Made by a program: the position numbers and the translations under genes
The notes under the pieces: generated by a model
Database searches by the model: none
What the model was told of the DNA's origin: nothing
Seen by the model: only the letters and a program-made list of their open reading frames with translations
In this document: positions 1-64,000 of the stretch, one piece after another
How the letters are laid out: each line of letters starts with the position of its first letter
Position numbering within the stretch: the first letter of the stretch is position 1
Source: an uncultured Opitutia bacterium
GTDB taxonomy: Bacteria > Verrucomicrobiota > Verrucomicrobiia > Opitutales > Opitutaceae
Assembly (NCBI GenBank): GCA_903896015.1
Contig: CAITWF010000117.1
Span: forward strand, 1 to 64,000
Reading direction: 5' to 3'
Length of the DNA: 64,000 nt

Positions 1-54
1 CAGATCTTGTTTCGTTACGTTGATCACTGCATCGTTTCGCTTCGGGCGGTTCAT
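1..54 (-). CDS. Start of an unidentified protein, cut by the left edge
   Basis: Reading the minus strand from position 54, an ATG opens 18 codons (MNRPKRNDAVINVTKQDL) that run off the window. An AGGA motif lies about 7 bases before the ATG, which is a better ribosome binding site than most genes here have, so I take this as a true start. The basic start followed by 'VTKQDL' would suit the first helix of a LacI- or GntR-like DNA-binding domain. That is only a guess from 18 residues, and no function can be assigned. Confidence 0.5.
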   Translation of the reverse strand, partial: MNRPKRNDAVINVTKQDL

Positions 55-127
55 GGTTTTCCTTTGTTGGTGGTTTTTGGCTTTAGCACCAAACCACTTA
101 CCATGTTCCGCCTTTTTGCTGAACTCT

Positions 128-157
128 CCGGACACTACCGCCCACCCGCATGTCCGG
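128..157. promoter_or_regulatory. Perfect 7-bp inverted repeat, possible operator
   Basis: CCGGACA (128-134) and TGTCCGG (151-157) are exact inverted copies separated by 16 bases. They lie in the 174-bp space between the partial gene at the left edge and the end of the alpha-galactosidase, upstream of the partial gene. There is no T tract, so a terminator is unlikely. Dyads of this kind can be regulator sites, but no partner is known. Confidence 0.3.
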
Positions 158-228
158 TGGTGTAACAGGGACAGCCGGTAACGGCCTACCTATGTTTATT
201 TGGCGCCAATTTGAGGCGCTGAAAGTGA

Positions 229-1434
229 TTAGCGCGACAGACGGAGGAACAGGGTGTCGTGCCGCTTCAGCATGACTTCGCGGTGGTCCTCAATCGGGCC
301 GAGATTCTTACCAGTCCACACGTCGTAAGCTTTCCAGCCGCGAGCCGCGCCGGCTTCGGTGAGATGGAGTGAAATTCCGCGGAGAAAAGAATCCTGACCA
401 AAGTTGACGATAGCGAGGGCTAAGTCGCCATTGGCGAGTGGGCGCGACCAAATCTCGATCGGACCTTCGGCGAAGATGCGATCACCCTGCCGACCCAGCG
501 AATCCTGATCGATTGCGAGGACGTCGCGATTGGTGAGGATGGCCGTGATTTCCGGCGTGAGTTTGGTGAGGTTGTTGCCCGCGAGCAACGGTGCCGCGAG
601 GATCGCCCAGAGGCTCATGTGCGTGCGGTTTTCATCGAGTGTGAGATCGCCATTGCCCACCTCGAGCATGTCGGGATCGTTCCAGTGGCCTGGGCCGGCA
701 TACTTTGAGAGACCGGCTTGACCACGGGCAATGAGGGCGACGCTCTTGAAGTTTGCGTTGATGTCGTCGCCGGTGCGCCAGAGGTGCGCGCCGACTTCGG
801 GCGCCCACTGCCAGACGGAATCGTAGCCATATTCGCAGAGGCTGTAGATAATTGGTCGGCCAGTCTGCAGGAGGGCTTGGTGCATTTTCTCGTAGGCCGA
901 GCGCATCAGCTGGAGTTGATTCGCTTTGTCGTCGGGTGCGGCCTGCGCCATTACCGTGCGAAAGGTGCAGAGGTCATATTTAAGGAAGTCGATGCCCCAC
1001 AAGGCGTAGAGATCAGCATCCTGCTGCTCGTGGCCATAGCTGCCCTCAAATTTTGCGCACGTTTGTGGACCGGGAGAACTGTAGATGCCGAGCTTCAGGC
1101 CTTTGCCGTGAACGTAGTTGGCCAAGGCCTTCATGTCGGGAAATTTCTCGTTGGCGTGGAGCACGCCCTGCGCGTCGCGCTGCCCCTCCCATGCATCGTC
1201 GATATTTACATAGAGGTAGCCGGCATCGCGCATCCCGGACGATACCATGATGTCGGCAGCCTGACGGATGTCGGCGTCCGTAACCTTTCGACCGAAGCAA
1301 TTCCAGGAGTTCCAGCCCATCGGCGGTGTGGCAGCCAGGGGAGAGGCTTGCGAGTCGGCGGGAGCGCTCTGGGCGGTCGTCAGGAGCACCGCGAAGACTG
1401 CGAAAATTCGGGGAAGATTTTGCATTACTCTCAT
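229..1434 (-). CDS. Exported alpha-galactosidase, glycoside hydrolase family 27
   Basis: This enzyme should release terminal alpha-linked galactose from oligo- or polysaccharides outside the cytoplasm. Family GH27 marks are clear: MGWNSWNCFG near the N-terminus, NIDDAW, the nucleophile Asp in FLKYDLC, the acid/base Asp in WRTGDDI, and GPGHWNDPDMLEVG. A C-terminal all-beta domain completes the fold. The reading frame stays open to a TTG at 1461 with further ATGs at 1452, 1434 and 1425. I chose 1434 because it gives a compact signal peptide (MRVMQNLPRIFAVFAVLL, then AQSAPA). The start is uncertain; the family call is not. No operon partner is visible: the neighbour upstream is a long intergenic space, and the gene downstream is a fragment at the window edge. 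Confidence 0.93.
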   Translation of the reverse strand: MRVMQNLPRIFAVFAVLLTTAQSAPADSQASPLAATPPMGWNSWNCFGRKVTDADIRQAADIMVSSGMRDAGYLYVNIDDAWEGQRDAQGVLHANEKFPDMKALANYVHGKGLKLGIYSSPGPQTCAKFEGSYGHEQQDADLYALWGIDFLKYDLCTFRTVMAQAAPDDKANQLQLMRSAYEKMHQALLQTGRPIIYSLCEYGYDSVWQWAPEVGAHLWRTGDDINANFKSVALIARGQAGLSKYAGPGHWNDPDMLEVGNGDLTLDENRTHMSLWAILAAPLLAGNNLTKLTPEITAILTNRDVLAIDQDSLGRQGDRIFAEGPIEIWSRPLANGDLALAIVNFGQDSFLRGISLHLTEAGAARGWKAYDVWTGKNLGPIEDHREVMLKRHDTLFLRLSR

Positions 1435-1608
1435 TTTTGCCGGCGTGAGCATATTCTCCAATCATATTGTGCAAGCGCGCCAACCGCGCTTTCGGCCGCG
1501 GTCTTGACATCGATTCATAGGGGCGACTGCGAGGATAACTTGTGAATAACTTCCCCTTGTCTCGACGAACTCGCGCCGCACCATTGTGATCCCTCCCGCC
1601 AAAAATCT

Positions 1609-1629
1609 CACTTAGAGCCTAGCTCAGTG
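1609..1629 (+). ncRNA. Irregular hairpin just before a terminator; possible small RNA or leader element
   Basis: CACT (1609-1612) and GAGC (1615-1618) pair with GCTC (1622-1625) and AGTG (1626-1629). This makes an 8-bp stem with a 2-base bulge and a 3-base loop, 8 bases before the terminator stem. Together they could be the 3' end of a short untranslated RNA or an attenuated leader of the str operon. No family is recognised and the 5' end cannot be placed. Confidence 0.25.
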
Positions 1630-1636
1630 GGATTTT

Positions 1637-1668
1637 ACGCCCGGTCTTTTGACCGGGCGTTTTTTTTT
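1637..1668 (+). terminator. Rho-independent terminator
   Basis: A perfect 10-bp stem, ACGCCCGGTC (1637-1646) with GACCGGGCGT (1651-1660), closes a TTTT loop and is followed by a run of T to 1668. It points in the plus direction. No coding region lies in front of it on that strand, since the alpha-galactosidase is on the other strand. It must therefore end an untranslated transcript or act as an attenuator ahead of rpsL. Confidence 0.85.
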
Positions 1669-1939
1669 GACGTGTGCCGCGCGTGAAATCTCTCGCTGCA
1701 ATCGAGTTCGCGCTTGAGTTCTGCCAGCGAGTCACAACGTTCGACCCTCTTTTCTCTCACTCTCGCGCGTTGTCGGTTTCGGTCGATGGACGCTTTTTTT
1801 CTTTCGCGGACCGGGGCCAAATCCCGAATTTCGCGAGCATCTCTACTTTTCGCCAAAAAGTTCTTGCCCAGCTTTCGGCGCACGGTAGCGTCTCACCTCT
1901 TTTCTCCAATTTTCCCTCGATAACTCACTTTCTCCTCGT

Positions 1940-2320
1940 ATGCCGACCATCAACCAACTCGTGCGCAAAGGCCGCCGCAAGGTGCGCATCAAGTCGAAGT
2001 CCCCGGCTTTGAACGGCAATCCGTTTCGCCGCGGCGTATGCGTGCAGGTCATGACCCGTACCCCGAAGAAGCCGAACTCCGCCATCCGCAAAGTCGCGAA
2101 GGTCCGGCTCACGAACGGCAACGAAGTCATTTCCTACATCCCCGATGAGGGCCACAATCTCCAAGAGCACTCGATCGTCCTCGTGCGCGGTGGCCGCGTG
2201 AAGGATCTCCCCGGCGTGCGTTACCACATTGTGCGTGGCACGCTCGACGCGACGGGCGTCGAGAAGCGCCGTCGCTCGCGTTCGAAATACGGCGTCAAGC
2301 GCCCGAAGGCCGCGAAGTAA
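1940..2320 (+). CDS. rpsL: 30S ribosomal protein S12
   Basis: S12 sits at the decoding centre of the small subunit and helps monitor codon-anticodon pairing. At 126 residues it has the usual length. The family segment [11 protein letters not shown], the site of classic streptomycin-resistance changes, and PGVRYH are present, followed by a basic C-terminus. It opens the str part of the cluster, 40 bases before rpsG. There is no Shine-Dalgarno motif in the pyrimidine-rich bases before the ATG. Confidence 0.98.
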
Positions 2321-2360
2321 TCCGCGTTTTTCTTTTTCAATTCTTTAAAACCATTTCGTC

Positions 2361-2834
2361 ATGTCACGCCGTCATAGAGCAGAAAAACGTCAGGTCGTTC
2401 CGGATGCCCGTTACAAGAGCCCGCTCGTCGCGCACTTGGTCAATGTGATCATGAAGAGCGGCAAGAAGAACCTCGCCCAGCGCATCGTCTACGGTGCGTT
2501 TGAAAAAGTTTCCGAGAAGCTCGAGAAGGGCGATCCGGTGGATTTGCTGCTCGGTGCGCTGGAGAATGCGCGTCCGCGCCTTGAGGTGAAGAGCCGCCGT
2601 GTCGGTGGTGCCACCTATCAGGTGCCCGTTGAAATTTCGTTCGAACGCCAGGAGTCCCTCGCGCTCCGCTGGATCGTTGATGCGGCGCACGCCCGCAAGG
2701 GCGTGACGATGAAAGATGCCCTCGCGGCCGAGATCATCGATGCCTACAACAACACCGGTGGCGTTGTGAAGAAGAAGGAAGATACCCACAAGATGGCCCA
2801 GGCGAATCGCGCCTTCGCCCACTTGCGTTGGTAA
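2361..2834 (+). CDS. rpsG: 30S ribosomal protein S7
   Basis: S7 nucleates assembly of the 16S rRNA head domain and lies near the exit site. The 157 residues match the bacterial family, starting [10 protein letters not shown] and including [15 protein letters not shown] and the C-terminal [13 protein letters not shown]. It lies between rpsL and fusA as in the classical str operon, with 22 bases before fusA. In enterobacteria S7 represses its own operon through the rpsL-rpsG spacer; the 40-base spacer here is short and T-rich with no obvious fold. Confidence 0.98.
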
Positions 2835-2856
2835 GGTTAGTCAATCCGTTCCTTCC

Positions 2857-5052
2857 ATGTCCGCCTCCGCCGCACCTGCCATTACCATCGTCACCGACAA
2901 GGCGAAGATCTCTCCGGTCAACGCCAAGGATCGTCCGTTCCCGCTCGAATGGACGCGCAACATCGGCATCGCCGCGCATATCGATGCGGGCAAAACCACG
3001 ACGACCGAGCGTATTCTTTTCTACTCCGGCGCCGTCCACAAGATGGGCGAAGTCCATGAAGGCACCACGGTGACCGACTGGATGGAGCAGGAGCGCGAGC
3101 GCGGCATCACCATTACCGCGGCCGCCATTTCCTGCGCGTGGAATGCCTCTTGGGGTCCCTGGAAGGGAATCAAGCAGCGCATCAATATTATCGACACTCC
3201 CGGCCACGTGGATTTCACGGCAGAGGTGGAGCGCTCACTCCGCGTGCTCGACGGCGCCGTCGCCGTGTTCTGCGCCGTTGCTGGCGTGCAGCCGCAGTCC
3301 GAGACCGTCTGGCGCCAAGCCAATAAATACAAAGTTCCGCGCGTCGCCTTCATCAATAAGATGGATCGCACCGGTGCTGACTTTTTCCGCGCGGTTTCTG
3401 AAATGCGCGAGAAGCTCAAGGCCAACGCGCATCCGATTTTCTTGCCGATCGGCAAGGAAGAAAATTTCTCAGGCCTCGTCGATCTCGTGCAGAACGTCGC
3501 TTATTCCTTTGAGGAAGATCCGGCGGATCAGCTCGGGATGAATCCGCAGACGATTCCAATTCCGGAGTCGATGGTTGCGCAGTCGAAGGAATATCGCGAC
3601 AAGCTGATTGAAGCCGTTTCTGACTTCGACGACGTCATCGCGGAAAAATATCTCGGCGGTGAAGAGATCAGCGTTCAGGAACTGATGCTGGGCGTACGCA
3701 AGGCCACGATCTCGCTTCAATTCACGGGCGTGATTCCTGGTTCCGCGTTCAAGAAGAAGGGCGTACAGCGCCTCCTTGACTGCGTGGTGAACTACCTCCC
3801 GAGCCCGATCGACGTTCCACCGATGCAGGGTCAGGATAGCGATGGCAAGACCGTCGAGGCTGTCGTCGACGACAAGGCCAAGCTGGCCGGTCTCGCGTTC
3901 AAACTCTGGAACGATCCGTTTGTCGGCCGCCTCGTATTCTTCCGTGTTTACACCGGGCAGATCAAGCGCGGCATGTCGCTCTACAATCCGCGCACCCGCC
4001 GCAGCGAACGCGTTTCGCGTCTCGTTCTCATGCGCGCGATCGAGCGCGAAGAAATTGATTTGGCGTATTCGGGCGACATATGCGCCGTCGTCGGTGTGAA
4101 GGATGTCATCACCGGTGATACCCTGTGTGACGAAGATTTCGACATTCGTCTGGAGCCGCCGTCTTTCCCCGAGCCCGTCATCTCGATGTCGATCGAGCCG
4201 AATTCGAAGGCTGATCAGGAAAAGATGGGCAATGCGCTACAGCGCCTCGTCGCAGAAGATCCGACCTTGCGCGTCAAGACCGATCAGGACACGGGTCAAA
4301 CCATTCTGGCCGGCATGGGCGAACTCCACCTCGACATCATTCGCGATCGCATGAAGCGCGAGTTCAAGGTCGAAGCCACCGCGGGCAAGCCGCAGATCGC
4401 GTATCGCGAAACGATCAAAGCCAAGGCCGATGGCGAAGGTAAGTTTATTCGCCAATCCGGTGGCAAGGGCCAGTATGGTCACGTCTGCGTGATCATGGAG
4501 CCGGCGGAAAAAGGAAAAGGCGTCGAAGTCATCAACGAAACCGTTGGTGGATCGATCCCGAAGGAATTCATCAAGCCTGCGACTGAAGGTATTCTGGAAG
4601 GCGCCAACAACGGCGTCGTTGCTGGTTTCCCTGTGGTCGACGTCATCATCCGCATCACGGACGGTTCCTTCCACGAGGTTGATTCGTCGGAACTGGCGTT
4701 TAAGATGGCCGGCATCTTCGCGTTCAAGGACGCGATGAAGAAGGCGACTCCGATTCTCCTTGAGCCCATCATGGGCGTCGAAGTTACCACGCCGGAAGAA
4801 TACCAAGGCGATCTCATGGGCGACATCAACCGTCGCCGTGGTCAGATCCAAGGCATGGAGAACAAGGCCGGCGCTTGCGTCATCAGTGCGCACGTCCCGC
4901 TCGAATTGCTTTTCGGCTACGTTACTGACATCCGCTCGCTCTCGAAGGGTCGCGCCAGCGCCGGCATCACGCCGTCGCACTTCGAACAAGTGCCGAATTC
5001 CCTGCTCGCCAAAATCGTCGAGGCCAATGCCAAAGGCCCCGCCCGCACCTAA
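2857..5052 (+). CDS. fusA: Translation elongation factor G
   Basis: EF-G is the GTPase that moves tRNAs and mRNA through the ribosome after each peptide bond. All G-domain motifs are visible: [10 protein letters not shown] (P loop, about residues 34-43), RGITI (switch I), DTPGH (switch II) and NKMD. Domains II-V follow. At 731 residues it is about 30 longer than usual, owing to an N-terminal extension of about 28 residues before the WTRNIGI start of the domain and a small insert before IIDTPGH. In many bacteria tuf follows, but here rpsJ starts 20 bases later. Confidence 0.98.
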
Positions 5053-5072
5053 ACCTTCGTTCTTTTTACGCC

Positions 5073-5381
5073 ATGAAAGGCCAACGCATTCGCATCAAAC
5101 TCCAGGGCTTCGACTATCGCGTGATCGATCAGTCAGCCCAGGACATCGTCGAGACCGCCAAGCGCTCCGGCGCCCGTGTCTCGGGCCCGATCCCGCTGCC
5201 CACCCGCATCGAGAAGCTTTCGGTCAACCGCTCCCCGCACGTCGACAAGAAGTCCATGGAGCAATTCGAGACGCGCACGCACAAGCGTCTCATCGATATC
5301 ATCGAGCCGACCGCGCAAACGGTCGACGAGCTCAAGAAACTAAACCTCCCGTCCGGCGTAGATATTACCATCAACGTCTAA
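5073..5381 (+). CDS. rpsJ: 30S ribosomal protein S10
   Basis: S10 is a head protein of the small subunit and also the NusE partner of NusB in transcription antitermination. The 102 residues match the family throughout ([51 protein letters not shown]). It starts the S10 part of the cluster directly behind fusA, with no tuf between. A 108-base spacer with a structured element separates it from rplC. No Shine-Dalgarno motif is seen. Confidence 0.98.
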
Positions 5382-5408
5382 ACTTTAACTTTTCAGTCCA
5401 TCGTTAGC

Positions 5409-5447
5409 AGTAATCTGTGTGCCTCCGGGCACCGCCAGATTTCGACT
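5409..5447 (+). promoter_or_regulatory. Three-tier RNA stem-loop between rpsJ and rplC
   Basis: Nested complementary blocks can be read directly: AGT (5409-5411) with ACT (5445-5447), AATCTG (5412-5417) with CAGATT (5436-5441), and GTGCC (5419-5423) with GGCAC (5428-5432) around a TCCG tetraloop. Internal loops separate the tiers. There is no T tract, so it is not a terminator. The position suggests an mRNA element controlling the rplC-rplD part, for example a ribosomal-protein binding leader. That role is inferred. Confidence 0.5.
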
Positions 5448-5489
5448 AATGTAGGTCTCAAACGGAACCCTCCACCTACCACTTAGCCC

Positions 5490-6221
5490 ATGATCTCATC
5501 CCTTCTCGGCAAGAAGATCGGAATGACGCAGGTCTACGACGCTCAAAACGTCCTGATCCCCGTCACCGTGGTCGAAGCCGGACCCTGTTCAGTGGTCCAG
5601 GTCAAGACTGTCGAAACCGACGGCTACAACGCCGTGCAAATCGGTTTTTCGACCAAGAAAAACAAGAACGCCAGTGCGGCCGAACTCGCCCACGCGAAGA
5701 AAGCCAATCTCGACAACGCCCCCCGCGTGCTCAGCGAAGTTCGACTTGAGGCGGCTCCCACGCTCAAGGTCGGCGACGTCGTCAACGTTAGCGCCTTCAA
5801 AGAAGGCATGCTCGTCGACGTCATCGGCATCACCAAGGGCAAAGGCTTCCAAGGTGTAGTCCGCCGCTTCCGTGTCGCTGGCGGTCCTGCCGCCCACGGC
5901 TCGATGTTCCACCGCCGCATCGGTTCGATTGGCATGCGCCAGACCCCTGGCCGCTCGTGGAAGAACCAGTCGATGCCTGGCCACATGGGCAGTGAGCAGC
6001 GCACAGTTCAGAACCTGCGCCTCGTGAAAATCATCGCCGACAAGAATTTGCTGCTCGTGAAGGGCGCGATTCCCGGTGCCAACGGCGACGACGTGATCGT
6101 TCGCTCCGCCATCAAGGGCCAGTGGGCTGAGAAGGTTGTTGCTGCCGCTCCGGCCGCCGACGCCAAAGCCGCTGCCAAGCCCGCCGCGAAACCCGCCGCC
6201 GCTCCGGCCGCGAAGAAATAA
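5490..6221 (+). CDS. rplC: 50S ribosomal protein L3 with Ala/Pro/Lys-rich tail
   Basis: L3 is an early assembly protein whose long loop reaches the peptidyl-transferase centre. The core is typical: LGKKIGMTQVYD, KGKGFQGVVRRF, RRIGSIGMRQTPGR and MPGHMGSEQRTVQNL. At 243 residues it exceeds the usual length of about 210 because of a low-complexity C-terminal tail of about 27 residues (Ala, Pro, Lys) after WAEK. The start follows CTACCACTTAGCCC, which lacks a Shine-Dalgarno motif. rplD follows after 18 bases. Confidence 0.98.
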   Translation: MISSLLGKKIGMTQVYDAQNVLIPVTVVEAGPCSVVQVKTVETDGYNAVQIGFSTKKNKNASAAELAHAKKANLDNAPRVLSEVRLEAAPTLKVGDVVNVSAFKEGMLVDVIGITKGKGFQGVVRRFRVAGGPAAHGSMFHRRIGSIGMRQTPGRSWKNQSMPGHMGSEQRTVQNLRLVKIIADKNLLLVKGAIPGANGDDVIVRSAIKGQWAEKVVAAAPAADAKAAAKPAAKPAAAPAAKK

Positions 6222-6239
6222 TTCGGAGGAAACTGACAC

Positions 6240-6872
6240 ATGAAACTCCAAGTTTTTAAATCCGACGGCACGTCGAGCACCGAAAAAGATTTCAGTATCC
6301 CGACCTTCGAAGGCGACAAGGGTCTCCAGGCCGTCAAGGAAGTGATCGTGGCGATCAACGCCAACAACCGCCAGGGCACCCACTCCACGAAGACTCGTGG
6401 CGAAGTCCGTGGCGGCGGCAAAAAGCCGTGGCGCCAGAAGGGCACCGGTCGCGCCCGCGCCGGCTCCATCCGCTCGCCCCTGTGGTCCGGCGGTGGTGTC
6501 GTGTTCGGCCCGAAGCCCCGCGACTACTCCAAGAAAATTAACGACAAGGTGAAGTCGCTTGCATTCAGCCGTGCGCTCTTTGACCGTGCGATCGCTGGCG
6601 AAATCGCTGTCATCGAGCAGTTCGACGCCGCCGCGAAGAAGACGAAGGCCGTTGACCAGATCGTCGCGCGCATCGCGCCGAAGGGGAAAATTCTCCTCGT
6701 CGACGCGCCGTTCACGACCGACGCCAGCCGCGCCGCTCGCAACATCGAGCGCGTCACGCTTCAGGAAGCCGCGAAGCTCAACACCCTCGATCTCGCGCAA
6801 TACAAAAAAATCATCGTCAGCACCAAGGCCCTCGAAGCGATCCTCGCCCGAGTCAACGGAGGTAAAAACTGA
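6240..6872 (+). CDS. rplD: 50S ribosomal protein L4
   Basis: L4 lines the peptide exit tunnel. In gammaproteobacteria it also regulates the S10 operon. The tunnel loop is recognisable ([23 protein letters not shown] is its conserved run, about residues 44-66), as is [19 protein letters not shown]. The length of 210 residues is normal. A strong GGAGGA ribosome binding site sits 9 bases before the ATG, in contrast to the genes before it. The stop overlaps the rplW start by one base. Confidence 0.98.
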
Positions 6873-7153
6873 TGCAAGCCGACAAAGTTTTGAAACTCGT
6901 CCGCCTCACGGAAAAGGCCAGCAAGCTCAGCTCCGAGCTCGGCCAATACACGTTCGAGGTTTTCAAATTCACGAACAAGCACCAGATCGCCGAAGCGGTT
7001 GAAAAGACCTTCAAGGTAACCGTCCGCCGCGTGAACGTGATGACCATTCGTGGCAAAAACAAGAAGAGCCGCACCGGCCGTCCCACGATTGGTTCCGACT
7101 ACAAGAAGGCCATCGTGACGCTCAAGGCCGGCGACAAAATCGAGCTCGTCTAA
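6872..7153 (+). CDS. rplW: 50S ribosomal protein L23
   Basis: L23 sits at the tunnel exit and is the docking site for trigger factor and SRP. The 93 residues have the family pattern: VRLTEKASKL near the start, then YTFEVFKFTNKHQIAEAVEKTF and VRRVNVM, and a GRPTIGSDYKKAIVTLK segment near the end. The start shares its A with the TGA stop of rplD. GGAGG lies 8 bases upstream inside rplD, so translation is probably coupled. Confidence 0.98.
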   Translation: MQADKVLKLVRLTEKASKLSSELGQYTFEVFKFTNKHQIAEAVEKTFKVTVRRVNVMTIRGKNKKSRTGRPTIGSDYKKAIVTLKAGDKIELV

Positions 7154-7183
7154 TCGCGCCCGAAACTACGGAGAAAATCCAAC

Positions 7184-8050
7184 ATGCCTATTCATTCATT
7201 TCGTCCGCTCACGCCGTCCGGCCGCTTCACCTCCCTCAACATGGAGGAGGGTCTCTCGAAGGAACGCCCGCAGCGAGCGCTCACCACGAACAAGCACAAG
7301 AGCGGTGGTCGCAACGTCTATGGCCGCGTCACGACGCGCCATCGCGGCGGCGGGCACAAGCAGCTCTATCGCATCATCGACTTCAAGCGTTCGGTGCTCG
7401 ACATGCCCGCCAAAGTGCAGGCGATCGAATACGATCCCAACCGCTCGGCGAACATCGCGCTTATCTCCTACACCAACGGCGAGAAGACCTACATCATCGC
7501 GCCGAAGGGCCTGAAGCCTGGCACGATGATCTTCGCGTCGAACAAGGCGACGACGAACGATTTCAACGTGGGCAACAACTTCCCGCTCGCGATCATCCCG
7601 CCGTCGACGCGAGTTCACTGCGTTGAACTGGTACCTGGTCGCGGCGCCAAGATCGCCCGCGGCGCCGGCACGAGCCTCGAACTCGTCGCGATCGAAGGCT
7701 TGGTCGCTACGCTCAAGATGCCGTCCGGCGAACTTCGCCGCGTGCACGCCAACTGCCGCGCCACCATCGGTGAAGTCGGCAACGGCGATCATAACCAGCA
7801 GTCGCTCGGCAAGGCCGGTCGCAAGCGCTGGCTCGGCATCCGCCCGACCGTTCGCGGTATGGCGATGAATCCCGTCGATCACCCCAACGGGGGTGGTCAG
7901 GGCAAATCCAAGGGTGGTGGCGGTCGCCAACATCTCGTCTCGCCGTGGGGCCAGCTCGCCAAGGGCTTCGTCACGCGCCGCCGTTCGAAGCAGTCGAACT
8001 CGCAAATCATCACCCACCACAACGGCCGCAAGCCGCGTGGCCAAAAGTAA
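7184..8050 (+). CDS. rplB: 50S ribosomal protein L2
   Basis: L2 bridges the subunits and is needed for peptidyl-transferase activity. Its 288 residues include NVYGRVTTRHRGGGHKQLYR, the GRGAKIARGAGTS RNA-binding stretch, and HPNGGGQGKS, whose His is the conserved residue near the catalytic centre. The basic C-terminus is complete. A GGAG motif precedes the start. It lies in the standard order between rplW and rpsS. Confidence 0.98.
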   Translation: MPIHSFRPLTPSGRFTSLNMEEGLSKERPQRALTTNKHKSGGRNVYGRVTTRHRGGGHKQLYRIIDFKRSVLDMPAKVQAIEYDPNRSANIALISYTNGEKTYIIAPKGLKPGTMIFASNKATTNDFNVGNNFPLAIIPPSTRVHCVELVPGRGAKIARGAGTSLELVAIEGLVATLKMPSGELRRVHANCRATIGEVGNGDHNQQSLGKAGRKRWLGIRPTVRGMAMNPVDHPNGGGQGKSKGGGGRQHLVSPWGQLAKGFVTRRRSKQSNSQIITHHNGRKPRGQK

Positions 8051-8068
8051 CCCGGTCTTTTTCGCACC

Positions 8069-8344
8069 ATGGCACGTTCCATCAAAAAAGGTTTCTTCGT
8101 TGACTACCACCTGCTCGAGAAAATTGAGAAGGCGGTCAAGTCCGGCGCCAAGAAGCCCATCCAGACCTGGTCCCGCCGCTCGACGATCACGCCCGATTTT
8201 ATCGGCCACACGTTCAGCGTGCACAACGGCAAGATCTTCACCGCCGTTTACGTTACCGAGAATATGGTCGGCCACAAGCTCGGCGAATTCGCGCCGACGC
8301 GCACCTTCAAGGCGCACGGTGGCATGACCCGCAAGGAAATCTAA
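8069..8344 (+). CDS. rpsS: 30S ribosomal protein S19
   Basis: S19 pairs with S13 in the head of the small subunit. The 91 residues are a full-length family member: [44 protein letters not shown] and [10 protein letters not shown] are conserved stretches. Normally rplV follows at once. Here an unrelated exported protein gene of 327 bases begins 23 bases later. No Shine-Dalgarno motif is present. Confidence 0.98.
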
Positions 8345-8367
8345 GTTCATTCCGCCGCCTCACTCCG

Positions 8368-8694
8368 ATGCTCCGTCGTCACCTCCAGTCCTGCCTGCTC
8401 GCGCTCGTCGCCGCCACGCCGTTTACGGCGCGGGCTGCGAACGCGTCTGCGGCGCTCGAGGTCGCTGCGGTGCAGCCGACGCTCGTCGCGGATCTCGTTT
8501 TGCTCGGTCACGGCTTCGATGCCGGTCTCCGTCAGGGCATGGTCTGTCGCGTGACCCGGGGTAGCGCCGACGTCGCCGAGATTCTTCTCGTCGACGTCCG
8601 CCCGACGTGCAGCGCCGCGCTCATCACGAGCCTCGCGCTGCACCAGTCGATCCACGCCGGCGATGTCGCGGCCATCAAGATTCTTAAAACCTAA
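8368..8694 (+). CDS. Small exported protein of unknown function inside the S10 operon
   Basis: The 108 residues begin with a clear signal peptide (MLRRHLQSCLLALVAATPF, then a TARA-like cleavage site). The mature part of about 85 residues alternates Val/Leu strands with GxDxGLRQGM and AEILLVDVRPTCSAALI. This resembles the small beta domains at the ends of FlgT-like and other exported proteins in Verrucomicrobia and Planctomycetes (a pattern match, not a search). It lies between rpsS and rplV on the same strand, with 23 bases before it, so it is almost certainly co-transcribed with ribosomal genes. Its codon use looks like its neighbours'. The function is unknown. Confidence 0.75.
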   Translation: MLRRHLQSCLLALVAATPFTARAANASAALEVAAVQPTLVADLVLLGHGFDAGLRQGMVCRVTRGSADVAEILLVDVRPTCSAALITSLALHQSIHAGDVAAIKILKT

Positions 8695-8772
8695 CTCACA
8701 GAAAAAACCAAAAGGGTAGGGCGTCTCACCGCGCTGCTATCGCCGATGAAAATCGGAATCATCACGATCACC

Positions 8773-9114
8773 ATGGAAGTTCAAGCCCTCACTCGTTACG
8801 CGAGAATGTCGCCCAAAAAGATGCGCGATATTTCCCGCATCATCCAAGGCCGCAAGGCCGTGGAAGCCGTCGACTACCTCGCGCTTATCCCGCGCAAGTC
8901 GGCGAAGCTGATCGCGAAGACGCTCAAGAGCGCGATCGCGAACGCGGAAAACAACAACAACCTTTCCGCCGACAGCCTCATCGTGAAGCTCGCGCTCATC
9001 GAGATGGGACCGGTGCTGAAACGCTTTAAAGCTGGCGCCCGCGGCACCGCGATGCCCCGCCGCAAGAAGATGTCGCACATCCGCATCGTCCTCTCCGACG
9101 GCCAATCCAACTAA
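8773..9114 (+). CDS. rplV: 50S ribosomal protein L22
   Basis: L22 contributes the narrow constriction of the peptide tunnel. The start at MEVQALTRYARMSPKKMR agrees with the family and gives 113 residues. The frame is open to an ATG at 8746, but the nine extra residues (MKIGIITIT) do not belong to L22. Conserved features include the helix ARMSPKKMRDISRIIQGR and the tunnel loop, ending PRRKKMSHIRIVLSD. No Shine-Dalgarno motif is seen. Nine bases separate it from rpsC. Confidence 0.97.
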   Translation: MEVQALTRYARMSPKKMRDISRIIQGRKAVEAVDYLALIPRKSAKLIAKTLKSAIANAENNNNLSADSLIVKLALIEMGPVLKRFKAGARGTAMPRRKKMSHIRIVLSDGQSN

Positions 9115-9123
9115 TCTACTTCC

Positions 9124-9756
9124 ATGGGCCAAAAAACCAATCCCACAGGCTTTCGTCTCGCCGTCCGTCGCAACTGGCAGTCCCGCTGGTATGCGAGCAA
9201 GAAGGAATTTCCGAAGCTCCTCGCCGAGGATCAACTCATCCGCTCCAAGCTGATGGAGAAGCTCAAGCAGGCGTCGGTGCCGCGCATCTTCATTGAGCGC
9301 GCGTCGAACCGCGTCCGCGTCAAGATCTACACCGCCCGCCCAGGCATCGTCATTGGCCGCAAGGGCCAGGAAATCGAGAAGATCAAGGAAGAGCTCGCGA
9401 AGCTCACCGGTAAGGAAATCCTCCTCGATATTCAGGAAGTGAAGAAGCCCGAGATCGAGGCCGCGCTCGTGGCCGAGAACGTCGCGCTGCAGCTGGAGCG
9501 CCGCATCGCGTTCCGCCGCGCCATGAAGAAGGCCGTCGAAATGGCGATGGCGCTCGGCGCCGAAGGCATCCGCATTCAGTGCTCCGGCCGCCTCGGTGGC
9601 GCGGACATCGCCCGCCGCGAGTGGCAGCGCAAGGGCCGCGTGCCGTTGCACACCCTCCGTGAAAATATCGACTACGGTTTCGCGGAAGCGCTTACCGTTT
9701 ACGGCAAGATCGGCGTCAAGTGCTGGATCTGCAAAAAAGAGTCCGACAACAACTGA
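9124..9756 (+). CDS. rpsC: 30S ribosomal protein S3
   Basis: S3 forms part of the mRNA entry channel. The N-terminal [14 protein letters not shown], the KH RNA-binding domain with its [11 protein letters not shown] loop (about residues 76-87), and the C-terminal [25 protein letters not shown] are all present. At 210 residues it is slightly shorter than enterobacterial S3, and it ends soon after GVKCWI. The order rplV-rpsC-rplP is standard. Confidence 0.98.
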
Positions 9757-9771
9757 ACCCTTTAGATCGCC

Positions 9772-10194
9772 ATGGCTCTCGCACCCGCACGCACCAAGTA
9801 TCGCAAAGCCCAGAAGGGCTCCCGCGCCGGCAACGCCAAGCGCGGCAACACGCTCGCCTTCGGTGAATTTGGCCTCCAGTCCCTCACCCGTGGGCCGATG
9901 ACCGGCCAGCAAATCGAGGCTGCTCGCGTGACCATCTCGCGCCACCTCAAGCGTAAGGGCAAACTCTGGATCCGCGTCTTCCCGCACAAGCCCGTCACCA
10001 AGAAGCCCGCGGAAGTCCGCATGGGTCAAGGTAAGGGCCCGGTCGAATACTACGTCGCCGTGATCAAGCCCGGTGCGGTCCTCTTCGAACTCGCCGGCGT
10101 GCCCGCCACCGTCGCGAAGGAAGCGTTCCGTCTCGCCGACGCGAAGCTCCCGTTCCACTGCCGCTTCATCCAGCGCGACGCCGCCGTCGCCTAA
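9772..10194 (+). CDS. rplP: 50S ribosomal protein L16
   Basis: L16 helps position the aminoacyl-tRNA and organises the large-subunit A site. The 140 residues carry the family stretches [48 protein letters not shown] and a conserved C-terminal AKLPFHCRF. It starts 15 bases after rpsC without a Shine-Dalgarno motif. rpmC follows 20 bases later. Confidence 0.98.
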
Positions 10195-10214
10195 AAATTC
10201 AACTACGTCCGACC

Positions 10215-10421
10215 ATGACTTCGAAAGAAATTCGCGACCTCTCGGCTGAAGAGATCACCACCAAGCTCCGCGAGACGCGCGCCGCCCTCCTCCAACTCCG
10301 CCTGCGCAAGCAGACCGGCCAAGTGGAAAAGACCAGCGAGATCCGGACGCTCCGCAAGGACATCGCCCGCCTCGAGACGATCGCCAATCAAAAGAAAAGC
10401 AAAGCCGCTGTCGCCGCCTGA
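10215..10421 (+). CDS. rpmC: 50S ribosomal protein L29
   Basis: L29 is a small two-helix protein next to L23 at the tunnel exit. The 68 residues show the usual pattern: [27 protein letters not shown] and the [12 protein letters not shown] helix. Length and position between rplP and rpsQ are standard. Confidence 0.97.
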
Positions 10422-10445
10422 GCGCCCGGTTAAATTACATTCACC

Positions 10446-10820
10446 ATGTCCTCTCCCGTCACTCCCGGCACACGCAGCTCACGCAAGACCCAGATCGGTT
10501 TCGTTTCGAGCCGTTCGGGCGACAAGTCCGTCAAGGTCACCGTCGCTTACAAGACGCCGCACCCGCTTTACCACAAGGTCGTCAACCGCCAGACCGTACT
10601 TCACGTCCACGACGAGAAGAACGAGACTAAGGTCGGCGACAAAGTCGAAGTGATGGAGACGCGTCCGCTCAGCCGCCTCAAGCGCTGGCGCGTCGTCTCA
10701 ATCATCCAAAAGGCCGTCACCGCCGATGGTATCGCGATCTCCGAGACCGATGTCGCTGCGCAAGTGCCGACCAAAACCACCAAGGCCACTGAAGTCGCCG
10801 CTCCGGCGCCCCAGGCCTGA
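10446..10820 (+). CDS. rpsQ: 30S ribosomal protein S17 with extended C-terminus
   Basis: S17 binds the 5' domain of 16S rRNA early in assembly. The OB-fold core lies at about residues 12-90 (KTQIGFVSSRSGDKSVKV, HPLYHKVV, VGDKVEVMETRPLSRLKRW). At 124 residues it is about 40 longer than the common form, mainly because of a tail after SIIQKA that is rich in Thr, Ala and Pro. It ends the S10 section; rplN follows after 43 bases. Confidence 0.96.
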   Translation: MSSPVTPGTRSSRKTQIGFVSSRSGDKSVKVTVAYKTPHPLYHKVVNRQTVLHVHDEKNETKVGDKVEVMETRPLSRLKRWRVVSIIQKAVTADGIAISETDVAAQVPTKTTKATEVAAPAPQA

Positions 10821-10863
10821 TTCCTCCCTCGTTTAAAAATCAACCTACCTACGGAGGCCCGTC

Positions 10864-11229
10864 ATGATTCAACTCCGCTCCATTCTCGAAGTCGCCGATA
10901 ACACCGGCGCCCGCCGTGCCGCGATGATCTCCAAAATGGGACAGATCACCGACACTGCTGGCGTGGGCGATATCATCACTGTACACATCAAGGAAAGCAC
11001 CACCGACGCCACGGTGAAGAAGGGCGAAGTCGCGAAGGCCGTCGTCGTGCGCACGAAAGCTCCCGTCCGCCGTGCGGATGGCAGCTACCTGCGCTTCGAC
11101 AGCAACGCCATCGTCATTATCGACGCTACCAACAACCCGAAAGGCACCCGTATCTTCGGTCCCGTCGCCCGCGAACTGCGTGCGAAGAACTTCATGAAGA
11201 TCATCTCGCTCGCTCCGGAGGTTCTCTAA
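10864..11229 (+). CDS. rplN: 50S ribosomal protein L14
   Basis: L14 lies at the subunit interface and contacts 16S rRNA. The 121 residues match the family closely ([59 protein letters not shown]). A GGAGG motif sits 6 bases before the start, one of the few in the cluster. rplX begins one base after its stop. Confidence 0.98.
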
Positions 11230-11230
11230 C

Positions 11231-11503
11231 ATGGCCACGAAATTTCACATTAAGCGGAACGACGTCGTCGTCGTGATCGCTGGTTCCCACAAGGGCAAGT
11301 CCGGCAAGGTGCTCGAAGTGCTAGCCGCCAAATCACGTGCGCGCATCGAAGGCGTCGCAATGATCAAGCGCCACCTTAAGAAATCGCAGGAGCATCCGCA
11401 GGGCACCATCGCCGAGCGCGAAGGCTCCGTCCACGTATCCAACCTGATGCTCCAGTCGGTGTTCGACGCGAGCAAACGCAAGAAAGCCGCCGCGACGGCC
11501 TGA
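11231..11503 (+). CDS. rplX: 50S ribosomal protein L24
   Basis: L24 starts large-subunit assembly and sits near the tunnel exit. The KOW motif is clear (VVVIAGSHKGKSGKVLEV, about residues 13-30), followed by EGVAMIKRHLKKSQEHPQG. The 90 residues are slightly shorter than the average. The start is one base after the rplN stop. GGAGG lies within the last codons of rplN, so the two are probably coupled. Confidence 0.97.
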   Translation: MATKFHIKRNDVVVVIAGSHKGKSGKVLEVLAAKSRARIEGVAMIKRHLKKSQEHPQGTIAEREGSVHVSNLMLQSVFDASKRKKAAATA

Positions 11504-11559
11504 TCGCCCAACTTTAAAACCACTCAACGCCTCGCGGTCGGAAATCGCGGGCCACTTAC

Positions 11560-12141
11560 ATGAGCTACGTCCCAACTCTCAAGAAACTCTACGTCGAGCA
11601 GATCGTGCCCGAGCTCGTGAAGAGCCGCGGCTACAAGAACAAGCACCAGGTGCCGAAGCTGGTGAAGATCAACCTCAACACCGGTATTGGTGCTGAGGCT
11701 GACAAGAACCAGATCGCCGACATCGCGCGCGACATGGGTCTCATCGCCGGCCAGAAGCCGATCCTCAACAAAACGAAGCGCGCGATCGCTAACTTCAAGT
11801 TGAAGCCCAACCAGACCACCGGTTGCAGCGTCACGCTCCGCGGCCCGGCAATGTGGGAATTTCTCTACCGCCTGATTTCGGTCGCGCTGCCGACCATCCG
11901 CGACTTCCGCGGCGTCCCGTCGAAACTCGACGGCCAAGGCAACTATACCCTCGGTGTCACCGACTTCTCCATCTTCCCCGAAATCACCCTCGAAAACGTG
12001 AAGAAGACGATGGGTCTCGACGTCACGATCGTCACTTCGGCCAACACCGACGACGAGGCACGCGAGCTCCTCAAGTTGCTCGGCATGCCGTTCCGCCGCA
12101 TCGAAGCGCAGCCTGCTCCGCAGAAGACCAACGCCGCCTAA
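11560..12141 (+). CDS. rplE: 50S ribosomal protein L5
   Basis: L5 binds 5S rRNA with L18 and L25 and forms the central protuberance. The 193 residues include [29 protein letters not shown] and [20 protein letters not shown], all family signatures, and a complete C-terminus. It starts 56 bases after rplX without a Shine-Dalgarno motif. Confidence 0.98.
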
Positions 12142-12151
12142 TCTTTTCGCC

Positions 12152-12457
12152 ATGCCCAAGACCTCCGCCATCCAGCGCAACGAGAAGCGCAAGAATCTCT
12201 CCGCCAAGTTCGCCGCCAAGCGCGCCGAGCTCAAGGCCACCCTCAAGAATCCCGCCACGACGGACGAACAGTTCTTCTCCGCACAGAAGAAGCTCCAGAA
12301 GCTCCCGCGCAACTCGTCGCCCACGCGCATTCGCAACCGTTGCTCACTTAGCGGACGCCCGCGCGCTTACATCGGCAAGTTTGGCGTGTCCCGTATCACG
12401 TTCCGCGAACTCGCCCTCGCCGGCAAGATCCCCGGCGTCACCAAATCCTCTTGGTAA
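12152..12457 (+). CDS. rpsN: 30S ribosomal protein S14, zinc-independent form
   Basis: S14 helps assemble the head of the small subunit. This is the long form of 101 residues without the CxxC zinc pairs found in the short form; its only Cys is in [13 protein letters not shown]. That block and the end [24 protein letters not shown] are diagnostic. An 81-base spacer with a hairpin follows before rpsH. Confidence 0.97.
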
Positions 12458-12462
12458 ACTTT

Positions 12463-12500
12463 TCCGGCTGCGGGGGTGTGTGCGCTTTAGGCGCACCGGA
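12463..12500 (+). other. Hairpin in the rpsN-rpsH spacer
   Basis: GTGCGC (12480-12485) pairs with GCGCAC (12491-12496) around the loop TTTAG. TCCG (12463-12466) can pair with CGGA (12497-12500) outside it, leaving a 13-base bulge. There is no T tract. It could be a protein-binding or RNA-processing site before rpsH. This is read only from complementarity. Confidence 0.3.
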
Positions 12501-12538
12501 TATGACCCACGGCCACCGTTAAAAAAACAACATCCACC

Positions 12539-12931
12539 ATGACCGATCCGATCAGTGACTTCCTCACGCGCCTCCGCAATGCGGGCAAGGCGCAACTCGA
12601 AGAGTGCGTGATTCCGCACTCTACCCTCAAGGAGGCGATCGCCTCCATCCTCAAGACCGAGGGCTACATTCTCGACCACAGCAACAGTGCTGACGCCGCG
12701 GGCCACAAGACCCTCGTCGTAAAAATGAAGTATGTCGACGGCACCTCTGCGATCACCGGGCTCACCCGTGTGTCGTCACCGGGCCGCCGCCTCTACTACC
12801 GCTACACCGAAATCCCGCGCGTCCTCAACGGCCTCGGCATCGGCATCCTCTCGACTTCGAGAGGTTTGATGAAAGACGCCGATTGCCGCCGCAACAAGGC
12901 CGGTGGCGAACTGATCTGCAACGTCTGGTAA
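12539..12931 (+). CDS. rpsH: 30S ribosomal protein S8
   Basis: S8 binds the central domain of 16S rRNA and in enterobacteria represses the spc operon. The 130 residues fit the family: DPISDFLTRLRNAGKA, SPGRRLYYRYTEIPRVLNGLG and the end GILSTSRGLMKDADCRRNKAGGELICNVW, where STSRG is the RNA-contact signature. rplF follows 15 bases later. Confidence 0.97.
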   Translation: MTDPISDFLTRLRNAGKAQLEECVIPHSTLKEAIASILKTEGYILDHSNSADAAGHKTLVVKMKYVDGTSAITGLTRVSSPGRRLYYRYTEIPRVLNGLGIGILSTSRGLMKDADCRRNKAGGELICNVW

Positions 12932-12946
12932 CCCGGAGCCACGCAC

Positions 12947-13483
12947 ATGAGCCGCATCGGCAAACAACCCGTTCCCATCCCCGACAAAGTGAAGGTCACC
13001 GTGACCGACACGACCGTCCTCGTCGAGGGTCCCAAAGGCAAAGTCTCGAAACTCTTCGCGCCTGTCGTGAAGATCACCGTGGCTGACAAAAAAGTCACCG
13101 TCGCTCCTGTCGAAGAGACGCGTTTCGCGAATGCCATGTATGGCACCGCGCGCTCCGTCATTGCCGGCATGGTCAAGGGCGTGACCGATGGATATGTCAA
13201 GGAGCTCGAAATCCAAGGCGTCGGCTTCAAGGCCAACCTCAAGGGCACCACGCTCGATCTCGCGCTCGGTTATTCGCATCCGATTCTGATGGAAATCCCG
13301 GCCGGTATCAAAGTCACCGTCACCGATCAGACCAAGTTGAAGGTCGAGGGCGCGGACAAGCAGCTCGTCGGCGCCGTCACCGCGGAAATCCGCAGCTACT
13401 ATCCGCCGGAGCCTTACAAGGGCAAGGGCGTGCGCATCGTCGGCGAGCGCGTTCGCCGCAAAGAAGGCAAGACCGTCGCCTAA
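12947..13483 (+). CDS. rplF: 50S ribosomal protein L6
   Basis: L6 lies near the factor-binding site of the large subunit. Its two repeated domains span 178 residues, starting [17 protein letters not shown] and ending with the signature [27 protein letters not shown] motif precedes the start. The order rpsH-rplF-rplR is standard. Confidence 0.98.
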
Positions 13484-13512
13484 TCCTAAACACCCATTTC
13501 AGGGTCCTACCC

Positions 13513-13872
13513 ATGAGCGCTTCCAAATCAATCCTCCTCCAGAAACGTCGCTGGAGAATCCGCAAGAAAGTCAACGGCACCGCCGCCCGCCCGCGTCTCT
13601 GCGTCCGCTTCACCTCGAAGCACGTGTACGCGCAGGCGATCAACGACGACGCCGGCACGACGCTCGTTTTCCTCGGCAGCCTCGACGCCGAACTGCGCAA
13701 GCAGAAGCTCAAGGCCAACATCGCCAGCGCGAAAGTGCTCGGCGTCGCTTTCGCCGCCAAGGCCAAGGCCGCGGGCATCGCCTCGGTCGTGTTCGACCGC
13801 AGTGGCGCCCCGTATCACGGCAAAGTCAAAGTGTTCGCCGACGCCGCCCGCGAAGGTGGACTCCAATTCTAA
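13513..13872 (+). CDS. rplR: 50S ribosomal protein L18
   Basis: L18 carries 5S rRNA into the central protuberance. The 119 residues include [20 protein letters not shown], the [13 protein letters not shown] strand and the C-terminal [26 protein letters not shown], which are family hallmarks. rpsE begins 5 bases after the stop. Confidence 0.97.
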
Positions 13873-13877
13873 AAAGC

Positions 13878-14543
13878 ATGAGCACCGAACCTACTTCCGC
13901 TCCCGAGACCGTCACGCCCGCTGCTCCAGACGCCGCCGCTCCTGAAGCCGCCGTCATCGCCCCGCAGCGCGAGCAACGCGCCCCCCGCCAGTTCAACCGT
14001 GGCGGCCAGGGTGGCAACCGTGGTCCTGGTGGCAATCGCGGCCCGCGCCGCGACAACCGCGATCAAAAGCAAGAGGGCGATGGCCCGTCTATGATCGAGA
14101 AGGTCGTCTTCATCAACCGCTGTGCCAAGGTCGTGAAAGGCGGACGCCGCTTCTCCTTCGCGGCGCTCGCCGTTGTCGGCGACGGCAAGGGCCGCGTCGG
14201 TATCGGCTACGGCAAGGCCAACGAAGTTCCGGACGCCATCAAGAAGGGCACCGCAAACGCCCACAAACATCTCGTCACCGTGAAGCTCAAGGGTGACACG
14301 ATCCCACACGACGTTCTCGGTCAATACGATGGCGGCCGCGTGATGCTCAAGCCCGCCTCGCCCGGCACCGGTCTTATCGCCGGTGGTGGTGTGCGCGCGG
14401 TCCTTGAAGCCGCCGGTGTGAAAAACATTCTTACGAAGTCGATGGGCTCCTCGAACCACATCGCGGTCGTGCACGCCACGCTCAACGGCCTCCTCCAACT
14501 GCGCCTTGCCGAGAACATCGCGAACATCCGCAAGACGAGCTAA
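13878..14543 (+). CDS. rpsE: 30S ribosomal protein S5 with Arg-Gly-rich N-terminal extension
   Basis: S5 is involved in translational accuracy and mRNA unwinding at the entry site. The core begins at about residue 71 ([42 protein letters not shown]) and runs to the end. Ahead of it lies an extension of about 60 residues: first Ala/Pro/Glu-rich, then with Arg-Gly-Asn repeats (about residues 34-62), giving 221 residues against the usual 165 or so. Such RG-rich stretches often bind RNA, but the role here is unknown. The gene normally next, rpmD, is missing; a 142-base spacer precedes rplO. Confidence 0.97.
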
Positions 14544-14685
14544 CCGAACCTCGGACAGCGCGCCCCGGACCTTGTCCGTGTTCACGGCGCGCCGGCCGAT
14601 GTAGGATCGCAGAACTATTTTAACGAAATAATCCGAGTCGCGCGTCGCCCATCTGCGGCGCGTGGCGCCCATCACAGGAAACAAA
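14544..14685. other. 142-bp spacer where rpmD would be expected
   Basis: No reading frame resembling L30 exists here; the one ATG on the plus strand (ATGTAG) stops at once. The space contains an inverted repeat CGGACA (14552-14557) with TGTCCG (14573-14578) and the 10-bp palindrome CGGCGCGCCG just after it. These could fold in the mRNA. A promoter cannot be excluded. Confidence 0.6.
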
Positions 14686-15132
14686 ATGAAACTTCACGAA
14701 CTCAAGAACGTTAAAGGTGCCGTGCATCGCAAGAAGCGCGTCGGCTGCGGCGAAGGCGGCGGCCATGGCAAGACCTCCGGTCGCGGCGGTAAGGGTCAGA
14801 CCGCGCGCTCCGGCGGCAGCATCCGCCCTGGCTTCGAAGGCGGCCAGATGCCCCTTTACCGCAAGCTTCCGCACCGCGGCTTCAACCAGTTCAATTTCCG
14901 CACGGAGATCGCCGTACTTAATGTGGGCGATCTCGCCACGCTCGATGCTTCGGTCAAGGAAGTCGACGCCACCGCGCTCGCGGCGGCCGGCCTCATCCGC
15001 GCCGGCGAGAAGGCCGTGAAGATTCTCGGCGACGGCGAACTCTCCCGCGCGCTCAAAGTCACCGCCGCGAAATTCTCCGAATCCGCCAAGGCCAAGATCG
15101 AGAAGGCGGGCGGCCAGGCCATCGTCGGCTAA
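14686..15132 (+). CDS. rplO: 50S ribosomal protein L15
   Basis: L15 is a late-assembly protein of the large subunit. The start MKLHELKNVKGAVHRKKRVG at 14686 fits the family and has AGGA upstream; a GTG at 14662 would add eight non-conserved residues. The Gly/Arg-rich segment GCGEGGGHGKTSGRGGKGQTAR (read in two parts, about residues 20-41) is diagnostic. The length is 148 residues. secY begins 10 bases later. Confidence 0.97.
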   Translation: MKLHELKNVKGAVHRKKRVGCGEGGGHGKTSGRGGKGQTARSGGSIRPGFEGGQMPLYRKLPHRGFNQFNFRTEIAVLNVGDLATLDASVKEVDATALAAAGLIRAGEKAVKILGDGELSRALKVTAAKFSESAKAKIEKAGGQAIVG

Positions 15133-15142
15133 AGCCCACGCC

Positions 15143-16648
<1,506 letters not shown>

Positions 16649-16667
16649 GTTCTTTACTCTGGTCGCG

Positions 16668-17096
16668 ATGGCCTCAACCTCCGACCTCTTTGCCCGTTTC
16701 GGCCCTCCGGCCAAAACGAAGTTCCTTCTCCTCGGTTCGCCCGATTTTCGCTCTGAAAACCTGATGAACTGGGTCCGTTCTTTGAATCTTGAGCACGTCT
16801 CTCCCGCCCGAATGAAAGGGCCCGAGATTTCGCGCCGCCTGGCCTCGGCCGTGGCGGAACAAACCAACACGATGGCGCTGATGCGCCGCTGGTTCTTTGC
16901 GCGTAAACCTGATGCGGGTTTTGTCCTCACGGACTTCCCGGCTACGCTGCTCCAAGCTCTGGTGTTAGACGAATGGCTCGATGCCCGCGACGAAAACCTG
17001 AATGGTGTCGTCGCCGGCCCCGGCTCCTCCGAGTCCGTCGTCTCCCACTATCGCACACTCGGCCTCCTCATCGAGGCCAGTGAACTCGCCGCATGA
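16668..17096 (+). CDS. Degenerate adenylate-kinase-like protein in the adk position
   Basis: The 142 residues align by eye with adenylate kinase: FLLLGSP (residues 19-25) with the first strand, EHVSPARM (42-49) with the ISTGDMLR region, and GFVLTDFPATLLQA (84-97) with GFLLDGFPRTIPQA. Every key residue is altered. The P-loop GxPGxGKGT is replaced by GSPDFRSEN with no Lys or second Gly, the Arg of FPRT is Ala, and the LID domain and its arginines are gone. It lies between secY and map, exactly where adk normally is, and overlaps map by 4 bases (ATGA). The frame is intact, so it is probably expressed. I infer a non-catalytic homolog with a structural or regulatory role, but decay is possible. 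Confidence 0.7.
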   Translation: MASTSDLFARFGPPAKTKFLLLGSPDFRSENLMNWVRSLNLEHVSPARMKGPEISRRLASAVAEQTNTMALMRRWFFARKPDAGFVLTDFPATLLQALVLDEWLDARDENLNGVVAGPGSSESVVSHYRTLGLLIEASELAA

Positions 17097-17872
17097 CGAT
17101 CCCGGTCAAAGACAAGACGGGCATCGCCAAGATGCGCGAGGCGTGCGCCATCGCCGCCACCGTGCTTGAACAACTCAAGCCCCTCGTGCGGCCCGGCGTC
17201 ACGACGCAAGACTTGGAAGAGGCCGGCCGCGATTGGATCGCCCGCCTCGGAGCCCGCAGTGCCTGTTATGGCTACCAGCACGGTTCGCGCCGCTACCCGG
17301 CGCACACCTGCATCTCGGTGAACGACGAAGTGGTGCACGGCATCCCGTCCTTCAAGCGCGTCCTGCGCGACGGCGACATCGTCTCGCTCGACATCGTCGT
17401 CTGGCACGATGGTTACGTGGGCGACAACGCCTTCACCGTTCCTGTCGGAACGATCTCGCCTACCAATGAAAAACTGCTTCGCGTCACGCGCGAAGCACTC
17501 GATCTTGGCATCAAGCAGGCCCTCGTCGGAAATCGCATCGGCGATGTTTCGGCGGCGATCCAGCAGTTCGTCGAAGCGAATGGTTTCAGCGTAGTCCGCG
17601 ACATGGTCGGCCACGGGGTCGGTGTCGCGATGCACGAGCCGCCCGAAATCCCAAACTTCGGGCGCAGAGGCACTGGCGACAAAATTCGCACCGGCATGAC
17701 CCTCGCGATCGAGCCAATGGTAAACCTCGGCGCCTACAAGACGAAGACGCTCTCCGATGGCTGGACGATTGTGACGGCGGACGGTTCGCCCTCCGCGCAC
17801 TTCGAACACACCGTTCTCACCTCCGAGCACGGCCCCGAAGTCCTCACGATTCCGCGCCCGGTATCCGCTTAA
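17093..17872 (+). CDS. map: Methionine aminopeptidase, type I
   Basis: This enzyme removes the initiator methionine from new proteins. The metal ligands of the pita-bread fold are all present: Asp in VSLDIVVWHDG, Asp in VGDNAF, His in GHGVGVAMHEPP, Glu in LAIEPM and Glu in HFEHTV. At 259 residues it is the compact form without an N-terminal zinc extension. Its ATG overlaps the stop of the adenylate-kinase-like gene, implying coupled translation. infA and rpmJ, often found next, are absent; rpsM follows after 58 bases. Confidence 0.97.
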   Translation: MTIPVKDKTGIAKMREACAIAATVLEQLKPLVRPGVTTQDLEEAGRDWIARLGARSACYGYQHGSRRYPAHTCISVNDEVVHGIPSFKRVLRDGDIVSLDIVVWHDGYVGDNAFTVPVGTISPTNEKLLRVTREALDLGIKQALVGNRIGDVSAAIQQFVEANGFSVVRDMVGHGVGVAMHEPPEIPNFGRRGTGDKIRTGMTLAIEPMVNLGAYKTKTLSDGWTIVTADGSPSAHFEHTVLTSEHGPEVLTIPRPVSA

Positions 17873-17930
17873 GATTCCCGACCGATTTTCCCTCCCCCTT
17901 TTCAACCAACAACTCTCAACCTAATCAAAC

Positions 17931-18311
17931 ATGCCTCGCCTCCTCGGTGTAGAAATCCCCGCGAAAAAGAAAGTCGCGTACTCCCTCCGTTATATCAACG
18001 GCATCGGACCCACCCGGGCCGATCTCCTCGTGAAAGAAGCCGGACTCAACCCCGACATGCGCGCGCAGGATCTGACGGAAGAGCAGCTCAACAAGATCCT
18101 TCACATCATTACCGAGCACAAGTGGGTGCTCGAGGGTGACCTTCGCCGCGAAATCGCTGCGAACCTGAAGCGCCTTCAGGCGATCAATTGCTACCGTGGC
18201 ATCCGCCACCGTCGCAGCCTCCCGGTTCGCGGCCAGCGCACCAGCACCAACGCCCGCACCCGCAAGGGCCCGCGCAAGACCGTTGGTGTCACCAAAGCCA
18301 AAGAAGTCTAA
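17931..18311 (+). CDS. rpsM: 30S ribosomal protein S13
   Basis: S13 contacts the P-site tRNA and the large subunit. The 126 residues show [23 protein letters not shown], the [24 protein letters not shown] region and the basic tail KGPRKTVG. It opens the alpha part of the cluster. Confidence 0.98.
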
Positions 18312-18323
18312 TCTCTCACTCAC

Positions 18324-18965
18324 ATGGCCGAAGAAAAGTCCGCTCCCAAGAAGGAAAAACCCGCGAAGCCCGCCGCCGCTGCTGGCGCGCCCGAAGCTCC
18401 CGCTGCGACCCCCGCCGAAAAAAAGGCGAAGGGTCTCAAGGCCACCGCTGAAAAGGCCGCTGCTGCCGAAGGCATTGCTGCTGGAGCTGCGCCCGCCGCC
18501 CCAGCCGCAGACAAACCGGTCGAACTCATCGGTGGTGTCGCCAAGCAGCCCACCGCTGAAGATCTCCTCAAGGAGGAACTCGGCACGATCAAGGTCCGCA
18601 AGGCCAAGGGCTCGAAGAACGTCTCCTCTGGCGTCGCCAACGTCCTTGCTTCCTTCAACAACACCATCGTCTCGATCACCGACCAAAAAGGCGCCGTGAT
18701 CGCGTGGTCGTCCGCCGGCAAGTGCAACTTCCGCGGCTCCCGCAAATCCACCGCCTACGCCGCGCAGGTTGTCGCCCAAGACGCCGCCCGCAACGCGATG
18801 TCGCACGGTCTCAAGGACATTCAAATCCGCGTCTCCGGTCCCGGCCTCGGCCGCGACTCCGCCATTCGCGCGCTCCAGGCGATCGGCCTCGAGATCACCT
18901 CGATCATCGACGTCACGCCCATCCCGCACAATGGCTGCCGTCCGCGCAAACGCCGTCGCGTCTAA
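18324..18965 (+). CDS. rpsK: 30S ribosomal protein S11 with long Ala/Lys-rich N-terminal extension
   Basis: S11 lines the mRNA exit region of the platform. The family core starts at about residue 91 and includes [36 protein letters not shown] and the end [18 protein letters not shown]. The first 85 or so residues are an unusual addition: a Lys/Ala/Pro-rich stretch (1-65) followed by a short, probably helical segment ([11 protein letters not shown]). The total is 213 residues, whereas S11 is usually near 130. The frame is continuous with the core and codon use does not change, so it is probably translated. Its role is unknown. Confidence 0.97.
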
Positions 18966-19008
18966 TCGCGACGGAACGAACCAACCCAACACTTAATTCG
19001 ATACTTCC

Positions 19009-19620
19009 ATGGCTCGTTATACCGGCCCCACCACTCGCATCAGCCGCCGCTTCGGCCAGCACCTGCTCGGCTCCGGCAAGGCCCTCGAACGCCGCGGCTA
19101 TCCGCCCGGCCAGCACGGCCCCAAGCTCCGCCGCAAGCTCTCCGAATACGCCGTCGGCCTCAACGAAAAGCAGAAGCTCCGTTACATCTACGGCCTGCTC
19201 GAGCGCCAATTCCGCCGCGTGTTCGAAATCGCCAAGCGTGAGCGCGGCGTCACCGGCGAACGCTTCCTCCAGCTCCTTGAGACGCGTCTCGACAGCACGG
19301 TTTACCTCCTCGGTCTCGCGAAAAGCCGCGCCGCCGCGCGTCAGTTTGTGAATCACGGCCACATCCGCGTGAACGGTCACAAGGTCGACATCGCCTCCTA
19401 CAACGTCCAGTCCGGCGATGAGATCGAAGTGAAGAACACGCCCGCTTCGCGCCAGCTCGCCACGCGTTGCCTCGAGGAAAATCGCATTCGTAATGTCCCC
19501 GGCTGGCTCACCATGAACGCCGAGACCTTCAAGGCCACCGTCGTCCGCCTCCCCACGCGCGAGGAAATGACGCAGGACATCAACGAACAGCTCATCGTCG
19601 AATTCTACTCGCGCTTCTGA
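19009..19620 (+). CDS. rpsD: 30S ribosomal protein S4
   Basis: S4 starts small-subunit assembly and in many bacteria represses the alpha operon. The 203 residues contain GKALERRGYPPGQHG, the S4 RNA-binding domain (ETRLDSTVYLLGLAKSRAAARQFVNHGHIRVNG is its run, about residues 92-124) and the C-terminal IVEFYSRF. No zinc cysteines are present at the N-terminus. It begins 43 bases after rpsK. Confidence 0.98.
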   Translation: MARYTGPTTRISRRFGQHLLGSGKALERRGYPPGQHGPKLRRKLSEYAVGLNEKQKLRYIYGLLERQFRRVFEIAKRERGVTGERFLQLLETRLDSTVYLLGLAKSRAAARQFVNHGHIRVNGHKVDIASYNVQSGDEIEVKNTPASRQLATRCLEENRIRNVPGWLTMNAETFKATVVRLPTREEMTQDINEQLIVEFYSRF

Positions 19621-19675
19621 GCCCTCTGCCTCGCAACTTATCTCCCTTTTTTTCTAACCGTCAGAGTTCATCACC

Positions 19676-20677
19676 ATGCCAAAACGCCTCGGAAAGTTCG
19701 AACTCCCCAGCAAGCTCACCAAGGTTGAGGAAGGCGCCACGCCGACCTACGCCAAGTTCATCGCCGAGCCCTTTGAGGCCGGCTATGGCCACACCGTCGG
19801 CAACTCGCTCCGCCGCGTGCTTCTCTCTTCCATTGAGGGCGCCGCGATCTCCTCGATCAAAATCGACGGGGTGAACCACGAGTTCCAGTCGATCGATGGC
19901 GTCGTCGAAGACGTCACCGACATCGTCCTCAACCTGAAGAAGATTCTCATCGTCTCGACCAAGCGCGAGCCGATCAACCTTCTCATCAAGGTCAACAAGA
20001 CGGGTGCTGTCACCGCTGCCGATATCCAGGCCGATGCCAACATCACCATCGTCAATCCGGACCAAGTCATCTGCACGCTCGACCACAAGAAGGCCTTCGA
20101 AGCCGAGATCGAGATCAAGACCGGCCGCGGCTACTATCCCGGTGAAGCGAACAAGAAGGAAGAGCAGGCCATCGGCGTCATCCCGATCGACTCGCTGTTC
20201 TCTCCCGTTCGCCTCGTGAAATACGCCGTCGAAGCGACGCGCGTTGGCCAGATCACCGACTACGACAAGCTCATCCTCGAAGTATGGACCGACGGCCGCA
20301 TCACTCCGGACGATGCCCTCAAGCAGTCCGCCTCGATCCTCAAGCATCACCTCGACGTGTTCGATCGCGTTTCACAGGAAGAATACGAGTTCGAGAACCA
20401 GCAGTCCGAGGTCAGCGAAGAGCAGAACAAGCTCCGCAAGCTCCTCAACATGTCGGTCAACGAAATCGAGCTTTCCGTCCGTGCGGCGAATTGCTTGAAC
20501 AACGCGAACATCACCACCGTCGGCGAACTCGCGATGAAGACCGAGCAGGAGATGCTCAAGTATCGCAACTTCGGCAAAAAGTCCCTCAACGAAATCAAGG
20601 AGAAGCTCGAAGCTCTCGGCCTGTCATTGGGCATGAAGTTCGACGAACGCCTCCTCGACACCAAGAAGGAAGCCTGA
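19676..20677 (+). CDS. rpoA: RNA polymerase alpha subunit
   Basis: Alpha dimerises to start polymerase assembly and reads UP elements and activators. The N-terminal domain has GYGHTVGNSLRRVLLSSIEGAAI (about residues 38-60). The C-terminal domain has the helix-hairpin-helix NEIELSVRAANCLNNANITTVGEL and NFGKKSLNEIKEKLEALGLSLGM. At 333 residues it is normal. It lies between rpsD and rplQ as usual. The 92-base spacer to rplQ contains two copies of GTCCGGAT (20707-20714 and 20729-20736). Confidence 0.98.
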   Translation: MPKRLGKFELPSKLTKVEEGATPTYAKFIAEPFEAGYGHTVGNSLRRVLLSSIEGAAISSIKIDGVNHEFQSIDGVVEDVTDIVLNLKKILIVSTKREPINLLIKVNKTGAVTAADIQADANITIVNPDQVICTLDHKKAFEAEIEIKTGRGYYPGEANKKEEQAIGVIPIDSLFSPVRLVKYAVEATRVGQITDYDKLILEVWTDGRITPDDALKQSASILKHHLDVFDRVSQEEYEFENQQSEVSEEQNKLRKLLNMSVNEIELSVRAANCLNNANITTVGELAMKTEQEMLKYRNFGKKSLNEIKEKLEALGLSLGMKFDERLLDTKKEA

Positions 20678-20769
20678 GTCAGAAAACCAATTTCGGCACT
20701 CGCGCCGTCCGGATCGCGCCACGCTGCGGTCCGGATTGCCGATCGGGCGCCGCCTAAAAACCAAATCCA

Positions 20770-21276
20770 ATGCGTCATAATAAACACCACGCCTCCCTCG
20801 GCGTTACCGTCGAGCATCGCCGTGCGATGATGTCCAATCTGGCCGCCGCGCTCATCACGCACGGCCGGATCGAGACCACGCTCACCAAGGCGAAGGCCCT
20901 CCGTCCCTTCATTGAAAAAGTCATCACCAAGGCAAAGAAAGCCGCGGCGAAGACCGAAAAGAAAGATGCGATCCATCTTCGCCGCCTCGCGCTCAGCGAC
21001 GTGCGCGATGAGACCGCGATCACCAAGCTGTTCAACGAAACCCACAAGGAATTCGCGAACCGCAGCGGTGGTTACACCCGTATCTACAAACTCGGCCAGC
21101 AGCGCCAGGGCGACGCTGCCGAGATGGCGCTCATCGAGTTCGTAAAGGCCGACGACCCGGGCTACAAGAAGTCGAAGGGCAAGAAGGCCGCGAAGGGCAA
21201 GAAGGCGAAAGCCGAGACGCCCGCCGCTCCCGCTGCCGAAGCCGCTCCGGCGCCTGCGCCCGAGACGAAGAGCTAA
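20770..21276 (+). CDS. rplQ: 50S ribosomal protein L17 with basic/Ala-rich tail
   Basis: L17 sits near the tunnel exit of the large subunit. The core (residues 1 to about 125) has MRHNKHHASLGVTVEHRRAMM, LITHGRIETTLTKAKALRPF and GGYTRIYKLGQQRQGDAAEMALIEF. The last 40 or so residues are a lineage-type addition, first Lys-rich then Ala/Pro-rich, giving 168 residues. It closes the ribosomal cluster; a strong terminator follows 25 bases after the stop. Confidence 0.98.
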   Translation: MRHNKHHASLGVTVEHRRAMMSNLAAALITHGRIETTLTKAKALRPFIEKVITKAKKAAAKTEKKDAIHLRRLALSDVRDETAITKLFNETHKEFANRSGGYTRIYKLGQQRQGDAAEMALIEFVKADDPGYKKSKGKKAAKGKKAKAETPAAPAAEAAPAPAPETKS

Positions 21277-21300
21277 TCGCTTTTCATCACACTTGAATCA

Positions 21301-21330
21301 AACGCGCCGAATAAACTTCGGCGCGTTTTT
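21301..21330 (+). terminator. Rho-independent terminator of the ribosomal cluster
   Basis: AACGCGCCGA (21301-21310) and TCGGCGCGTT (21318-21327) form a perfect 10-bp stem around ATAAACT, followed by a T run that continues TTTTCTTTTTC. It ends the rpsL-rplQ cluster. Confidence 0.9.
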
Positions 21331-21374
21331 CTTTTTCAGCGGTCATTCTTTCCGCACACTGTTGTTCCGCTGCC

Positions 21375-21602
21375 ATGCTCGACCTCACCGCCGCCGTCGT
21401 CCTTTACTGCGTCCTCGTGGGCGCAGTCGTAGTCGGACTTTGGCTCTGGTATGATCGCCGCGATCACCGGAGCTTTGAGGCGGAGCGGCGCAAGACGACG
21501 TTTCACTGCATCCGCTGCGATGCGCTCTATTCGGCCCCCGCCGGCACCGAACTCTGCCGCTGCCCGAAGTGCGGCCACGAAAATGTGCGGCTAAAATTTT
21601 AG
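21375..21602 (+). CDS. Small membrane-anchored zinc-ribbon protein
   Basis: The 75 residues consist of one hydrophobic helix (about residues 5-25, LTAAVVLYCVLVGAVVVG) followed by a basic linker and two cysteine pairs, CIRC (about 45-48) and CPKC (about 63-66), spaced as in a zinc ribbon. The ribbon should face the cytoplasm if the charged linker stays inside. Similar single-helix zinc-ribbon proteins are common and uncharacterised. It begins 44 bases after the ribosomal terminator and its stop codon overlaps that of the opposite gene. No function is assigned. Confidence 0.7.
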   Translation: MLDLTAAVVLYCVLVGAVVVGLWLWYDRRDHRSFEAERRKTTFHCIRCDALYSAPAGTELCRCPKCGHENVRLKF

Positions 21603-22372
21603 CGATCGGTGATCGCTCCCGCAGCCCATAGGATGCCGTTGCGCAGCAGGCGCTGAAACGATGCGCTTTTGAAATCCTCCGGTGTGCCGAGAGAGGTGAA
21701 GAAAGTTTTGCCGCCGTCGCTCCGCGCAAACGTCCACGCAATCGGCTCAGTCGGTTGATCGGGAATCGCTCCGATCAGCAATGGTTTCGCTCCGGCCTGC
21801 AGTGGGCTTACTTTGTAGAACCAGGCGGCGGAATCGAATGGCAGCGTCAGGTTGCGCAAAATCGGATCGTCTCTTGTTGCTGGCGTGATGTGCGTGATCG
21901 GCCCGTGGCCGTGATGGCCCGTATAGTGCCCGCCGATCACCTGGGCATCCCATTCGGGCCAGTCGGCGAATCCCGGCTCGGGCTTTTTGCTGCCCGTGAG
22001 TGAGAACGCGTGACAGGCCGTGCGAATTCCGACCACCGGTTTACCGGCGGCGACATAGCTCCGAATCACCTCCAACTGAGTGGTGGGCGGCGTGTGCCGC
22101 CGCACGCTGATGAGGAGCACGTCGGCATCTGTGACTTCGCTCATCCTGTCGAATGCGCCGCCGCCCGGTTCGGGTGAAGCACTGACGACGACGATGCGGA
22201 ACTCTTTTGCGAGAAACGTCGCCGCAAATTCCGGTAGCGATTTCGCCGTGTCGTATTCCGGCTCTGCGATGAGCATCACCAGTTTTTTCCTCGGGTCTTG
22301 CGCATCTGCCGCGAGCGCGAGCGCCGCCGCGAAAAAAAACGCCAGCCCGCCGAGTATGGATCGCAATTTCAT
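21599..22372 (-). CDS. Exported ThuA-like protein
   Basis: The ThuA fold resembles class-I glutamine amidotransferases and is found in carbohydrate-related proteins, often exported in Planctomycetes and Verrucomicrobia. A signal peptide ([22 protein letters not shown]) begins at 22372; an upstream ATG at 22390 would add six residues. Family traits seen are [32 protein letters not shown], the [11 protein letters not shown] metal-like region and a late [15 protein letters not shown]. It is 257 residues long, diverges from guaA and is convergent with the zinc-ribbon gene. The substrate is unknown. Confidence 0.85.
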
Positions 22373-22489
22373 TGTGCCTGTTTCAGACAAATCGCCGCGG
22401 CGGGCAACACCGGTCTGCCTCTCGCTGCCACAATCGCACTTGCCGTCGCGCGGTGGTTCACGTTCTGCTTCTCGTTCCCTTTCGCGCTC

Positions 22490-24031
22490 ATGCCACAGAC
22501 CATCGCCGTCCTAGACTTCGGTTCGCAACTCACGCAGGTCATCGCGCGCCGCATCCGCGAGTGTCAGGTTTACTCGAAGATCTACCACTTCTCGACGCCA
22601 GCGGCGAAGCTTCGCGAGGACGGCGTTGTCGGCATCATCCTCTCCGGCGGGCCGCAGAGCGTTTATGCGAAGGCGGCGCCGCACCCTGATCGTGCCATCT
22701 TCGATCTCGGTGTACCGGTACTGGGCATTTGCTATGGCGTGCAGCTCATGGGCCATCACCTCGGCGGTCATGTCGCGCACAGTAAGGCCCGCGAATACGG
22801 CCACGGCCACCTCACGATTCAGAAGCCGGGAAAGCTTTTCGCCGGCCTCCCGAAAAAACTCCGCGTGTGGAATTCCCACGGGGACAAACTCACGAAACTC
22901 CCGCCCGGCTTTCGCGAGATTGGGACGACCGACAACTCGCCCTACGCTGCGATCGAGGATACGAAGCGCGGGTTTTACGGCATCCAGTTTCACCCGGAAG
23001 TCTTCCACACCGAGCGCGGCGTGGACATGATCCGCAACTTCCTCCTCGGCGTCTGCGGTGCGAAGCAGGATTGGACCACGAAAGATTTCATCTCGCAATC
23101 GGTCGCTGAAATTCGTGCGCAAGTCGGCAAGGGCCGTGTGATTCTCGGACTTTCAGGCGGCGTCGATTCCTCCGTCGCCGCGGCACTGCTGCACAAGGCG
23201 ATCGGCAAGCAGTTGACCTGCGTCTTTGTCGACAACGGCCTTCTCCGCAAAGGCGAGCGCGACTACGTCCAGCAACTCTACGGCAAACATTTTCACATCG
23301 ATCTGCGCGTCGTCGACGCGTCGAAACTCTTTCTCCGCCGACTTAAGGGTATCAGCGAGCCCGAGCAAAAACGCAAAATCATCGGCCGCACCTTCGTCGA
23401 GGTCTTTGAAAAGTCGCTGAAATCGATCAAGGGCAGCGCCGAGTTTCTCGCGCAGGGCACGCTTTATCCCGACGTAATCGAGAGCGTTTCGATCGGCAAC
23501 AATCCCGCCTCGCTGATCAAGACTCACCACAACGTTGGCGGCCTGCCCGCGCGCATGAAGCTCAAGCTCGTTGAGCCGCTGCGCCAGCTCTTCAAGGACG
23601 AGGTGCGGCGCGTCGGTGAGGCGCTCGGCCTCCCGAAGGAAGTGGTTTGGCGCCAGCCCTTTCCCGGCCCCGGCCTCGGCGTCCGCGTGATGGGCGACAT
23701 CACCGCCGACAAGCTCGAGATTCTCCGCAATGCCGACTTCGTGCTGCAGGACGAGATGATGGCCTCCGGCTATTACTACAAAGTCTGGCAATCGTTCTGC
23801 GTTTTTCTCCCTGTGAAAACCGTCGGCGTTTTCGGCGACGAGCGCACCTACGACTACGTGATCGCCATCCGCGTGGTGGAGAGCACGGACGCGATGACGG
23901 CCGACTGGGCGAAGCTGCCGCACGAACTCCTCCAAAAGGTCTCCAGCCGCATCACCAATGAGGTGAGGGGAGTGGGTCGCGTGGTCTTTGACATCAGTTC
24001 AAAACCGCCCGCGACGATCGAGTGGGAGTGA
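22490..24031 (+). CDS. guaA: GMP synthase (glutamine-hydrolysing)
   Basis: GuaA converts XMP to GMP using ammonia taken from glutamine. The amidotransferase domain (about residues 1-190) has the nucleophile Cys in GICYGVQ and the His/Glu pair in QFHPEV. The ATP-pyrophosphatase domain has the P-loop SGGVDSS. The dimerisation domain ends KPPATIEWE. The start [16 protein letters not shown] at 22490 gives 513 residues, the usual length; the frame is open upstream but that part is not conserved. No purine riboswitch is seen in the 117 bases shared with the divergent ThuA-like gene. Confidence 0.98.
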
Positions 24032-24092
24032 GCGGAAAATTTTGCATCGGCGGGCTTTTCTCCGGGGCGAGTTTCGTGTAAGTTTTTCTCTC

Positions 24093-24869
24093 ATGACTTT
24101 GTTTTCATTCCGTCTGGTTCCCGTCGCCACACTCGCATTGATTCTAGTAGCGAACGTGGGCGCCGTGGATTCGGCGCAGGCCGAGCCCGCCATCGTCGCG
24201 AAGGCCCGTGCGTTCGTCGGCGCGGAAGCCGCACTCAACGCGGTGAAGTCCGTCCATTTTGTCGGCTCGCTCACCACCGGCGATTCGGCCGATCCGACCA
24301 AGTCGGCCCGCGCCACCATCGAGATTTTTTTTCAGGCTCCGGACCGGCAGCGCATTCAGGCGACGTCGGAGAAGACCATCGAGGTCACTGCGCTCGATGG
24401 CTACGAGGCGTGGAGCCGCGTGCAGGATGCCGCGGATTCCAAGAAGTGGCGCCTCAGCCTGCTCGGCGCAAATGAGATTCGGCGTCTCCGCGCCAATACG
24501 TGGGAAAGCCTCGCATTTTACCGGGGGATCGAAAGCCATGGCGGCCACATCGAGGACTTGGGCACGGTCCAAACGGAAGGCCTGACCTGCGCGAAACTCG
24601 CTTTTATCTACGACCACAACATCGTTTTTTACCGCTACCTTGACGCGGCGACGGGCCGGCTCGTCTACACGGAGAACGAAGCGGGCAGCACCCAGCGTGA
24701 ACAAGGCACCCTTGTGGTGAACGGAATCCGGTTTCCGCAATCGATCATTACGACCACCAACAAAGCCGATGGGCACGTGCAGACCGTCATACTCACGTTC
24801 GACAAGGTCATCGTCAACGAGGCGATGCCCGCAAGCCTTTTTGCCGTGCCCAGCCCGACGGCGAAATAA
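24093..24869 (+). CDS. Exported protein, LolA/outer-membrane-lipoprotein-sorting-like
   Basis: A signal peptide (MTLFSFRLVPVATLALILVA, cleavage near AQA-EP) is followed by about 230 residues in a repeating beta pattern. The layout 'AVKSVHFVGSL', 'ATIEIFFQAPDRQRIQ', 'TALDGYEAWSR' and 'FDKVIVNEAMPASLFAVP' is typical of the half-barrel LolA/LolB superfamily, whose members carry lipids or lipoproteins across the periplasm. It is not close enough to call LolA itself. The start at 24093 was chosen for the signal peptide. It lies between guaA and hisD with no clear partner. Confidence 0.65.
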   Translation: MTLFSFRLVPVATLALILVANVGAVDSAQAEPAIVAKARAFVGAEAALNAVKSVHFVGSLTTGDSADPTKSARATIEIFFQAPDRQRIQATSEKTIEVTALDGYEAWSRVQDAADSKKWRLSLLGANEIRRLRANTWESLAFYRGIESHGGHIEDLGTVQTEGLTCAKLAFIYDHNIVFYRYLDAATGRLVYTENEAGSTQREQGTLVVNGIRFPQSIITTTNKADGHVQTVILTFDKVIVNEAMPASLFAVPSPTAK

Positions 24870-24877
24870 TTTTTCGC

Positions 24878-24899
24878 GCGCCGCCGTTTCGCGCGGCGC
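24878..24899 (+). other. Hairpin between the LolA-like gene and hisD
   Basis: GCGCCGC (24878-24884) and GCGGCGC (24893-24899) are exact inverted copies around an 8-base loop, 13 bases before the hisD start. There is no T tract. It could be a weak terminator for the gene before, or mask the hisD start region. No leader peptide with repeated His codons is visible. Confidence 0.3.
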
Positions 24900-24911
24900 C
24901 TCCCCCGGACC

Positions 24912-26204
24912 ATGCGCACACTCCACCACGCTTCCAAGGATTTTGCCGGCGAACTCTCCGCGTTTTGCCGCGCGGCCGGTGCGTCGCCCGAAATCTCCGC
25001 GTCGGTCGCGGCCATCCTCGCCGACGTGCGCCAGCGCGGCGACGAGGCCGTCAGCTATTACGCCGCGAAGTTCGACGGCGCTAAACTCCGCGGCCGCGAC
25101 TTCCCCGTGAAGCCCGCCGATCTTGCCGCCGCGGCCAAACGCCTCCCCAAGGCCGAGCACCGCGCGCTCGTCGAGGCTCACGCGAGCATCGCTCATTTTC
25201 ACAAGAAGGCGCTCCCGGAAAACTGGACCGCCAAGAACAAACACGGCGCCCTCGTCGGCGAAAAATTCGATCCGATCCGGCGTGTGGGCCTCTACATTCC
25301 CGGTGGCCAGGTGCCGCTCGTCTCGACGGTGCTCATGACCGCGACGCTCGCGAAGATCGCCGGCTGCCCGGAGATTGTGGCTTTCACGCCCTCCAACGCC
25401 GACGGCAAAGTCGCCGACGGCGTGCTGGCGGCGCTGCACCTCGTGGGCGTGACCGAAGTTTACCGCGTCGGCGGCGTGCAGGCGATCGGTGCGATGGCCT
25501 ACGGCACGACGACAATCCAGCCGGTCGACAAAATCTTCGGTCCGGGCAATGCCTATGTCTGTGAGGCGAAGCGCCAAGTCTTTGGCACGGTGGGCGTCGA
25601 TTCGCTCCCCGGCCCCAGCGAGGTGATGATCATCGCCGACGAGACGGCAAAACCGGCGTTTGTCGCGGCCGACTTGCTCGCGCAGGCGGAGCACGGATCG
25701 GGTCGCGAAAAAATCTACCTCGCTGCCACGTCCGCCGAAATCATTACCGCCGTCTCCTCGGAAATTCGCACGCAGCTTCAAATCCTCTCGCGCAGCGAAA
25801 AAACGCAGCGTGTCCTCGACGATGGTTTCCTTGCGATCGAGGTGAAGTCGCTCGCGCATGCCGCAGAAATCGCTAACTATATTGCGCCCGAGCACCTCGA
25901 GCTGATCGTGGCCGAGCCCGCCGTGATGAAACTCACCGCCGCGATCACGACCGCCGGCGCGATTATGGTCGGCAACCACACGCCGACTGCGCTGGGCGAT
26001 TTCGTCGCCGGTCCGAGTCACGTGCTGCCGACGGCGCGTGCGTCGCGTTTCAGCAGCGGATTGCGCGTCGCCGATTTCATGCGCCGCACGAGCCTCATTC
26101 GCTACGATCGCGGCAGCGTGCGCAAAGCCGATCCGATCGTGGCCGCGTTTGCCTCGATGGAGAAACTCGATGCGCATGGTCGCTCGGTGAGGATTCGGAC
26201 GTGA
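24912..26204 (+). CDS. hisD: Histidinol dehydrogenase
   Basis: HisD oxidises L-histidinol to L-histidine in two NAD-dependent steps, the end of histidine synthesis. The signature GPGNAYVCEAKRQVFGTVGVD and PGPSEVMIIAD are present, as are the zinc-site elements QAEHGSGRE and the HxxPTALGDFVAGPSHVLPT region. The length of 430 residues is normal. It starts a compact cluster, overlapping hisC by 4 bases (GTGA). Confidence 0.97.
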   Translation: MRTLHHASKDFAGELSAFCRAAGASPEISASVAAILADVRQRGDEAVSYYAAKFDGAKLRGRDFPVKPADLAAAAKRLPKAEHRALVEAHASIAHFHKKALPENWTAKNKHGALVGEKFDPIRRVGLYIPGGQVPLVSTVLMTATLAKIAGCPEIVAFTPSNADGKVADGVLAALHLVGVTEVYRVGGVQAIGAMAYGTTTIQPVDKIFGPGNAYVCEAKRQVFGTVGVDSLPGPSEVMIIADETAKPAFVAADLLAQAEHGSGREKIYLAATSAEIITAVSSEIRTQLQILSRSEKTQRVLDDGFLAIEVKSLAHAAEIANYIAPEHLELIVAEPAVMKLTAAITTAGAIMVGNHTPTALGDFVAGPSHVLPTARASRFSSGLRVADFMRRTSLIRYDRGSVRKADPIVAAFASMEKLDAHGRSVRIRT

Positions 26205-27310
26205 AGCCGGCTGATCTCTCGCTCCCGCACGTCGCGAAGCTCCACGCCTACACGCCCGGCCTCCAACCCACCGAGCCGGGATGGGTGAAGCTCAACACTA
26301 ACGAGTTTCCCTACCCACCGAGCCCGCGCGTCGCCGAGGCGCTGCGGCGCGAGATCGGGGAAGACGCCGCGTCGCTCCGGCTTTACCCAAATCCGAAAAG
26401 CACGCCGCTGCGGACCGCGGTCGCGAAGCTTCACGGACTCGGCGAGGAAAATGTCGTCATCGGCAACGGCTCCGACGACATCCTGAACCTTCTCGTTCGC
26501 GCATTCTGTGCGCCCGACTCCGCGGTGGGCTTTACCCTGCCGAGCTACTCGCTCTACCCCGTGCTCGTCGAAATTCAGGACGGTCGAACCAACATCATCG
26601 AGTTCGAGCGATCGATGCGGCTGCCGATCGAGAAGATCGCGGCCTCGAGCGCGCGGGCGTTTTTTCTCACGTCACCCAACGCGCCGACCGGCGTCGCGTT
26701 CGCAAATTCCGATCTGGAAAAGATTCTAGGCTCGTTTCGCGGCTTGCTCGTCGTCGATGAGGCGTATGCGCCGTTTGCGGAAGAAAACGCCGTGTCGCTT
26801 CTCGCGCACTATCCGAATCTTGTCGTCGTCCGCACTCTCTCCAAAGCCTACGCGCTCGCGGGCATCCGCGTCGGCTACGCCCTCGCGCATTCCGAGATCA
26901 TTGATCTGATCGATCGCGTGCGTGACAGCTACAACGTCAACCGCCTCTCGCAGGCCGCCGCCCTCGCCGCGCTCGGCGATCAAGCCTACTACGAAAGCGT
27001 CGTCGCGAAAGTGAAGGCCACGCGCGATCGTGCGATCGCGGATTGCGTTTCGCGGCGCGGCTGGTTCACCTATCCGTCGCAGGCCAATTTCATTTTCACC
27101 GAGCCGAAAAACGCCCGCGGCGAGGCCGGCCCCGTGGTTTCGAAGAGCGCATACAGTTTCCTTACTTCGCGGAAGGTTCTTGTGCGGCACTTCCCGGGTC
27201 ACGCCTTGACCGCGCCGTTCCTGCGCATCAGCGTCGGCACGGATGCCGAAATGGCAGTCCTCAGCGAATCACTCGACGCATGGCAAAAAGCTCCCCTTCA
27301 AAACGCTTAA
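26201..27310 (+). CDS. hisC: Histidinol-phosphate aminotransferase
   Basis: HisC is a PLP enzyme that makes histidinol phosphate from imidazole acetol phosphate. Typical class-I/II aminotransferase features in 369 residues: [19 protein letters not shown], the SPNAPTG loop, VVDEAYAPF, the PLP lysine in [16 protein letters not shown] and a C-terminal LRISVGT. It begins with GTG inside the hisD stop, and its last 31 bases overlap the start of hisB in another frame. Confidence 0.96.
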
Positions 27311-27912
27311 CCCGCCGTGGCACGGACCGCGCGGCCACCGTCTCGCGCAAAACCGCCGAGACAGACATCGTGCTGTCACTCGCACTCGACGGCACCGGCC
27401 AATCGAAAATCGAGACGGGCGTGCCCTTCTTCGATCACATGCTTTCGCTGTTCGCCAAGCACGGCCTGTTCGATCTCACCGTGAAGGCGAAGGGCGACAC
27501 TGACGTCGACTATCACCACACCGTCGAAGACGTCGGCCTCGTGCTCGGGCAGGCATTTAAGGAAGCACTGGGCGATAAGGTCGGTATCAAGCGCTACGGC
27601 TTCTTCATTCTCCCGATGGACGAATCGCTCGCGCGGATCGTCGTCGATGTCGGCGGGCGGCCGCACTTGGTTTACCAAGCGGAGGCGCCGACGATGTTCG
27701 TGCGCGATTTCAACATCGTGCTCGTGAAGGAATTTTGCCGCGCGTTCAGCAACGCGCTCGGTGCCAATCTCCACGTCCAGTTGGTCTACGGCGAAGAGCC
27801 GCACCACGTCGCCGAAGCGATCTTCAAGTGCCTCGCCCGTGCGCTCGATGTCGCCACGCAAATTGAGCCGCGCGCAGCCGATCAGTTGCCCTCGACGAAG
27901 GGGAAAATCTAG
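27280..27912 (+). CDS. hisB: Imidazoleglycerol-phosphate dehydratase
   Basis: HisB dehydrates imidazoleglycerol phosphate to imidazole acetol phosphate. The manganese-binding motifs [10 protein letters not shown] and [11 protein letters not shown] are both present, and [10 protein letters not shown] opens the fold. This is the single-function form with no phosphatase domain. The start ATG at 27280, inside the hisC tail, gives 210 residues with a basic N-terminal extension of about 20. The reading frame is open further upstream, but those residues are antisense-like and not conserved. Confidence 0.96.
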
Positions 27913-27939
27913 CCGCGCGGCCCGCGCGCTCCGTTTCCC

Positions 27940-28569
27940 ATGGCTGCGACGATCGCTGTCATCGATACCGGCATCTGCAACCTCCGCAGCGTCACCAAGG
28001 CGCTCGAAGCCGTCGGCGCGTCGATTCAAGTCGTGCGGTCGCCGGCCGAAGTTGCGGCGGCGAACGCTCGCGGGCTCGTGCTGCCCGGAGTCGGTGCGTT
28101 GCGCGACTGCGTGGCGTCGCTGCGCGCCTCAAAACTCGATGTGGTCGTCCGCGATTGGATCGGCGCCGATAAACCGTTCCTGGGCGTGTGCCTCGGAATG
28201 CAGGCGTTATTCGAACATTCGGAGGAGGGCGACATTACGGGACTCGGAATTTTTCCCGGCAAGGTCGTGCGCTTCCGTCGCCCGCCCGAGTTCAAGATCC
28301 CGCACATGGGCTGGAATACCGTGCGCTTCGTGCAGCGCGGCACGGCGTTACAGGCCGGCCTGGGCGACGCCGACGAGAACTTCTATTTTGTCCACAGCTT
28401 TTACTGTGTGCCATCCGATCCGAAGCTCGTGCTCGCGGAGTGCGATTACGGCGGGGTGATCTGTGCTGCGATCGGTCGCGGCCGGGTGTTTGCCACGCAG
28501 TTTCACCCCGAGAAAAGCCAGGCGAAGGGGCTGCACGTTTACCGCAACTTCGCCGCGACGGCCGTCTGA
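27940..28569 (+). CDS. hisH: Imidazole glycerol phosphate synthase, glutaminase subunit
   Basis: HisH releases ammonia from glutamine for HisF, which closes the imidazole ring. The catalytic triad of class-I amidotransferases is visible: Cys in GVCLGMQALF, and His and Glu in QFHPEKSQ. N-terminal features IDTGICNLRSVTKALEAVG and LPGVGALRDC fit the family. At 209 residues it is full length. hisA and hisF, which usually follow, are not here; citrate synthase comes next. Confidence 0.96.
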   Translation: MAATIAVIDTGICNLRSVTKALEAVGASIQVVRSPAEVAAANARGLVLPGVGALRDCVASLRASKLDVVVRDWIGADKPFLGVCLGMQALFEHSEEGDITGLGIFPGKVVRFRRPPEFKIPHMGWNTVRFVQRGTALQAGLGDADENFYFVHSFYCVPSDPKLVLAECDYGGVICAAIGRGRVFATQFHPEKSQAKGLHVYRNFAATAV

Positions 28570-28609
28570 GGTTTATTGCGGCCGGTAACGGATTCTAACC
28601 TTGGCCAGC

Positions 28610-28630
28610 CCGCGGGCTAATTTCCCGCGG
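28610..28630 (+). other. GC-rich hairpin between hisH and the citrate synthase gene
   Basis: CCGCGGG (28610-28616) and CCCGCGG (28624-28630) are exact inverted copies around CTAATTT, in the 125-base space between the two genes. The four bases that follow are A, not T, so it is a poor terminator on the plus strand. It may mark the end of the his transcript or lie in the citrate synthase leader. Confidence 0.3.
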
Positions 28631-28694
28631 AAAATCTCAGCCAGCCGAGAGTTTGCTTTGCAAGCGGCCCGGATTTGGCTTCGCTCGCCGAGTT

Positions 28695-29993
28695 ATGCCC
28701 ACGAACGCCACCCTGAAGATCGACGACAAAGAATACCCTCTGCCCGTGATGATTGGCAGCGAGGGCGAAAAAGCCGTCGACACGCGAGCGTTGCGGCAAG
28801 CCAGCGGCTACATCGCTTACGATCAAGGCTACGGCAACACGGGTTCGTGTGAGAGCCAGATTACCTACCTCGACGGCGACAATGGCATCCTCCGCCACCG
28901 CGGCTATCCGATCGATCAACTCGCGCACTATAGCGATTTCGTCGAGACCGCCTACCTTGTGATCTACGGCGAACTGCCGAACGCCACGAAACGAAAGGAA
29001 TTTGGCCAGCTCCTCCGCAAGAACGCGGCGGTCGAGATGCAGATGCAGAAGATTCTCGAGGGCTTTCCGACCAGCGCGTCGCCGATGGCGATGCTGTCTG
29101 CGCTCGTGGCCGCGCTGCCCGCGTATTATCCCGAGCTCGCGACGAACAATTTTGAGAAGGATCTGAAGAACTTCGACCTCGCGGCCGCGATCGCGATCTC
29201 GAAGATCCGTACGTTTGTGGCGATGATCTATCGCTACCAGAAGGGCCTGCCCTTTGTGTTTCCCAAACAGGAGCTGCCGTTCTGCGACAACTTCCTGCAC
29301 ATGATGTTTTCGGAGCCCTACAAGGATCACGTTCCGGTGCCGGAAGTCGCCAAGGCGCTCAACCTCGTCCTCCTCCTCCACGCCGATCACGAGCAGAACT
29401 GCTCCACCTCGACCGTGCGCATGGTCGGTTCCAGCCAGGCGAATCTCTTCACCTCCATGTCCGCGGGTATCAGCGCGCTTTCCGGCCCGCTGCACGGCGG
29501 CGCCAACGTCGCCGTCATGCAGATGCTCCAATCGATTCACGACGAGGGCGACGATGGTTCGCGGTTCATCGCGGCGGCCAAGTCGGGCTCAAAGACCAAC
29601 CGCCTGATGGGCTTCGGCCACGCGGTTTATCGTAACTTCGATCCGCGCGCGAAAATCATCGGTGATGCCTGCGACACCGTGCTCACCCGCCTCGGCATCG
29701 ACGATCCGCTGCTGCACATTGCGAAGAATCTCGAGCAAGCTGCGCTCAAGGACGACTATTTCGTCTCGCGTAAACTTTACCCGAACGTCGATTTTTATTC
29801 TGGCATCATCATGCGCGCCGTCGGCATCCCGATGAATATGTTCACGACGATGTTCGCTATCGGCCGGGCGCCCGGCTACATCGCTAACTGGAAGGAAGTC
29901 GCCTCGAACCCTAAGGGTCGCATCTACCGCCCGCGCCAGATTTATGTCGGACCGGTCAAGCGCGACTACGTGCCGATGTCGAATCGCGCCTGA
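28695..29993 (+). CDS. gltA: Citrate synthase, type II
   Basis: This TCA-cycle enzyme joins oxaloacetate and acetyl-CoA to citrate. Catalytic regions are clear: [57 protein letters not shown] and the C-terminal RPRQIYVG. An N-terminal strand domain ([19 protein letters not shown]) marks the allosteric hexameric type. The start at 28695 gives 432 residues; an alternative start 14 codons upstream is less likely. It is convergent with the next gene, with one base between the stops. Confidence 0.96.
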
Positions 29994-29994
29994 G

Positions 29995-30711
29995 TCAGGT
30001 TTTCGCCTTCGGTTCGGCCTTCAGGATTTCGTCGGTCGTCAGCCCACTGAGCTGTGCGAGCCCGCCCAGCAGTTTCCAGAAGATAAGCATCAACGCGATC
30101 ATGCTCGGCACGACGATCACAGGCCAGACGATCAGGTGCATGCGGCCGAGTTCGGCGTTGAACTCCGGCGTGCCCGGCGGGCTGCGCAGGATATAGCGCG
30201 CCAGCGCGAAATTCACCGGCGCGCTCGCGATGAACGACACTGCGAGCCACACGCTTGAGCGCCGCATCAGCGCCTCGAACGCTGCCGTCTGACCGCGCTC
30301 CGTGAGCGCCGCCTCGACGCGCGGTACGTCGACGATCTGGTCGTTGAAGATCATTTCACGCAGGAGCGGCGTTTTCGTGCGCATCGAGATGAGCACGAAG
30401 GCGCCGATGCACGTCGGCAGCACGGCATCCTTCACCGCAAACCAAAATCCGTCGGCCTTGAACAATCCCATTCCGCCCGAAAGTAGCACGCTGACGAAGC
30501 CGAGGATTGAGAGCGTGTTCGCCTTTTTGCGTGCCGCGAAATCGTAGAGCCCGTAGCCGATCGGAAATACGAGCGCAAAAACGAGCCCCCACAACGGCCC
30601 GAGCCACTTGTCGGTGCTGAACTTCGTCAGCACGATCGTCGGCACGGCGACGTTGAAGAGCAGGTTCAGCAGAAGGTTTTCTGGTTTGGGTGCTGTCTTT
30701 GTTTCGGTCAT
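29995..30711 (-). CDS. Multi-pass membrane protein, VC0807-like
   Basis: About six hydrophobic segments are visible in 238 residues, for example LLLNLLFNVAVPTIVL, GLVFALVFPIGYGLYD, LSILGFVSVLLSGG, WLAVSFIASAPVNFAL and a final LIVWPVIVVPSMIALMLIFW. The arrangement 'ENLLLNLLFNxxVP...LGPxxxLVFALxFPIGYGLYD...LSILGFVSVLLSGG' resembles the VC0807 family, a group of bacterial inner-membrane proteins of unknown role. That is from memory and not a search. An ATG at 30723 is also possible; 30711 gives MTETKTAP. It diverges from pdxJ. Confidence 0.65.
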   Translation of the reverse strand: MTETKTAPKPENLLLNLLFNVAVPTIVLTKFSTDKWLGPLWGLVFALVFPIGYGLYDFAARKKANTLSILGFVSVLLSGGMGLFKADGFWFAVKDAVLPTCIGAFVLISMRTKTPLLREMIFNDQIVDVPRVEAALTERGQTAAFEALMRRSSVWLAVSFIASAPVNFALARYILRSPPGTPEFNAELGRMHLIVWPVIVVPSMIALMLIFWKLLGGLAQLSGLTTDEILKAEPKAKT

Positions 30712-30764
30712 TTCGTTTTGCATCGGAGAATCGCAGCCCGCTTACTCGCGTCAAACCTCTGTCC

Positions 30765-31508
30765 ATGATTCTTCTCGGCGTTAACATTGATCACTGTGCC
30801 ACCGTGCGGCAGGCGCGTTATCCGGCAGCGCGCGGTCAGGAGGGCGGTGCCGTCGAGCCCGATCCCGTGGAGTTTGCCCTCGCGTCCGAGCGAGCCGGTG
30901 CCGATGGCATCACCGTCCACCTCCGCGAAGATCGCCGCCACATCCAAGATCGCGACGTCTGGCGGCTACGCGAAAAAATTTCCACGCGGCTCAACCTTGA
31001 GATGGCGTGCACGCCAGCGATGACGGAGTTCGCGCTGAAGCTGAAGCCGTATTCGGTCTGCCTCGTGCCGGAAAACCGCGCCGAGATCACGACCGAGGGC
31101 GGGCTCGACATCGTTGGCAATCGCGAACGCGTCCGCGCCGTGGTCGACGCGATGAACACGGCGGGGATTAAGACCAGCCTCTTCATCGATCCCGATGCGC
31201 CGCAAATCGAACTCGGTGCCAAGCTTGGTGCGCCGTGGATCGAACTGCACACCGGCGCTTACGCCAATGCCTGCTTTGGGCAGCCGCGCGCCGCGGAATT
31301 CGAGCGGCTGCGCGTGGGCGCGAACGTCGGTCACCAACTCGGACTCACCGTCAACGCCGGCCACGGGATCAATTATGTCAACATCGCCGAGGTGCGCACG
31401 CTGCCGCACCTGCACGAGCTCAACATCGGCCACAGCATCGTGAGCCGCGCGCTGTTCGGCGGCGTCGCCGAGGCGGTGCGCGAAATGAAGCGGCTGATGA
31501 ACGCATGA
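30765..31508 (+). CDS. pdxJ: Pyridoxine 5'-phosphate synthase
   Basis: PdxJ makes pyridoxine phosphate from 1-deoxyxylulose 5-phosphate and 3-amino-2-oxopropyl phosphate, the last ring-forming step of DXP-dependent vitamin B6 synthesis. Motifs: LGVNIDHCATVRQARY at the start, HLREDRRHI, PYSVCLVPENR, and HAGHGxNY-like VNAGHGINYVN, ending ELNIGHSIVSRALFGG. The start at 30765 gives 247 residues, the usual size. The stop overlaps the acpS start (ATGA), the same pairing as in enterobacteria. Confidence 0.97.
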   Translation: MILLGVNIDHCATVRQARYPAARGQEGGAVEPDPVEFALASERAGADGITVHLREDRRHIQDRDVWRLREKISTRLNLEMACTPAMTEFALKLKPYSVCLVPENRAEITTEGGLDIVGNRERVRAVVDAMNTAGIKTSLFIDPDAPQIELGAKLGAPWIELHTGAYANACFGQPRAAEFERLRVGANVGHQLGLTVNAGHGINYVNIAEVRTLPHLHELNIGHSIVSRALFGGVAEAVREMKRLMNA

Positions 31509-31924
31509 GTGCGCCGTTGAACCTCCAGCTTCCGCCCGGCGGTGTGCTGGTCGGCCTCGGCGCCGATTTAATCGAAGTGGCGCGCATCAAGGGCGTCCTC
31601 GAAAGGCATGGTGAACGCTTCCTCGATCGCATTCTGACGGACGAGGAGAAGAAATATTGCTCGAGCATGGGCGCCCCGCACAAACACATCGCCGCACGCT
31701 TCGCCGCGAAGGAGGCGATTTCGAAGTGCTTCACGACGGGCATCGGCGCTGAGTTCGGCTGGAAATCAGCGTCGGTTTACCACGGCACGCGGCACGAGCC
31801 GCTCGTGCGGCTAGACGCGCAGGGTCAGGCGCTGCTCGCGCATGTCGGGGCGACGCATGTGTTGCTCACGCTCTCGCACACGGAGACCCACGCAATGGCC
31901 GTCGCCGCACTCGTCAGGGGGTAG
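31505..31924 (+). CDS. acpS: Holo-[acyl-carrier-protein] synthase
   Basis: AcpS transfers the phosphopantetheine arm from CoA to acyl carrier protein, activating fatty-acid synthesis. The magnesium ligands are visible in GADLIEVARI (Asp) and RFAAKEAISKC (Glu), with the LTDEEKKYC region between. The 139 residues are slightly longer than E. coli AcpS because of a short N-terminal extension. It overlaps pdxJ by 4 bases, and the next gene starts 13 bases later. Confidence 0.95.
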   Translation: MSAPLNLQLPPGGVLVGLGADLIEVARIKGVLERHGERFLDRILTDEEKKYCSSMGAPHKHIAARFAAKEAISKCFTTGIGAEFGWKSASVYHGTRHEPLVRLDAQGQALLAHVGATHVLLTLSHTETHAMAVAALVRG

Positions 31925-31937
31925 GTTTCCAAAACTC

Positions 31938-32450
31938 ATGGACGACGAGCCCGACGAACCGCGTCCGCCGAAGCGCGAGCAACTCTCGAAGACGCCCTCG
32001 TGGATTATGCTCGGCTTTGCGCTGGGTGCGGGGTGCGTGCTCCTGTGGCCGCACCGGGAGGAGTCACGGGCGGTGTTGACCTCTGGAGTAACCCCGCGGC
32101 GCCCCGCGGCGGAAGCGACCCCTCCCACGATCGAACGCGCGACCTTTTTTGAAAGCGTGTTTGCGGAGTGGAGCAAATACGCCGTGTGGGACAGCGAGCT
32201 GACCGAGGTCGCGTTTTGGAGCGCGGACACAAAGACGTTTTCTGAGAAATTCGAGGTCTACCGCTCAGGCGATCGGTTTTATTTCCGATCGATTCCGGAG
32301 TTTACGCGGCCGGTGCTTACGCATGGCGTGCCGAACAATTCGCCGCTCCAGTTCACGGAGCCACAGGCGGGGCGTGATGAGTGGCTCAAGGAAAACTCGA
32401 CGGAGAATTTAAGAAAATTTCTCGGCGCGCCCGAACCGAAAAAACCATGA
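31938..32450 (+). CDS. Unknown protein with a single membrane anchor
   Basis: The 170 residues begin with an acidic/basic cytoplasmic stretch (MDDEPDEPRPPKREQ), then one hydrophobic helix (WIMLGFALGAGCVLLW, about residues 20-36), then about 130 mostly soluble residues with several aromatic strands (FFESVFAEWSKYAVWD, DRFYFRSIPEFTRPVL). I do not recognise a family. It is locked into an operon: 13 bases behind acpS and overlapping nnrED by 4 bases (ATGA). This suggests a conserved local role, but none can be named. Confidence 0.7.
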   Translation: MDDEPDEPRPPKREQLSKTPSWIMLGFALGAGCVLLWPHREESRAVLTSGVTPRRPAAEATPPTIERATFFESVFAEWSKYAVWDSELTEVAFWSADTKTFSEKFEVYRSGDRFYFRSIPEFTRPVLTHGVPNNSPLQFTEPQAGRDEWLKENSTENLRKFLGAPEPKKP

Positions 32451-33901
32451 GCACGTTTCCCACCGGGTCCGTTCCTGTCCTGGCGTGCGACGAAGCGCGT
32501 GCGATCGAGGACAGGCTCTTCGGCGGCGACGAGACGCGCGAGTGGCCCGCGATGCAGCGCGCTGGCCGCGCGATCGCAGCGGCGGTGCAAAGGGATTTCC
32601 TAGAGATCGGCGGGCTGCCCGGCGCCCCCCGCGTGCTCGTGCTCTCGGGCAAGGGCCACAATGGCGGTGATGCACTCATCGCCGCGAGCGCGTTGCGGGA
32701 GGTCCATCCGAACCTGCGGGTGGAGGTTCTTTTTGCGTTTGGCGAGCGGGCGCTGCGTCCACTTGCACAACGCGCGTGGCGCGAACTCGCGCAGGCGGGC
32801 GGCACGCACGTCTCCGCGCCCACGGGCCACTACGACCTCTGTCTCGACGGAGTTTTCGGTTTTCAGTTTCGCCCGCCGCTTGAGTCGCACGTAGCCGAAC
32901 TGATCGCCACAGTGAACGAGCTGCCGATCCGGCTGCGGGCGGCGGTAGACTTGCCGAGCGCAAATGTGTTCCACGCCGACTTCACCTACGCGACCGGTTG
33001 CGTGAAGATGCCGATCGTGGATGCGCCGCAGGCGGGAAGGGTGCGTTATCTCGCTCTCGGTTTTTTCGATGGAAACGAGCCGGGCGCGGAGCGGGTGCTC
33101 ACGCGTGACGTGCTCGCACCGCTGACGGCGCTCCGGCCGGCGCAGGGCGACAAGCGCACCTACGGCCATGTGTTCATAATAGCGGGCTCGCGGAATTTTC
33201 CCGGTGCGGCATTGATGACGGTGCGGGCGGCGTTGAGGAGCGGAGTGGGGCTGGTGACCGCGTTTGTGCCGGAATCGCTGGTGGCGGCGTTCGCGTCGGT
33301 GGCGCCCGAAGCGATGTGGGTCAGCTGGCCGGAGACACCCGGTGGCGGACTGGCGCTGGAAGGCCGGCAACTGCTCAGTGAAAAGCTGCCGCGTGCCACG
33401 GCGCTGGTGATTGGACCCGGGCTTGGACGGGAAAAGGAAACGCTCGCGCTCGCGGGTGAAATCGTGCGTTCGGCGACTGTGCCGCTCGTGATCGACGCGG
33501 ATGCACTCCAACCGGAGATCGTGCGAGCGGGCGACGCGCCGCGCGTGCTCACGCCGCACGCGGGAGAATTTGCGCGGATTGACGGCGCATTGCCGAAGAA
33601 CGTGGTCCTCGTCCGAAAAGGGCCCGTGACGCGGATCGTTCGCGACGGAGTTTCCTATCATTCATTTTTCGGCGGGCCCGTGCTCGCGCGCGGTGGGAGC
33701 GGCGATTTGCTCGCGGGCTTGATCGGTGGGCTGCTGGCGCAAACGCCGGGCGAGCCGTTGCTCGCGGCGGCGCGCGGGGTCGTGTGGCACGGCCTCGCGG
33801 CGGACGCGCTCGCGCGCGCGCATGGGCAAGTCGCGGTGCAGACGACGCAGTTGCTCGACTTTCTGCCGGTGGTCTTGCGAGAGTTGGTGAATGAGCAGTG
33901 A
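32447..33901 (+). CDS. nnrED: Bifunctional NAD(P)H-hydrate epimerase/dehydratase
   Basis: This enzyme repairs hydrated NAD(P)H: the N-terminal NnrE domain epimerises it, and the C-terminal NnrD domain dehydrates the S form at the cost of ADP or ATP. NnrE (about residues 1-210) shows the GKGHNGGDAL phosphate loop. NnrD (about 225-484) shows YGHVFIIAGSRNFPGAA, GPGLGRE, LTPHAGEFARI and GGSGDLLAGLIGGLLAQ, the ribokinase-like catalytic region. The start ATG at 32447 overlaps the stop of the gene before, giving 484 residues. It overlaps dprA by 11 bases. Confidence 0.94.
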   Translation: MSTFPTGSVPVLACDEARAIEDRLFGGDETREWPAMQRAGRAIAAAVQRDFLEIGGLPGAPRVLVLSGKGHNGGDALIAASALREVHPNLRVEVLFAFGERALRPLAQRAWRELAQAGGTHVSAPTGHYDLCLDGVFGFQFRPPLESHVAELIATVNELPIRLRAAVDLPSANVFHADFTYATGCVKMPIVDAPQAGRVRYLALGFFDGNEPGAERVLTRDVLAPLTALRPAQGDKRTYGHVFIIAGSRNFPGAALMTVRAALRSGVGLVTAFVPESLVAAFASVAPEAMWVSWPETPGGGLALEGRQLLSEKLPRATALVIGPGLGREKETLALAGEIVRSATVPLVIDADALQPEIVRAGDAPRVLTPHAGEFARIDGALPKNVVLVRKGPVTRIVRDGVSYHSFFGGPVLARGGSGDLLAGLIGGLLAQTPGEPLLAAARGVVWHGLAADALARAHGQVAVQTTQLLDFLPVVLRELVNEQ

Positions 33902-35021
33902 GTTGAGCGAACGGCAGGCGTTTCTCGTTTTGAACGCGCTGCCTAACATCGGGCCGATTATGCTCAACCAGCTGCTCGCAGAATTCGGCGACGACCCGTG
34001 CGCGATCCTGAACGCAAGCAGGCCCGAACTCGAATCCGTGAAGGGCGTGAGACCGGTGATCAGCGCGACCATCGGCGCTTGGCGCGAGCACATCGATCTC
34101 GCGCGCGAGGAGGAGCGGATGGCGAAGAGCGGCGCGGATTTCATCACGACGCGAGATGCCGGCTACCCAAAGATGCTGAAGGAAATCCACGACCCGCCGA
34201 TCGGGCTTTACCGGCGCGGGCGCTACGAGTTTGGCGCGCCGTGCGTGGCGATCGTCGGATCAAGGCGGACTACGCTTTACGGGCAGGCGACGGCAAAGAA
34301 GTTTGGCGCAGAGATCGCGCGGCTCGGTTTTTGCGTGGTGGGTGGCTTCGCGCGCGGCATCGATACGGCGGCGCACGAAGGCGCGCTTTCAGTTGGAGGC
34401 AAAACCGCCGCCGTCCTCGGCACGGGGATCGATCTGATTTATCCGCCGGAAAATCTGGAACTCTACCGCCGCATCGAAACAGAGAGCGGCGCGATCCTGT
34501 CGGAGTTTCCCTTCGGGCGGCGTGCGGATCGGCAGTCGTTTGCGATGCGCAACCGGATCGTCGCGGGCATGAGCGACGCGGTGGTGGTGGTAGAAAGCGA
34601 TGTCGACGGTGGTGCGATGATCACGGCGCGATTCGCGGGCGAGCAGGGGCGGCTGATATTCGCCGTACCGGGCCGGATCGATCAGGGTTCCAGCGCGGGC
34701 TGCCACCAACTCATACGCGATGGCGCGACGCTGCTCACGAGCATCGATGATGTGTTGTCGGAGCTGAATTATCTCGAAGGATTGCGGCCACAGCCGGTGG
34801 CGGAAAAGCCGGCCGATGTCGCAGCGGGCCGTCCGGCCAATCTTACGGCCGACGAGGCGAAGGTGTTTGAGTGCTTTCGCGTTGGCGCGATCCTGTCGTC
34901 CGACGCGCTCACTGCGCAGACAGGGCTGAGCGTGCCGCAGTTGTCCGCGACGCTGATGATGCTCGAGTTGAAGCGGCTAATCGCGAAACGCGCGGACGGG
35001 GCGTTTGAGGCGCGCTGCTAG
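33891..35021 (+). CDS. dprA: DNA processing protein DprA
   Basis: DprA binds single-stranded DNA taken up during natural transformation and loads RecA. The 376 residues have an N-terminal helix-hairpin region (LNALPNIGPIMLNQLL), the Rossmann-like core (GSRRTTLYG, GGFARGIDTAAHEGAL, VLGTGIDLIYPPEN, FPFGRRADRQSFAMRNRI, GRIDQGSSAGCHQLIRDGA) and a C-terminal winged-helix segment (LSSDALTAQTGLSVPQLSATLMMLELKRLI region, about 335-365). The ATG lies inside the end of nnrED, so translation is coupled. Its presence hints at, but does not show, natural competence. Confidence 0.96.
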   Translation: MSSELSERQAFLVLNALPNIGPIMLNQLLAEFGDDPCAILNASRPELESVKGVRPVISATIGAWREHIDLAREEERMAKSGADFITTRDAGYPKMLKEIHDPPIGLYRRGRYEFGAPCVAIVGSRRTTLYGQATAKKFGAEIARLGFCVVGGFARGIDTAAHEGALSVGGKTAAVLGTGIDLIYPPENLELYRRIETESGAILSEFPFGRRADRQSFAMRNRIVAGMSDAVVVVESDVDGGAMITARFAGEQGRLIFAVPGRIDQGSSAGCHQLIRDGATLLTSIDDVLSELNYLEGLRPQPVAEKPADVAAGRPANLTADEAKVFECFRVGAILSSDALTAQTGLSVPQLSATLMMLELKRLIAKRADGAFEARC

Positions 35022-35026
35022 AATTT

Positions 35027-37129
35027 ATGATGAACAAATATCTGTTGGCCTTCGGCCTAGCGCTTTCCGCGGCGATCGCGATGGCGCAGCCAGCGAAGAA
35101 GACGATCACGCACGAGGATCTTTGGCTGATGAAGCGCGTGGGTGCACCGTTGCCGAGTCCCGACGGACGGTCGATGGTGTTCACCGTTACGTTGCCAGCT
35201 TACGATGCAAAGGAGCAGTCGGCGGATTTGTGGATCGTTTCGACCGTGGGTAACGAGGCGCCGCGGCAACTGACGCAGACGAAGCCGCCGGAAAGCGGCG
35301 TTGCGTGGGCACCCGACAGCGAGCGGATCGTTTTTTCGGCGAAACGCGATGGCGATGATGTCGCGCAGCTTTACGTGCTGCACACCCGACTGGGCGGCGA
35401 GGCGGAACGCGTGACCCATCTCACGCTCGGCGCGCGCCAGCCGAAGTGGAGTCCGGACGGGAAGCAGTTGCTGTTTGTGAGCGACGCGTTTCCTGGCTGC
35501 GCCGACGAAGACGCAAACAAGAAGGCGGCGAAGGAACACAAGGATCGGAAATTCAATGTGCACGCCTACGAATCGTTCCCGATCCGCTTTTGGGATCACT
35601 GGCTTGACGACAAACACGCGCATCTCTTCGTGCAGGAACCGCGGGCGGGCGCGAAGGCGCGCGATTTATTTGCGGGCACCAAGCTCGTGGAGTCGGCGGG
35701 CTTCGGTGCCCGCAACAGCGACGAGGGCGAGGCGATCGATGCGACATGGACGCCGGATAGTGCAGGGGTGGTGTTTACGGCCGGGGTCAATCGCGACGAG
35801 GCGGCCTACGCGCCGGTACGCGCGCAGCTTTTTCTAGTCGCCGTCACCGGGGGCGAGCCGCGACCGCTCACGAACGATCACTCGAGCTATGAGCGGCCGC
35901 AGTTTTCGCCCGACGGCAAGTCACTCCTGTGCCTCACGAACGAGGAGCACTTGGACAAAGTCTATGCGCTCTCGCGGCTCGCGAGCTTTCCGTGGCCGTT
36001 CGATGTGGCGAAGCGGACCGTGCTGACCTCGTCACTCGATCGGTCGGTGAATCGCTTCGCAACACCGTCGCGGAGTGAGCGTGTATGGTTTACCTGCGAG
36101 GACGCGGGGCTGGAGAAACTCTACTCGGTGGGCTACGCGGGCGGCGACGCGCGCGAGGAGAAGGCGAATGACGGTGGCTGCGTCACGAATGTTGCAGCGG
36201 GCGGACGAACCCTCGTCGCGAACTGGGAATCGGCGACTAATCCACCGGAGGTTTTCGTGTTAAGCACGACAGGCGGAGCGGCGCCATACCAGCGTTCGAG
36301 TTTCTCTAGCGGCACAGCAGGGACACTCGACCTCGCGCCAGTTGAGCACTTCTGGTTTACGAGCGCGCACGGAAAAAAAATCCATTCGCTGCTGGTTCGT
36401 CCGCCGGGGTTCGATCCATCGAAGCTCTATCCGCTCTTCGTCGTGATTCACGGCGGTGCGGCGAACATGTGGCGCGACGCGTGGGTGCTGCGCTGGAATT
36501 ATCACTTGCTCGCGGCACCGGGCTACGCGGTGTTGCTCACCGACTACACCGGTTCGACGGGTTACGGCGAAAAATTCTCGCAGGATATCCAGTTCGATCC
36601 GTTGAAAGGGCCGGCGGAGGAGATCGACGAGGCGGCGGATGAGGCGCTGAAGCGTTACTCGTTTCTTGATGCGACGAAACAGGTCGCCGGTGGTGCGAGC
36701 TACGGCGGGCACCTGGCAAACTGGCTGCAGGCGACGACGACGCGCTACAAGGCGATCGTTTCTCACGCTGGCGAAGCGGACCTGGCGATGCAGTGGGGCA
36801 CAAGCGACTCAGTGTTCGGGCGCGAAGTGAATAGCGGCGGCCCGATCTGGGGCGACAAGGCCGTGTGGCGCGAGCAGAGCCCGGTGTTGCAGGCCGGTAA
36901 TCACGAGAAGGGCACGGGTTTCTTAACGCCGATCCTGATCTCGGACGGCGAAAACGATTTTCGCGTGCCGATGAACAACTCAATTATGTTCTTCACGCTT
37001 CAGCAGCGGCTTAGAGTGCCGAGCAAGCTGCTGCTTTTCCCCGATGACAACCACTGGATCCTTAAGGCGGAAGACAGCCGCTACTGGTATCGCGAGGTGC
37101 AGGCCTGGCTTGCGAAATACTTGAAGTGA
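35027..37129 (+). CDS. Exported S9-family prolyl-oligopeptidase-like peptidase
   Basis: A signal peptide (KYLLAFGLALSAAIAMAQ) precedes a WD40/TolB-like propeller (about residues 30-420: PSPDGRSMVF, APDSERIVFS, SPDGKQLLFVSD, SPDGKSLLCL) and a C-terminal alpha/beta hydrolase. Catalytic Ser-558 lies in GGASYGG, the Asp in DGENDFRVP and the His in DDNHWI. The family includes dipeptidyl- and acylaminoacyl-peptidases that trim short peptides in the periplasm. The length of 700 residues is typical. It starts 5 bases after dprA. Confidence 0.94.
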   Translation: MMNKYLLAFGLALSAAIAMAQPAKKTITHEDLWLMKRVGAPLPSPDGRSMVFTVTLPAYDAKEQSADLWIVSTVGNEAPRQLTQTKPPESGVAWAPDSERIVFSAKRDGDDVAQLYVLHTRLGGEAERVTHLTLGARQPKWSPDGKQLLFVSDAFPGCADEDANKKAAKEHKDRKFNVHAYESFPIRFWDHWLDDKHAHLFVQEPRAGAKARDLFAGTKLVESAGFGARNSDEGEAIDATWTPDSAGVVFTAGVNRDEAAYAPVRAQLFLVAVTGGEPRPLTNDHSSYERPQFSPDGKSLLCLTNEEHLDKVYALSRLASFPWPFDVAKRTVLTSSLDRSVNRFATPSRSERVWFTCEDAGLEKLYSVGYAGGDAREEKANDGGCVTNVAAGGRTLVANWESATNPPEVFVLSTTGGAAPYQRSSFSSGTAGTLDLAPVEHFWFTSAHGKKIHSLLVRPPGFDPSKLYPLFVVIHGGAANMWRDAWVLRWNYHLLAAPGYAVLLTDYTGSTGYGEKFSQDIQFDPLKGPAEEIDEAADEALKRYSFLDATKQVAGGASYGGHLANWLQATTTRYKAIVSHAGEADLAMQWGTSDSVFGREVNSGGPIWGDKAVWREQSPVLQAGNHEKGTGFLTPILISDGENDFRVPMNNSIMFFTLQQRLRVPSKLLLFPDDNHWILKAEDSRYWYREVQAWLAKYLK

Positions 37130-37135
37130 GTTCGC

Positions 37136-37477
37136 TCAGCCGGGCGGCCACGTCATCTGTCTCTTCGCGAGCAGGTGCACGTGGAGATGGGGCACCGACT
37201 CGCACGCGTGCGGACCGTTGTTGATCACGAGGCGGAAGCCCTCGGCCAGGCGGAGCTTTTTCGCGAGAAGGTTGGCGACGTAGATCAAGTGACCGAGCAC
37301 CGGTTCGTCGGCCGCGGCGGATTCGGACACGCGTGGGATGAGTTGCTTTGGCACGATGAGCAGGTGGACGGGCGCCTGCGGCTGGATGTCGTGGAGCACG
37401 ATGCAGTGCTCGTCCTCGTGCTCGATCTTTGCGGGGATTTCGCGGTCGATGATTTTTTGGAAAATCGTCTTGGGCAT
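37136..37477 (-). CDS. HIT-family nucleotide hydrolase (HINT-like)
   Basis: HIT proteins hydrolyse nucleoside phosphoramidates or related nucleotides. The catalytic triad motif HLHVHLL is near the end, with the family start TIFQKIIDREIPAKIEHEDEHCIVLHDIQPQAPVHLLIVPK (read in parts). The start at 37477 (MPKTIFQK) gives 113 residues, the usual length; the frame stays open upstream to 37555, but those residues are not conserved. It is convergent with the S9 peptidase gene. Confidence 0.93.
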   Translation of the reverse strand: MPKTIFQKIIDREIPAKIEHEDEHCIVLHDIQPQAPVHLLIVPKQLIPRVSESAAADEPVLGHLIYVANLLAKKLRLAEGFRLVINNGPHACESVPHLHVHLLAKRQMTWPPG

Positions 37478-37561
37478 AGGATGAGGCTTGGTCACGGAGC
37501 CACCGAGGTCACGGAGGAACTTGACGGGAATTGCTCGGGGGCTCCGCGTCGCCATGGCCTG

Positions 37562-38068
37562 TCACAAAAACAGTAATTGCAATTCCGTGCCTCGCACCGT
37601 GCGGGCGGCAACGAGGTCGTGGATGAACGCCATCGTCTCGACGTAGTCGCGTTTGCGGCGCGGGGTCGCGCGATGGCCGGGCGGAATGAGCGCAGGGCGG
37701 AGGTTCGTGACGAGAAGGGTCGACTCGCGGAAGGGCGCGAGCTGTTTCAGGCCGGCCATGATCTCGGCGCGGGTGAACAGTGGCGTGGGCGACGCGAGGG
37801 TGAGCGATGCGTCCCAATGGAAGAATCCGTGTCGTGGCCGATCGGAGTAAAGTTTTGCGAGCAACTCGGCGGCGGCGGCGTTGAAGGCGACGTCAAACTT
37901 GGCGGCGAACTCCGGCTGAAGTGCGGTCTGCGCCTCAAGCTCCGCGAGACTGAAGGTGATCGCGCCCTTGATCTGATTGGCGAGATAGAGGTTGTGCCCG
38001 GTGACTTCGGCGAACAGCGCGTTGATGAAATGCAACCGGCGGAGGTCGGCGCGGGAGGGAGCGGACAT
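37562..38068 (-). CDS. Conserved-looking protein of unknown function
   Basis: The 168 residues contain no signal peptide or membrane helix. There is a helical N-terminus (LRRLHFINALFAEVTGHNLYLANQIKG in part), a central HGFFHWDASLTLASPTPLFT stretch and a basic segment GHRATPRRKRDYVETMAFI. I recognise no domain. It is the middle gene of three on the minus strand, between nrdR and the HIT protein; the 61-base gap to nrdR allows co-transcription. The frame is well used and opposite frames look like shadows. Confidence 0.6.
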   Translation of the reverse strand: MSAPSRADLRRLHFINALFAEVTGHNLYLANQIKGAITFSLAELEAQTALQPEFAAKFDVAFNAAAAELLAKLYSDRPRHGFFHWDASLTLASPTPLFTRAEIMAGLKQLAPFRESTLLVTNLRPALIPPGHRATPRRKRDYVETMAFIHDLVAARTVRGTELQLLFL

Positions 38069-38129
38069 TGCTAGAAACCGCGAATTTTCGCTAACCTTCG
38101 GGAGAGAAATTAGCGAAGATGAGCGCCGA

Positions 38130-38597
38130 TTAGCGGTTGTCCTTCTTGGGTTTTCCCAGCGCGCTCACTTCATCGACGAACTCGGCGACATCGCGGAATT
38201 GCTTATAGATGCTGGCGAAGCGGACGTAAGCCACCTGATCGACGCGGCGGAGTCGCTGCATCACGCCCTCGCCGATCGCGGAGGAAGGAATCTCGCTTTC
38301 GAACTGCGCCTCAAGCGCGTCCATCACATCCTCGACGAGCATCGTGATTTGCTCGAGATCGACGGGACGCTTGTGGCAGGCGGCGCGGACGGCCCGGACA
38401 AGTTTCTCGCGATCGAATTCCTCGCGGCGGCCGTCACGCTTGATTACGACCATGCCGTCGCGGACGACGTTTTCTGTCGTGCTGTAGCGGTGGCCGCATT
38501 CGAGGCATTCGCGGCGGCGGCGGATGGTCGATCCCTCCCGGCTGATGCGGGAGTCGATGACCTTGTCCTCGATAGAAGTGCACTTGGGGCAACGCAT
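38130..38597 (-). CDS. nrdR: Transcriptional repressor NrdR
   Basis: NrdR represses ribonucleotide reductase genes when dATP is high. The zinc ribbon is clear (MRCPKC and CLECGHRYST, about residues 1-45), followed by the ATP-cone domain (VVIKRDGRREEFDREKLVRAVRAAC, read in part, to about residue 140). The 155 residues are full length. No ribonucleotide reductase gene is in the window, so its targets lie elsewhere. Confidence 0.97.
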   Translation of the reverse strand: MRCPKCTSIEDKVIDSRISREGSTIRRRRECLECGHRYSTTENVVRDGMVVIKRDGRREEFDREKLVRAVRAACHKRPVDLEQITMLVEDVMDALEAQFESEIPSSAIGEGVMQRLRRVDQVAYVRFASIYKQFRDVAEFVDEVSALGKPKKDNR

Positions 38598-38619
38598 GAT
38601 GGGTGGCGACAGGGGAAAC

Positions 38620-39186
38620 CTAGCTGAGTTCGAGGAAATTTTGGAGGATTTTCATGCCGCCTTCAGTCGCGATCGACTCGGGGTGAAACTGAACGCCCCA
38701 AATCGGCAGCGTGCGGTGGCGCAGACCCATCACTTCGCCTTCCGCGGTCTTGGCGGTGATTTCAAGTTCGGCCGGAAAGGTCGCGCGTTCGACCAGCAAC
38801 GAGTGGTAGCGCGTCGCCGCGAATCCCTGCGGCATCCCGCGAAACACGTCGGAGTCATTGTGCAGGATGGGCGACGTCTTGCCATGCATGAGGCGGGAGG
38901 CGCGAACGACGTTGCCACCAAAATAGTGGCCGATCGATTGGTGGCCGAGGCAGACGCCGAAAATCGGCTTCTTGCCGGCGAACGCCTTGATGATGTCCAG
39001 CGTGACACCGGCTTCCCGCGGCGAGCACGGTCCGGGCGAGAGGAGCACGCGGTCGGGGTTGAGCGCGAGCGCCTCGGCGGGCGTGATCTCGTTGTTGCGG
39101 AACACGCGCTGCAACACGCCCAACTGTCCGTAGTATTGGACGAGGTTGAAGGTGAAGGAGTCGTAGTTGTCGATGACGAGGAGCAC
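38620..39186 (-). CDS. trpG/pabA: Anthranilate/aminodeoxychorismate synthase glutaminase subunit
   Basis: This class-I amidotransferase supplies ammonia to TrpE or PabB for tryptophan or folate synthesis. Motifs: [15 protein letters not shown] at the start, [13 protein letters not shown], nucleophile Cys in [15 protein letters not shown], and the His/Glu pair in [15 protein letters not shown] chose the GTG at 39186, which gives 188 residues as in the family; a TTG at 39234 would add 16 unconserved residues. No trpE or pabB is adjacent, so which pathway it serves, or both, cannot be told. Confidence 0.93.
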
Positions 39187-39259
39187 GGCGCGGTGTTGAA
39201 CGAAAATTACCTCGTGGATTGACCGCCGGGTCAAGCGTCGGGCAGGGTGGGGCGCTCGA

Positions 39260-40414
39260 ATGGCCAGTCACTTTCAACTCCTGAAAACCGATACAGTCAC
39301 GGCCGCCCGGCGCGGCCGGCTGACGACGCGCCACGGCACAATCGAAACGCCCATCTTCATGCCGGTCGGCACGCAGGGGACCGTGAAATCGATCACACCG
39401 GCACACATTCGCGAAATCGGCGCGCAGGTCATCCTCGGTAACACCTATCACCTCAACTTGCGCCCCGGTTCGGAGCTCGTGCGGGATCTCGGCGGGCTGC
39501 ACAAATTCATGGGTTGGGACGGGCCGATTCTTACCGACAGCGGCGGTTTTCAGGTTTTCTCGCTCGCGAAGCTCCGCGACATCCGCGACGACGGCGTGGC
39601 GTTTTCCTCGCATCTCGACGGCGCGAAACTCTTCCTCGGGCCCCGCGAGGTGATGACGATTCAGCAAAACCTCGGCTCCGACATCGCGATGGTCCTCGAC
39701 GAGTGTCCGCCGTGGCCGTGCGAGCGCAATGCCTGCGCGAAGGCCGTCGCCCGCAGCTACAAGTGGGCTGGCCAGTGTAAGCAGATCGCCACGGACAGCG
39801 GGTTTCTTGGCGCAGGGCATCACGTTTTCGCGATCGTGCAGGGATCGACGTTCGACGATTTGCGGCGCGAGGCGGCGGAGTCGCTCGCAGCACTGGATTT
39901 TCCGGGCTACGCGGTCGGTGGCGTGAGTGTGGGTGAGCCGGAGCCAGAGATGCTGAAACAAGTGGCGGCAACGACGCCGTTCATGCCTGCCCACAAGCCG
40001 CGCTACACGATGGGCCTCGGCACTCCGCCGCAGCTCCTGAAAATGGTCGCGCTCGGCGTGGACATGTTTGACTGCGTTTTGCCGAGCCGCGTGGCGCGCA
40101 ACGGCCTCGTGTTTACCTCCGACGGCCCGCTCAACCTCCGCAATGAGCAGTTTCGCACCGATCCGCGTCCGATCGTCGCTGACTGCGAGGTCGGTTCAGC
40201 AAATTACACGCACAATTTCTCTCGTGCTTACCTCCGCCACCTCACGCTCTCGGGCGAAATCCTGAGCTGCACGCTCCTCACGATTCACAATCTTCACTTC
40301 TACCTCGATTTGATGGCGCAGGCGCGTGCCCACCTCGACGCGGGCGATTACGCGACCTGGCACCGCGCGTGGATCGAGCGCTATGAGACAGGGGCGGCGG
40401 CCCGCGTTGCGTAG
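39260..40414 (+). CDS. tgt: Queuine/preQ1 tRNA-guanine transglycosylase lacking zinc cysteines
   Basis: Tgt swaps guanine 34 of GUN-anticodon tRNAs for preQ1 (or queuine). The catalytic parts are intact: Asp-93 in DSGGFQVF, nucleophile Asp-271 in [10 protein letters not shown], and GGVSVGEP. The zinc site is not. The usual CxCxxC before SRAYL is replaced, so the three positions are Gly, Ala and Thr (segment 308-325, [18 protein letters not shown]); only the fourth ligand, His-343 in TIHNL, remains. At 384 residues the length is normal. No other queuosine genes and no preQ1 riboswitch are nearby. Its stop is 2 bases from the convergent peptidase gene. Confidence 0.94.
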
Positions 40415-40416
40415 AT

Positions 40417-42003
40417 TTACTTCGTGGCGAGATTGTCCGTCGCGCGGATGAACTCGGCCGTGTGCTGGTGGACGAGCCGCAGCGCCTCTTCGTTGGCGTA
40501 GACCATGTGGCCGGACTGATAATAGTGGTAGGAAATGTTGGCCTGTAGGCTCGGCGGAATCGGCAGGTGCTGCATTTCGTAGATGCCCTCGTAATAAGGC
40601 GTCGCGACATCGAAATAGCCACCGAGGACGAGCACCTTTAGATTCGGGTTGGTCTTCATCGCCACGGCGAGATCGGGTAGCACGTTGGTCGCGCCGGGGA
40701 ACGCGGAACTCTCGCCCGGTTGCTGGTGCTTAAAATCCCAGCTCTTGAACACGTCGATCTCGGGCTTGAATTGTTTGTTCTGACTGTAATTCAGGACTTT
40801 GCGGACGTAGTCGTTGAAGGCCGAAACATACGCGGAAGAAATCGCCGAACTCTGCGGATCGTAGTCAGCCTCCTTGCTAAGCGGATCGATCGTCGGGCCG
40901 GAGAAGCGCGAGTCGAGCCGACCGGTGGTGAGATTGGCGTCGTCCTGCAGATTTTTTTCAAACTCGCCGCCGGCGATGCGTAGGTTCGCCTTTAGAATGT
41001 AAAGAACGGGGAGGCCGGTGTAGCGGTGGAGTTTTTCAGCGATCGCGTTGCGCTGGGTGGGGTCGAGCGCGGCGCCGGCGTTGAGCGCGAGCGCGTAGTC
41101 GTTCATGGCGAAATGCTCTACTTCCTTGAGAAAAGGCAAGAGATCGGCGGGGCGCTCGCCGGGGATTTTTTTGTGATACCAGGCGGTCGCCGCGTAGGTG
41201 GGCAGCGCGACGACGTAAGGCACGTCGACTGCGGGATTCGATTCGGCGCCATCGGCGTTCAAGTTGAAATTCAGAATCTGCGACAGCAGGATGACGCCGT
41301 TGAAATCCACCGCGGCGTCGGACTGGAGCATGTTGATGAGCACGGCGGATCTCGGCGTGCCGTAGCTCTCACCGAATAGGTATTTGGGCGAATTCCAGCG
41401 GCCGTATTTTGAGAGGAACTGCTGGATGAATTGTGAGAAGGCATAGGCGTCTGCGTCGACGCCGTAGAAGTTTTTTTCCTTTTCCTTGCCCGCGATCCGA
41501 CTGAATCCCGTGCCCGGCGCATCAATGAACACGAGGTCACTGACGTCGAGCAGGCTCGATTGGTTATCGATGACTTTGTAGGGCGCCGCGGGCGTGTGCG
41601 TGTCATCGGCGGTGACCACGCGTTTGGGTCCAAACGCACCCATGTGCAGCCACACGGTGGAGGAGCCGGGCCCGCCGTTGTAGAAAAACGTGATTGGTCG
41701 CGCGGTCGCCGCTGCGCCCTTTTTGAAATAACCGACGTAGAACATCGACGCTACGGCGGTCGGGTTGTCCTTGTTCTCTTTGTCCTTCACGTCATCCCAA
41801 CCCTTGGGGTGCACCACGAGATTGCCGGCGGTGGCTTGATAATCGACACTGTCGAGCGAGCCGGCAGTCGTGACCTCCTCGGGCTTAAAAATGTCCTCGG
41901 CCGGCGGCGGCGTTTTCTCCTTCTCCGATTTTTTGGGCTCATCGGCGCGAGCCGTTGAAAGAGTGAATGCCAGCGCAGTTGCGATCAAAAGGGCGTGTCT
42001 CAT
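40417..42003 (-). CDS. Exported S10-family serine carboxypeptidase-like protein
   Basis: Serine carboxypeptidases remove C-terminal residues from peptides. A signal peptide (MRHALLIATALAFTLSTARA) is followed by a Lys/Glu/Pro linker and the alpha/beta hydrolase. Visible are FYNGGPGSSTVW (oxyanion region), FIDAPGTGFS, catalytic Ser in GESYGTPR, Asp in LGGYFDVATPY and His in SGHMVY. At 528 residues it fits bacterial members of the family. It diverges from the UDP-glucuronate decarboxylase gene across 186 bases and is convergent with tgt. Confidence 0.92.
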   Translation of the reverse strand: MRHALLIATALAFTLSTARADEPKKSEKEKTPPPAEDIFKPEEVTTAGSLDSVDYQATAGNLVVHPKGWDDVKDKENKDNPTAVASMFYVGYFKKGAAATARPITFFYNGGPGSSTVWLHMGAFGPKRVVTADDTHTPAAPYKVIDNQSSLLDVSDLVFIDAPGTGFSRIAGKEKEKNFYGVDADAYAFSQFIQQFLSKYGRWNSPKYLFGESYGTPRSAVLINMLQSDAAVDFNGVILLSQILNFNLNADGAESNPAVDVPYVVALPTYAATAWYHKKIPGERPADLLPFLKEVEHFAMNDYALALNAGAALDPTQRNAIAEKLHRYTGLPVLYILKANLRIAGGEFEKNLQDDANLTTGRLDSRFSGPTIDPLSKEADYDPQSSAISSAYVSAFNDYVRKVLNYSQNKQFKPEIDVFKSWDFKHQQPGESSAFPGATNVLPDLAVAMKTNPNLKVLVLGGYFDVATPYYEGIYEMQHLPIPPSLQANISYHYYQSGHMVYANEEALRLVHQHTAEFIRATDNLATK

Positions 42004-42189
42004 GGGATGGGAACCTTGGTTTGGCGGAATTCGTCCGTCCGAGTTTCGCGGTGGAAAGTGTGGTTAGTGTCATGAGTCCGGAGAAGAGACAAGGCTCGGC
42101 TAACGCGATGCGGGTTTGGCCCAGGTCGTCGGGTGCGCCGCCTAAGTTTTGCTGGCGCGGCGGCGGCAAATTCCCAACGCTTTCCTGCC

Positions 42190-43116
42190 ATGCGCATTCT
42201 TGTCACCGGCGGCGCCGGCTTCCTCGGTTCCCATCTTTGCGATCGTTTGCTGAAAGACGGCCACGAGGTCGTATGCATCGACAACCTTTTCACCGGCCGG
42301 AAGCAGAACATCGCGCACCTGCTGACCAACCCCCACTTCGAATTCGTCCGCCACGACATCATCGATCACTTCAAGTTCGAGGTGGACCAGATCTACAATC
42401 TCGCGTGCCCCGCCTCGCCGCCGCACTACCAGTATAACCCGATCAAGACGATCAAGACGTCGGTGCTCGGCTCGATCAACTGCCTCGGGCTCGCGAAGCG
42501 CGTGAAGGCGCGGGTGTTTCAGGCCAGCACCTCGGAAATCTACGGCGATCCGCTCGTGCACCCGCAGCCCGAGAGTTATTGGGGCAACGTCAACACCATC
42601 GGCAAACGCTCGTGCTACGACGAGGGCAAGCGTGCCGCCGAGACCCTCTTCTTCGACTATCACCGTGAGCACAAGGTCGACATCCGCGTCATCCGTATCT
42701 TCAACACCTACGGTCCGCGCATGCACGAGAACGATGGGCGCGTCGTCTCCAACTTCATCGTCCAGGCGCTGCGCGGCGACGATCTCACGATTTACGGTGA
42801 CGGCACGCAGACGCGCTCGTTCTGCTACGTCGACGACTTGATCGAGGGCTTTCTGCGCTTTATGAAGCAGACCGAGACGGTCGGCCCGATGAACCTCGGC
42901 AACCCTGGCGAATTCACGATGCTCCAGCTCGCCGAGCTCACGCTCAAGCTCGTCGGCGGCAAATCCAAGATCGTCCACAAGCCGCTGCCGTCGGATGACC
43001 CGAAGCAGCGCAGGCCCGACATCACGCTCGCGAAAAAAGTGCTGAAGTGGGAGCCCACGATTCCGCTTGAGGAAGGCCTCCAACGCACGATCGCGTATTT
43101 CCGCGGACGCGTTTGA
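42190..43116 (+). CDS. uxs: UDP-glucuronate decarboxylase (UDP-xylose synthase)
   Basis: This short-chain dehydrogenase converts UDP-glucuronate to UDP-xylose, a donor for surface polysaccharides. The NAD site [10 protein letters not shown], the [10 protein letters not shown] loop, the catalytic YDEGK (Tyr/Lys) and the [22 protein letters not shown] run (read in part) are characteristic of Uxs rather than of dTDP-glucose dehydratase. The start at 42190 (MRILVTGG) gives 308 residues. No glycosyltransferase genes flank it. Confidence 0.94.
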
Positions 43117-43144
43117 TCGGCTGACCGTGGCAGGTGGGACCGAA

Positions 43145-43606
43145 TCAGCGGGTCACCACAAACGCCGCCGTCACATCGACCGCGGTTTCGCCGGCCTCGA
43201 TGACGCGGGCGCGCAGCTTGAGCTTCGCCTTGCCGTAGCGCTCGAGGGCATCCTTGAACTCCGCGATCGCCGCTTGGGCGGGCCGATCACAGATCGCGCG
43301 CAAGTCTCCGAGCACCGGGCGGCGGTAGGCCGCGCGGCTCTCTTTCACGACGATGCTCCACTGCGGCGTGTCGGCACCCTTTTCGTTTTTCATCAGCTCC
43401 CAGACCACGCCGTAGCCAGCGAGCGTGGCGAGCGAAACGAGACTGCCGCCGAATGCGGTGTTGAGTGAATTCTTGTTCTGCTCCTTTGGCGCCGTGAGCA
43501 CCAAGGCGCGCGCGTCGCTGACCTCCACGCCGACGCCCATCGCCTTCGCGAGCGGGATCATCTCGTGGAGAAAAAGCTCCAATGCGGGCACCTTGACGGA
43601 CTTCAT
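43145..43606 (-). CDS. Thioesterase of the YiiD C-terminal-domain type
   Basis: The 153 residues fit the hot-dog thioesterase domain found alone here and at the C-terminus of YiiD. Seen are the helix ELFLHEMIPLAKAMGVGV, the KEQNKNSLNTAFGGSLVSLATLAGYGVVW stretch (read in part; the central hot-dog helix with Asn/Gly), and a final strand pair with RARVIEAGETAVDVTAAFVV. The substrate is unknown. The gene converges on uxs and diverges from the peroxiredoxin. Confidence 0.8.
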   Translation of the reverse strand: MKSVKVPALELFLHEMIPLAKAMGVGVEVSDARALVLTAPKEQNKNSLNTAFGGSLVSLATLAGYGVVWELMKNEKGADTPQWSIVVKESRAAYRRPVLGDLRAICDRPAQAAIAEFKDALERYGKAKLKLRARVIEAGETAVDVTAAFVVTR

Positions 43607-43724
43607 TCGGGACGACGTTGAAGGGTTTTAATCGGCGCGTCAAAGCCTCAACCGGAGAACTTTCTGCGTAAAAACCACCGGGTGCATTTGACCTTCCAAT
43701 GGCCCGCACCTCATTCGGCGGGCC

Positions 43725-44198
43725 ATGATTTCCCTCGGAAAAAGGCTTAATACCAACTTCAATCTCAAAGTCGTGTCGGGCGGCGCCGAAAGGGAAGCGC
43801 CTTTTGGCGAACTGCTTACGCGCCGCACCATCGTGTCGGTCTACATGAAGAACAACACGGGCAATTGCGACAAACAGAACGACAGCTTGGCCGCTCATGC
43901 CGCGGAATTCGCCAAGGCTGGCTACAACCTGGTTGCGATCAGCCGCGACACCTGCGGCTCGCACCTGAAATACGCCGCCAAGAAAAAAATCGCCTACATG
44001 CTCGCCAGCGATCCGGACGATCTCTTTTCGAGGGCTGCCGACTCGATCGTCGAGAAGTCGATGTATGGGAAAACGTATCTGGGTCCGGCACGCGCCGCGT
44101 TTGTTTTGGACCAGGATGGCACCGTGCTCGCTGTCGCGGAAAAAGTCGACACCGCCGACCATGCCGCCCAACTCCGCGCGCTGATCGCCGGGCTTTGA
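43725..44198 (+). CDS. Peroxiredoxin, BCP-like
   Basis: The thioredoxin-fold protein of 157 residues should reduce hydroperoxides. The peroxidatic site aligns with the BCP family: SVYMKNNTGNC, Cys-48 in place of TPGC, so the usual Pro is Gly. A second Cys at 77 (AISRDTCGSH) sits where BCP proteins have SxDSxxSH and could act as an unusual resolving residue. The C-terminal strand FVLDQDGTVL is typical. The fold call is firm; the mechanism is inferred. Confidence 0.85.
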   Translation: MISLGKRLNTNFNLKVVSGGAEREAPFGELLTRRTIVSVYMKNNTGNCDKQNDSLAAHAAEFAKAGYNLVAISRDTCGSHLKYAAKKKIAYMLASDPDDLFSRAADSIVEKSMYGKTYLGPARAAFVLDQDGTVLAVAEKVDTADHAAQLRALIAGL

Positions 44199-44216
44199 TC
44201 GACAGCGAAGGTAAAA

Positions 44217-44263
44217 CCTCCACGATTTAAACGCGGAGGACGGAACCGACGTTGCGGCGTCGG
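44217..44263 (+). other. Two tandem hairpins after the peroxiredoxin gene
   Basis: CCTCC-a-CG (44217-44224) pairs with CG-c-GGAGG (44232-44239). CCGACG (44246-44251) pairs with CGTCGG (44258-44263), followed by CGTCTTTCG. They lie in the 87-base gap before the metalloprotease. The T run is short, so at best this is a weak terminator. Confidence 0.35.
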
Positions 44264-44285
44264 CGTCTTTCGCCACGCTACCCGC

Positions 44286-46742
44286 ATGACCCCGCACGCT
44301 CTCCTCCGCCGCTTGCCGCTTTTTGTGCTGACGGCTGGCGTGTTCGCGGCGGGATTTTTCATCACGTGGCGTCGGGCTGAAATGACGCCGTCGGGAAAGT
44401 TAGTTATTGTATCGGCGACGCCGTCCCGGATCGGTCTCACCCAGTCTGCGCCGCAAGTAAACTCCATATCCGGCCTCGCCCCGACATTCACGCGCGATGC
44501 GCTATTCGCGTTCGCCGAACCAGCCAACGCAGCGGGCCTCGATGCCGCGCTGCCCGCGCCCGCCCGCGCGGTCCATTACGTGCGACTCAACGCTGCGCTG
44601 ATCGAGGGCAAGCAGTCTCCGTTTTGGAAAAAAGCCGGAGCGGGTCGCGTCGAGCTTCCGCTGCCCGGTGGCGGCATGCTCGCCGTCGTGATCGATGAAA
44701 CGACTTCACTCGGACCAGAGCGGTTCACGAGCACGGGGCATCTCGAAGGCCGGCCGGAGAGCCGCGCGGTCTTCGCATGGAATGACGGTTTTCTCCACGC
44801 CTCGATCGACGACGCCGAACTTGGCAGCTACGCGCTGCGCGCGGCGACAGACGATCTCGCGCAGTTTTATCAAGTCGATCCGGGGCTTGTTGGCACGTGC
44901 GGTGGCGTGCGCCATCCGCTGTTTGATTCCACCGCGCTGGCCGCGGCAACCGCGCAGAAGTTGCGCGCAGCGGAGTTGTCCCCATCCGCCTCCTCTCCGA
45001 TCGATTCCGCGCCCGTGATGGCCGCCAATAATCCGCAGCACGCGGAAGTCCATGTGATGATGGCCTACACGCAGTCGGTGCTGCCCACGCTCAGCGGCGC
45101 CGCGCGCACGGCCGCGCTCCAGAGCGCGTTCGACGCCGCCATTGCGAAGGTAAATTCCGATTTCGCCGCGAGCGCGATCACCGCACGCGTGAAACTTGTC
45201 GGCATCGCCGAAACGCAATACGACGAAAACGCCGCCGCTTCCGGGACCGTGCAGGACACCGCGCTCACCGCGCTCTATACGACCGACGATGGCAAGATGG
45301 ACGAACTTCACCCCCTCCGTGATCAGCTCGGCGCTGATCTCGTGTGCCTCGCGCTTGCGCGGGTGGACTTTGCGAGCACGGGCCTCGCGTTTGTGCTCGA
45401 TTCGCCGGGTCAGGAGCCGGCGGGCAACCCGAACGCGCTCTTCGGTTTCTCCGTCGTCCAATACACCGCGATCGCCGGCACCTCGCTTGTCTCGCACGAG
45501 CTCGGCCATAACTTTGGTTGCGCGCATGCCCGCGGCGATCCCGGCACGCGCGTGCTGCCCGGAGCCAACGCCACCGCCGCGACCAAGGACGGCGCTTTCA
45601 CCTACAGCTACGGCTACCGTTTCACCGCGAGCGATCGCCGGCAGTATCACGATATCATGTCCTACGATCCGGGCACGGGGCTGGCCTATTTTTCCAACCC
45701 CGCGCTCGCGGCACCGTTGCCTGCGCCTGACGGTTCGCCCGGCGGCATCGCGCCCGGCGCGCTCGGCGAAACCGACACTGCGCTCACGATCGAGCAGGAT
45801 GCATTTGAGGTCTCAAGCTACCGGCTGCAAACGCAGACGGTCGCCAACGCTGGCACGCTGCTCAACGTCGCCACGCGCGCCTTCGTCGGCTCCGCCGATC
45901 AGGCGCTCATCGGCGGCTTCGTGATTGCCGGCCCCGCGCCGAAGAAAATGCTCCTCCGCGCCGCCGGCCCCGCGCTCACACCGCTCGGCGTGTTGGGCGC
46001 GCTCGCCGATCCAATCCTCGACCTCTATTCGGGCGGCGCGCTCCTCCAGACGAACGACAACTGGTCCTCGCCGCTTAACGGCGTCGCGGCGTCTGATGTT
46101 TCGGCCGCGGTTGCGCAGGCGGGAGCGTTTCCGTTTGCAGGCGGAAGCGCGGATGCGGCACTGCTCGTCACGCTCGCGCCCGGCGCCTACACGACTGTCA
46201 TCCGCGGGGCGGGCGGACTTACCGGCACGTCGCTCGTCGAGGCTTACGAAGTCGGCGCGGGGGCGAACAAAATCATCAACCTCTCCACGCGCGGCTACGC
46301 CGACAATCTCTCCAAGCCGCTCGTCGGCGGGTTTGTCATTTCCGGTGCCGCCGGCTCGACGAAGCGCATCCTCATCCGCGTGCGCGGCCCGTCGCTCACG
46401 CGCGACTTCGGCCTCGCCAGCGCGCTCGACGATCCGTGCATGGAACTTCACGACGCCGCTGGCAACCTGCTCCTCCAAAACGACGACTGGAGCGGCGGCA
46501 CGACGACCGGAAAATTCAGCGCAACGGACGACTTCAGCCCGCGCGTGAAATTCTACAATGAGCAGCAAATCTTCGCGACCGGCTTTGCGCCCGCCAACCG
46601 CCGCGAGCCCTGCCTGCTCCTCGATCTTGCGCCCGGCAACTACACCGTCGTCGTGAAACCCTTCGAGGACCTCACGATCGATCCGCCGCAACCCGCCGCG
46701 CCGGGCATCGGGCTGGTGGAAGTGTTCGAAATCAATCCTTAG
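44286..46742 (+). CDS. Large exported reprolysin-like zinc metalloprotease
   Basis: An N-terminal hydrophobic anchor or signal (LPLFVLTAGVFAAGFFITW) precedes a propeptide-like region. The metzincin catalytic domain carries HELGHNFGCAH (His-404 first) and a downstream Met in the Met-turn run YHDIMSYDPG. After the protease come two related beta domains of about 135 residues each (about 524-660 and 660-818). They share the pattern 'N(V/L)(A/S)TR...L(I/V)GGFVI(A/S)G...R..GP(A/S)LT', often seen at the C-termini of verrucomicrobial secreted proteins. The length is 818 residues. It probably digests extracellular protein; the C-terminal domains may aid adhesion or anchoring. Confidence 0.88.
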   Translation: MTPHALLRRLPLFVLTAGVFAAGFFITWRRAEMTPSGKLVIVSATPSRIGLTQSAPQVNSISGLAPTFTRDALFAFAEPANAAGLDAALPAPARAVHYVRLNAALIEGKQSPFWKKAGAGRVELPLPGGGMLAVVIDETTSLGPERFTSTGHLEGRPESRAVFAWNDGFLHASIDDAELGSYALRAATDDLAQFYQVDPGLVGTCGGVRHPLFDSTALAAATAQKLRAAELSPSASSPIDSAPVMAANNPQHAEVHVMMAYTQSVLPTLSGAARTAALQSAFDAAIAKVNSDFAASAITARVKLVGIAETQYDENAAASGTVQDTALTALYTTDDGKMDELHPLRDQLGADLVCLALARVDFASTGLAFVLDSPGQEPAGNPNALFGFSVVQYTAIAGTSLVSHELGHNFGCAHARGDPGTRVLPGANATAATKDGAFTYSYGYRFTASDRRQYHDIMSYDPGTGLAYFSNPALAAPLPAPDGSPGGIAPGALGETDTALTIEQDAFEVSSYRLQTQTVANAGTLLNVATRAFVGSADQALIGGFVIAGPAPKKMLLRAAGPALTPLGVLGALADPILDLYSGGALLQTNDNWSSPLNGVAASDVSAAVAQAGAFPFAGGSADAALLVTLAPGAYTTVIRGAGGLTGTSLVEAYEVGAGANKIINLSTRGYADNLSKPLVGGFVISGAAGSTKRILIRVRGPSLTRDFGLASALDDPCMELHDAAGNLLLQNDDWSGGTTTGKFSATDDFSPRVKFYNEQQIFATGFAPANRREPCLLLDLAPGNYTVVVKPFEDLTIDPPQPAAPGIGLVEVFEINP

Positions 46743-46749
46743 TCCCGAC

Positions 46750-47727
46750 TTACTTCGCCACCGGCTCCATCAATCCGTTGCGGTCGTCGTGGAGTTTGGA
46801 GGTGTCGAGGCCGTCGAGTACGAGGACGCCTTGGAGCGATGAAATGATCGGCGCTTCGCTCCACTGCCAGAGGATTTTCGTCGGGTCGCCGTACGTATCG
46901 ATCTCGACCATTTGGATGCCTTCCTTGCCGTGGCCGGGGCCGTGGGCCTGCCAGTTGGCGAAGACGAGGTGGCCGTTCGGCAGCAGTTGGAACATCGCGT
47001 AGAAATTCGCGTGCATCTCCTTCGGCATTTTCTCCTTTTCGGCGAAGCGGCGCAGTTCCTTGCCGTCGGCGTCGAGTTCGACGAAGAACGCACCGTAGCC
47101 GGCCGACGAGAGGATGTGCCCGTTGGGCAGGCGCACGGCTTTCCACGCGTGTTTGAAGCCGGCGACCGGCCACTCGTGCAGGATTTTGCCTGAGCGATCG
47201 CCCTCGCGGATCATGGTGTTGTTCATCATGAGCCACGTGCCTGACGCGGTTTCGCGCAGCAGGCGGATGTAGTCGCCGGGGAAAACGGTTTTGTTTTTGA
47301 TCGCGTTGGAGTCGTCGATTTCGAGAACGACCACGCCCTTCGAGTTGTCGAGGTCGACGCCGGCAATGAGCGTGTGGCCGTTGGGCAGGCGGCGAGCGGT
47401 GGCGATGCCGGTGTAGGTGGCGACTTCCTTGAGGAGTTTGCCGGTGGTGATGTCGAATTCGGAGTAGCCGGCGTCGTGACTGATGAGGACGCGGTTGTTT
47501 CCGATGAGCTGCATGTCGCGCGGCGCGGCGCGCCAGTTAGCCGGGCGCTTGATCTCTGGCGGCGATTTCGGATCAATGTGGGTGATCCAGTTTTTCGACG
47601 GATCATTTTGATCGACGCGGAGGAGATTCCACAGGCCTTCGTCGAGTATGAGGAGGTCGTGTTTGATTTCGGCCGCGCGGGCGGCGGAGAGCACGAGGCA
47701 AAATACGAGCAAGAGGCGGAAGGGCAT
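46750..47727 (-). CDS. Exported beta-propeller-like protein
   Basis: A signal peptide ([18 protein letters not shown]) is followed by repeated blades of the type '[21 protein letters not shown]', '[15 protein letters not shown]', '[26 protein letters not shown]' and '[16 protein letters not shown]'. The recurring LPNGH motif and about 40-residue spacing indicate a PQQ/NHL-type propeller of 325 residues. No catalytic residues are recognised. It diverges from clpB over 153 bases and is convergent with the metalloprotease. Confidence 0.8.
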
Positions 47728-47827
47728 GACCTGACGGTGGCGTTTCGGGCGAAAGGATCAAGCTGGCGCTCCGTGTCACGCGGGGTGCTTCATTCTGGCA
47801 CGGCGCGCCCTCGGGAAGGGCAGAATT

Positions 47828-47879
47828 GCGAGGGTAAGACCTGCTTTCCGACTGGCGCGAGGTATGCGAAAGTAAGACC
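47828..47879 (+). repeat. 14-base direct repeat upstream of clpB
   Basis: GCGAGGGTAAGACC (47828-47841) and GCGAAAGTAAGACC (47866-47879) differ at two positions and lie 38 bases apart, the second touching the clpB ATG. They may be binding sites for a regulator of clpB. The inverted CIRCE element is not present. The function is inferred. Confidence 0.4.
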
Positions 47880-47880
47880 C

Positions 47881-50466
47881 ATGGATCTCGCCAAACTCAC
47901 CCAGATGTCGCGCCAAGCGGTCACCGACGCGCAGGCAATCGCACGCCGCCTCAATCACCACGAGGTCGACACATGGCATTTGCTCTCCGCGCTGCTCGCG
48001 CAGGAGGGCGGCGTGGTGTCCGGTTTGGTCGAGAAACTCGGCAGCGGTCCTGGCGCCATGCAACTCGCCGTCGAGCGCGAACTCGAAAAACTCCCGAAAG
48101 TTACCGGCAGCGTCGATACCTCGAAAGTTTACGTGACGCAGGCAGTCAACGATGTGCTGACGCGCGCCGAGGAGGAAGCGAAGTCACTCAAGGATGATTT
48201 CGTCTCGGTCGAGCATCTGCTGCTTGGACTGATCGATATTGGCAAACCCGAGGCGCTGAAAAAACTTTTCAAGAGCTTCGCGATCGATCGAGCGAAGTTG
48301 CTCAAGGCGCTCAAGGATCTGCGCGGCTCGCAGCGCGTGACGTCCGACAACCCCGAGGCGACCTACGCCGCGCTCGAAAAATACGGCACGGATCTCGTCG
48401 CACAGGCGCGCAAGGGAAAAATGGATCCGGTCATTGGCCGCGACGAAGAGATTCGCCGGACGATTCGCATTCTCTCGCGGAAAACGAAAAACAACCCGGT
48501 CCTCATCGGTGAGCCCGGCGTGGGCAAGACTGCGATCGTCGAGGGCCTCGCGCAGCGCATTCTCCGTGGTGACGTGCCGGAGGGATTGAAGGACAAGACG
48601 ATTTTCTCGCTCGATATGGGTGCGCTCGTCGCGGGGGCGAAATATCGCGGCGAGTTCGAGGAGCGGCTCAAGGCGGTGCTCGCCGAGGTGAAGGCCGCCG
48701 AGGGACGCATCATTCTGTTCATCGACGAACTGCACACGATCGTGGGCGTCGGCAAGAGTGAGGGCGCGATGGACGCGGGCAATCTGCTCAAGCCGATGCT
48801 CGCACGCGGTGAGCTGCACTGCATCGGCGCGACGACGCTCGACGAGTATCGCCAGCACATTGAGAAGGACGCTGCGTTGGAGCGTCGTTTCCAGCCGGTG
48901 GTCGTCGATCAGCCGAGTGTCGAGGATGCGTTGTCGATCCTGCGCGGCATCAAGGAGCGCTTTGAGTTGCACCACGGCGTGCGCATTCAGGACAACGCGC
49001 TCGTCGCCGCCGTCACGCTTTCCAACCGCTATATCACGGATCGTTTTCTGCCCGACAAGGCGATCGATCTCATGGACGAGGCGTGCGCGATGATTCGCAC
49101 CGAAATGGACTCGATGCCGCAGGAGCTCGACGAGCTTACGCGCAAGGTCCTGCGCCTCGAAATCGAGGAAACCGCGCTCGCCAAGGAAAAGGACGACGCC
49201 AGCAAACGCCGGCTCGACGTGCTGCGCAAGGAACTCGCCGAGGCTCGCGAGAAGGCCAAAGGCATCAAGCTGACTTGGGAGCGCGAGAAGGCCGCGATCC
49301 AAAAGACGAGGAAACAGCGCGAGGAAATCGAGGCGACGCGGCTTGAGATGGAGAAAGCTGAGCGCGCCTATGATCTCAACAAGGTAGCCGAGCTTCGGCA
49401 CGGCAAGCTGCCGCAACTCGAAGCGGAGTTGAAGCGCCTGGAAAAGAAGGGCGCGGAGCAGACCACCCTTTTCAAGGAAGAGGTTTCGGAAGAAGAGATC
49501 GCCGAAGTCGTTTCGAAGTGGAGCGGGGTGGCCGTCACGCGACTCGTCGAGGGCGAGAAGGATAAGTTGCTCCGGCTCGAGAGCGTGTTGCACGAGCGTG
49601 TCATTGGGCAGGACGAGGCGGTCACGCTCGTGACCGAGGCGATTCTGCGCGCGCGCAGCGGGATCAAGGATCCGCGCCGGCCGGTCGGGAGTTTTCTTTT
49701 TCTTGGGCCGACGGGGGTCGGCAAGACCGAACTCGCGAAGGCGCTGGCCGAGACGCTGTTCGATACGGAGGCCGCGATGGTGCGGATCGACATGTCGGAA
49801 TACATGGAGAAGCACAGCGTCGCGCGCATGATCGGCGCGCCTCCGGGCTACGTTGGCTATGATGAGGGCGGGCAACTCACCGAGGCTGTCCGGCGCAAGC
49901 CCTACGCCGTGATCCTCTTCGATGAAATCGAGAAGGCGCACCCGGATGTGTTCAACGTCCTGCTGCAGGTGCTCGACGACGGGCGCATCACCGACTCGCA
50001 GGGGCGCACCGTGGATTTCAAGAACACGATCATCATCATGACGTCGAACCTTGGTTCGCGTTTTCTCCTCGAGGGCGTGACGGGCAACACGATCCCTGAG
50101 GGCGTGCGCGAGAGCGTGATGGCGGACGTGCGCAAGGCGTTCCGCCCGGAATTTCTCAACCGCATCGACGAAACAATCCTCTTCAAGCCGCTCACGCTCG
50201 AGGAAATCGAGACGATCGTGGATTTGCTGCTGGTTGACCTCAACAAGCGGCTGGCAGATCGTCGCGTGACCGTGTCGCTCGACAAGAAGGCGAAGGAGTG
50301 GGCGGCGGAGAAGGGCTACGATCCGGTCTTCGGAGCGCGTCCGCTGAAGCGTTTTCTCCAGCGCAACATCGAGACGAAGCTGGCCCGCGCGCTCATCGCC
50401 GGGGAAATCGCCGAGGGCAGCGAGGTGAAATTCTCGGTCAAGGACGACGCGCTCGTGATGAAGTAA
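47881..50466 (+). CDS. clpB: ATP-dependent disaggregase ClpB
   Basis: ClpB is a hexameric AAA+ chaperone that pulls proteins out of aggregates with DnaK. The N-domain (about 1-145, [27 protein letters not shown] in part), first ATPase with P-loop GEPGVGKT (from residue 210), the coiled-coil middle domain (about 410-530, many Glu/Lys heptads) and the second ATPase with GPTGVGKT (from 609) are all present. There is no ClpP-binding loop as in ClpA. The ATG at 47881 gives 861 residues; the open frame upstream is antisense to the neighbouring gene. No Shine-Dalgarno motif is seen. Confidence 0.97.
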
Positions 50467-50505
50467 AATGTGCGTTGAGGTCGGCGGGCGCGGTTGTCTC
50501 ACTGG

Positions 50506-51471
50506 ATGTCCATGTCCGCCGAACCCATCCGCTACCTCGATCGCGCCACACGCTCGGTAAAAACCGAGCAGATTTACGGCGAAAAGTGGTTGCGGTTCGC
50601 GTATGAGAATCCGGTCGGCCGGCTATTCGTTTGGGCGCTGGTGCGGCGCGCTATTTTCTCCCGCTGGTATGGCTGGCGCATGGGCATGGGAGCGCGGCGC
50701 GACGAAGAGGTGCAGGCCGCCCAGTTGTTCCGTATGATGCTCGGTGGTGGCGACAGCTCGGCGTTAATCCTGCCCTTCATCACGAAATACGGGATGGACG
50801 TCGACGAGTTCGCGAAGTCGGTCTTCGACTTCAGGACGTTCAACGAGTTTTTCTATCGCGCGCTGAAACCGACCGCGCGCCCCATCGCGCAAGGCGAGCG
50901 TGTGGCTGTGCTGCCGGCGGACGGACGGCATCTGGCGTTTGCCGATGCTGACACCGCTCCGGGGTATTACGTGAAGGGCCAGAAATTTTCTGTCGGTGAA
51001 CTATTGGGCGATGCCGCGCTCGCGCGACAATTCGCCGGTGCCGCGATCCTGATTTCGCGGCTGTGTCCAGTGGACTACCATCGGTTCCATTTTCCGGTCG
51101 CGGGCAAGCCGAATGAGTCGCGACTGATCAACGGCTGGCTTTACTCGGTGAGTCCGGTCGCGTTGCGACGGAATCTGCGCTACCTCGTGGAAAACAAGCG
51201 CGAGATCACGCTGATCGAATCGCCGGTGTTTGGCACCGTCGCGCAGATTGAAGTCGGTGCGACCAACGTCGGCTCGATCCGGCAAAGCTTCGTGCCGGGA
51301 CGCGCGGTGGCGAAGGGCGAGGAGAAGGGATTTTTCGCGTTCGGCGGGTCGTGCGTGATCACGTTGTTCCAGCGCGGGCGCATCCAGTTCGATGGCGATC
51401 TGCTGAAGCCGTGCGCGGAGGGATTGGAAGTTTACGCCAAGATGGGTGAGCGCCTCGGCGTGGCCGCCTAG
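50506..51471 (+). CDS. psd: Phosphatidylserine decarboxylase proenzyme
   Basis: Psd converts phosphatidylserine to phosphatidylethanolamine. The precursor cleaves itself to create a pyruvoyl group. The conserved His region CPVDYHRFHFP and the autocleavage site FFAFGGSCVI, where Gly-Ser replaces the common LGST, are visible near the C-terminus. The 321 residues start at an ATG at 50506 with another at 50512; either is possible. The N-terminus lacks a clear signal and is probably membrane-associated through basic and aromatic residues. Confidence 0.93.
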   Translation: MSMSAEPIRYLDRATRSVKTEQIYGEKWLRFAYENPVGRLFVWALVRRAIFSRWYGWRMGMGARRDEEVQAAQLFRMMLGGGDSSALILPFITKYGMDVDEFAKSVFDFRTFNEFFYRALKPTARPIAQGERVAVLPADGRHLAFADADTAPGYYVKGQKFSVGELLGDAALARQFAGAAILISRLCPVDYHRFHFPVAGKPNESRLINGWLYSVSPVALRRNLRYLVENKREITLIESPVFGTVAQIEVGATNVGSIRQSFVPGRAVAKGEEKGFFAFGGSCVITLFQRGRIQFDGDLLKPCAEGLEVYAKMGERLGVAA

Positions 51472-51527
51472 CCGGAGAGTCGAAGAGCGAATTGCTTTTT
51501 TCGTCCGCGCGTTGCCATGCTCCTGGG

Positions 51528-52841
51528 ATGAAATCGCTCCGATTCGGCCTGACCTTCCTCTGGGCTTCTGCGATCTCCCTCCGTGCCGCCGCTCCGTTGC
51601 CCTCTCTCGTCGATTATGCGGCCCAGCATACGGACGGGCGCGTCGCTTTCGCGTTCAACACGTCTGCCTATCAGGGCGACCTGAGTTCGTTGCCGATCGG
51701 AGTGTTTGATTCTGGCATTGGCGGACTGACCGTGCTCGAGGCGATTTACCAGCTCGACGCGTTCAACAACGAGACGCATGCGCCCGGCCCCGACGGGAAA
51801 CCCGATTTCGAGCACGAGCATTTCATTTATTTCGGCGATCAGGCGAACATGCCCTACGGTAACTATCCCAGCTCGGGAAAGACGGAATATCTCCGCGAGT
51901 TAATCATCAAGGACGTCACGTTCATGCTCGGCCAGCGCGCGTGGCCTGCCCGCAGCGATGCGGCGGAGTTCACCAAGCCGCCGGTGAAAGCGATCGTCAT
52001 CGCGTGCAACACCGCCACCGCCTACGGGCTGGCAGACGTGCGCGCGGCGATCGAGCGCTGGCATGTGCCGGTATTTGTCGTCGGGGTGGTGGAGGCCGGC
52101 GCCCGCGGAGTCGCGCCGGTTGCCGCCGGCATCGCACCGCAGTCTGTGGCCGTCTTTGCCACGGTCGGCACGTGCGCCAGCGAGGCTTACCCGCGCGCCA
52201 TCGAAGCGCATTTGCGCGAGACCGGCCAGCTCGGCCGCCCCGTGATTCAGGAAGGCTCACCGAAATTGGCGGGCGCCATCGAGGGCGATCCTACGTGCCT
52301 GTTGCCGGGTCTCACTCCGCGCGAGTCGGTCAATAAAATCGTCCACGACGAAATTGCCACGCTCGTGGAGGCGCATCGCCAAAGCGGCAGCGCGGCGCCC
52401 ATCGGCAGCATTGTGCTCGGCTGCACGCACTATCCGCTCGTGCAGGACGAGATCGCCCGGGCATTCGCGGACTTGCGTCAAAGCGATGCCCGCTATCGCC
52501 CGCTGATTGCTGAGAAAATGGAATTTGTGAATCCGGCCGAACTGACCGCAAAGGAGCTTTATCAGCGACTGACCGAAACGAAACGTTTCCTGCGCCCCGG
52601 CGCGACGCCGGCGGTGGCGCATGATCTCTTCTATGTTTCGGTCGCGAATCCCAAGAGCCCGACTGCGAAGCTCGACGCCGCTGGCGCCCTCGAGACCACT
52701 TACAAATACGGCCGCGCTCCGGGCGGCTTTGAGGTGGAGGACACCAAGGGTGTGCCCATGCAGCTCGCCGAGTTGCCTCCGTCCAGCGCCAACCTGATCC
52801 GGGAAAAACTTCCGGCCGTCGCTCGTCACCTGCAACCCTAA
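51528..52841 (+). CDS. Exported glutamate-racemase homolog
   Basis: The protein contains the Asp/Glu racemase signatures GVFDSGIGGLTV (about 58-69), YFGDQANMPYGN, ACNTATAYG with catalytic Cys-160, and LGCTHYPLV with catalytic Cys-299. Both acid/base cysteines are thus present. Unlike MurI it starts with a signal peptide (MKSLRFGLTFLWASAISLRAAA). It is 437 residues against about 270, with an extra segment before the core, inserts within it and about 100 extra residues at the end. The start at 51528 was chosen for the signal peptide. An exported amidase follows after 18 bases. It may make or degrade D-glutamate outside the cytoplasm; that is inferred. Confidence 0.82.
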   Translation: MKSLRFGLTFLWASAISLRAAAPLPSLVDYAAQHTDGRVAFAFNTSAYQGDLSSLPIGVFDSGIGGLTVLEAIYQLDAFNNETHAPGPDGKPDFEHEHFIYFGDQANMPYGNYPSSGKTEYLRELIIKDVTFMLGQRAWPARSDAAEFTKPPVKAIVIACNTATAYGLADVRAAIERWHVPVFVVGVVEAGARGVAPVAAGIAPQSVAVFATVGTCASEAYPRAIEAHLRETGQLGRPVIQEGSPKLAGAIEGDPTCLLPGLTPRESVNKIVHDEIATLVEAHRQSGSAAPIGSIVLGCTHYPLVQDEIARAFADLRQSDARYRPLIAEKMEFVNPAELTAKELYQRLTETKRFLRPGATPAVAHDLFYVSVANPKSPTAKLDAAGALETTYKYGRAPGGFEVEDTKGVPMQLAELPPSSANLIREKLPAVARHLQP

Positions 52842-52859
52842 GCCGACAAACCTCCGCCT

Positions 52860-54419
52860 TTGAAAATCAGAATTCTGTTCGGTTTCATGCTGCTCAATGT
52901 GATCGCACGGGCTGAGTTCCCTTTTTCCGAGGCGACGATTGATTCGCTCCAGGCGCAGATGGCGGCGGGCAAACTGACCTCGCATGATCTCACCGCTGCC
53001 TACCTCGCGCGAATTGCCGCGATCGACAAGGCCGGCCCCAAACTCAACGCCGTCCTTGAGCTCAATCCCGACGCGCTGATCATTGCCGATGCGCTCGATG
53101 CCGAGCGCAAGTCCGGCCGCGTGCGTGGTCCGCTCCATGGCATTCCAATTCTGATTAAGGACAACATCGACACGGCCGATCGGATGCAGACGACGGCAGG
53201 CTCGCTGGCGCTCGTCGGTCAGAAAGTGCCGCGCGATGCGCACATCGCTGCGCGGCTGCGGGCGGCTGGCGCGGTGATTCTTGGCAAAACGAACCTCAGC
53301 GAGTGGGCGAACTACCGCGGCAACAATTCCTCCAGCGGCTGGAGTGGTCGCGGCGGCCAGACACACAACCCCTATTCGCTCGATCGCAGCCCGTCGGGCT
53401 CGAGCTCAGGCTCGGGCGCGGCGGCTTCGGCGAATCTCTGTGTCGTCGCGATCGGCACCGAGACAAATGGTTCGATTATGTCGCCGGCGTCGGCGTGCGG
53501 GCTCGTGGGCGTTAAGCCCACCGTGGGACTCGTGAGTCGCGATGGCATCATCCCGATCTCGGCGTCGCAGGACACCGCCGGACCCATGGCGCGCACCGTG
53601 CGCGATGCCGCGCTCGTGCTCGCCGCAATCGCCGATCGCGATGAACGCGACGACGCGACGAAGAAGATTCCGGTTGGATTGCTCGCGGCACTCGCGGCGC
53701 CGTTGACGAAGGATGCGTTGCGCGGCGCGCGGATTGGCGTGGTGCGCGCCGGCTTCGGGTTTCACGCGCGAATGGAGACGGAGTTGAACAACCTCGTCGC
53801 CCTGCTGCGCGACGCCGGCGCCGAAGTGATCGATCCGGTGGCGATTCCGTCGTTGACCAAGCTTGGTGCCTCGACGGGGTTGGTGCTCTCCTACGAATTC
53901 AAAGACGGCCTCAATCGCTACCTCGGCGAACCGGGTCGTGCGACGCCGGTGAAATCGCTCGCCGAGCTGATCGCGTTCAATGACGCGCACCGCGCTGACG
54001 AGCTGCCGTTTTTCGGACAGGAGCTTTTCACCGCGGCACAGGCGCGCGGGCCGCTGACCGACAAGGCTTATGTCGAGGCGCGCGAAGCCTGCCTTCGGCT
54101 CACGCGGGCCGAGGGCATCGACGCCGTGATGGACGAAAACAAACTCGACGCACTCGTGTATTACACGAAGGGCGTGGCTACGCTCACCGATCCGCTGAAC
54201 GGCGAGGGCGGCAGCGGCGGCAGCGCGACGCTTGCGGCGGTCGCGGGCTACCCGAGTGTGACGGTGCCGGCGGCGAATTTCTTTGGACTGCCGGTCGGTC
54301 TGTCGTTTGTCGGCCGTGCTTGGAGCGAGCCAAAGCTGCTCGCGCTCGCGGCGGACTTCGAGGCGCGCACGCACGTGCGCCAGGAGCCGCAGCTGCTGCC
54401 GACCGCCGAGTTGCCGTGA
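52860..54419 (+). CDS. Exported amidase-signature hydrolase
   Basis: Amidase-signature enzymes hydrolyse amide bonds with a Ser-cisSer-Lys triad. Here Lys lies in PILIKDNIDT, the first Ser in SPSGSSSGSGAAASA and the nucleophile region in IGTETNGSI. A signal peptide (KIRILFGFMLLNVIARA) is best served by the TTG start at 52860; an ATG nine codons later would shorten it. The length of 519 residues is normal for the family. It is probably co-transcribed with the exported racemase homolog. It is not GatA, since gatB and gatC are absent and the protein is exported. Confidence 0.9.
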   Translation: MKIRILFGFMLLNVIARAEFPFSEATIDSLQAQMAAGKLTSHDLTAAYLARIAAIDKAGPKLNAVLELNPDALIIADALDAERKSGRVRGPLHGIPILIKDNIDTADRMQTTAGSLALVGQKVPRDAHIAARLRAAGAVILGKTNLSEWANYRGNNSSSGWSGRGGQTHNPYSLDRSPSGSSSGSGAAASANLCVVAIGTETNGSIMSPASACGLVGVKPTVGLVSRDGIIPISASQDTAGPMARTVRDAALVLAAIADRDERDDATKKIPVGLLAALAAPLTKDALRGARIGVVRAGFGFHARMETELNNLVALLRDAGAEVIDPVAIPSLTKLGASTGLVLSYEFKDGLNRYLGEPGRATPVKSLAELIAFNDAHRADELPFFGQELFTAAQARGPLTDKAYVEAREACLRLTRAEGIDAVMDENKLDALVYYTKGVATLTDPLNGEGGSGGSATLAAVAGYPSVTVPAANFFGLPVGLSFVGRAWSEPKLLALAADFEARTHVRQEPQLLPTAELP

Positions 54420-54489
54420 GCGCGCGATGAGATTCGCCGCTTGCGTCTGTCGGTCAAAAATCCGAAATCCCAGCGCGAAACTCACTCTC

Positions 54490-54573
54490 GCTCGGGTGAT
54501 GGAATGGCAGACATGCGGGTCTTAGAAGCCCGTGCCGTAAGGCGTGCAGGTTCGAGTCCTGTCCCGAGCACCA
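54490..54573 (+). tRNA. tRNA-Leu (anticodon UAG)
   Basis: All arms can be folded by hand: acceptor GCTCGGG (54490-54496) with CCCGAGC (54563-54569), a 3-bp D stem, anticodon stem CGGGT/GCCCG with loop CTTAGAA and anticodon TAG at 54523-54525, a long type-II variable arm (TGCC-GTAA-GGCG), and the T stem GCAGG/CCTGT with TTCGAGT. The CCA end is encoded (54571-54573). It is 84 bases long. It reads CUA and probably other CUN leucine codons. Confidence 0.97.
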
Positions 54574-54574
54574 A

Positions 54575-54597
54575 GGCGCGATGCGCCGCGTCCTTTT
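54575..54597 (+). terminator. Short terminator after tRNA-Leu
   Basis: GGCGC (54575-54579) and GCGCC (54583-54587) form a tight 5-bp stem two bases after the CCA end, followed by GCGTCCTTTT. The stem is short and the T run begins late, so efficiency may be modest. It overlaps the last bases of the convergent regulator gene. Confidence 0.45.
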
Positions 54598-55633
54598 ACT
54601 TCGACGGCGGAGCACTGCGCAGTGTCGGGCCGTCCATCCACCGCGCCGGGATTGTCGTGGTCGAGGGCCACTCGGGGATCCCGGTCTCGTTGCGCTGAAG
54701 TTGGGCGATCAGCAGCTCTGCGCCGCGCGCTCCGAGCTGGCGCGGCAGAAGATCGAGACCCGCGCAGGGACGTGTTTTCATGAGCACATTGAGCGAGACG
54801 AAACCGTGCGTCGCGGGCACCTGTGCGCCGCCCGCCTCCATCCAGTCGATGGCCTCGGTGTTGTGGCCGAGGACGACGTCGGGCTTGTGGCGCTGAAACC
54901 ACGCGGTGAACGTCTCGCGCGAAAATTTTTCCGCGATAAGCGGCGGCACAGGTCTGATGCCGGCGTGGCTCTCCTGAAACGCGCGAAAGGCCGCGCCCCA
55001 GCGGTATTGCAGCCGCTCGTCCTGATGCTTCTGCAGAAACAATCCCGGCCGTGTGTAGCCGAGTGCGGCGAGCCGCTGCAGCGCGGCGAGCAGCGATCGA
55101 TAATGATCGGAGCAGACCGAGTGAAGCGCCGGCCGCTCAATGATGTAGTCCGTGTAGATGCCGGCGAAGCGCGTCCAATCGAGGTTCGACAGGTCGGGCT
55201 CACCCCAGGCGGGCAGCAGGATCACTCCGTGGATGCCGCGCGACTGGAGGATCGAATCGAGACGTTGCACGGAAAGTCCGGCGCGGCCGACGATGAATTT
55301 CTCCAACTTGAAACCGAGCTCCGTCGCCCGCGTCTGTGCGCCGAGCGCCAGCTCGCTGTGATAGCGCGCGGCGTATTCCGGTCGATCGAGTTCGTGAAAA
55401 TCCACTGCCGCGATCACGCCGCGAAACGCCGTGCCGCGCGAACGCCGCAGCTCCGACATCAGCGCACCGGCGAGCGGATTGCGGCGGTAGCCGGCTTCGC
55501 GGGCGGCCTTCTTCACTCGCGCCGCCGTGGCGGGATCGACGCGCAGGGAGCCGCGCAGGGCGTCCGAGACTGTCGTGCGCGACAGCCCGAGCGTGCGGGC
55601 GAGGGAGCGGAGAGTGGGGGCGGGACCGGACAT
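54596..55633 (-). CDS. LacI-family transcriptional regulator
   Basis: The N-terminal helix-turn-helix (TLRSLARTLGLSRTTVSDALRG, read in part, about residues 7-28) and hinge region precede a periplasmic-binding-protein-like sensor domain (about 65-340). The start at 55633 (MSGPAPTLRSL) gives 345 residues. It diverges from the SSS transporter gene, and a dyad sits immediately in front of its start, so it probably represses the transporter and itself. The ligand is unknown; the neighbours suggest a plant-derived sugar. Confidence 0.9.
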   Translation of the reverse strand: MSGPAPTLRSLARTLGLSRTTVSDALRGSLRVDPATAARVKKAAREAGYRRNPLAGALMSELRRSRGTAFRGVIAAVDFHELDRPEYAARYHSELALGAQTRATELGFKLEKFIVGRAGLSVQRLDSILQSRGIHGVILLPAWGEPDLSNLDWTRFAGIYTDYIIERPALHSVCSDHYRSLLAALQRLAALGYTRPGLFLQKHQDERLQYRWGAAFRAFQESHAGIRPVPPLIAEKFSRETFTAWFQRHKPDVVLGHNTEAIDWMEAGGAQVPATHGFVSLNVLMKTRPCAGLDLLPRQLGARGAELLIAQLQRNETGIPEWPSTTTIPARWMDGPTLRSAPPSK

Positions 55634-55634
55634 T

Positions 55635-55664
55635 CTCGGACTGTCAGACTTTCCGAGCGTCGGA
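55635..55664. promoter_or_regulatory. Overlapping inverted repeats, probable LacI-type operator
   Basis: CTCGGA (55635-55640) and TCCGAG (55652-55657) are inverted copies. The second half also pairs with TCGGA (55660-55664) across GCG. The element begins one base in front of the regulator start codon, in the 152-base divergent space. This placement fits autoregulation by the regulator, but binding is inferred. Confidence 0.4.
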
Positions 55665-55785
55665 TGGGAACGCAACCGTTTTCCGGCGTGCGCCGTGTCA
55701 TGGCGGACCGCGCCGAACGCTCCGGCGCAATGCGGGCTCGCCGCCGCGGGGCGCGCCGCTCACGTTTTCGGTTCAACCCCGCCCC

Positions 55786-57822
55786 ATGATTTTCGGCAGC
55801 CTGCACGTCCTCGATCTCGCCATCATCGTCGCCTACCTCGTCACCGTTGTGCTGATTGGGAAATTTGCGTCGAAAGGCACGGGGAGTGAGGAAGGATTTT
55901 TTCTCGCGGGCCGAAAGCTCGGCAAGCTCTACCAATTCTTCCTCAACTTTGGCAACGCCACCGAGCCGCAGGGTGCGGTGAGCACAGCGAGCTTCGTCTA
56001 CCAGCAGGGCGCCCCCGGCTCATGGCTTTCGTTTCAGACAGTGTTCATGAATCCGTACTTTTGGTTCATGAACGTCTGGTTCCGCCGCGTGCGCCTCACG
56101 ACGCTCGCCGACCTGTTCGAGGATCGGTTCGCGAGCCGCGGCCTTTCGATGTTTTACGCGCTGTTCCAGATTCTGGTGGCGTGCGTGTTTCTCGGGTTCG
56201 GCAACGTCACCGCCTATAAAATTGCCTCGTCGCTCGTCGTGAAACCCGAAGCGACGTGGACCGTCGCCGACCGCGCGTCGATCGAGGGCTACCGCGACCT
56301 AAAGGCGCTCGAAAAGCAAAACACCACTGCCGCCCTCACCGGCGATGCAAAGGCGAAGCTCGATCTGCTTCGCGATCGTGATGCGCGCGGCGAACTTCAC
56401 AGCTATATCACGGTGCTGAACGACATCGCGTTCTACGCCGCGTTCGCGCTCGTCGTCGGCACCTACATCGTGCTCGGCGGCATGTCGGCCGCGGCGGTGA
56501 ACGAGGGCCTGCAAAGCGTGCTGATTATTGTCTTCTCGCTGCTGCTGATCCCGACCGGACTCCACGCGATCGGCGGGTGGCATGCGCTCGCGCAGAAGAT
56601 CCCGGCGCGGATGTTCGATCTTTTCGGCGCGGGTGGCTCGGATCAGTTCTCGGTCGTGGCGCTCGGCGCGATTCTCCTCGTGAGCGTCGTCCAGAACGCT
56701 GGCCTCAGCCACAACATGGGCATCTGCGGCTCGGCGAAAGACGAGTTCGCGGCGCGCAGTGGCGTCTCGGGCAATTATCTCAAGCGTCTCATGATTATCA
56801 TGTGGGCGTTTGCCGGGTTGATCGCGATCGCGCTCTTCGGCGCGGGCGGACTTTCCGATCCGGATGCGACGTGGGGCGCGCTGTCGAACCGGCTGCTCGG
56901 CCCGGGGCTCATCGGGCTCATGCTGGCGGGCGTGCTCGCCGGCACGATGTCGACACTCGCGGCGAAGGCCCTCGCGATCTCGTCGCTCTTCGTGCGCAAC
57001 GTCTACCGCCCGATTTGGCCCGGCCTCACGCAGCATCAGGGGGTCTTCTATGCGCGCTGCACCATCGTCGCCGTCCTCATCCTCGGAGCAGTCTCGGCGT
57101 CGCTCATGGGCAGCTTCCTGTCGATCGTGAACATCGTGCTCACGGTGAACATCCCGTTCGGTGCCGCCGTGCTGCTGACGTTTTGGTGGCGGCGCGTGAC
57201 GGCTCCTGCCGTGTGGGCGTGCGTGCTGCTCTCGACGCTCACGATTCTCGTCGTGCCGTGGACGGCGGCGAATGTCCCGGCGCTCGCGCGCGACCCGGCG
57301 CTCGCGCAGATGAGTACAAAGCCGGGCAAGGGTGTTTTCTTTGATGCCGTCGTGCACGAGCGCGCCGCCGATCTCGCGAGCCCGCTGATCGCGAAACCCG
57401 GTCTGTTCAATAACCGCTTCAACGTCGAGGCGTGGCTGCTCGGCCGGGCAGGGCTTGATGTCGTCGCGATGACGCCAAACCAGCGGTTCACCGCACAGTT
57501 TTTCTTCGACGGCCTGTTCCCGTTTGCGCTGCTAATCCTCGTCAGCCTCGCGACCAAGCCAACCGATCCGGCGCGCGTGGCGGTGTTCTACGGCAAGATG
57601 AAGACACCCGTGGGCGAAACGCCCGAACTCGAAGCCGCGGCAATCGAGCAGACGCGCGCGGCCCCCGCTCGGTTTGAAGACATGAAACTCTTCGGTGCCG
57701 CTTCATGGTGGGAATTTTGCAAGTGGGACCGCGTCGATGCGATCGGATTCCTCATATGCAGCGCTCTGTCCGGGGCGATTGTGCTGCTGTTCATCGGGCT
57801 GCTGCGCTGGGCGGCGCCGTGA
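55786..57822 (+). CDS. Sodium:solute symporter (SSS family)
   Basis: About 13-14 hydrophobic helices are visible in 678 residues, beginning LDLAIIVAYLVTVVLIG. The family segment GSEEGFFLAGRKLG and the sodium-site helices (for example AGVLAGTMSTLAAKALAISSLFVRNVY, read in part) mark the SSS family. A charged insert of about 50 residues lies between helices (about 145-195), and a soluble segment of about 60 residues lies near the C-terminus (about 505-565). The ATG at 55786 was chosen; the frame is open far upstream but runs antisense to the regulator. It probably imports a sugar or uronate under control of the divergent LacI protein. Confidence 0.92.
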   Translation: MIFGSLHVLDLAIIVAYLVTVVLIGKFASKGTGSEEGFFLAGRKLGKLYQFFLNFGNATEPQGAVSTASFVYQQGAPGSWLSFQTVFMNPYFWFMNVWFRRVRLTTLADLFEDRFASRGLSMFYALFQILVACVFLGFGNVTAYKIASSLVVKPEATWTVADRASIEGYRDLKALEKQNTTAALTGDAKAKLDLLRDRDARGELHSYITVLNDIAFYAAFALVVGTYIVLGGMSAAAVNEGLQSVLIIVFSLLLIPTGLHAIGGWHALAQKIPARMFDLFGAGGSDQFSVVALGAILLVSVVQNAGLSHNMGICGSAKDEFAARSGVSGNYLKRLMIIMWAFAGLIAIALFGAGGLSDPDATWGALSNRLLGPGLIGLMLAGVLAGTMSTLAAKALAISSLFVRNVYRPIWPGLTQHQGVFYARCTIVAVLILGAVSASLMGSFLSIVNIVLTVNIPFGAAVLLTFWWRRVTAPAVWACVLLSTLTILVVPWTAANVPALARDPALAQMSTKPGKGVFFDAVVHERAADLASPLIAKPGLFNNRFNVEAWLLGRAGLDVVAMTPNQRFTAQFFFDGLFPFALLILVSLATKPTDPARVAVFYGKMKTPVGETPELEAAAIEQTRAAPARFEDMKLFGAASWWEFCKWDRVDAIGFLICSALSGAIVLLFIGLLRWAAP

Positions 57823-57899
57823 GGTGGGTGGCGGTGATGCCGTAGTCCGAAGTTGCGTGGCACGGCTGTTTGCGGGCAGGGTCTGTAGTCGTAGCCGCC

Positions 57900-59588
57900 A
57901 TGAACCACCCCCGGAGTTTCTTTTGCGTCGCCGCGCTGGCCGCCGGTCTGGGCGTGGGGCGTGCGGCGGACCCGCTACCGACTACTGGCGAAATTGTGGA
58001 GCTGCCGAAGTTTGAAGTGACGGACAGCCGCGTGCTGCCACCGCCGGAAAAGTGGCGCTACGCGGCAATTCCGGGTTTCGAGATCCTCTCGAGTATCTCC
58101 GAGCGCGAGACGAAACGCTTCGTGCGCGATTTCCTGCTGCTGCAGGACGCGATCGGTATTCTGCTGCCGGCGATCAGCCACGTCGATGTCGCGGTGCCGA
58201 CGAGCCTCATCCTCTGCGGGCGCGGCGACGGCGCGCAACGTTTCGTGCCGGCCGATCGCGGGGACGACACCTACCGCACCGCCGCGTTCTTTTTCGACGA
58301 TCCGGATCGCGCGGCGATCGTGGTCGATTTTGCGCTGACGGAATTGCAACTCGATGCGGCGACGACGGTCAACGCCGATGCCTACCGCGAATTCTATAAG
58401 GAATACTTCCGGCACATGATCCGACATCAGGCCGGGCGACCGCCGCCGTGGTTCGAGGAGGGGCTCGTGCAGATGTTCTCTGCGATCGATTTTGACCGGA
58501 AGACGATCACGTTTGCGGAGGTCGGCGACGGTTTCGGCGGGGGCAAGGACAGCGACTTCAACCGGATGCTGCATGAACACGTGCTGGTGCCGTTGCCCGA
58601 GATGTTTGCGCACGACGTGGTGACGTCGGACGCGTTTTGGTCGGCGCAGTGCTATGCCTTCGTCCACATGTGCCTCTACGGGCGCGGAAAAATCTACCAG
58701 CCGGGGTTCCTGAAATTTCTGGCCCGCGCCTCGCGCGAGCAACCGACCGAGGAAATGTTCAAGGAGTGCTTCAAGAAAACCTTCAAGCAGATGGAGGTCG
58801 AGCTGCGCGGCTACATAGAGTTCACCGATCACAAATACGTCGAGATGCGCGCGAAGAAAGGCCAGGAGCTGCCCGAGCCGCCGGCCGCCGTGTTGCGTGA
58901 CGCGACCGAGGCCGAGGCCGGCCGCATCGTCGGCAACGCCCTGCGGCTCGGCGGCCATGGCGGCGATGCGCACCTCGCGTTGATCGCGCCCTACATCCGC
59001 GGTTCGCGCGATCCGCAACTGCTGGCGGCGCTCGGTCTCGATGAGCGGATCGAAGAGCACGACGATCGCGCGAAAAAATTCCTGGAGGCCGCCGCGCAGT
59101 CGAAGGTGGTGCGGCCACGCGCCTACCTCGAACTCGCGCGCCTGCGCTACGAGACCGCGCAGACCGCGAAGGACGATGAAGGAAAGTTCACGCTCACGCC
59201 CGCGCAGGTGGCGGAGATTCTTGCGCCGCTCGCCGCCGCTGCCGCGCAGCCGCCGCCGCTCCCGGAGGTTTTCGAACTCGCAGCCGAGGTGTGGTCGCAC
59301 AGCGCGCAGCCGCCCGGGCCCGCGGACCTCAAGCTGATCAATCAGGGTGTGATGACATTTCCCCGCCGCGCGGTGCTGCTCGCGCGCGCCGCCGATCTCA
59401 ACCTGCGCCACGGCGATCCCGAGGACGCGCGGAAGATTATCACATTCGCGCTGGAGGCGCTGCCCAACTCGCCCGCGCGGATCGCAATCGAGCAGTTGCG
59501 CGACGAGCTGCCGCCGGAGCCGCCGAAGCCGGCTGCGGCGCCAGCTTCCTCGTCGTCACCCTCATCGAGGCCAGCGAAGAAATCCTGA
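57900..59588 (+). CDS. Exported protein with degenerate gluzincin site and TPR-like tail (copy 1)
   Basis: A signal peptide (FFCVAALAAGLGVGRAA) is followed by the block EIVELPKFEVTDSRVLPPPE, then an alpha/beta region. Where peptidase-MA-like proteins have HExxH there is KEYFR (167-171), and the third-ligand motif is WFEEG (184-188). The zinc histidines are therefore lost. The last 250 or so residues contain helical TPR-like repeats (LLAALGLDERIEEHDDRAKKFLEAAAQ) and a Pro/Ser tail. It is 562 residues and clearly paralogous to the next gene. It is probably periplasmic or surface-bound; the function is unknown. Confidence 0.75.
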   Translation: MNHPRSFFCVAALAAGLGVGRAADPLPTTGEIVELPKFEVTDSRVLPPPEKWRYAAIPGFEILSSISERETKRFVRDFLLLQDAIGILLPAISHVDVAVPTSLILCGRGDGAQRFVPADRGDDTYRTAAFFFDDPDRAAIVVDFALTELQLDAATTVNADAYREFYKEYFRHMIRHQAGRPPPWFEEGLVQMFSAIDFDRKTITFAEVGDGFGGGKDSDFNRMLHEHVLVPLPEMFAHDVVTSDAFWSAQCYAFVHMCLYGRGKIYQPGFLKFLARASREQPTEEMFKECFKKTFKQMEVELRGYIEFTDHKYVEMRAKKGQELPEPPAAVLRDATEAEAGRIVGNALRLGGHGGDAHLALIAPYIRGSRDPQLLAALGLDERIEEHDDRAKKFLEAAAQSKVVRPRAYLELARLRYETAQTAKDDEGKFTLTPAQVAEILAPLAAAAAQPPPLPEVFELAAEVWSHSAQPPGPADLKLINQGVMTFPRRAVLLARAADLNLRHGDPEDARKIITFALEALPNSPARIAIEQLRDELPPEPPKPAAAPASSSSPSSRPAKKS

Positions 59589-59622
59589 AATCTTATCCCG
59601 GCCGCTGCGTCTTTTCTTCCCT

Positions 59623-61410
59623 ATGAAGCGCCCGCAACGAATTTTGTCGCGCACCGCCTGCCTCCTGACTGGCGTGCTCCTCACGTTGGCGCCACTGGCC
59701 GCGCAGGAAAAGCCCGCCGGCCCGATCGTCGAGCTGCCGAAATTCGTCGTCACCGATTCGCGCGAGCTGCTGCCGCCGGAGGCATGGCGGCACGCGGAGA
59801 TTCCCGGTTTCGAAATCCTCAGCAGTGCGACCGATCGCAGCACGCGGCAGCTCATCCGCGATTTCATCCTGTTCAAGCAGGCGCTCGGCCTGGTTCTTCC
59901 GTTGCCGGCGGGCGACGGGGCGCCGACGGCGTTGATCCTTTGCGGCCGGCGCGGAAATTTCGCGACTTTCGTGCCCTCGGGAAAATCCACCGCTGATTCG
60001 ACGCTCGCGAGCATCTATCTCGGCGGTCGCGAGCAGTCCGCCATCGTGATCGATTTTGGCAACGCGACGCTCGATCTCGTAGGGCAAAGCACCTCCGATA
60101 CTGAGCCGGGCGTCGACGCGAGCCGGCTCTCGGTTGATCACAGCAAGCAGCTTTACCGTGAATATGTTCACCATCTGCTCGGGCGCGGTGAGCCGCGTCC
60201 ACCCGCCTGGCTCGAAGAGGGCATGGCGCAGATCGTAATGGCGATGAAGTTCGACAGGGAGAACATCATTTTCGGCCAGTTGGAGGATCCGAATGAAATT
60301 TCCGCGGCGGCGGGTCAGATCGCCAATCTCAACGCGGCCGATGCCGCGGCTGGACTGGCGGCGGATCCGAATGTCGCGGCGGCGGACGCGCCAATCGAGG
60401 ACCGCGACTTCAACGCGGCGCTGCGGCACCAAGCGCTGATCCCGATGCTGCAGCTTTTCGCCAGCGCGCACGATTCGCCGGAGGCGCTCAATCCGCTCGG
60501 TAACAACCGCTGGGCGAAACAGAGCTACGCTTTCGTGCACATGTGTCTTTACGGGCAGAACGGGCGCTATCAAAAGCCGTTCGCCCAGTTTCTCGCGCGC
60601 CTCAGCCGGGCACCCGTGAGCGAGGCGATGTTTCAGGACTGTTTCAAGATGAGCACGAACGCGATGCTCGATGAACTGCGCGGCTACATCGGCTTCGCGA
60701 ACTACAAACAGCAGGAGTATCACGCGAAAAAAGGCGAGGCCTTCGCGGAGCCGCCGCCGCTCGAATTGCGCGACGGGACGCAGGCTGAGGTTGGCCGCAT
60801 GAAGGGTGAAGCGCTGATGCTTGCCGGTCACGCCGACCTCGCGCGGGCGGAGCTGCGCGCGGCCTACATCCGCGGCGAACGCGATCCGGCGCTACTCGCC
60901 GCGCTCGGCATTTTCGATCACGCCACGGGCGAGGACGATCAGGCGCGGAAATTTCTTGAGGCGGCGGTCGCCGCCAATGTCGTTCGTCCGGCGGCCTACC
61001 TGGCACTTGCGCAAATACGGTTTGCCGACGCGACCGCGAAGCCGGAAGGTGCGGACGGGAGCTTTTCGCCCGCGCAGTTTTCTCGCGTGCAGGAGCTGTT
61101 GCTCACCGCCCGCAAGCAGCCGCCGTCGCTGGCCGGCGTCTACGAACTGCTGGCCGATGCTTGGGCGCACACCGCGGTGAAGCCGAAAAAAGAAGACGTG
61201 GCTGTGTTGGTCGAGGGCGTGCGGACTTTTCCGACGCGGCTGAAACTGCTCTACCAGACATCGGTCTTCTGCGTGGACGCCGACATGAACGACATCGCCG
61301 TCCCGCTCGTCGATTACGGCCTGAAGATCGCGCCCGATGCGAAGAGCCGGGCGCCCTTCGAAAAACTCAAGGCCACACTGCCCGCTGCGGCGAGACCGCC
61401 GGGCCGCTGA
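59623..61410 (+). CDS. Exported protein with degenerate gluzincin site and TPR-like tail (copy 2)
   Basis: It begins with a signal peptide ([22 protein letters not shown]) and shares the block [19 protein letters not shown], the HMCLYG segment and the C-terminal layout with the gene 34 bases upstream, so the pair arose by tandem duplication. The would-be HExxH reads REYVH (179-183), keeping Glu and the second His but not the first. WLEEG follows at 196-200. An insert of Ala/Asp-rich sequence (about 230-265) is absent from copy 1. The C-terminal half has TPR-like helices. The length is 595 residues and the function is unknown. Confidence 0.75.
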
Positions 61411-61421
61411 ATTTTTTCGCC

Positions 61422-61736
61422 ATGATCCGCAAAGCCTTCGTCATGTCCGTGCATCCCGGTTCCGAAGCCGAATACGAGCGCCGCCACCGCCCGATTTGGC
61501 CCGAACTTGAAGCAACCTTAAAAGTGCACGGCGTCCATAACTACTCGATCTTCCTGCATCCCGAGACGCGCCAGCTTTTCGCCTACGCCGAAATCGAAAG
61601 CGAGGAACGCTGGGCCGCGATTGCACAGACCGAGGTCTGCCGGCGCTGGTGGAAGCACATGGACCCACTGATGCCCGGCAACCCCGACCACAGCCCGACC
61701 GCGCGCGAGCTGCGCGAGGTGTTTCACATCGAGTGA
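61422..61736 (+). CDS. rhaM: L-rhamnose mutarotase
   Basis: RhaM interconverts alpha and beta L-rhamnose before isomerisation. The 104 residues match the family in length and sequence: [45 protein letters not shown] (His and Tyr of the active site), [20 protein letters not shown] and a final LREVFHIE. No other rhamnose genes (rhaA, rhaB, rhaD) are in the window, but a pectin-type esterase lies next to it, convergent. Confidence 0.9.
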
Positions 61737-61803
61737 AATCCCCTCGTGGAATGTGGGGCGTTTGTCTTGCCGACGCCGCGCTGGAGTCGATCGAACAAGG
61801 CAC

Positions 61804-61824
61804 GGCGTCAGCAAAACTGACGCC
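61804..61824. other. Perfect 8-bp hairpin between convergent genes
   Basis: GGCGTCAG (61804-61811) and CTGACGCC (61817-61824) flank CAAAA in the 99-base gap between the mutarotase and esterase stops. GACGCCG (61772-61778) can also pair with CGGCGTC (61803-61809) in competition. No strong T run follows on either strand. It probably serves as a bidirectional transcript end. Confidence 0.4.
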
Positions 61825-61835
61825 CTACGACAGAA

Positions 61836-62582
61836 TTATTTCACCCACTGTGCGAGCGAAAGTTTCTGCTCGCGGATTTGGGCGGCGACGAGTTCAGCGA
61901 CATGGACGGCCCCGGCTTCGACGAAGTGGGTGTTATCCTGCGAGCCCTTCGGGAGTTTTTCGAATTTGCCCGGCTCGATCCACATGAAGAACTTTTTGGA
62001 AGGCTCATCGCCGACTTCCTGCAGCCACTTCGAAGTCGCGACTTCGAGATCGAGTAGGTCGACTTTTTCCTCAACGGCGACGGCGCGGATGGCGTCGGGG
62101 TAAACCCCGTGCGTCGGTTGGAGTTTTCCGTTGGCATCGAATTTCCGCCGCGCGACGGGTGTCGCGAGAATCGGCGTGGCTTTCTTTTCGCGCACGTCTT
62201 TCACAAAGCGGCGGAGGTTCCCGGAGAACGTGGTTTTCGGATCGGTGCCGATCTTGGGATTCTCGACCTTTTCGTCGTTGTGGCCAAATTGGATGATCAC
62301 GAAGTCGCCGGGTTGGAGCGCGGTGACAAGGCGCGCCCAGCGGCCCTCGTCGATGAAGCTCCGGGTGCTGCGGCCATTCACGGCGTGATTCTGGATCATC
62401 GCCGGGTCTTTCATGAGGCCGTGCAACGCCATGCCCCAGCCGCGCTCAGGGAGATCGAGCGGCTTGGTGGCCATGGTCGAATCGCCGGCGAGATAGACGA
62501 GCGGCGCGGCATCGGCGGCGCGAAGCGTGCTGATAAGACCAACCGCAAGAAAGAAGCTAAGTGTGCGGAGAAGGGTTTTCAT
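61836..62582 (-). CDS. Exported SGNH hydrolase, rhamnogalacturonan acetylesterase-like
   Basis: The signal peptide (LLRTLSFFLAVGLISTLRA) is followed by the four SGNH blocks: GDST (block I), an NHAVNGRSTRSF region (II), GHND (III) and DNTHFVEAGAVHVA with Asp and His (V). The GDSTM start and NGRSTRSF pattern match the family of rhamnogalacturonan acetylesterases, which deacetylate pectin side regions. The length of 248 residues fits. Its neighbour rhaM handles rhamnose, supporting a pectin role. The substrate is inferred from family resemblance. Confidence 0.88.
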   Translation of the reverse strand: MKTLLRTLSFFLAVGLISTLRAADAAPLVYLAGDSTMATKPLDLPERGWGMALHGLMKDPAMIQNHAVNGRSTRSFIDEGRWARLVTALQPGDFVIIQFGHNDEKVENPKIGTDPKTTFSGNLRRFVKDVREKKATPILATPVARRKFDANGKLQPTHGVYPDAIRAVAVEEKVDLLDLEVATSKWLQEVGDEPSKKFFMWIEPGKFEKLPKGSQDNTHFVEAGAVHVAELVAAQIREQKLSLAQWVK

Positions 62583-62676
62583 TTTAATAAAGAATTTCCC
62601 CCGAAGGACGCGAATGCGTACGAATAGGTTCGGGTTGGATTGAGATGTATTCGCGCTATTTCGCGTGATCGGCGGG

Positions 62677-63627
62677 CTACCTCTTCATCCACGGTAGCGC
62701 GTCGAGGTCGACGTTGCCGCCAGAGAGGATGATGCCGGTGCGTTTTCCTTTCACGTCGATCCTGGTTTCCATGATCGCGGCGTAAGGGACGGCGCAACTC
62801 GGCTCGATGATGATCTTCATCACTTCCCATATCTGGCGCATCGCGGCGACGATGCTTTCCTCGGAAACCGTGACGATCGCGTCGACGTTGTGGCGGACAA
62901 GCGGAAAATTTTTCTCGCCGAGAGAGGTGCGCAGCCCGTCGGCGATGGTGGAGCTCTTCTCAAGCGGGATGAGCCGACCGGCGGCGAACGATCGCGCGGC
63001 GTCGTCGGCGTCGGCAGGCTCTGCGGCGATCACTTTGATGCCGGGCTTCGCGCCTTTGGCAGCAACGGCGGTGCCGGAGAGCAGCCCGCCGCCGCCGACG
63101 GGCGCGATCACGAGATCGAGGTGGGGCGCCTGTTCGAGGAGTTCGAGCGTCGCGGTGCCCTGACCGGCCATGACGGCGTAGTCGTTGTAGGGGTGAACGA
63201 GGCGCGCGCCGGTCTCCGCCATCACGCGGGCGCAGGTCGACTCGCGGGCGGCGAGCGTGGGCTCGCAGAGGACGATGATGCCACCGTTACGACGGACGGA
63301 CTCGATTTTCGATCTCGGCGCATTGGTCGGCATCACGATGTGGGCGGGGATGCCGCGGAGCCGGGCGGCGCGGGCGAGCGCGGCGGCGTGGTTGCCGGAG
63401 GAGTGAGTGGCAACGCCGTTCTTCGCCTCGGCGTCGGTGAGAGAAAAGACGGCGTTGGCGGCGCCGCGGGCTTTGAAGGCGCCGATCTTCTGGAAGTTTT
63501 CGCACTTAAAAAACAGGCTGCCCCCGCAGAGCGCGTCGAGCGTGGCGCTCGTCAGGACGGGCGTGCGGTGGATGTAAGGCGCGATGCGCGAGTGCGCGGC
63601 GCGGATGGCGGCGAGATCGAGCGACAT
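62677..63627 (-). CDS. PLP-dependent threonine/serine dehydratase or serine racemase
   Basis: The fold-type-II PLP enzyme has the lysine motif FQKIGAFKARGAANA, the phosphate-binding SSGNHAAALARAA, and the Gly-rich loop APVGGGGLLSG. The final IILSGGNVDLD replaces the regulatory domain of biosynthetic IlvA, so it is the short catabolic-type enzyme of 316 residues. The start at 63627 (MSLDLAAIR) was preferred over an upstream start at 63669. Which of threonine, serine or another amino acid is the substrate cannot be told. Confidence 0.9.
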   Translation of the reverse strand: MSLDLAAIRAAHSRIAPYIHRTPVLTSATLDALCGGSLFFKCENFQKIGAFKARGAANAVFSLTDAEAKNGVATHSSGNHAAALARAARLRGIPAHIVMPTNAPRSKIESVRRNGGIIVLCEPTLAARESTCARVMAETGARLVHPYNDYAVMAGQGTATLELLEQAPHLDLVIAPVGGGGLLSGTAVAAKGAKPGIKVIAAEPADADDAARSFAAGRLIPLEKSSTIADGLRTSLGEKNFPLVRHNVDAIVTVSEESIVAAMRQIWEVMKIIIEPSCAVPYAAIMETRIDVKGKRTGIILSGGNVDLDALPWMKR

Positions 63628-63683
63628 GGGAAAGTAAGGCGTGCAGCTTGCGTGGATGGGCAATCTCATGCAACCTCACGCGC

Positions 63684-64000
63684 ATGGTCAAAAAACTTCT
63701 TCACACCCGGATGCGCGTGAACGATCTCGAGCGGACGGTGAAATTTTACGAGCAGGCGCTTGAGCTGAAAATTGCCCGCCGCAGCATCTCGCCGCGTGGT
63801 GCGCAGATCGTTTTTCTTGCGACGCCGAACAGCCACGAGGAAATCGAAATCTGCCAGATGCCGCCGGGCGCGCCGTCCGTGCAAGTGCAGCCCGACCTGA
63901 TGCACCTCGCGTTTGAGGTGGACGATCTCGCGAAGTTCGCCGCGGCAATCGAGCACAAGGGTTTCAAGCTGAGCGACGGGCCGACGCCGACAGGTAGCGG
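63684..64000 (+). CDS. Glyoxalase/VOC-family protein, cut by the right edge
   Basis: The first 105 codons are visible. The start HTRMRVNDLERTVKFYEQALEL and the metal-ligand regions (His in LLHTRMRV, Glu in EIEIC, His in LMHLAFEVDD) are those of lactoylglutathione lyase (GloA) and close relatives, which detoxify methylglyoxal. The 3' end, with the last ligand Glu, is outside the window. It diverges from the dehydratase gene across 56 bases. Confidence 0.85.
   Translation, partial: MVKKLLHTRMRVNDLERTVKFYEQALELKIARRSISPRGAQIVFLATPNSHEEIEICQMPPGAPSVQVQPDLMHLAFEVDDLAKFAAAIEHKGFKLSDGPTPTGS

Follow-up and report, generated by a model that had tools for sequence, protein, structure and literature searches.

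Few gene orders in bacteria are as conserved as that of the S10 operon. In the window, by which we mean the whole 64,000-nt stretch of DNA analyzed here from an uncultured Opitutia bacterium of the Opitutaceae (Verrucomicrobiota), a small non-ribosomal gene lies between rpsS and rplV. This raises the question of whether this gene, here called gene X, is real, how widely it keeps this place and what it might do there. A reading of the letters alone (the sequence-only reading) had placed a 108-residue ORF on the strand of rpsS, 23 bases 3′ of it and before rplV, and these coordinates are confirmed (Table 1). Gene X starts with ATG, encodes 108 residues after a gap of 23 nt from the rpsS stop, and rplV is next. 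The rplV start kept among relatives is the ATG of the MEVQA sequence at 8773; a further ATG lies upstream in the same ORF at 8746.

Table 1. Features at the rpsS–rplV junction of the window
Feature	Position	Strand	Basis
rpsS (S19), 5′ neighbor of gene X	8069..8344, including stop	+	NCBIfam TIGR01050, E 9.9e-41
Gene X, short form of a phylum-wide family, predicted exported small β-domain protein	8368..8694	+	ORF and homologs
Signal peptide-like N-terminus, about residues 1–23, A-x-A at its end	8368..8436	+	Rule of thumb; low pLDDT at residues 17–26
Conserved C-terminal β domain, about residues 30–107, like the FlgT C-terminal and MreC β domains	8455..8688	+	Model, fold comparison and alignments
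Covarying two-hairpin RNA element, 5′ of rplV	8707..8763	+	48-sequence alignment and model search
rplV (L22), 3′ neighbor of gene X	8773..9114	+	NCBIfam TIGR01044, E 8.2e-29; conserved start in relatives

Sequence comparison confirms that gene X is a real, conserved gene, and the earlier observation was right and even understated. Homologs in 24 aligned relatives are 81 down to 42% identical to the window protein, and nine residues (D42, G49, L54, R55, G57, M58, R64, G98 and D99) are invariant in 34 X sequences. The dN/dS ratio of the mature part is 0.06–0.37 in nine of ten pairs, the tenth being saturated, and that of the first 25 codons is 0.21–1.12 in the same nine pairs. The low ratios in the mature part, together with the nine invariant residues, indicate that the protein itself, beyond the DNA, is under selection.

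Occurrence of gene X and its linkage to rplV

In the window, gene X sits between rpsS and rplV, and so it does in all 29 relatives' loci taken from the family search. The sequence-only reading had named absence from all close relatives, together with no translation signal, as a finding that would speak against it; the gene is present in these loci and far beyond the family. In the family sample of 150 genomes, 95 give a match at E ≤ 0.1, many of them paralogs or noise, and 35 a match at E < 1e-13. Loci from records with names, a set that overlaps the family-search set, carry X between both flanks in 33 of 34 cases, and the remaining locus is cut by a contig end. Many of these records bear Opitutaceae or Opitutae in their titles, and one belongs to the cultured Geminisphaera colitermitum TAV2 (L061).

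Of 286 class genomes searched with a profile, 131 match at E ≤ 1e-4, some by paralogs, and all 53 order and class hits that were fetched lie between rpsS and rplV. By our start rule, most X starts are no more than 50 nt from the rpsS stop; the gene ends close to rplV. Elsewhere in the order, 21 loci of other families encode short forms of 110–135 residues, except one (L085) with 185 residues. This variant (L085:1210-1764, plus strand) carries additional N-terminal sequence that sets it apart from its relatives in the order. Outside the order, the 32 class loci examined encode a long form of 187–293 residues (starts chosen by rule), in which a signal peptide is followed by a coiled coil and then by the same C-terminal domain as in the window protein. 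Judged from these sequences, the window's order keeps mainly the C-terminal domain of X. In other classes the lengths of the homologs vary more. Among 20 hits fetched there, 14 lie in the rpsS–rplV gap and five directly before rplV without rpsS; the twentieth (L197) consists of tandem paralogs away from ribosomal genes.

The sequence-only reading had called for a survey of the rpsS–rplV region across the phylum. Of the 135 phylum genomes in our census, 130 have an rpsS match, 132 an rplV match and 129 both. The two genes are neighbors in 84 of the 129, with more than 250 nt between their Pfam matches in 46 and less in 38. An X homolog occupies 43 of the 46 wide gaps, as read from the coordinates of the X match against those of the rpsS and rplV matches, and none is found in the other three (G002, G173 and G482). 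In the other 45 of the 129 genomes, rpsS and rplV lie at separate places, so that many lineages outside the class have an S10 cluster interrupted at this junction.

The genomes in which rplV is not beside rpsS number 48 (the 45 with the genes apart and three in which only rplV was found). Up to 1.7 kb before rplV was examined in each, two of the stretches (L215 and L242) starting at a contig end. X is found directly before rplV in 30 of them (profile E ≤ 7.4e-5) and is missing in 18. Four of the 30 (G481, G489, G460 and G486) are in the profile training set and were first found with a class-level profile made from long forms only. Since so many of the parted loci keep X before rplV, its linkage to rplV outlasts that to rpsS. 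The survey thus places X at rplV in 73 of the 132 phylum genomes with rplV, 43 in the gap and 30 before rplV alone.

X is missing at rplV in the other 59 of these 132 genomes. Within the window's family we also picked 30 genomes whose best match, if any, was no better than about 1e-5; rpsS could be found in 29, and X is absent from all 29, with 8–194 nt between rpsS and the start of the rplV match. One genome of the order (G269) has a 53-nt rpsS–rplV gap without X. On a quick tree of L2, S19, L22 and S3, the presence and absence of X needs six changes, at least three of them forced by well-supported branches. Because the order rows of this tree were chosen as X carriers and no root was inferred, gain and loss cannot be told apart from it alone. 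Loss is the simpler reading because the position of X is shared across classes. The several apparent losses show that X is dispensable in the window's family. Given the absences in family and phylum, these bacteria do not generally need any coupling that X may provide.

These absences fit a historical passenger, that is, a modest envelope protein that entered the operon early, is workable anywhere and is merely tolerated where it is. The widely varying length and coiled coil of X, and a codon usage below that of the ribosomal proteins (see below), agree with such a history. However, each of the 131 matched class genomes has a single match at E ≤ 1e-4, and those followed up are at rplV, except the paralogs; moreover, X stays with rplV in many families after rpsS has separated. 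We consider the passenger reading possible but rather doubtful.

X also has relatives at other places. One, encoded on contig C113 of the window's own genome, is a 259-residue homolog (L002:1492-2271, minus strand; profile E 1.4e-14) with a hydrophobic N-terminal stretch, a coiled coil and the same C-terminal domain. Its neighbors are, as we take them to be, rsmI and pgi, and similar proteins are present in relatives (L128-L131). The tandem paralogs of the other class (L197:665-3395, plus strand) are two coiled-coil proteins with the X domain, with no ribosomal match in 4.5 kb. Weak family-search matches of 650–800 residues were set aside; as far as they were inspected, they do not carry the domain. 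In two of these loci (L132 and L133), whose translations read as long enzyme-like proteins, the profile gives no match at E 1e-3.

Signal peptide-like start, domain and predicted fold

The N-terminus of the X protein, MLRRHLQSCLLALVAATPFTARA, is signal peptide-like, as the sequence-only reading had proposed. It contains arginines, a 14-residue hydrophobic run and an A-x-A site at residue 23. All three features are present in 123 of 140 collected homolog entries, as counted with a simple rule of our own rather than SignalP, the entries including duplicates from overlapping genome collections. The proposal of a small β domain in the mature part also holds in the predicted structure. The AlphaFold model has a mean pLDDT of 83.5, with block values of 94–97 for residues 31–100, 82 for residues 101–108 and below 60 before residue 31. 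The domain includes the stretch GLRQGMVCRVTRG.

Among solved chains, the model most resembles the C-terminal domain of FlgT (8z5n, Z 11.5, rmsd 2.2 over 83; then 3w1e, Z 10.8, rmsd 2.0 over 76). β-Barrels of rotary ATPases come next (Z about 10.3), and MreC 7eft scores Z 9.8 with an rmsd of 3.4 over 79. The best Foldseek E-value is 3.4e-3. The folds at the top of this ranking belong to envelope proteins, in favor of an envelope role for X, but because the rotary ATPase barrels score near FlgT, the resemblance in fold is no proof of such a role. The window protein has no Pfam or NCBIfam match at E up to 10, and a short-form profile finds no PDB sequence within the same limit. With a long-form profile, 48 PDB sequences score at E up to 1; the best has 0.023, most are coiled coils, and these matches were set aside.

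The fold resemblance invites the reading that X is a true homolog of FlgT or MreC, with a part in the flagellum or in cell shape. The FlgT C-terminal domain (PF16538) is a small β-barrel of an exported protein, as is predicted for X, and the two share local similarity around a G-x-x-x-G-M motif. Pfam FlgT_C appears at E < 0.1 in 11 of 29 long forms. The best score is 23.8 bits, so no X member tested reaches the gathering cut-off of 27 bits, and there is no match in the window protein (E up to 10) or in 25 short forms (E up to 1). Unlike FlgT, X shows no FlgT N-terminal or middle domain, and its long form has a coiled coil. Flagellin is found in six of 32 X-carrying genomes, including the window's own (five matches), whereas 26 of the 32 are without a match, which disfavors a flagellar role.

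MreC (PF04085) resembles the long form in its export or anchor, its coiled coil and its C-terminal β domain. The NCBIfam MreC model matches six of the 29 long forms weakly (best 7.7e-6); models of SMC and other coiled-coil proteins match as well. In contrast, PF04085 has no match in the window protein, 25 short forms or ten longer proteins (E 0.05); for the 29 long forms, the Pfam matches listed cover 25 of 67 families. Three X-carrying genomes of one genus (G209, G227 and G239) are without MreC, as would suit a replacement, but the other 29 of 32 carriers have an ordinary MreC as a separate gene elsewhere, which disfavors replacement by X. Overall, true FlgT or MreC homology is very improbable.

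The RNA element before rplV

In the window's family, a pattern in the spacer ahead of rplV is conserved and folds into a putative RNA element. The 48 aligned sequences contain two hairpins with 15 pairs, 10 of which show changes on both sides. This alignment (A5) leaves out a near copy (L009), a sequence with a wrong boundary (L017) and one with a long insertion (L141). Of the cells, 94.5% pair, a value that none of 500 shuffles reaches, and partners slid against each other pair at 34–60%; because the structure was derived from the alignment on which the pairs were counted, the comparison with slid partners leans in its favor. When four single sequences are folded alone, their shuffle z-scores are -1.0 to -3.0, so it is the covariation that carries the case for the element.

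The window has a single model match, between X and rplV, that ends 9 nt before the rplV start. Across the family, the model gives one match each in 35 of 61 genomes. In 28 of 30 loci the element lies just before rplV, and in the other two, which are cut by contig ends, just after X. Of the family loci, 21 fell outside the first search expression; 17 of these were re-searched with the model, which found the element in seven, and four (L048, L053, L056 and L061) were left out. X is detected in 14 of the 30 loci that carry the element. A second set of 40 family loci has the element in 25, and the 15 without it are all also without X. The element therefore occurs with and without X and does not depend on it. 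Outside the family it is found in none of 91 loci (best match E 0.26), and a search of Rfam gives no match.

From its position and covariation, the element may be a regulator of rplV. It resembles ribosomal-protein leader RNAs in being a covarying structure just 5′ of a ribosomal protein gene. It differs from them in having no Rfam match, in lying inside the operon and in being confined to the family among the loci searched. If it does regulate rplV, a ribosomal operon would be controlled from within, and the element is a new candidate for such control that can be put to the test. Mimicry of 23S rRNA was considered and set aside: the 23S region of one relative (G004) gives chance-level matches only, and 23S rRNA was not found in the window's draft assembly or in two of four relatives checked.

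Expression and possible role

The sequence-only reading held that X must share the ribosomal transcript, unless a promoter and a terminator isolate it. In a consensus scan of 7900–9300, no promoter-like site is found on either strand, and one terminator-like site is found, on the minus strand, where 1.7 are expected by chance. Since the scan shows no isolating promoter or terminator, co-transcription of X with the ribosomal genes is likely. The codon adaptation of X is 0.575, compared with 0.595 for secY and 0.616–0.774 for the ribosomal protein genes, which are favored because the same window genes serve as the reference. Four of 21 other long ORFs in the window score as high as X. Such codon usage would fit moderate expression. 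A Shine-Dalgarno-like sequence is missing in 20 of 28 cluster genes by our own rule, so little can be read from the lack of one before X.

Non-ribosomal guests of the S10-spc-alpha cluster are familiar, and secY and map in the window are examples. Those are general housekeeping genes in common positions. X differs from them in being lineage-restricted as far as surveyed, predicted to be exported, and placed at the rpsS–rplV junction. That position suggests a possible link between ribosome making and cell envelope building, and the fact that a predicted exported, non-ribosomal protein is held at one S10 junction across families and classes, and precedes rplV even after rpsS has parted from it, points to a ribosome–envelope tie that may be regulatory or physiological.

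To the reading of X as an envelope scaffold expressed together with the ribosomal proteins we give about an even chance. X would be exported by its signal peptide, the coiled coil of the long form would serve oligomerization, and the terminal small β domain would dock on another envelope component. Reading from the S10 ribosomal protein transcript would make the supply of X follow ribosome synthesis and hence growth rate. Export, co-transcription, growth-linked supply and docking are what we infer for X from its architecture, predicted fold and place.

The closeness of X to both the rpsS stop and rplV could also reflect control in cis. Here translation of X and its co-translational export would tune the translation of rplV, so that L22 supply would depend on the state of secretion, as with SecM, which is encoded before secA. 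The exported appearance of X is in line with this, and so is its place directly before rplV in 30 of the 48 genomes where rpsS is elsewhere or not found. However, purifying selection covers the entire β domain, no common C-terminal arrest motif is seen by eye in the alignments (endings ILKT, TLKV and VDARQ), and in the family X and rplV have the RNA element between them, which also persists in loci without X. We consider such control unlikely.

A wider version makes X the sensor arm of a phylum-wide envelope–ribosome feedback, in which its translation and export would set the output of L22 and of the genes downstream, and the RNA element would have replaced or supplemented this control in the window's family. 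X would then follow rplV even without rpsS because its translation and export would control rplV, and its loss in the family would be possible because the RNA element took over or supplemented the control. This version, too, has a slim chance of being correct.

As a conserved scaffold candidate at rplV, X is a clear target for deletion, localization and expression work. Searches of the open-access PMC literature, judged by titles and the starts of abstracts, showed nothing on gene X or the RNA element. One article (PMC12283558), whose abstract also reports targeted mutagenesis, describes a transposon essentiality screen in Verrucomicrobium spinosum.
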